From a virus: a stretch of 20,607 bases of DNA. The notes under the pieces are model-generated. The model searched no databases. It worked only from the letters and a program-made list of their open reading frames with translations, and had not been told where the DNA came from. Shown in pieces: positions 1 to 20,607 of this stretch; position 1 is the first letter of the stretch, and each line of letters starts with the position of its first letter. The stretch is taken from positions 1 to 20,607 of the IMG/VR virus record IMGVR_UViG_3300034073_000991, one strand, 5' to 3'. Made by a program: the position numbers and the translations under genes.

Positions 1-132
1 TTTATGAGGCAGTGGAAGATACTCAAGCAACCCTACCCGTGGAAAGACCCCAAGGTGCTAGCCGAACGCAAGCGTATCGCAGCACTCGATAGAGCACGTA
101 TTGAACTCAGACTAAATGGAGGTGTCGAATGA
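1..132 (+). CDS. C-terminal part (or all) of a small hypothetical protein
   Basis: Frame 1 is open from the window edge to TGA at 130-132. It encodes a short, basic, charged stretch beginning FMRQWKILKQP and ending RLNGGVE. An ATG at position 4 could make a complete 42-residue protein, but the open frame reaches the edge, so it may be the tail of a longer gene. The stop overlaps the next start (ATGA), which shows translational coupling. I do not recognise a family. Confidence 0.6.
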   Translation, partial: FMRQWKILKQPYPWKDPKVLAERKRIAALDRARIELRLNGGVE

Positions 133-974
133 CTATCATGACAAGTACTCTACCCACGGCTCCCCGTGCGGACGCAACATCAAACATGCACCCGATTCAA
201 AAATTAACAAAAGATCTCAAGGCAGCAGCGACCAAGTTGTCTGACGACGAGGCAAGGTTTCTTGTTGATTACTACTACATCTGTCAAGAAGATAGGAAGC
301 GTAGTACAAATCAAGTACGCGCACTGGATGAGTCTAATGAACCCAATGCCGTTTTAGGTTGGCTTGCCGAACAATCAGAAAATCTTGAGGGACAGATAAA
401 GAAAGCACTCGATGTATACACTGAAGCGCATGTTATGGGTGCGTGGATGCGGCAGATTGTCGGCATCGGTCCTGTTATTAGTGCAGGTTTGTTAGCACAT
501 ATTGATATTACCAAGGCACCCACGGTCGGGCATATCTGGAGGTATGCAGGGCTTGATCCCACAAGCAAATGGGAGAAAGGTGAGAAGCGCCCTTGGAACG
601 CAGGGTTGAAGACGTTGTGTTGGAAAGCAGGGCAGAGCTTTATGAAGTTCAGTGGGCGTGATGACTGCTACTATGGGCATGTGTACCGAGAGCGTAAAGC
701 GTATGAGATCGCACGTAATGAGCGAGGCGATAACAAAGACTTGGCAACGAGTCTTCTTAGTAAATATAACAAGAGCACCGAAGCATACAAACATCTTAGC
801 AATGGTGTGCTGCCTCCTGCACAGATTGACGCACGGGCTAGACGTTATGCCGTGAAGCTTTTCTTATCTCATCTGCATGGTGCGTGGTATGAGACACACT
901 TTGGCACGAAGCCCCCACTGCCTTACCCAATTGCACATATGGGGCATGTGCATGTTATTCCATCACCTGTTTAA
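129..974 (+). CDS. IS110-transposase C-terminal-like (helix-hairpin-helix) phage protein
   Basis: This is a 281-residue protein. ATG 129 is preceded by a strong GGAGGTG ribosome site and overlaps the previous stop; in-frame ATGs at 138 and 186 are alternatives. Residues 110-172 resemble the Transposase_20 (IS116/IS110/IS902) C-terminal module. A helix-hairpin-helix-like GIGPVISAGLLAHI is followed by WRYAGLDP and a basic stretch GEKRPWNAGLKTLCWKAGQSF. The N-terminal 100 residues look helical and charged (QEDRKRSTNQV, NLEGQIKKALDV), and I cannot see the RuvC-like DEDD catalytic domain of true IS110 transposases. It is therefore more likely a DNA- or nucleic-acid-binding protein than an active transposase. 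The gene stops 11 nt before the 36-nt-period array. Function is inferred from fold resemblance only. Confidence 0.7.
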   Translation: MTIMTSTLPTAPRADATSNMHPIQKLTKDLKAAATKLSDDEARFLVDYYYICQEDRKRSTNQVRALDESNEPNAVLGWLAEQSENLEGQIKKALDVYTEAHVMGAWMRQIVGIGPVISAGLLAHIDITKAPTVGHIWRYAGLDPTSKWEKGEKRPWNAGLKTLCWKAGQSFMKFSGRDDCYYGHVYRERKAYEIARNERGDNKDLATSLLSKYNKSTEAYKHLSNGVLPPAQIDARARRYAVKLFLSHLHGAWYETHFGTKPPLPYPIAHMGHVHVIPSPV

Positions 975-985
975 CCAAGGTCACG

Positions 986-1626
986 GAGAGAACCAAAGAA
1001 ATTGAGTGAGTCACTCCGTTTGAGAGAACCATTCAAAGCGAACGAGTCACTAGATCGGAGAGAACCAATGAGTAAGAACGAGTCGTAAGAACCGAGAGAA
1101 CCATTCTTGAAGAACGAACCATGGATCGCGAGAGAACCAGTTCGCATGAGTGAGTCAAAAGGAGTAAGAGAACCACACTTTGCGAACGAGTCATTATTGG
1201 CAAGAGAACCACTCAGGAAGAGCGAGTCAAAGAGCAAAAGAGAACCATGGACAGAGAACGAGTCACGAGCATCGATAGAACCAAGGATGTCGAACGAGTC
1301 AGCGAGCAGGAGAGAACCATACGCCGTAAACGAGTCATGGTCCCAGAGAAACCCAAAAATCCAGAGCGAGTCACATGAGCTAAGAGCACCGTCGTCGTGG
1401 AACGAGTCACTACTTTAGAGAGAACCAACCCATAAGAACGAGTCACAAAACCAGAAGAGAACCATCCAAGACGAACGAGTCAGGAAAATTGAGAGAGCCG
1501 TGTGTACTGAACGAGTCAATGTAGGAGAGAGAACCAAATCTCCAGAACGAGTCATAGGAAGTGAGAGAACCACAGAATCTAAACGAGTCAAGTTCGACGA
1601 GAGAACCATCCAAGACGAACGTACAC
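986..1626. repeat. Alternating A/B 10-nt repeat array with 8-nt variable spacers
   Basis: This is the only long gene-free stretch in the window (975-1644). Motif A, GAGAGAACCA (A1 at 986-995), alternates strictly with motif B, GAACGAGTCA (B2 at 1040-1049). There are 18 A units and 17 B units, plus a final partial B at 1617-1626 that decays to GAACGTACAC. Units start every 18 nt, giving a 36-nt A-B period. Of the 35 spacers, 34 are exactly 8 nt; one, at 1446-1454, is 9 nt. Spacers are all different except 1465-1472 and 1609-1616 (both TCCAAGAC). A and B agree at 6 of 10 positions (GA..GA..CA), suggesting a common 18-nt ancestor; B4 at 1112-1121 is the hybrid GAACGAACCA. Stops in spacers (TAA 1086-1088, TAG 1416-1418) and the 19-nt step break every repeat-encoded frame, so it does not look coding. 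Function is unknown: a protein-binding array, origin-like iterons or a repetitive RNA are possible. Confidence 0.93.
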
Positions 1627-1644
1627 CCAATAAGGAACTAACAC

Positions 1645-1887
1645 ATGAATGACAACGTCAATCACCCCAAACATTACACGAACCACCCTTCAGGGGTGGA
1701 GGCTATTGAGATCACCGAGCACTTTAATTTCAATAAAGGTAACGCTATAAAATATATCTGGCGCAGTGCAGACAAAGGTAAAGAAGTTGAGGATCTACGC
1801 AAGGCACGTTGGTATATCGACCGTGAGATTGCACGGATACTGAACAACGAGGATGAACCCCCCTTCATGAAGAGGAGTGAGGAATGA
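1645..1887 (+). CDS. DUF3310 family protein
   Basis: This 80-residue protein has the DUF3310 pattern: VNHPKHYTNHPSGVEAIEI at the N-terminus, then NFNKGNAIKYIWRSADKG, then EDLRKARWYIDREI. DUF3310 proteins are small and very common in phage early regions. Some databases call them nucleotide kinase-like, but no activity is established from sequence here. AAGGAAC lies shortly before the ATG. It is the first gene after the repeat array and starts the run of ATGA-coupled small genes, so any regulation by the array would act on it first. Confidence 0.9.
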   Translation: MNDNVNHPKHYTNHPSGVEAIEITEHFNFNKGNAIKYIWRSADKGKEVEDLRKARWYIDREIARILNNEDEPPFMKRSEE

Positions 1888-2069
1888 GTCCTGACTATAA
1901 GTTCGCCATGCTTGCCGCATGGCTTGAGGGCTACGCTGAAGGCTTGCCTGACTACTGCACAACAGAGAAGTTCAAGATCAAAGAAGCTGCTGAGTTGTTA
2001 ATGGAAGTGTACGAGCAGCGTACCAAAGGCAATGACAGTTGGAGAGATAGAGAAGGAGATAGAGCATGA
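1884..2069 (+). CDS. Hypothetical small protein
   Basis: This 61-residue, acidic, probably helical protein (MLAAWLEGYAEGLPDY, KIKEAAELLMEVYEQR) has no recognised domain. It overlaps the DUF3310 stop by 4 nt (ATGA) and has AGGAG just upstream, so it is very likely translated. Its tail is rich in Arg, Asp and Glu. Confidence 0.75.
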   Translation: MSPDYKFAMLAAWLEGYAEGLPDYCTTEKFKIKEAAELLMEVYEQRTKGNDSWRDREGDRA

Positions 2070-2368
2070 GCAGAGAAGCTATGCAGATGGCGCTTGATAT
2101 GTTGAACGAGATTGCGGATGACGTGTATTGCGACCAAAAACTAGAAGGAGTCATCACCACCCTGCGCCAAGCACTTGAGACAGAGCCGGTATTTGTGGGC
2201 CAAGAATATCTTGAGCGTCGTTGGGGTGTGAGCGGGGCAACACTGGAGCGTGATCGTTCACTTAAACAAGGTTGTAAATATTTCAAGATTGGTGGAGCAA
2301 TTAGGTATCGGTTGTCTGATATTGAAGCTTATGAAAACAAGTGCCTTGTGGAGACGAAAGCAAAATGA
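2066..2368 (+). CDS. Small protein with AlpA/excisionase-like helix-turn-helix
   Basis: This 100-residue protein has a good AAGGAGATAGAGC ribosome site and a 4-nt overlap with the gene before it. Residues 1-38 form a helical module ending TTLRQALE. Residues 47-92 look like a winged or MerR-type HTH: YLERRWGVSGATLERDRS, a turn KYFKIGGAIRYRLSD, then IEAYE. This is the AlpA/excisionase (HTH_17) layout. The likely role is DNA binding, as a transcription or recombination directionality factor. The N-terminal module resembles that of the next gene, and the two share an 18-nt identical stretch. Confidence 0.72.
   Translation: MSREAMQMALDMLNEIADDVYCDQKLEGVITTLRQALETEPVFVGQEYLERRWGVSGATLERDRSLKQGCKYFKIGGAIRYRLSDIEAYENKCLVETKAK
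2160..2177 (+). repeat. 18-nt direct repeat shared by two adjacent genes
   Basis: CCCTGCGCCAAGCACTTG occurs here and again, identically, at 2471-2488 in the next gene. In both it encodes LRQAL at the end of an N-terminal helical module. This suggests that the module was duplicated or exchanged between neighbours. Confidence 0.8.
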
Positions 2369-2859
2369 ACGACCTACGAAAAGCAGCGAGAGAAGCGCTT
2401 GAGGCGCTAGAGGATGTGCCGTACATGTCAAACAAAGATGACTACGAGCGGCTAGAAAGGGTTAAAACGGCCCTGCGCCAAGCACTTGTCGATGCCGACG
2501 ACACATCGCAAGAACGTGTCGATGAAACGGCGAAACAAGAACATGAGCCGGTGGCGTGGATGCACAACTTTATTGAAGGTAATGTCATCACGCACATACC
2601 AGCAGACATTGGCCGTCATCCTGAGCGATGGACTGCGCTTTACAAAGACCCTACGCCGTGCAAAACATGCGAGTCACTTGCTATGACAGTAATGAACGAT
2701 CAGACATACCACGAAAAAGTAATTCCAAAGCGTGAATGGGTTGGGCTGACGGATGAGGAGATTGCACAAGGCTTAAAAGAATCTTGGGTGACTGAACAAG
2801 CGTGGCAGTCCGCTGTCTGGTGGGCTGAGGCTAAGCTAAAGGAAAAGAATCATGGATAG
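2365..2859 (+). CDS. Hypothetical phage protein with LRQAL and WVGLTDEEI modules
   Basis: Starting at ATG 2365, which overlaps the previous stop, this gives 164 residues. A GTG at 2341 would add 8 residues inside the previous gene and is less likely. Three parts are visible: an N-terminal helical module (KAAREALEALED to ALRQALVDAD), a middle part with EPVAWMHNF and a CKTC pair, and a C-terminal part beginning KREWVGLTDEEI and ending in a Trp- and Lys-rich helix. This composite layout is familiar from variable accessory proteins of proteobacterial phages, but no function is assigned. The CxxC alone is too little to claim zinc binding. Confidence 0.72.
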   Translation: MNDLRKAAREALEALEDVPYMSNKDDYERLERVKTALRQALVDADDTSQERVDETAKQEHEPVAWMHNFIEGNVITHIPADIGRHPERWTALYKDPTPCKTCESLAMTVMNDQTYHEKVIPKREWVGLTDEEIAQGLKESWVTEQAWQSAVWWAEAKLKEKNHG

Positions 2860-3055
2860 AGAAAACATTATCCGCATGGCGCGAGAGGCAGGAATTGGGC
2901 CTGTCTACGGTTACGAGAGCATTGAACGCTTCGCCGCCCTTGTCGCCGCTGTTGAGCGTAATGCGTGTGCAAAGGTGTGTGAGGATCGTGAAAGAGCGAA
3001 TCTGTACGGCGTGAAGGAATGTGCCGCCGCCATCCGAGCAAGGAGTAAGCAATGA
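2852..3055 (+). CDS. Hypothetical small phage protein
   Basis: This 67-residue protein has a layout common to many phage small proteins: MDRENIIRMAREAG at the start, then ERFAALVAAVERNACAKVCEDRER, ending ECAAAIRARSKQ. It has four Cys residues in a largely helical sequence. It overlaps the preceding gene by 8 nt, with AAGGAAAAG upstream of the ATG. Function is unknown. Confidence 0.75.
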   Translation: MDRENIIRMAREAGIGPVYGYESIERFAALVAAVERNACAKVCEDRERANLYGVKECAAAIRARSKQ

Positions 3056-3363
3056 CACCTGAAGCAAAGGTTAAGAAACGTGTACGTGCTGAACTGGAGA
3101 GACGTGATGGAGTTTATTACTTTATGCCTGCGACTGGTGGGTATGGTCGTAGCGGTGTGCCTGATATTGTCGGTTGCTTTCTCGGTAAGTTCTTTGCTAT
3201 CGAGTGCAAGGCAGGTGCTGGCAAGACCACTCCCCTCCAAGATCGAGAACTCACGAAAATTATTCAAGCCGACGGCAAAGCAATCGTGGTGAACGAAGAC
3301 AACATCCACCTAGTGGGTGAAATGCTAAATGAGATCCAAACCCAAGTCCTACACTCGACGTGA
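3052..3363 (+). CDS. VRR-NUC domain nuclease
   Basis: This 103-residue protein is the size of a stand-alone VRR-NUC (PD-(D/E)XK) domain. Visible motifs are GGYGRSGVPDIVG (Gly35, Asp38), FFAIECKAG (catalytic Glu51, Lys53) and TTPLQDREL (Gln63), the standard order for the family. VRR-NUC proteins of phages are predicted structure-specific or Holliday-junction-type nucleases acting in replication and recombination. The start overlaps the previous stop (ATGA) and has AAGGAG upstream. The polymerase and the Cas4-like nuclease lie downstream on the same strand. Confidence 0.88.
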   Translation: MTPEAKVKKRVRAELERRDGVYYFMPATGGYGRSGVPDIVGCFLGKFFAIECKAGAGKTTPLQDRELTKIIQADGKAIVVNEDNIHLVGEMLNEIQTQVLHST

Positions 3364-3580
3364 TTCTATAGGTAGGCAGATGGAAATTGTACGTAGGCTG
3401 AAGAATCAGCACGGACTAACCATCAAGGATCTCGCAAAAGTTATGAAAGTTAGTGAAAGAACAGTGCGAAGATACATGGCACCTCTTTTAGAAAAACGAA
3501 TAGTTGTAGTAAACTTTACATTCACAAACTATGTAGCCAAACGTCCTGTTTATTATTACGCAATTAGGAGAGTGAAATGA
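3329..3580 (+). CDS. Small helix-turn-helix protein
   Basis: This 83-residue basic protein contains an HTH of the HTH_11/DeoR type: LTIKDLAKVMKVSERTVRRYM, followed by a wing-like segment with KRIVVVNFTF. It is a predicted DNA-binding protein, probably a phage regulator. ATG 3329 overlaps the VRR-NUC gene by 35 nt. The in-frame ATG at 3380, behind TAGGTAGG, would give a 66-residue form that keeps the whole HTH, so the start is uncertain. The stop lies within the ribosome site and start of the next gene. Confidence 0.72.
   Translation: MRSKPKSYTRRDSIGRQMEIVRRLKNQHGLTIKDLAKVMKVSERTVRRYMAPLLEKRIVVVNFTFTNYVAKRPVYYYAIRRVK
3567..3577 (+). promoter_or_regulatory. Recurrent ribosome-binding motif GGAGAGTGAAA, copy 1
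   Basis: GGAGAGTGAAA ends on the A of the ATG at 3577 and spans the end of the previous gene. The identical 11-mer occurs at 7148-7158 and 9624-9634, each time just ahead of a gene start. Confidence 0.65.
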
Positions 3581-3888
3581 GTATTGCCAAACTTGCTGAC
3601 CTTGTCACCACACTGAACGGTGTGCAAACTAAGTACAACCTGGATGAAACTGATCTGCGGATCATCAACCACATAGCATGTAACGAGATGGACGGTGGCA
3701 TAAACAAGTCCACGGTTGTATCCAATATTAAGTCTATGTCTGTTGCGACGGTGTATAACAGATTAAATAAGAAGCTGATCCCTAAGAAATTTATACGTGA
3801 GACTAAGTCTAAGGATGATGCAAGAGGCAGACTGCTGTCGTCTGGCTCCAAGTCACAAGACCTCTTCACGTACCTTGGCAAACTATGA
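3577..3888 (+). CDS. Winged-helix (MarR-like) small protein
   Basis: This 103-residue protein has the feel of a winged-helix domain. DLRIINHIACNEMDG and TVVSNIKSMSVATVYNRLNKK look like helices 1-3 with a recognition helix, followed by IRETKSKDDARGRLL as a basic wing. The fold is inferred from pattern only. It is the third small DNA-binding-type gene within 2 kb and may act in early transcription control. It overlaps the polymerase gene by 4 nt. Confidence 0.7.
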   Translation: MSIAKLADLVTTLNGVQTKYNLDETDLRIINHIACNEMDGGINKSTVVSNIKSMSVATVYNRLNKKLIPKKFIRETKSKDDARGRLLSSGSKSQDLFTYLGKL

Positions 3889-5750
3889 ACATCATTACAC
3901 TAGACTTTGAAACTTATTACGACAAAGAATACAGCCTATCAAAGATAACGACTGAAGAGTACGTTCGCAGTGAATTGTTTGAAGCCATTGGGGTAGGAGT
4001 ACAAGTTAATGACGAACCGACCGTTTGGTTTTCAGGGGACCATCAGCAGACGTACGATTGGCTCCATGAGTTCGACTGGCAAAATAGCTTTCTTCTTGCT
4101 CACAATGCTGTGTTTGATGCCTCTATTCTTTCTTGGCGCTTTGATATTTACCCTAAAGGTATTCTCGACACTCTGTCTATGGCTCGTGCGTGGCACGGTG
4201 TGGATGTGGGAGGGAGTCTCGCATTTCTTGCTGAGAAGTACCAGCTTGGAAAGAAGGGAACGGAGGTAGTCAACGCGCTTGGTAAACGTAGGGCGGACTT
4301 CAGCCCTGATGAGTTAAAGGCGTACAGCGGGTACTGTATTAATGATGTCAATCTAACCCGTGCCTTGTTCGATATCTTGATTCAAAACTTCCCCACCAAG
4401 GAATTGAAAGTTATCGACACAACCATCAAGATGTTTACCGAACCTACGCTTGAGCTTGACTTGCCGCTTTTGGAGCAGCACCTGGAGAATGTCAAGGCTA
4501 AGAAAGAACAACTGCTTGAGATGGCTGCGGCTAACCGTGATGACCTGATGTCCAATGACAAGTTTGCAGAACTGCTCAAGAAGATGGGCGTCGAACCTCC
4601 TGTCAAGATCAGTGCCAAGACAGGCAAGGAAGCATGGGCGTTTGCCAAGACGGATGAAGCGTTTAAAGAGTTAGCCAACCACCCTGACCCTCGGGTGCAG
4701 ATCTTGGTCGGTGCCAGACTTGGTAACAAGACAACCCTTGAAGAGACGCGCACTCAGCGGTTTATCGATATCGCCAAGCGTGGGTGTATGCCTGTGCCCC
4801 TTAAGTATTACGCTGCTCACACAGGGCGTTGGGGTGGTGATGACAAGGTGAACTTACAGAATCTACCGAGCCGTGGGCAGAACGCTAACAAGTTAAAGCG
4901 AGCGATACGTGCACCGGAAGGGTTTGTGATTATTGACTCGGACTCATCGCAGATCGAGGCGCGGGTGTTGGCTTGGCTTGCTGAGCAGAACGATCTCGTA
5001 GAAGTTTTTGAGAAGAACAACGAAGAAATTGCCGCAGGAGTAGACAAGAAGGATTTTAAGTACGACCCATACAAGCTGATGGCTGCGCAGATTTACGGAA
5101 AACAAACCCAAGACATTACAGATTCTGAAAGGTTTGTAGGCAAGACAGCAATCTTGGGTGCAGGTTACGGCATGGGGGCGGCAAAATTTGCCGCTCAGTT
5201 AAAGGTGCTTGGCACCGAAGTGGCAGAAGACGAATGCAAACGCATTATCGATGTGTATCGCAGCACCTATGCCAAGATCCCCGAGCTATGGTCAAGTGCC
5301 CAACGCTGCCTAGAAGCGATCATTCAAAAGCAGTCTGCGTCCCTTGGACGTGCAGATGTACTAACGTTCGATCCTCTGGAGCAGGGATTCATGCTGCCTA
5401 ACAAGTTGTGGCTACGTTATGAGGGGCTGCACAAGACACTCACCGATGGCAGGACGCAGTATGAGTACCCCACTCGGAAAGGCGCAACCAAGACGTATGG
5501 TGGTAAAGTGATTGAGAATCTGTGCCAAGCTATTGCACGGTGTGTGATTGCCGAGCAGATGACGTTGATCGCTAAACGCTACAAGGTGGTGCTAACGGTC
5601 CATGACGCAGTTGCTTGTATTGCACCGAAGAAAGAAGCTGAGGAAGCCAAAGCGTATGTTGAACAGTGCATGCGAAGTCGCCCTCAGTGGTGCATTGATT
5701 TACCCCTTAATTGTGAGGCAGGATATGGTGAGAGTTACGGAGACTGTTGA
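3885..5750 (+). CDS. Family A DNA polymerase (T7-like, 3'-5' exo plus pol)
   Basis: This 621-residue protein is a replicative phage DNA polymerase. The 3'-5' exonuclease shows ExoI LDFET (Asp7, Glu9), ExoII LAHNAVFD (Asn74, Asp78) and ExoIII YCIND (Tyr150, Asp154). The polymerase domain shows motif A DSDSSQIEAR (catalytic Asp353, Glu358), motif B RFVGKTAILGAGYG (Arg416, Lys420, Tyr428) and motif C TVHDAV (His573, Asp574). There is no 5'-3' exonuclease domain, as usual for phage enzymes. Motif C has Ala575 where Pol I and T7 have Glu; the metal-binding Asp is kept, so the enzyme is expected to be active. The gene is ATGA-coupled to the winged-helix gene. Confidence 0.96.
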   Translation: MNIITLDFETYYDKEYSLSKITTEEYVRSELFEAIGVGVQVNDEPTVWFSGDHQQTYDWLHEFDWQNSFLLAHNAVFDASILSWRFDIYPKGILDTLSMARAWHGVDVGGSLAFLAEKYQLGKKGTEVVNALGKRRADFSPDELKAYSGYCINDVNLTRALFDILIQNFPTKELKVIDTTIKMFTEPTLELDLPLLEQHLENVKAKKEQLLEMAAANRDDLMSNDKFAELLKKMGVEPPVKISAKTGKEAWAFAKTDEAFKELANHPDPRVQILVGARLGNKTTLEETRTQRFIDIAKRGCMPVPLKYYAAHTGRWGGDDKVNLQNLPSRGQNANKLKRAIRAPEGFVIIDSDSSQIEARVLAWLAEQNDLVEVFEKNNEEIAAGVDKKDFKYDPYKLMAAQIYGKQTQDITDSERFVGKTAILGAGYGMGAAKFAAQLKVLGTEVAEDECKRIIDVYRSTYAKIPELWSSAQRCLEAIIQKQSASLGRADVLTFDPLEQGFMLPNKLWLRYEGLHKTLTDGRTQYEYPTRKGATKTYGGKVIENLCQAIARCVIAEQMTLIAKRYKVVLTVHDAVACIAPKKEAEEAKAYVEQCMRSRPQWCIDLPLNCEAGYGESYGDC

Positions 5751-5913
5751 TTTTTCCCCGTTTTACATTAGTGCACAGCAACATCTTAAGGAGTTGTACG
5801 TCGCGGCAAATGATAAGAAGTTTGAGGAAGCGTTGCTGATCGTCAATGAGTTGATTGCTGATGTTCGACAGCTCCAGATTGCACTGCTCAGTCACGTAGA
5901 TTCTGGGGTATAG
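5725..5913 (+). CDS. Hypothetical small helical protein
   Basis: Starting at ATG 5725, behind GAGGCAGG, this is a 62-residue protein; the same frame is open further upstream inside the polymerase, but that part is out-of-frame shadow. It overlaps the polymerase end by 26 nt. The sequence is helical: FYISAQQHLKELYVAAND, then KKFEEALLIVNELIADVRQL. Its size and composition suit a small coiled-coil or dimeric protein. No known family is recognised. Confidence 0.7.
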   Translation: MVRVTETVDFSPFYISAQQHLKELYVAANDKKFEEALLIVNELIADVRQLQIALLSHVDSGV

Positions 5914-5914
5914 C

Positions 5915-6577
5915 ATGGCTGCTTGGTCTTATTCCTCCCTGTCACTGTTTCAGCAGTGCCCTAAGAAGTACTATCACCTGCGGGTGGCAAAGGATTTCAG
6001 GGAGCCTGAGACCGAGCACCTAACGTACGGTAAGCTCGTACATGAAGCGGCAGAGTTCTACATCAAGAATGACGTGCCGATCCCCCCGCAGTTCAGATTC
6101 ATGCAAGAGCCGCTAGACGCGCTCAAGCAGATTGGTGGAGAGTACCTGTGTGAATACCGCATGGGCTTAACCAAAGATCTTAAGGCATGTGACTTCTTCG
6201 CACCCGACGTGTGGTGGCGTGGTGTGGCCGATCTTGTGATTATTAAAGATGACAAGGCATTTCTGGTGGACTACAAGACAGGCAAGTCGTCCAAGTATGC
6301 AGATACCAAGCAGCTTGAGATCTTATCGCTTGCGCTGTTCGTTCACTTCCCGCAGATCAAACGCATAAAGGCGGGGCTGTTGTTTGTTGTTGCAAACGAT
6401 TTTGTAAAGGTGGATTACGATACTAGCGCACCGCAGCTTCACTGGGTAAAATGGATGCGAGACACGGCACAGTTGGAAGCAGCGTACGAGAACGGGGTGT
6501 GGAATGCACGTCCTAATTTTTCCTGTAAACAATACTGCGCTGTGACAAGCTGCCCCCATAATGGACGACATAATTGA
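5915..6577 (+). CDS. PD-(D/E)XK exonuclease, Cas4/RecB-like, with Fe-S cysteines
   Basis: This 220-residue protein has the Cas4/RecB nuclease (PDDEXK_1) order. An N-terminal SYSSLSLFQQCPKKYY carries Cys15, and YGKLVHEAAE carries His43. RGVADLVI supplies Asp106, FLVDYKTGK supplies Asp119 and Lys121, and a Gln-containing helix KQLEILSLALF follows. The C-terminus has Cys204, Cys208 and Cys213 (CKQYCAVTSC), which with Cys15 could hold a 4Fe-4S cluster as in Cas4 and AddB. It probably processes DNA ends in phage replication or recombination. No cas1/cas2 or CRISPR array is nearby, so this is not evidence of a CRISPR system. Confidence 0.9.
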   Translation: MAAWSYSSLSLFQQCPKKYYHLRVAKDFREPETEHLTYGKLVHEAAEFYIKNDVPIPPQFRFMQEPLDALKQIGGEYLCEYRMGLTKDLKACDFFAPDVWWRGVADLVIIKDDKAFLVDYKTGKSSKYADTKQLEILSLALFVHFPQIKRIKAGLLFVVANDFVKVDYDTSAPQLHWVKWMRDTAQLEAAYENGVWNARPNFSCKQYCAVTSCPHNGRHN

Positions 6578-6833
6578 GCGGTACATGCACCAAGCGATGG
6601 TGCTGCTTGAGTCGAAAACGCCGGGGAAAAGCGCGGCAGTGTACAGCTACATAGCACCCAAGATGTACATGGTTAGGGATTGGGTTGCTGAGGATCATCC
6701 TGGAGTTAAGGTCATTAAGATCTTTAGCGTTGGGACGAAGAAGTACGAAATCGAACGGGAGAAATACTATGCCCTATACAAAAAGTCCTCGTCCGTACAA
6801 GCACGAGTACCAGATGCAACTGAAGCGTGGTGA
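6561..6833 (+). CDS. Hypothetical protein
   Basis: This 90-residue protein overlaps the nuclease gene by 17 nt and the next gene by 65 nt. Its sequence mixes a helix (DDIIERYMHQAMVLLES) with strand-like segments (VKVIKIFSVGTKKYEIER). No family is recognised. It has no strong ribosome site, but its frame position and spacing fit the operon. Confidence 0.6.
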   Translation: MDDIIERYMHQAMVLLESKTPGKSAAVYSYIAPKMYMVRDWVAEDHPGVKVIKIFSVGTKKYEIEREKYYALYKKSSSVQARVPDATEAW

Positions 6834-7080
6834 GCATGAGAACCGTATGGAGCGGCAACGTGCTCGCCGTGCAGTAGATAAGGATGGTAAAGACAATAAC
6901 GGTAATGGCAAAGCCGATACCCGCGAAGGCAAGGACATTGCACACAAACGCGCCCTCAGTAAAGGGGGTAGCAATAAAGATGGTTATAGCGTAACATCAG
7001 CTTCAACAAATAGATCGTTCAAACGTAGTTCATCGGGCAAGTTGGTTTCAGAAACTAGCAAGCGCGAACGCAAGAAGTAA
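6769..7080 (+). CDS. Basic protein with degenerate HNH-like C-terminus
   Basis: From ATG 6769, behind CGGGAGAAA, this gives 103 residues; the upstream extension of the frame overlaps the previous gene and looks non-coding. It is strongly basic at the N-terminus (RMERQRARRAVDK) and has an Asp/Asn/Gly-rich loop DKDGKDNNGNGKAD. The segment GKDIAHKRALSKGGSN followed by TSASTNRSFKR has the spacing of a small HNH motif (His59, Asn69, Asn81). However, the usual Asp before the first His is replaced (DIAH rather than VDH), so it may be an inactive or divergent HNH or just a nucleic-acid-binding protein. Confidence 0.65.
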   Translation: MPYTKSPRPYKHEYQMQLKRGEHENRMERQRARRAVDKDGKDNNGNGKADTREGKDIAHKRALSKGGSNKDGYSVTSASTNRSFKRSSSGKLVSETSKRERKK

Positions 7081-7108
7081 GCAGTACCGTAGTACAAGTT
7101 TTTGGGTG

Positions 7109-7135
7109 GGCCGGAGTGAAAATTCACTTTCGGCC
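7109..7135 (+). promoter_or_regulatory. Stem-loop in the gap before the helicase gene
   Basis: GGCCG (7109-7113) can pair with CGGCC (7131-7135), and AGTGAA (7115-7120) with TTCACT (7123-7128), around a small internal loop. In practice the A-T pairs near the 2-nt loop would open. No T-tract follows, so it is not a standard terminator. It may attenuate, protect or process mRNA between 7080 and 7168. Confidence 0.5.
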
Positions 7136-7147
7136 TGTTGGTGTCAT

Positions 7148-7158
7148 GGAGAGTGAAA
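7148..7158 (+). promoter_or_regulatory. Recurrent motif GGAGAGTGAAA, copy 2
   Basis: This is the same 11-mer that precedes the starts at 3577 and 9635. Here it lies about 10 nt before ATG 7168 with an A-rich stretch between, and it serves as the ribosome site of the helicase-intein gene. Confidence 0.6.
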
Positions 7159-7167
7159 TAAAAACAT

Positions 7168-9582
7168 ATGCAGATAGTCGCTAACAAAGCCCTGCTCCTG
7201 AAGGTCAGGCAACCGAACCGGATCACAACGGTCATACCAAAGAGCAAGATCTTAGACAGTGGGGAGGTGCTAGTTAAGTGGGGGCTGGAGGAAGCACAAG
7301 TCCTCAAGAACCTGCGAATCAAAAACGTCCCGTCCCCCATCACTGCACAGTACGATTGGCCTGGATTACACAAACCGTTTGCACATCAACGCACAACGGC
7401 AGAGTTCTTAACGTTGCACCGACGAGGCTTTTGCTTTAACGAGCAGGGTACGGGCAAGACTGGCAGTGTTATCTGGGCAGCGGACTACCTGATGAAGATC
7501 GGCATGATCCGTAGAGTTCTTGTGCTGTGTCCCCTGTCCATCATGCAGTCAGCATGGGTGAATGATCTATTTAAATTTGCTATGCACCGCACAGTGACGG
7601 TGGCTCACAGCTACGACAGAAAGAAACGCATCGAGGCAGTGAACACAGACTCTGACTTTGTGATCTGTAACTTCGATGGTCTAGAAATTATCAAGGATGC
7701 GATCAACCAAAACGACTTCGATCTAATCGTGGTTGATGAGTGTTTTGTTGCCGGTACTTTGGTAGGCACCCCTCTTGGAAGACGCCCTATCGAACAGCTT
7801 GAGGCGGGGGATAAAGTATTGACTTCTGATGGAGTAATGCGTATAAAAAGACTTGTACGTAACACTACCAAACAATTAGTCGAGGTCAAACTTGGAAACG
7901 GAAAAACAATACGCTGCACTCCAGAACACCCTTTCTTTACGGATGTCGGATGGGTCTGTGCCAAAAATCTTACGGGCAGACGGCTTATATCTGGTGTTGA
8001 GTTGTCCTGTGTGCGAGCAGGAATATCGACAGATACGGTCTCGGTTCGTATGGGGTATGAAAAACAACCTACCAACTGGATTGACCTGCTCAAAATCCTG
8101 CGCTCGGAAGAGGTGGCACTTAGCGAATCCCAACAAGAGCGTGTTTTACAACATGCCGCCAGAGCAACGGGGGAGACCATCAGGACCGAAGACCGCAGCA
8201 CATCGAGCGAAGTTATCGGAGGTGGCGAAAATCAAGGGACACAAACCGCCAATACGGAAGGGCAATGGTACGGGAATGACATCAACAGAGTTGTTGATTT
8301 CCGAGGTTTTACCTGCGGGGTGGGTATGGAACTTCCCAGTAGCGTTGGGGAAGAGGCAGCAAGGTTTTCCTACGAACTACAAGCTCGATTTTGCTTGGCC
8401 TCATCGCAAGATAGGGTTGGAGGTGGATGGAAACAGTCACACAGCGGCGATACGACAAATGCAAGACCAGAAGAAAGAAACGAAGTTAATGACGCTTGGG
8501 TGGAAAGTGTTTCGTATATCGAATGCCCAAGCGGTGAAACTGTCTACAACATCGAAGTTGAAGGAACACCTAACTATTTTATTGGGGATCATTGGTTAGT
8601 ACATAACTGCAACGCATATAAAACAGTGAGTACAAAAAGATGGAAGGCACTTCAATCAATCATCAAAGCAGATACATGGATCTGGATGTTAACGGGCACA
8701 CCCGCAGCACAGGCACCCACAGACGCATACGGATTAGCAAGGATCATCAATCCTTCTGGCGTACCACGCTTCTTTGGTTCGTTCAAAGACCAAGTGATGC
8801 AAAAGATAACGAACTTCAAGTGGGTGCCTAAGCCCCGCGCCGAAGACATCGTGCACCAAGTGCTACAGCCCGCTATCAGATTTACCAAAGAGCAGTGCTT
8901 AGACTTACCGGACATGACCTATGTGACTAGAGATGTGCCTCTAACCAAACAGCAGTTGCAGTATTACGAGCACATACGCAAGCACATGAGTACGATAGCA
9001 GCGGGTGAAGAAATCACAACAGTCAATGCCGCAGCCAACCTGAACAAACTTCTGCAATTATCTTGTGGTGCGGTGTATTCAGACAGTGGTGAGGTAGTGT
9101 CGTTTGATGCGTCTAACCGTGTCGAGGCACTCAAAGAAGTGATTGATGAGGCAAGTCACAAGGTGATTGTTTTTGTACCGTATCGACATGCCATACATCT
9201 TGTTAATGAAGAGCTTACCAAGTCGGGCTATTCCTGCGAGATTGTGAACGGTGAAGTTAGTGTCAACAAACGTACTGATATCTTTAATCGATTTCAAACG
9301 CAACCTGACCCCAAGGTGCTTATCATTCAACCGCAAGCAGCATCGCACGGTGTCACACTTCACGCAGCGAACGTTGTGATCTATTGGTCTCCAGTGATGT
9401 CTGTAGAAACTTATTTACAGGCGAACGCACGAGTGCATCGAGCGGGCCAACGTAACCCATGCACGGTGGTGCACCTTCAAGGCTCGCCGGTAGAGAGAAA
9501 GATGTATGCCATGCTCCAATCCAAAGTGGACATTCACACGAGATTGGTTGACCTTTACGATAACCTTATGAAGGAGAGTTGA
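7168..9582 (+). CDS. SNF2-family DEAD-like helicase containing an intein
   Basis: The gene encodes 804 residues; removal of the 289-residue intein would leave a 515-residue helicase. Extein motifs are the Q-like region LHKPFAHQRTTAEF, Walker A EQGTGKTG (Lys97), and motif Ia LVLCPLSIMQSAW. Motif II is VVDE|CNAYK, split by the intein. Motif III is WMLTGTPA, and motifs V-VI are QAASHGVTLHAANVVIYW and ARVHRAGQ (Arg755, Arg758). This is a phage SNF2/SSL2-type ATPase acting on double-stranded DNA, probably in replication or repair. Protein splicing is required to rebuild motif II, so unspliced precursor should lack ATPase activity. The gap before it holds a stem-loop and a GGAGAGTGAAA motif; the likely promoter of the next unit overlaps its stop. 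Confidence 0.95.
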   Translation: MQIVANKALLLKVRQPNRITTVIPKSKILDSGEVLVKWGLEEAQVLKNLRIKNVPSPITAQYDWPGLHKPFAHQRTTAEFLTLHRRGFCFNEQGTGKTGSVIWAADYLMKIGMIRRVLVLCPLSIMQSAWVNDLFKFAMHRTVTVAHSYDRKKRIEAVNTDSDFVICNFDGLEIIKDAINQNDFDLIVVDECFVAGTLVGTPLGRRPIEQLEAGDKVLTSDGVMRIKRLVRNTTKQLVEVKLGNGKTIRCTPEHPFFTDVGWVCAKNLTGRRLISGVELSCVRAGISTDTVSVRMGYEKQPTNWIDLLKILRSEEVALSESQQERVLQHAARATGETIRTEDRSTSSEVIGGGENQGTQTANTEGQWYGNDINRVVDFRGFTCGVGMELPSSVGEEAARFSYELQARFCLASSQDRVGGGWKQSHSGDTTNARPEERNEVNDAWVESVSYIECPSGETVYNIEVEGTPNYFIGDHWLVHNCNAYKTVSTKRWKALQSIIKADTWIWMLTGTPAAQAPTDAYGLARIINPSGVPRFFGSFKDQVMQKITNFKWVPKPRAEDIVHQVLQPAIRFTKEQCLDLPDMTYVTRDVPLTKQQLQYYEHIRKHMSTIAAGEEITTVNAAANLNKLLQLSCGAVYSDSGEVVSFDASNRVEALKEVIDEASHKVIVFVPYRHAIHLVNEELTKSGYSCEIVNGEVSVNKRTDIFNRFQTQPDPKVLIIQPQAASHGVTLHAANVVIYWSPVMSVETYLQANARVHRAGQRNPCTVVHLQGSPVERKMYAMLQSKVDIHTRLVDLYDNLMKES
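7741..8607 (+). mobile_element. Intein inserted in helicase motif II (DExx box)
   Basis: This intein spans residues 192-480 of the host protein, 289 in all. Block A starts with Cys (CFVAGTLVGTPLGRRPIE) and continues LEAGDKVLTSDG. Block B is GNGKTIRCTPEHPFF (intein Thr60 and His63). Block F is ETVYNIEVEGTPNYFI, and block G ends HWLVHN before extein Cys481. All residues needed for class 1 splicing are present: Cys1, the TxxH of block B, the penultimate His and last Asn, and the +1 Cys. Between blocks B and F the in-frame sequence is a long, polar, low-complexity stretch (e.g. EVIGGGENQGTQTANTEG) with no LAGLIDADG or HNH motif. That stretch is overprinted by an endonuclease ORF in the +1 frame. 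Confidence 0.95.
7892..8599 (+). CDS. Vsr-like (EDxHD) homing endonuclease overprinted on the intein in the +1 frame
   Basis: This 235-codon ORF lies wholly inside the intein but in the +1 frame. It starts inside block B and ends 8 nt before the intein end, so its C-terminus overlaps block F. The protein looks real. A Cys cluster CPVC (38, 41) with CSKSC (66, 70) suggests a zinc-binding DNA-recognition module, followed by a basic linker (AHRAKLSEVAKIKGHKPP). A Vsr/DUF559-type PD-(D/E)XK core then has TELLISEVL (Glu133), YKLDFAW (Asp166), IGLEVDGNSH (Glu177, Asp179, His183), QDQKKETK (Asp192) and TLGWKVFRISN. The start is uncertain: TTG 7892 has GAGG at 7882-7885, and ATG 7943 would give 218 residues. 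Its inferred role is homing of the intein to empty helicase alleles. Confidence 0.85.
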   Translation: METEKQYAALQNTLSLRMSDGSVPKILRADGLYLVLSCPVCEQEYRQIRSRFVWGMKNNLPTGLTCSKSCARKRWHLANPNKSVFYNMPPEQRGRPSGPKTAAHRAKLSEVAKIKGHKPPIRKGNGTGMTSTELLISEVLPAGWVWNFPVALGKRQQGFPTNYKLDFAWPHRKIGLEVDGNSHTAAIRQMQDQKKETKLMTLGWKVFRISNAQAVKLSTTSKLKEHLTILLGIIG

Positions 9583-9607
9583 CATCCATAAAGTTTATTG
9601 GTAATAT
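9579..9607 (+). promoter_or_regulatory. Sigma70-like promoter
   Basis: TTGACA at 9579-9584 matches the -35 consensus fully and overlaps the helicase stop. After a 17-nt spacer comes TAATAT at 9602-9607, a 4 of 6 match to TATAAT. Transcription would start near 9614, about 20 nt before ATG 9635. It sits in one of the few gene gaps and would drive the coiled-coil, ssDNA-binding and primase genes. Confidence 0.6.
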
Positions 9608-9623
9608 TTAGTTGTAATAACTA

Positions 9624-9634
9624 GGAGAGTGAAA
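9624..9634 (+). promoter_or_regulatory. Recurrent ribosome-binding motif GGAGAGTGAAA, copy 3
   Basis: This 11-mer directly precedes ATG 9635 and is identical to the copies at 3567 and 7148. It fixes the start of the next gene at ATG 9635 rather than GTG 9629. Confidence 0.65.
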
Positions 9635-10024
9635 ATGGATATGAAAGCTGATAAGCTTGTCAAGACGTACATCAAGATACGCGACAAACGCAAAGAGATT
9701 GCAGAGCAGTACGAGAAGGAGGATGCAGAACTAAAAGAAAGTCTAGAGCTTATCGAGAGCGAACTGCTTGAAGTATGCAAACAGATGGGTGCTGATGGTT
9801 TCAAAACTGAGTACGGTACGGTTACCCGCAAGGTCGCCAAGCGGTACTGGACAAGTGACTGGCACTCGTTTCACAACTTCATCAAAGAGCACAGTGCTTT
9901 AGAACTGTTGGAAAAGCGTATTGCCCAGACCAACATGTCTGTGTTCCTTGAAGAAAACCCTGACCTGCTTCCCCCTGGTCTTAACATCGACAGCAAGTAC
10001 GCTGTCACTATTCGGAGAAAGTAA
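9635..10024 (+). CDS. Hypothetical phage protein with N-terminal coiled coil
   Basis: From ATG 9635 this is a 129-residue protein. Residues 5-55 form a heptad-like charged helix (IKIRDKRKEIAEQYEKED, then LELIESELLEVCKQMG). A compact part with GFKTEYGTVTRKVAKRYW, DWHSFHNFIKEH and LEKRIAQTNM follows, ending PPGLNI and IRRK. The layout is familiar from phage replication regions, next to ssDNA-binding and primase genes, but I know no proven function; a DNA-binding or Gam-like role is only a guess. The stop overlaps the next start by 1 nt (TAATG). Confidence 0.75.
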   Translation: MDMKADKLVKTYIKIRDKRKEIAEQYEKEDAELKESLELIESELLEVCKQMGADGFKTEYGTVTRKVAKRYWTSDWHSFHNFIKEHSALELLEKRIAQTNMSVFLEENPDLLPPGLNIDSKYAVTIRRK

Positions 10025-10914
10025 TGAGTGAATTAACTGTATTGAGTAGCAACCTTCCCGCACACCTTGCACAATTGGGAGGATTAGATGAGGTAACCCG
10101 TGCGCTTATGGGTAGTGGTGGCAGTGTGCCGCGCATCTCCATCGAAGGTGGTGTGTTCCGCATGATGCTAAACGGCAAAGAAGTTGCCAAGAACGAAGAT
10201 CGTGCGATGAACGTAGTCATCGTAAATGCTGCGCCCAAGGTATCTCGTATCTTTTATATGGGTACATACAAGAAGGGTGTTGTGACTCGTCCTACTTGCT
10301 GGTCTCCTGATGGTGAAACACCCGACCCATCTGTGAAGGAACCGCAGAATAAAACCTGCAAAGGTTGCCCACAAGATATTAAAGGCTCTGGCGCTGGTGA
10401 TTCACGTGCTTGCCGTTTCCAACAACGTCTTGCTGTGGTGCTTGGGCATGATCTTGATGGTGAGGTCTATCAGCTTACGCTGCCTAGCATGTCTATCTTT
10501 GGTGAAGGTGAACCTGGGAAGTGGCCTCTGCAAACCTATGCTCGTTTGATTGGCACCAAGGGTATTCCTATCTCTGCCGTGGTTACTGAGATGCGTTTCG
10601 ATACAAGCAGCCAATCGCCCAAGCTGACGTTCAAGCCTGTGCGTTATTTGGAGACCAACGAGTTCACGACGGTCATTGAGAAGGGTAAGTCCGAAACCGC
10701 TCAGAAAGCGATTACCATGACGGTTGCACAAGTAGACGGTGTACCGGAAACCGCTGACCTTGATATTCCTGGTGCACCCCCACAAGCCGCAGCAGTTACC
10801 CCTGCTACAGCCGAAGTGGAAGCAACCGCTGAGCCTACCAAACGCAGCACCAAGAAGGAAGAGCCTGCACCCAAGAAAGATTTGAGTAAAGTTCTTGAGG
10901 AATGGGATGACTGA
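10024..10914 (+). CDS. Probable phage ssDNA-binding protein
   Basis: This 296-residue protein has strand-rich segments (PRISIEGGVFRMMLNG, MNVVIVNAAPKVSRIFY, EVYQLTLPSMSIF) consistent with an OB-type fold. It carries a Cys cluster, Cys92, Cys112, Cys115 and Cys130 (PTCWSPDG, TCKGCPQ, RACRFQ), that could bind zinc as in T4 gp32-like proteins. The C-terminus is a long Ala/Pro/Glu/Lys-rich linker followed by the acidic tail LEEWDD, the kind of tail ssDNA-binding proteins use to recruit partners. The position between the helicase and the primase-helicase supports a replication role. Assignment rests on architecture, not on a recognised named family. Confidence 0.68.
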   Translation: MSELTVLSSNLPAHLAQLGGLDEVTRALMGSGGSVPRISIEGGVFRMMLNGKEVAKNEDRAMNVVIVNAAPKVSRIFYMGTYKKGVVTRPTCWSPDGETPDPSVKEPQNKTCKGCPQDIKGSGAGDSRACRFQQRLAVVLGHDLDGEVYQLTLPSMSIFGEGEPGKWPLQTYARLIGTKGIPISAVVTEMRFDTSSQSPKLTFKPVRYLETNEFTTVIEKGKSETAQKAITMTVAQVDGVPETADLDIPGAPPQAAAVTPATAEVEATAEPTKRSTKKEEPAPKKDLSKVLEEWDD

Positions 10915-10937
10915 TACGGATACTTAAAAGTTTGAGG

Positions 10938-10985
10938 AGGCTAGGGGGCACCCGAAAAGGGTAGTCCGCCGTCCTATCCCTGCCT
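10938..10985 (+). promoter_or_regulatory. Structured leader of the primase-helicase gene
   Basis: AGGC (10938-10941) and AGGG (10943-10946), separated by a 1-nt bulge, can pair with CCCT and GCCT (10978-10985). Inside is a hairpin ACCC-GAAAA-GGGT (10950-10962). Downstream, CGCCGTC (near 10967-10973) can pair with the first of two ACGACGGC copies that lie between this structure and ATG 11020. There is no T-tract and no Shine-Dalgarno site near ATG 11020; the only AGGAGG-like stretch is about 80 nt upstream in this leader. Confidence 0.45.
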
Positions 10986-11019
10986 ACCTTAATTTACGAC
11001 GGCGCATTGGAACGACGGC

Positions 11020-13875
11020 ATGTTTTCAAGGAATGACTTCCTAGCGGCAGTGCTCCCCCCAACGGGGCCATACTGTGCGGTGGGATTACACAGCGACAGA
11101 TCACCAAAACAAATATTCGTCGATACCATTGAGGAGTTGTCAGACCAAGCAGATGTGCTGGTTCATGATGGTTACGACGCATACTTCGCAACAGCTTCAT
11201 ACAACAATGCCAAGGAGGGGCGCAAAGGTACAAACGTTAAAGAGCTTGGATCACTGTATCTAGACATCGATTGTGGCGCAGGTAAAAAATACGAAGATCA
11301 AACCGAAGGACTGAACGCGCTCAAAGCGTTTGTAAAGCAAGCAAAACTCCCTAAGCCTACAGCAGTCATTAACTCAGGGCGTGGGCTGCACGTGTACTGG
11401 GTGGCAGACAGACCGTTAAGTGCAGCGACGTGGAAACCTAAAGCAGAAGGACTCAAGGCACTGTGCAATACGCATGGGCTTTTTGCAGACCCCGCAGTAA
11501 CCGCAGACACAGCACGTATCCTGCGAATCCCAGAAACACTGAACTTTAAGAACCCCAACAGCCCACAAGCTGTGACCGTGCTGATGTGGGGTAAACGTAT
11601 TAACTTTGAAGACTTTGAAGATCAACTAGCTACGGTTGATTCCGTCTTTGACATTCCTGGGGAAAAGCCATTCGTTCGGCAAATGGATGCGACGACGATG
11701 GCACTGATGGGTAACTATCAGTCAACGTTTAAAACAATCTTATTGAAATCTCTTAATGGTGAGGGGTGCGCTCAGATCGCCTACGCCTACGAGAACCAAG
11801 AAACCCTAGCAGAACCTTTATGGCGTGGTGCATTGTCCGTAGCGTTACGGTGCGTTGATGGTGAGAAGGCTATCCAGCTACTGTCCAAAAAGCACCCAGA
11901 GTACAACGCTCAACGTACTAAGGATAAAGCTGCTAAAACTAAAGGACCGTACACCTGTGATTGGTATCGTAAAGAAAACCCAACGCTATGCAAGGATTGT
12001 CCGCAAAAAGTTTCGTCGCCTATTCTTCTTGATCGGACAGTGGTAGCAGCAACAGAAGAAGAACGTGTTGTCGTATCTGTAGAACCTATAACAAAAGAAG
12101 AGAAGACTTATCAGATTCCAGAGTATCCCTTCCCATTCTTCAGGGGGCGTGTTGGTGGCATCTACCGTAAGGCGATGAACGACGAGGATGACGATGAGCT
12201 TATATACCCGTACGATTTCTATGTGGTAAAGCGCATCCATGATCCCGAAGAAGGTGAAACATTGTGGCTTCGCCTCCATCTGCCAAAGGATGGCACCAGA
12301 GAGTTCATGATCCCTTTGAGTGCTGCACTTTCCAAAGAACGATTTGTTAACACAATTGCCGCCCAAGGTATGGCGATACTGGGCAAGAAACAGGATGCGC
12401 TTATGTTGTATGTCACACGGTGGGTTGAAGAACTGCAAGCAATGGGTAAATCAGAAATTGCACGTAAACAATTTGGTTGGCTCGATGACAACAGCAGCTT
12501 TGTAATCGGTGAACGCGAGATCCTTGCAACAGGTGAAGAGGTCTACAGCCCGCCCACAAGTGCCACACTGCCTATCGTACCGATGATGCAATCGAAGGGT
12601 GACTTCCATGTATGGAAAGATGTCATCAACGCATGGGGTAGGCCCAACATGGAGCAGCGAGCGTTTGCTTTCTTCATGGGATTCGGTGGCCCACTGATGA
12701 AGTTTGTAGGTGGCGGGATGCTCGATGGATTTGTGCTGAACCTCATCAGTCAGAAGGGTGGCTCGGGCAAAACGACGCTGCTTCATGGCATCAACTCCAT
12801 ATACGGCAGACCTAAAGAACTTCTCCTGTCTTACAAAGATACGCACAACCACAGGCTGCAACGGTTGGGTGTCATGCAGAGTTTGACTCCGACGATTGAC
12901 GAGTTGACAAACATGGAACCCAAGATTATGTCGAATCTGGTCTATGACATCACGTCAGGCAAGGGCAAGAACCGCATGTCCTCCAAGGCAAACGTCGAGC
13001 GGGTGAACAATGTATCGTGGTCGATCCCTGTCGTAACAACATCCAACCGGCGTATCAAGGACGCGCTGTTAACCATTAAGTCGTTTCCTGAAGCGGAGCT
13101 GTTACGCATACTGGAGGACTACATCCTGCCTGATCCGCACGATGACCCGACTTGGTCCAAGGCCCACTTTGGCAGACTGACAAACAACTACGGACATGCG
13201 ATAGATCCTTACATCCGGTATGTCGCTATGAACTTGCCCACTGTTATTGAGTTGCTAAACCGGATCAACGAGAAGCTAGATAGAGCAGCCAACATCGTTA
13301 ACACAGAACGCTTCTGGTCTGCCGGTATAGCGATTGCAATTACGGGTGGCATCATTGCCAAGAACTTAGGACTGCACGACATTGCCGTTGAGCCTGTCTT
13401 TAAACACGCAGTAGATCTTGTGAAGCGCACCCGCGAGCAGAACCGTGAAGAGTTCTCGCACGTCAATGACTATCTGGGTGGGTTCTTGCAGCAGCACTAT
13501 CACGACATACTTGTTATCAACAACGAGGCAGACAAGCGCACAGGGATTGCAGTTGCTCCTTTGCGGGAACCCAAGGGTAAGGTCGTGGTTCGGTATGAGC
13601 CAGATACCAAACGTATATACATCGACGTACGAGACTGGCGAGCCGCAGTCTCTAAAGACTTTATTGACTTTGATGGGTCGTTACAGCCCTACAAAAAGAA
13701 TGGCTCACTTTTAGGTATCAAGCGCAAGCGCATGCTTAAAGGCACGATTGCTAGTGATGCTAGCGCAGTCAACGCACTAGAGTTTGATAGCTCGAAACTC
13801 AACGTGTTCTCAGAGGAGGTGATCCTTGATAAAAGTCTTAAACGTGACGATGACAGTCCCTTGGTCAACGTTTGA
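11020..13875 (+). CDS. Primase-helicase (AEP primase fused to P-loop ATPase)
   Basis: This 951-residue protein has two parts. The N-terminus looks like an archaeo-eukaryotic-type primase-polymerase: LYLDIDCG (Asp82, Asp84), INSGRGLHVYW (Ser119, His124) and TARILRIPETLNFKNP (around 164-179), which is the DxD, SxH and third-motif order. A Cys-rich segment near 310 (TCDWY, LCKDCPQK) may bind zinc. The C-terminus has Walker A QKGGSGKTT (Lys584), Walker B TPTIDEL (Asp627, Glu628) and a sensor-like VVTTSNR (about 676), as in DUF927/D5-type phage helicases. It should prime and unwind at the fork with the polymerase and ssDNA-binding protein. ATG 11020 is chosen because the first residues (FLAAVLPPTGPYCAVGL) fit the domain start and an in-frame stop lies shortly upstream. 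Confidence 0.92.
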   Translation: MFSRNDFLAAVLPPTGPYCAVGLHSDRSPKQIFVDTIEELSDQADVLVHDGYDAYFATASYNNAKEGRKGTNVKELGSLYLDIDCGAGKKYEDQTEGLNALKAFVKQAKLPKPTAVINSGRGLHVYWVADRPLSAATWKPKAEGLKALCNTHGLFADPAVTADTARILRIPETLNFKNPNSPQAVTVLMWGKRINFEDFEDQLATVDSVFDIPGEKPFVRQMDATTMALMGNYQSTFKTILLKSLNGEGCAQIAYAYENQETLAEPLWRGALSVALRCVDGEKAIQLLSKKHPEYNAQRTKDKAAKTKGPYTCDWYRKENPTLCKDCPQKVSSPILLDRTVVAATEEERVVVSVEPITKEEKTYQIPEYPFPFFRGRVGGIYRKAMNDEDDDELIYPYDFYVVKRIHDPEEGETLWLRLHLPKDGTREFMIPLSAALSKERFVNTIAAQGMAILGKKQDALMLYVTRWVEELQAMGKSEIARKQFGWLDDNSSFVIGEREILATGEEVYSPPTSATLPIVPMMQSKGDFHVWKDVINAWGRPNMEQRAFAFFMGFGGPLMKFVGGGMLDGFVLNLISQKGGSGKTTLLHGINSIYGRPKELLLSYKDTHNHRLQRLGVMQSLTPTIDELTNMEPKIMSNLVYDITSGKGKNRMSSKANVERVNNVSWSIPVVTTSNRRIKDALLTIKSFPEAELLRILEDYILPDPHDDPTWSKAHFGRLTNNYGHAIDPYIRYVAMNLPTVIELLNRINEKLDRAANIVNTERFWSAGIAIAITGGIIAKNLGLHDIAVEPVFKHAVDLVKRTREQNREEFSHVNDYLGGFLQQHYHDILVINNEADKRTGIAVAPLREPKGKVVVRYEPDTKRIYIDVRDWRAAVSKDFIDFDGSLQPYKKNGSLLGIKRKRMLKGTIASDASAVNALEFDSSKLNVFSEEVILDKSLKRDDDSPLVNV
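13814..13823 (+). promoter_or_regulatory. Full-length Shine-Dalgarno site deciding a TTG start
   Basis: AGGAGGTGAT is fully complementary to the bacterial 16S rRNA 3' end and sits 6 nt (from GGAGG) before TTG 13826, within the end of the primase gene. No ATG lies at that spacing. Confidence 0.75.
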
Positions 13876-14026
13876 GATCGGGATGTCTTTCTTCATACCC
13901 TGCACGAACACCGAAGAAATAGAAGAAAAAGTGCGATGGGATGCAGCTCGCTTCAGATATGAGCTTATCTGTAAACAAGTTATCGAGCGTGGTATGTATG
14001 GATTGCGCTGTTGGCGGATAAAGTGA
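13826..14026 (+). CDS. Hypothetical small protein with TTG start
   Basis: This 66-residue protein overlaps the primase-helicase by 50 nt. A perfect Shine-Dalgarno site points to TTG 13826; ATG 13850 would be eight codons in and has no site. The sequence VPWSTFEIGMSFFIPCTNTEEIEEK, split here as VPWSTFEIGMSFF and IPCTNTEEIEEK, then AARFRYELICKQVIERG and YGLRCWRIK, looks like a compact single-domain protein with a strand-helix pattern. No family is recognised. It is the last gene before the terminator. Confidence 0.7.
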   Translation: MIKVLNVTMTVPWSTFEIGMSFFIPCTNTEEIEEKVRWDAARFRYELICKQVIERGMYGLRCWRIK

Positions 14027-14085
14027 TATAGTCCGCTCGGAATTCTTCACTCTCCTGGCGCTCCTCCCAATTAGTGCTAGGTTGT

Positions 14086-14111
14086 CCCCGGCCCTCTGCC
14101 GGGGTTTTTTT
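14086..14111 (+). terminator. Rho-independent terminator
   Basis: CCCCGGC (14086-14092), loop CCTCT, GCCGGGG (14098-14104), then seven T. This is a textbook terminator for the rightward replication operon. On the - strand the hairpin is not followed by T, so it ends only + transcription. Its T-tract overlaps the stop codon of the convergent gene. Confidence 0.93.
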
Positions 14112-17100
14112 AAAGTCCTGCTACTTCTTTGCGTAACGCTGGAATGTTGTAGGCACGGAGTAACTCATTCTCCGTCCGCTCAATCTCATCCAACTGATCT
14201 TTCTTCTGGGCACCCGTCATGGTTGGGTCGTTAGAGATTAGCTTGCGGAAAGCCCGCATCTTCTCCAACTGTTGATCGATCTGGTTCATGGACCGCCGCA
14301 AGGCAAGCAGATTGATACGGTCATCGTTCAGGTATTCCTGCAACTCTTCCGCACGTCCTTGAGCCTTCAACCCGTTCATGGTGTAGACCACCTGCTCAAC
14401 TTTCTCCCGCAGATCGTAGTACTGCTCTTTGTATCCGCCTGGGATCTTGTCATACATAAACGTCTTAAAGGCAGGCATCTCATACAGCCGCTTGTCGGGC
14501 CTATCAGTGAACAACATGTTCGACAGATCCAGCACCGTGCCACCTGCAATACCTGTAGTGCCTCGCACAAAATACTCAAGCTTCATCGGGGAGATGCCAG
14601 CCAGACCGCCAATCATCTTTGCAATCTCAGAGGTCGAGTCTGTGAACTGCTGTGCAGGTTCTAACTTCTCCAGCCCCCGTCCAACTATCGGTGTGCCTGT
14701 GAAGAACGAGTAGTTCACCAGCAACTCAAGCGCAGGCTTGACAGCTTGAGGTGTCAAGTTAGGTCCACTAAACGCATCAAATGCAGCGGTGCCAATAGCC
14801 TTGCGGAGTGCCGCCGCATCCTGTGGACGCTCGGTGCCTTGACTAGCAACGTAGTTATACAAACGCTCAGGTATAACTTTGAAGAAGAATCCAACTTCAG
14901 GAGCAACTGGTATCTTTACTCCTGTCCCCGGCACGATAAAGTTTTTGTCCTTCTCGTAATCACGCAGCCCTTCGTACTCATCATCACCACCTATCAACAT
15001 CGTGTAGATCGTGGCAAGCGTGGCAAGCTTCACACCCGTACCAAGGAACATCTTAAAGGCTTCGCTACGTTCGGTAGCTGCAACCCCACGTCCGGTCATC
15101 GTGCGGTAGAACACATCCATACCCTGGATGTAAGCGTTCATAAACGGAATGAGTTGGCGCATTAGACCCACCGTCCGGTTTGCACCTTGCCGTTTGAAGT
15201 TGATAACTTCTTGAGCGCGATACCGTGCAAGCAGCACGTCACCATCTGGGAACTGCGGCGACTTAGTTTCTTCTAACGTCTGCTCAAAGACTGCCTTACG
15301 TAACGAGGCATCAGAGGCAATGGAGAACGACTCCATGAACGACAGCCCCTTCTCAAGCACAGACCGCTGCCGAATCCCAAACTCTTTCTCGATCTCATCC
15401 TTGGCACGTCCGGGCATCAGGTCATACGCACCCACAATCCCAAACTTCTCAAGCTGCTGTGTCGTGGCATCTCCACGGTACGCACCCACTGCACCTGTCA
15501 AGACCTTGGCAGCAACTTCAAACGGATTCTTCACGCCTGATGTCACCGTGGCGCGATACGCATCTTGGAATAACTGACTTGCTGCGAACTGAGGAGTAGC
15601 TGTGGTCGTGCGCCGTAAGATGTTAGCGAACGCAGTGAAGCTGCTGAGGATCGGACCCCCCATGCTTTCCACACCCTTGAACGCATAAACATCTGCTATC
15701 GACGAATATTCATAGACTTCAGGCTTACCGTCGCGGTAGATATAGATTGTCTTGTTGGGATCAACTCCAGGCTGTCCTTGGCGTACCTGCCGCGCACCTA
15801 ACCCGTTGGACACAAATGCGTCAGTAAGTTGCACCGCAGCATGGTTACGGATAGCACCGTTAACAAGCCAGAAAGACAAGCCCACCATGTTGTCAAAGAT
15901 GTCGTTGATCTCGTCGGTGCCGCCTCGGATCTCTTTCATCTGCTTGAGGTTGGTCAGCCCACGGAAGTACGCTTGAGGACTTGTAGCGATCTTGTCCTCA
16001 TAATCTTTGATACGGTTCCACGGCACGTAGTCCGCAGCTTCTTTCCACTCGGCAGCTTGCTCTTTACTGAAGCGCCCTGCATCGACACCTGCATCGATTA
16101 AGTTGTTCTTGAACGTGGTGAACTCTTTGAACGCAGCCTCTAACTCGGGGAAGTCCTTGAAGGCTTGCATACCTGCTTTGATCTTTGCATCATCGGGCAG
16201 GCCAGAGATACCCAGTTGTGGGTGCTGTTTGAAGTAGTTCGCACGACGAGCAATGAACGCATCGTTTGCTAATTTAAACGCAAGCTGCTGATCGCCTAGC
16301 TTAGTGCCAAGCTCCTTGATCTTATCGATAACACCTTGGAAGGAAGCGGTGCCCTTCTCTGCAACCCAGCCCACCTTCGGATCAAGCTTTAACTTACCAT
16401 CCTTCATCACGGCAACAGCCATCGTATCGGCATGTTCCGCAGCAGTCATAAACACATCAGGACGAATGTTACCTAACGCGTCACGGATCTTACCGTTGTA
16501 CTGGTTGAGCATGGCGAGCTTCGACTCAGCAGCCGCACCCTTGTACGCCACCTGCACACGGAACTTATCGATCTGATCTTGGCGATACGATGGGTCTTGG
16601 AAGAACGCTCCAACTTTCTGAAGCGTAGACATCTGCGGACCCTTGGGCTTGGCATTTGTTATACCTGCCATAGCAGCTACCGCTGCTTGTGCTTGCTGCC
16701 CCGCAGGAGTGAGCGCGAAAAGCTGCCCAGTACCAACAGACGCAGCCTCTACCCCAGGCTGTGTTAGCTCGCCGTAAATGGTAAGAAGTTCAGTTAGCGC
16801 GTTGTCGTTCTTTAGACCAAGAAGTTTTGCAACGTACTCAGTGAACTTGTCCCAAGCAGTTGTGTTCTGATATTCGATACGCGATAGCTCGTACTGGAAC
16901 TTAGGGTTACTAATACCCTCTGCAATAAATTCTTGGATGCTAGCCACACCGTAAGGCGGACGATAAAAATCTGAATCTTCGTTTGCCGCTTGTTTTTTGT
17001 AATGTCGTTTAACGTGCTCGTATAGCTGGTTAAGCCGCTGCACGGTTGGGCGCTGCGCTGGCTTTGGGTTGGCAACTATGTTGGAAACTTGGGCGTGCAC

Positions 17101-19818
17101 AATCTCATGTGCCAGAACGCGCTCATCATTAGATTTATAGTCACTAACCTTAATCGTGTCAGACTTAACGTCGTACAACCCGCTAACACCTGACTGAGGA
17201 AACGCTACCGCAGTTGACGTGAGTCGTATCTTGTTCTCATCTATATTTTTTGTTGCACGTTCTATCGCGTCCCGTAGGTTTAAGAAGTCCTCTTTAGTAC
17301 GTAACTTTGCACCGCTTTGTAACCCTAAAGGCGCAAACATAGAGTTGTTGTTATCGACAATCGTCCGCAACCCATACTTACTTGTAGCTTCGCCGTCTTC
17401 GTAGGCTTGAATATTTGACCCCAACACTTCGTCTGGGAGGACTGCACCGTTTGGCAACTTCTCTATCTGTGGCGCAACCTGCCGAATGTAGTCAAGCGCA
17501 CCGAGGTGCATCTTTGCGCTGTCAATCGAGAGCTGACGGGACGTGTACTTCTCGTCTTTATAACTTTCAAACGCACCCTCAGAAACTTCAATCTTTGTCT
17601 TTAGATTTCTAGCGAGTTTAGCTACTTGCTGAACGACAGGATTTTTACTCTTTTCAAGCGCATCAAGAACGCCAGAGAAACTGCCCTGCTGCACAGCTTT
17701 TCCTGCCTGCTGATTTTTGCGAGGGCGTAATTGCTCCTCATAAGTAGCACCGATACCTTTACTAAACGCGGCTCGCTGCTGTATTTCTGTTAATGGACGG
17801 GGCTGTTTTCCTTCTGCCACATCACGTGGCTCAGTGCGTAGTGCAGGTTCGCCCACTCCAGTTGCGACAGGTGCTTCAGGTCCGGGGGCAGCAGCGGCAG
17901 CTCCTTGGTCAGGTACAGGAACGCTTGGCTGACTTGCTCCGGCGACAGGTTGCTCAGGTTGTTTGACATCCTCATCTCTCCTTGGAGCTAACGGTAACTC
18001 CATCTGTTCTAAGAAGATAGAATTCTCTAAAAAGCTGTTAACTTTTTGAGTTATCGCAGGGCTTCGATTGGGGTTACTAGCATATGCCTCAAGACGCTCT
18101 TTTACGAACCTACGGTCTTCAGAGTTGGCAAGATCTTTACCCAGTATCTCTTCACGTAACTTCTTGTTAGTTGCGCCGATACCCATCGTACGAAAGTCCT
18201 GCTCTGTTACAGGACGAGTTTCCGGTGCAGCAGGTTGCTCCTGCACTTTCATCTTAGGTTGTTCAATATCCGTACGCTGAAGCGTTAATGGAAACCTAGT
18301 TACCTTTTGCTGTGATAGGTCTAACGCAGGGGTGGGCTTAGCTGCTTCCTCTTGATACTGTTCACGCTCTAAAAACTTAACCCGCATCATGTCCGCTTGG
18401 GTTACGGGTTCTCCTGCTGCGATCTTGTCACGAATACCTTGCACACGCTGTTCTTCCAGCATGCGTTGTTGCTGCTCGTTCAGACGTGGAGCTGCGGCTT
18501 CCTCACCAATCACGGTCCCTGTATCTGGCCGGTACTCAGTTTTAGCAACTTGCCCAACACGATCACCGATACTAGGTAACGGAGCTTCAAAATCTAATTG
18601 TGGTTCTCCAGTGCCAGGACGTGCACCTTCTGCTGCACCTAGCGTACCTTTTACAGCCTCGATCTGAGTTTTTAATTCGTTGAGCGGTTTTGAAAGTGCT
18701 ACGGCTTGGTCGTAGATCTGCTGTTTTTTAACAGGATCAGTCTCACGCTGAAACGCTGCTGCAAGTCTTTCGTTCTCTCGCTGATAAAGATCAAATTCAT
18801 CTCTTAACTTAAACAGACGGTCCTGAGCCTCACGTGTTGATTGTGCGGTGCGCTGAATGTTTTCTTCTGTAAAGAGGTCTTGCTGTGTAGCAGTCTCTGG
18901 TACACCGCGTACGGGGGCAAATGTTGTAGGTGCAGCAGGTTGCGTAACCGCTGCCGTAGTTGCTTGTTCTTCTACCGCAGGGGTAGTGGGTTGTGCAGGT
19001 GTAGCCGCAGTTTTAGCTCTACGTCCAAGTGCAACATCCAAAAGACCTTGCGCCAACGCGCCAACCGCACCACCATACGCAGCCTGTTCGCCTAATCCTT
19101 CGATAAGTTCTTGTTCAGGTTTATAAATACCACGAGCAATTAAGTTCTGTGCTAATCCAGCAGCAGCTTCTTGTGCAGCTTCTTCACCGCCAGCCATAGC
19201 AACCCGCTTAATACGATTAGCCGCAGTCAGCACTTCCCCTTCAGGGATACGCGATAGGATTCTGAACGGGGCAAACAACTCAGATAAACCGACGACCGCA
19301 CCTAGTCCTGTGGCGATGGACTGCTGGCTTGGGGTTGCACCTTCTTGTTGGGCCTTAGTTAAAGCTTCCCCTGATCCCGCACCGACAGCCAACGATCCAG
19401 CACCAACACGACCTGCAACACCAAGGGCACCGAGACCAAAGAACGGTCCAAACGAACCTACCGCTTCACCAAACTTACGACCTACCGATTCTTCGTACCC
19501 TGCTTCAGGTGCAAATGGTTTCTTCGCTGCGGCAGCAACCCCACGAATAGCTTCCTGTGCACCAGCTTCGTACTGGTCAGGTAATAGCGCAGACGCACCA
19601 ACGGCAGCTTGCTCAACAAGCCCAATCGCTCCAGGCACTACACCCTTGACGGCTTCCTTGAGTTGTCCGCCAATCGTTGGACCTTCGACGATACTTTTAA
19701 ATTGCGGGGGAGTAAGCCCTTCAGATCTAAGATACCCATCAATATCAAACTCAGGGGCACCCTGCGAGATCATCTTTCTTACATTACGGATGACCCTGTC
19801 GTAACGGCCTTCAGCCAT
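14110..19818 (-). CDS. Giant polyvalent internal virion-type protein (zincin motif, LPD38-like region)
   Basis: This 1902-residue protein starts at ATG 19818 behind AGGGGGC. In order: an Ala/Gly-rich N-terminus with several hydrophobic segments (about 58-80, 120-150, 175-190); a long Pro/Gln/Glu/Ala-rich linker (about 270-700); a zincin-type peptidase motif LAHEIVHAQ (His904, Glu905, His908) with a possible third ligand in IQEFIAEG (Glu963); and a long helical region, about 1080-1640. The last contains RDYEKDKNFIVPGTGVKIPVAPE, here as RDYEKDKNFIVPG and KIPVAPEVGF, typical of the large polyvalent protein associated domain LPD38, with a hydrophobic stretch just before it (VKLATLATIYTMLIGG). Such proteins are packaged in podovirus-like heads and ejected with the DNA to help entry. 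The peptidase role is inferred from the motif. No lytic transglycosylase motif is visible. Confidence 0.85.
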   Translation of the reverse strand: MAEGRYDRVIRNVRKMISQGAPEFDIDGYLRSEGLTPPQFKSIVEGPTIGGQLKEAVKGVVPGAIGLVEQAAVGASALLPDQYEAGAQEAIRGVAAAAKKPFAPEAGYEESVGRKFGEAVGSFGPFFGLGALGVAGRVGAGSLAVGAGSGEALTKAQQEGATPSQQSIATGLGAVVGLSELFAPFRILSRIPEGEVLTAANRIKRVAMAGGEEAAQEAAAGLAQNLIARGIYKPEQELIEGLGEQAAYGGAVGALAQGLLDVALGRRAKTAATPAQPTTPAVEEQATTAAVTQPAAPTTFAPVRGVPETATQQDLFTEENIQRTAQSTREAQDRLFKLRDEFDLYQRENERLAAAFQRETDPVKKQQIYDQAVALSKPLNELKTQIEAVKGTLGAAEGARPGTGEPQLDFEAPLPSIGDRVGQVAKTEYRPDTGTVIGEEAAAPRLNEQQQRMLEEQRVQGIRDKIAAGEPVTQADMMRVKFLEREQYQEEAAKPTPALDLSQQKVTRFPLTLQRTDIEQPKMKVQEQPAAPETRPVTEQDFRTMGIGATNKKLREEILGKDLANSEDRRFVKERLEAYASNPNRSPAITQKVNSFLENSIFLEQMELPLAPRRDEDVKQPEQPVAGASQPSVPVPDQGAAAAAPGPEAPVATGVGEPALRTEPRDVAEGKQPRPLTEIQQRAAFSKGIGATYEEQLRPRKNQQAGKAVQQGSFSGVLDALEKSKNPVVQQVAKLARNLKTKIEVSEGAFESYKDEKYTSRQLSIDSAKMHLGALDYIRQVAPQIEKLPNGAVLPDEVLGSNIQAYEDGEATSKYGLRTIVDNNNSMFAPLGLQSGAKLRTKEDFLNLRDAIERATKNIDENKIRLTSTAVAFPQSGVSGLYDVKSDTIKVSDYKSNDERVLAHEIVHAQVSNIVANPKPAQRPTVQRLNQLYEHVKRHYKKQAANEDSDFYRPPYGVASIQEFIAEGISNPKFQYELSRIEYQNTTAWDKFTEYVAKLLGLKNDNALTELLTIYGELTQPGVEAASVGTGQLFALTPAGQQAQAAVAAMAGITNAKPKGPQMSTLQKVGAFFQDPSYRQDQIDKFRVQVAYKGAAAESKLAMLNQYNGKIRDALGNIRPDVFMTAAEHADTMAVAVMKDGKLKLDPKVGWVAEKGTASFQGVIDKIKELGTKLGDQQLAFKLANDAFIARRANYFKQHPQLGISGLPDDAKIKAGMQAFKDFPELEAAFKEFTTFKNNLIDAGVDAGRFSKEQAAEWKEAADYVPWNRIKDYEDKIATSPQAYFRGLTNLKQMKEIRGGTDEINDIFDNMVGLSFWLVNGAIRNHAAVQLTDAFVSNGLGARQVRQGQPGVDPNKTIYIYRDGKPEVYEYSSIADVYAFKGVESMGGPILSSFTAFANILRRTTTATPQFAASQLFQDAYRATVTSGVKNPFEVAAKVLTGAVGAYRGDATTQQLEKFGIVGAYDLMPGRAKDEIEKEFGIRQRSVLEKGLSFMESFSIASDASLRKAVFEQTLEETKSPQFPDGDVLLARYRAQEVINFKRQGANRTVGLMRQLIPFMNAYIQGMDVFYRTMTGRGVAATERSEAFKMFLGTGVKLATLATIYTMLIGGDDEYEGLRDYEKDKNFIVPGTGVKIPVAPEVGFFFKVIPERLYNYVASQGTERPQDAAALRKAIGTAAFDAFSGPNLTPQAVKPALELLVNYSFFTGTPIVGRGLEKLEPAQQFTDSTSEIAKMIGGLAGISPMKLEYFVRGTTGIAGGTVLDLSNMLFTDRPDKRLYEMPAFKTFMYDKIPGGYKEQYYDLREKVEQVVYTMNGLKAQGRAEELQEYLNDDRINLLALRRSMNQIDQQLEKMRAFRKLISNDPTMTGAQKKDQLDEIERTENELLRAYNIPALRKEVAGL

Positions 19819-19826
19819 AATGCCCC

Positions 19827-20607
19827 CTATTCTAATCCGTACTTACTTTTGTAATTGGTTGGAGTTCCGCCACTACTCTGCGTCATGTATTTTTTGTAAT
19901 CTTCAAATGTTGGGAATTGTTGCTTTAAAAGCATAATGTTCTTTGTGTATTCTTCCCGTAAATCTGCTTCTGCTCTAGGCGCATATCTCATGCTTTGTGC
20001 TTGCCCGTAAGCTTTAGCAAATGTCGGATCACTACCAATACGTTCAATAAGCTGCATTTCGGGAGAGGGTCTGTTAGCCCCTATATTTGCCGCTGCTAGC
20101 TGCGTTCTACCTTGTTCTTTGGTGCGTTCCATAGCCGCAGCGTCTTGTGCCTTCTGCTTATATAGACCCATTTCACCTTCGTACATAATCCCGGCAAGTC
20201 TATCAACACGCAGGTTGTATTTATCCAGAGCGTTGTCACGCCGCTCAATAGCTTTATCCAAACGTGTTTGGTCTGCCTTCGTAAACTCTGCGGCTTCTTT
20301 GTTCTGAAGCGTACGAATCTGACGTTCCTGCAACTTGTAATCACGTTCAAGCTTGTCAAGCTCTTTAATATCCTGAGCGTAACCTTTTACGGCACCTTCA
20401 GCACCCTTGCCAATATTGACAAACGCATGTGGTGACGCGCCGCCTAGAATGGCTAATCCTGCTTCAAGAACCCGCATATTGGCAGCTTCTTTCCGTTTCT
20501 GTGGAACCGCTTCAATATCCTTACGGTTCTCAGCAACCATATCTTTGAGGAGATTGAAGTCGTACCCTTCATCGGTAAGCTGTTTGACTCGTTCACTTCT
20601 GATTTGC
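19827..20607 (-). CDS. Coiled-coil virion-type protein, 5' end beyond the window
   Basis: The frame stays open to the right edge, so the gene continues outside; about 259 residues are visible. An internal ATG at 20540 is unlikely to be the start because QLTDEGYDFNLLKD runs straight into it. Features are a short Ala/Gly/Ile-rich segment (VLEAGLAILGGASPHAFVNIG) followed by long charged helices (IKELDKLERDYKLQERQI, LDKAIERRDNALDKYNLR), then an Ala/Gln-rich tail. This pattern fits an internal virion or ejection-associated protein encoded just before the giant protein. The gap to the next gene is 8 nt, so they share an operon transcribed leftward from outside the window. Confidence 0.7.
   Translation of the reverse strand, partial: QIRSERVKQLTDEGYDFNLLKDMVAENRKDIEAVPQKRKEAANMRVLEAGLAILGGASPHAFVNIGKGAEGAVKGYAQDIKELDKLERDYKLQERQIRTLQNKEAAEFTKADQTRLDKAIERRDNALDKYNLRVDRLAGIMYEGEMGLYKQKAQDAAAMERTKEQGRTQLAAANIGANRPSPEMQLIERIGSDPTFAKAYGQAQSMRYAPRAEADLREEYTKNIMLLKQQFPTFEDYKKYMTQSSGGTPTNYKSKYGLE

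What the first reader, a model, noticed from the sequence alone, without database searches (positions are those of the whole stretch)
986..1626. Alternating two-motif array with 8-nt hypervariable spacers in fixed phase
Seen directly: motif A (GAGAGAACCA) and motif B (GAACGAGTCA) alternate strictly, 18 A and 17 full B units, with 34 of 35 spacers exactly 8 nt and almost all different. Duplication alone would copy spacers as well. Conserved 10-mers between unrelated 8-mers at constant spacing imply selection on motif sequence and phase, not on spacer sequence, or active spacer replacement. It is not CRISPR (units far too short), not a simple tandem repeat, and not coding. The 18-nt step is about 1.7 helical turns, which does not put neighbours on one DNA face, so a wrapped DNA-protein complex or an RNA scaffold with regularly placed single-stranded sites is possible. 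I know of no named element with this layout.
Basis: partly seen in the sequence, partly recalled or inferred. Interest (0 to 1): 0.88.

Follow-up and report, generated by a model that had tools for sequence, protein, structure and literature searches.

The report
Phage TIGR guide-RNA array with TasA
The alternating-motif array is a known but recently described kind of RNA-guide array (TIGR-Tas, 2025) that sits directly behind its partner gene tasA in a tailed-phage genome; it probably makes 18 short two-part guide RNAs that lead a nuclease-free protein to specific DNA, but what it targets in nature is still unknown.

Summary
Window 973-1621 holds 18 loop repeats (GAGAGAACCA) alternating with 17 full edge repeats (GAACGAGTCA), plus a truncated edge repeat at each end; 34 of 35 spacers are 8 nt. 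The interpretation "no named element" is wrong: this is a dual-repeat TIGR array, and the gene whose stop codon touches it (129-974) is its Tas protein. NCBIfam's TIGR-Tas model scores 220 bits (cut-off 100), and the predicted fold's best PDB matches are TasH and TasR complexes. It has no HNH or RuvC domain, so it is the TasA type. Spacing and repeats resemble the experimentally studied Salicola phage CGphi29 array. 133 of 143 distinct relatives also carry 36-nt-period arrays. Across 2,741 distinct spacer pairs, units are inherited as whole pairs, swapped-order pairs exceed chance, and spacer position 4, inside the seed known for TasR, varies least: signs that the guides function. No targets were found in the relatives' own genomes; searches elsewhere were inconclusive. 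New member of a known kind; the natural target remains the open question. In passing: an intein in the same genome with a hidden endonuclease in another reading frame.

The parts
129..974 (+). tasA: nuclease-free Nop-domain (Tas) protein, 281 aa, effector of the array
   Evidence: NCBIfam NF052498.1 TIGR_Tas_endo 220 bits, cut-off 100; profile hits 9mty TasR 1e-19 and 21kl TasH 1e-13; AF2 model pLDDT 86, Foldseek best hits TasH/TasR complexes; no HNH or RuvC in Pfam
973..1621 (+). TIGR array, 18 units (17 x 36 nt + 1 x 37 nt), same strand as tasA
968..977 (+). 5' truncated edge repeat (TGTTTAACCA; box-C half ACCA at 974-977), overlaps the tasA stop codon 972-974
   Evidence: sequence; same lead TGTTTAACC[AG] at the array start in the closely related loci
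986..1608 (+). 18 loop repeats GAGAGAACCA (first 986-995, last 1599-1608), normally every 36 nt; A at position 2 and CC at positions 8-9 invariant
1004..1590 (+). 17 full edge repeats GAACGAGTCA (first 1004-1013, last 1581-1590); A at position 2, GA at positions 5-6 and C at position 9 invariant
1446..1454 (+). the only 9-nt spacer (spacer A of unit CAAAACCAG/TCCAAGAC), shared with three relatives
1009..1044 (+). example of a predicted 36-nt tigRNA: AGTCA - spacer A CTCCGTTT - loop - spacer B TTCAAAGC - GAACG (processing site inferred from the published systems)
   Evidence: sequence plus processing rule of PMC12045711
1617..1621 (+). 3' truncated edge repeat GAACG, end of array; no terminator follows
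1645..1887 (+). DUF3310 gene, starts 23 nt after the array on the same strand (likely same transcript)

Best explanation
It is a dual-repeat TIGR array with its TasA effector. Inferred by homology to the published systems: the array is transcribed with tasA, cut in the middle of each edge repeat into 18 tigRNAs of 36 nt, and each tigRNA (edge half, spacer A, loop repeat, spacer B, edge half) is bound by a TasA dimer through the box C/D-like ends of the repeats (GA...CA). The two 8-nt spacers then pair in tandem with opposite strands of a dsDNA target of about 16-18 bp. As this TasA has no nuclease, the most likely effect is binding and bending of the target, blocking transcription or replication of a competing mobile element. 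That last step is the least certain (about 0.5); identity as TIGR-TasA is close to certain (about 0.97).
For: Array anatomy matches the published definition: two alternating 8-12-nt repeats, 8-9-nt spacers, 36-nt units, truncated edge repeats at both ends. Curated TIGR-Tas model 220 bits (cut-off 100) for the adjacent protein; fold and profile matches to TasH/TasR and, weaker, IS110. The Salicola phage CGphi29 array, where 36-nt RNAs and cleavage were shown for TasH, has similar repeats (edge AAGCGAGCCA, loop AAGACAACCA) and 8-nt spacers. 133 of 143 distinct relatives carry 36-nt-period arrays in the same locus. Both spacers of a unit are inherited together (182 related pairs with 1-2 differences against 4 in shuffles), and spacer position 4 is least variable (8 variable columns, 25 expected; binomial P 3e-5 at family threshold 2, 0.03 at 1, 0.004 at 3), within seed positions 4-5 derived from the TasR cleavage rule. 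Order-swapped pairs: 8 (5 independent) with up to 2 mismatches against 1.2 expected, in line with A and B being interchangeable.
Against: No transcript or processing data. No terminator after the array, which is typical in published loci. Predicted seed position 5 is not less variable than average. No natural target found, so the effect on the target is inference.
Confidence: 0.92

Rival explanations
1. Same system, other job: TasA and its guides regulate the phage's own genes or those of close relatives (self-regulation).
For: No nuclease, so self-targeting would not be lethal; the array is co-directional with the replication genes downstream.
Against: In the relatives' own genomes and flanks (about 2.7 Mb) exact and 1-mismatch matches to 1,522 distinct spacer pairs are no more frequent in the published geometry than in three control geometries (earlier set).
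Confidence: 0.08
2. Same system, other job: the guides place TasA on DNA to help integration or segregation (the published TasA-ParB operons and the 180-degree DNA bend suggest this).
For: ParB-like partners are reported for some TasA loci (PMC12045711).
Against: In the identical virus L070/L029 the upstream neighbours shown by ORF listing include no evident ParB-like gene (by eye, not profile-searched).
Confidence: 0.1
3. Array of protein binding sites on DNA (iterons, packaging or origin signals), not a guide array.
For: Regular spacing of short conserved motifs in a non-coding gap between genes.
Against: Spacers travel in fixed A-B pairs between phages and show position-dependent conservation; the neighbour is a curated TIGR-Tas protein; the same layout lies beside tas genes in 133 of 143 relatives.
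Confidence: 0.01
4. Protein-coding repeats (the 18-nt step is 6 codons, giving REPxxxNESxxx on the + strand).
For: One + frame is open for 103 codons.
Against: The frame is broken by stop codons and by the conserved 9-nt spacer at 1446-1454; stretches of several frames are open because the motifs themselves lack stops.
Confidence: 0.01

Closest known systems
SpTIGR-TasH of Salicola phage CGphi29 (HQ634153)
   Same: 8-nt spacers, 36-nt unit, edge AAGCGAGCCA and loop AAGACAACCA against GAACGAGTCA and GAGAGAACCA here; Nop-domain protein beside the array
   Different: TasH has an N-terminal HNH nuclease and a terminator-like hairpin behind its array; the window protein and array have neither
FpTIGR-TasA of Flavonifractor plautii (PMC12045711)
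   Same: Solo Nop-domain effector without nuclease; shown to bind 36-nt tigRNAs
   Different: 18 nt of variable sequence per tigRNA in FpTIGR against 16 nt here; sequences not compared directly
TaTIGR-TasR (PDB 9mty)
   Same: Nop fold and array logic
   Different: RuvC nuclease, 9-nt spacers, UG...CCA ends of repeats
IS110-family transposases with bridge RNA
   Same: Related Tnp20/Nop RNA-binding domain, cause of the 'transposase' labels
   Different: No DEDD catalytic domain found; NCBIfam IS110 model 24 bits against cut-off 140
CRISPR arrays
   Same: Repeat-spacer guide array
   Different: Two alternating 10-nt repeats with 8-nt spacers; no cas gene among the window proteins searched

Membership tests
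TIGR-Tas, dual-repeat array | Two distinct alternating repeats of 8-12 nt | tested here: met
   18 loop and 17 edge repeats of 10 nt in strict alternation
TIGR-Tas, dual-repeat array | Short variable spacers of fixed length (9 nt, 8 nt in SpTIGR) and 36-nt units | tested here: met
   34 of 35 spacers 8 nt; 17 of 18 units 36 nt
TIGR-Tas, dual-repeat array | Array starts and ends with truncated edge repeats | tested here: met
   ACCA at 974-977 and GAACG at 1617-1621
TIGR-Tas, dual-repeat array | Rho-independent terminator after the array (typical, not universal) | tested here: not met
   No + strand terminator-like site after 1621 in 1-2400; the array runs into a gene 23 nt on
[quoted passage not shown]
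   Both repeats start GA and end CA, with A2 and C9 invariant; in relatives the ends covary, e.g. both end CCC
TIGR-Tas, dual-repeat array | Adjacent Nop-domain Tas protein | tested here: met
   NF052498.1 220 bits, cut-off 100; Foldseek TasH/TasR E 3e-7 to 2e-6
TasA subtype | No HNH or RuvC nuclease domain | tested here: met
   Pfam finds only Transposase_20; residues 1-18 low confidence, first helix at residue 28
TIGR-Tas | Processing to 36-nt tigRNAs bound by Tas | not testable with these tools
   needs RNA-seq
TIGR-Tas | Tandem-spacer recognition of opposite DNA strands | tested here: inconclusive
   Swapped-order pairs (5 independent against 1.2 expected) and low variability at spacer position 4 fit; the shift-overlap test was not significant and no targets were found
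IS110 transposase | DEDD catalytic domain and full-length IS110 model | tested here: not met
   24 bits against cut-off 140, only residues 52-146 matched
CRISPR-Cas | Single repeat type of about 25-36 nt and cas genes | tested here: not met

The most novel reading that the evidence does not exclude
Nuclease-free TIGR-TasA arrays of phages are repeatedly filled with spacer pairs from shared external DNA targets, in either order, and these guides are kept under selection with a seed at spacer position 4. That would be the first sign, from natural sequence alone, that TasA guides work in nature and that units can be acquired more than once from the same site.
Probability: 0.3. Interest if true: 0.65.

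Novelty: new member of a known kind. Interest (0 to 1): 0.38.

Why it matters
TIGR-Tas is a young family (2025) in which natural targets, spacer origin and the role of the nuclease-free TasA are all open questions. This window is one of hundreds of related phage loci (344 stretches in one scan) whose arrays can be compared unit by unit. Such comparison already shows whole-pair inheritance, whole-unit gain and loss, swapped pairs and a conserved spacer position, and it argues against targets in the phages' own genomes.

Tried and rejected
Targets in own and related phages: none above controls. IMG/VR scans for two widely shared units, spacer A + 0-2 nt + reverse complement of spacer B: 35 and 13 stretches, many clustering by homology, and no stretch had exact or 1-mismatch hits to other units above control level once variants of the same unit were set aside. 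A composite 19-nt target built from three units of one family: 2 hits with unrelated flanks, about the chance level. Units of the Propionivibrio and Halomonas arrays in 151 and 90 related genomes: no match. Overlapping (shifted) target sites: looked promising in 681 pairs and I first noted a 2-nt gap between half-sites, but with 1,522 and 2,741 pairs it did not exceed shuffles; withdrawn. Codon-phase periodicity of spacer drift: not significant. Coding, tRNA and Rfam explanations: none. PADLOC: no hit.

Full report
WHAT IS THERE. Parsing the sequence gives 18 loop repeats (consensus GAGAGAACCA, 10 exact) and 17 full edge repeats (GAACGAGTCA, 9 exact) in strict alternation, with 34 spacers of 8 nt and one of 9 nt. 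A truncated edge repeat (ACCA, 974-977) precedes the first loop repeat and overlaps the stop codon of the upstream gene; another (GAACG, 1617-1621) ends the array. So 973-1621 is 18 units, 17 of 36 nt and one of 37 nt. Spacers are as different from each other as random sequence (mean identity 0.251, expected 0.256). Chance is excluded (17 matches against 0 in 100 shuffles).

WHAT IT IS. The gene at 129-974 (281 aa) is labelled transposase by PHROGs and weakly by Pfam, but NCBIfam's curated TIGR-Tas model scores 220 bits against a cut-off of 100, while the IS110 model scores 24 against 140. Sequence profiles find TasR (9mty, 1e-19) and TasH (21kl, 1e-13) first among solved structures. An AlphaFold2 model (mean pLDDT 86) matches TasH and TasR RNA-DNA complexes best, then the IS621 bridge-RNA recombinase. 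Faure et al. 2025 (PMC12045711) define TIGR arrays as two alternating 8-12-nt repeats with short spacers, 36-nt units and truncated edge repeats at the ends, beside a Nop-domain Tas protein. All of these are met. The protein lacks a nuclease domain, so it is of the TasA type; the 'endonuclease' in the NCBIfam name does not apply to it. One typical feature is missing: a terminator after the array. The array runs into a DUF3310 gene 23 nt further on.

CLOSEST RELATIVES. Salicola phage CGphi29, the source of the studied TasH, has an array with edge AAGCGAGCCA and loop AAGACAACCA and 8-nt spacers. Microcystis phage Mvi-JY20 has a Tas relative followed by a similar array. A scan of IMG/VR with an alignment of the family found 344 stretches that encode relatives. 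Of 143 distinct Tas sequences in the loci fetched, 133 have a 36-nt-period array in the same locus; most are 260-300 aa, and the few longer ones that were printed show no obvious nuclease domain by eye. Repeats vary between loci but keep GA at the start and usually CA at the end of both repeats, and the ends covary (both CCC in L096-L098), as expected for box D and box C binding a symmetric dimer. Cellular loci include Halomonas sp. NO4, Candidatus Propionivibrio aalborgensis (same repeats as the window) and Acidobacteriaceae.

HOW THE ARRAYS EVOLVE. The virus in IMG/VR contig 3300035670_005509 (L029/L070) carries the identical TasA and array. Among phages with TasA 95-96% identical, the window shares only 1-3 of its 17 scored units exactly, while L031 and L052 share 15 and L040 and L022 share 13. 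Differences are whole 36-nt units gained, lost or duplicated, plus point changes, mostly transitions. Across 2,741 distinct spacer pairs from 423 arrays, units related by 1-2 differences number 182 against about 4 when A and B are shuffled, so the two spacers of a unit are inherited as a pair. Eight unit pairs (five independent) carry the same two spacers in swapped order with at most two mismatches, against 1.2 expected. For example AGAAGCCC/TATCACGA in L013, L014, L022 and others corresponds to TATCACGA/GGAAGCCC in L019. As A and B are functionally interchangeable in TasR, this is what independent acquisition of one target site in both orientations would leave. Within families of related units, spacer position 4 is the least variable (8 variable columns, 25 expected; P 3e-5, 0.03 and 0.004 at family thresholds 2, 1 and 3). 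From the published TasR cleavage rule the seed is expected at positions 4-5; position 5 does not stand out here, so I count this as suggestive.

TARGETS. None was identified. Searches of about 2.7 Mb of the relatives' own DNA with 1,522 pairs gave the same number of hits in the published geometry as in three control geometries, which argues against self-targeting at near-full complementarity. Database-wide scans for a few shared units returned chance-level hits, and related host genomes gave none. A 16-nt split target is too short to be recognised in tens of gigabases from single units. I withdrew an early inference of a fixed 2-nt gap between half-sites, because the shift test failed on the larger sets.

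MECHANISM. Shown here: anatomy, gene association, predicted fold, inheritance pattern. Inferred from the published systems: transcription, cutting into 18 tigRNAs of 36 nt, binding by a TasA dimer, and pairing of the two spacers with opposite strands of about 16-18 bp. Inferred with least support: that binding without cleavage blocks a competing mobile element. Self-regulation is made less likely; a role in integration or partition remains possible.

VERDICT. A clear, well-formed member of a known family, TIGR-TasA. The find itself is no longer surprising, but the family's targets and acquisition are open, and the comparative signals reported here (swapped pairs, position 4) are testable.

IN PASSING. 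The SNF2-like helicase gene (7168-9582) contains an intein (about 7741-8610) whose DNA also encodes, in the +1 frame, a DUF559-type endonuclease (7892-8599). The same pair of overlapping frames occurs in L079/L244 and in L030, and the 98%-identical helicase of L023 lacks the intein. The nearest precedent found is the ShiLan insertion with a hidden HNH endonuclease, which has no splicing domains (PMC11855218).

Noticed in passing
window 7741-8610 (intein in the helicase gene 7168-9582) and 7892-8599: An intein whose DNA also encodes a DUF559/Vsr-like endonuclease in the +1 reading frame over about 700 nt; both frames have relatives (28-35% identity) in L079/L244 and L030, and L023 has a 98% identical helicase without the intein. 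A hidden homing endonuclease inside a true intein; the precedent ShiLan (PMC11855218) has no splicing domains.
   Followed up: partly
L286 (Tas gene): A TasA relative interrupted by an apparent intein (707-aa reading frame with Hint-like sequence between two halves of the Nop domain).
   Followed up: no
L107/L108, L111, L118: Several TIGR arrays in one phage genome, some kilobases away from tas and on either strand.
   Followed up: no
L033, L148, L150, L048, L039: Tas proteins with an extra stretch of some tens of residues at the same place, after the GLDPT..W motif.
   Followed up: no
NCBIfam NF052498.1 match on window 129-974: The curated model named 'TIGR-Tas system RNA-guided endonuclease' also matches nuclease-free TasA, so automatic annotation will call these proteins endonucleases.
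   Followed up: yes
window 14110-19818 (-): A 1902-aa protein with a metalloprotease-like HEIVH motif, possibly a giant virion protein.
   Followed up: no
window 1509-1562: Two neighbouring units (ATGTAGGA/AATCTCCA and TAGGAAGT/CAGAATCT) would match the same target shifted by 3 nt; about 0.15 such pairs are expected within all arrays, so possibly chance.
   Followed up: partly
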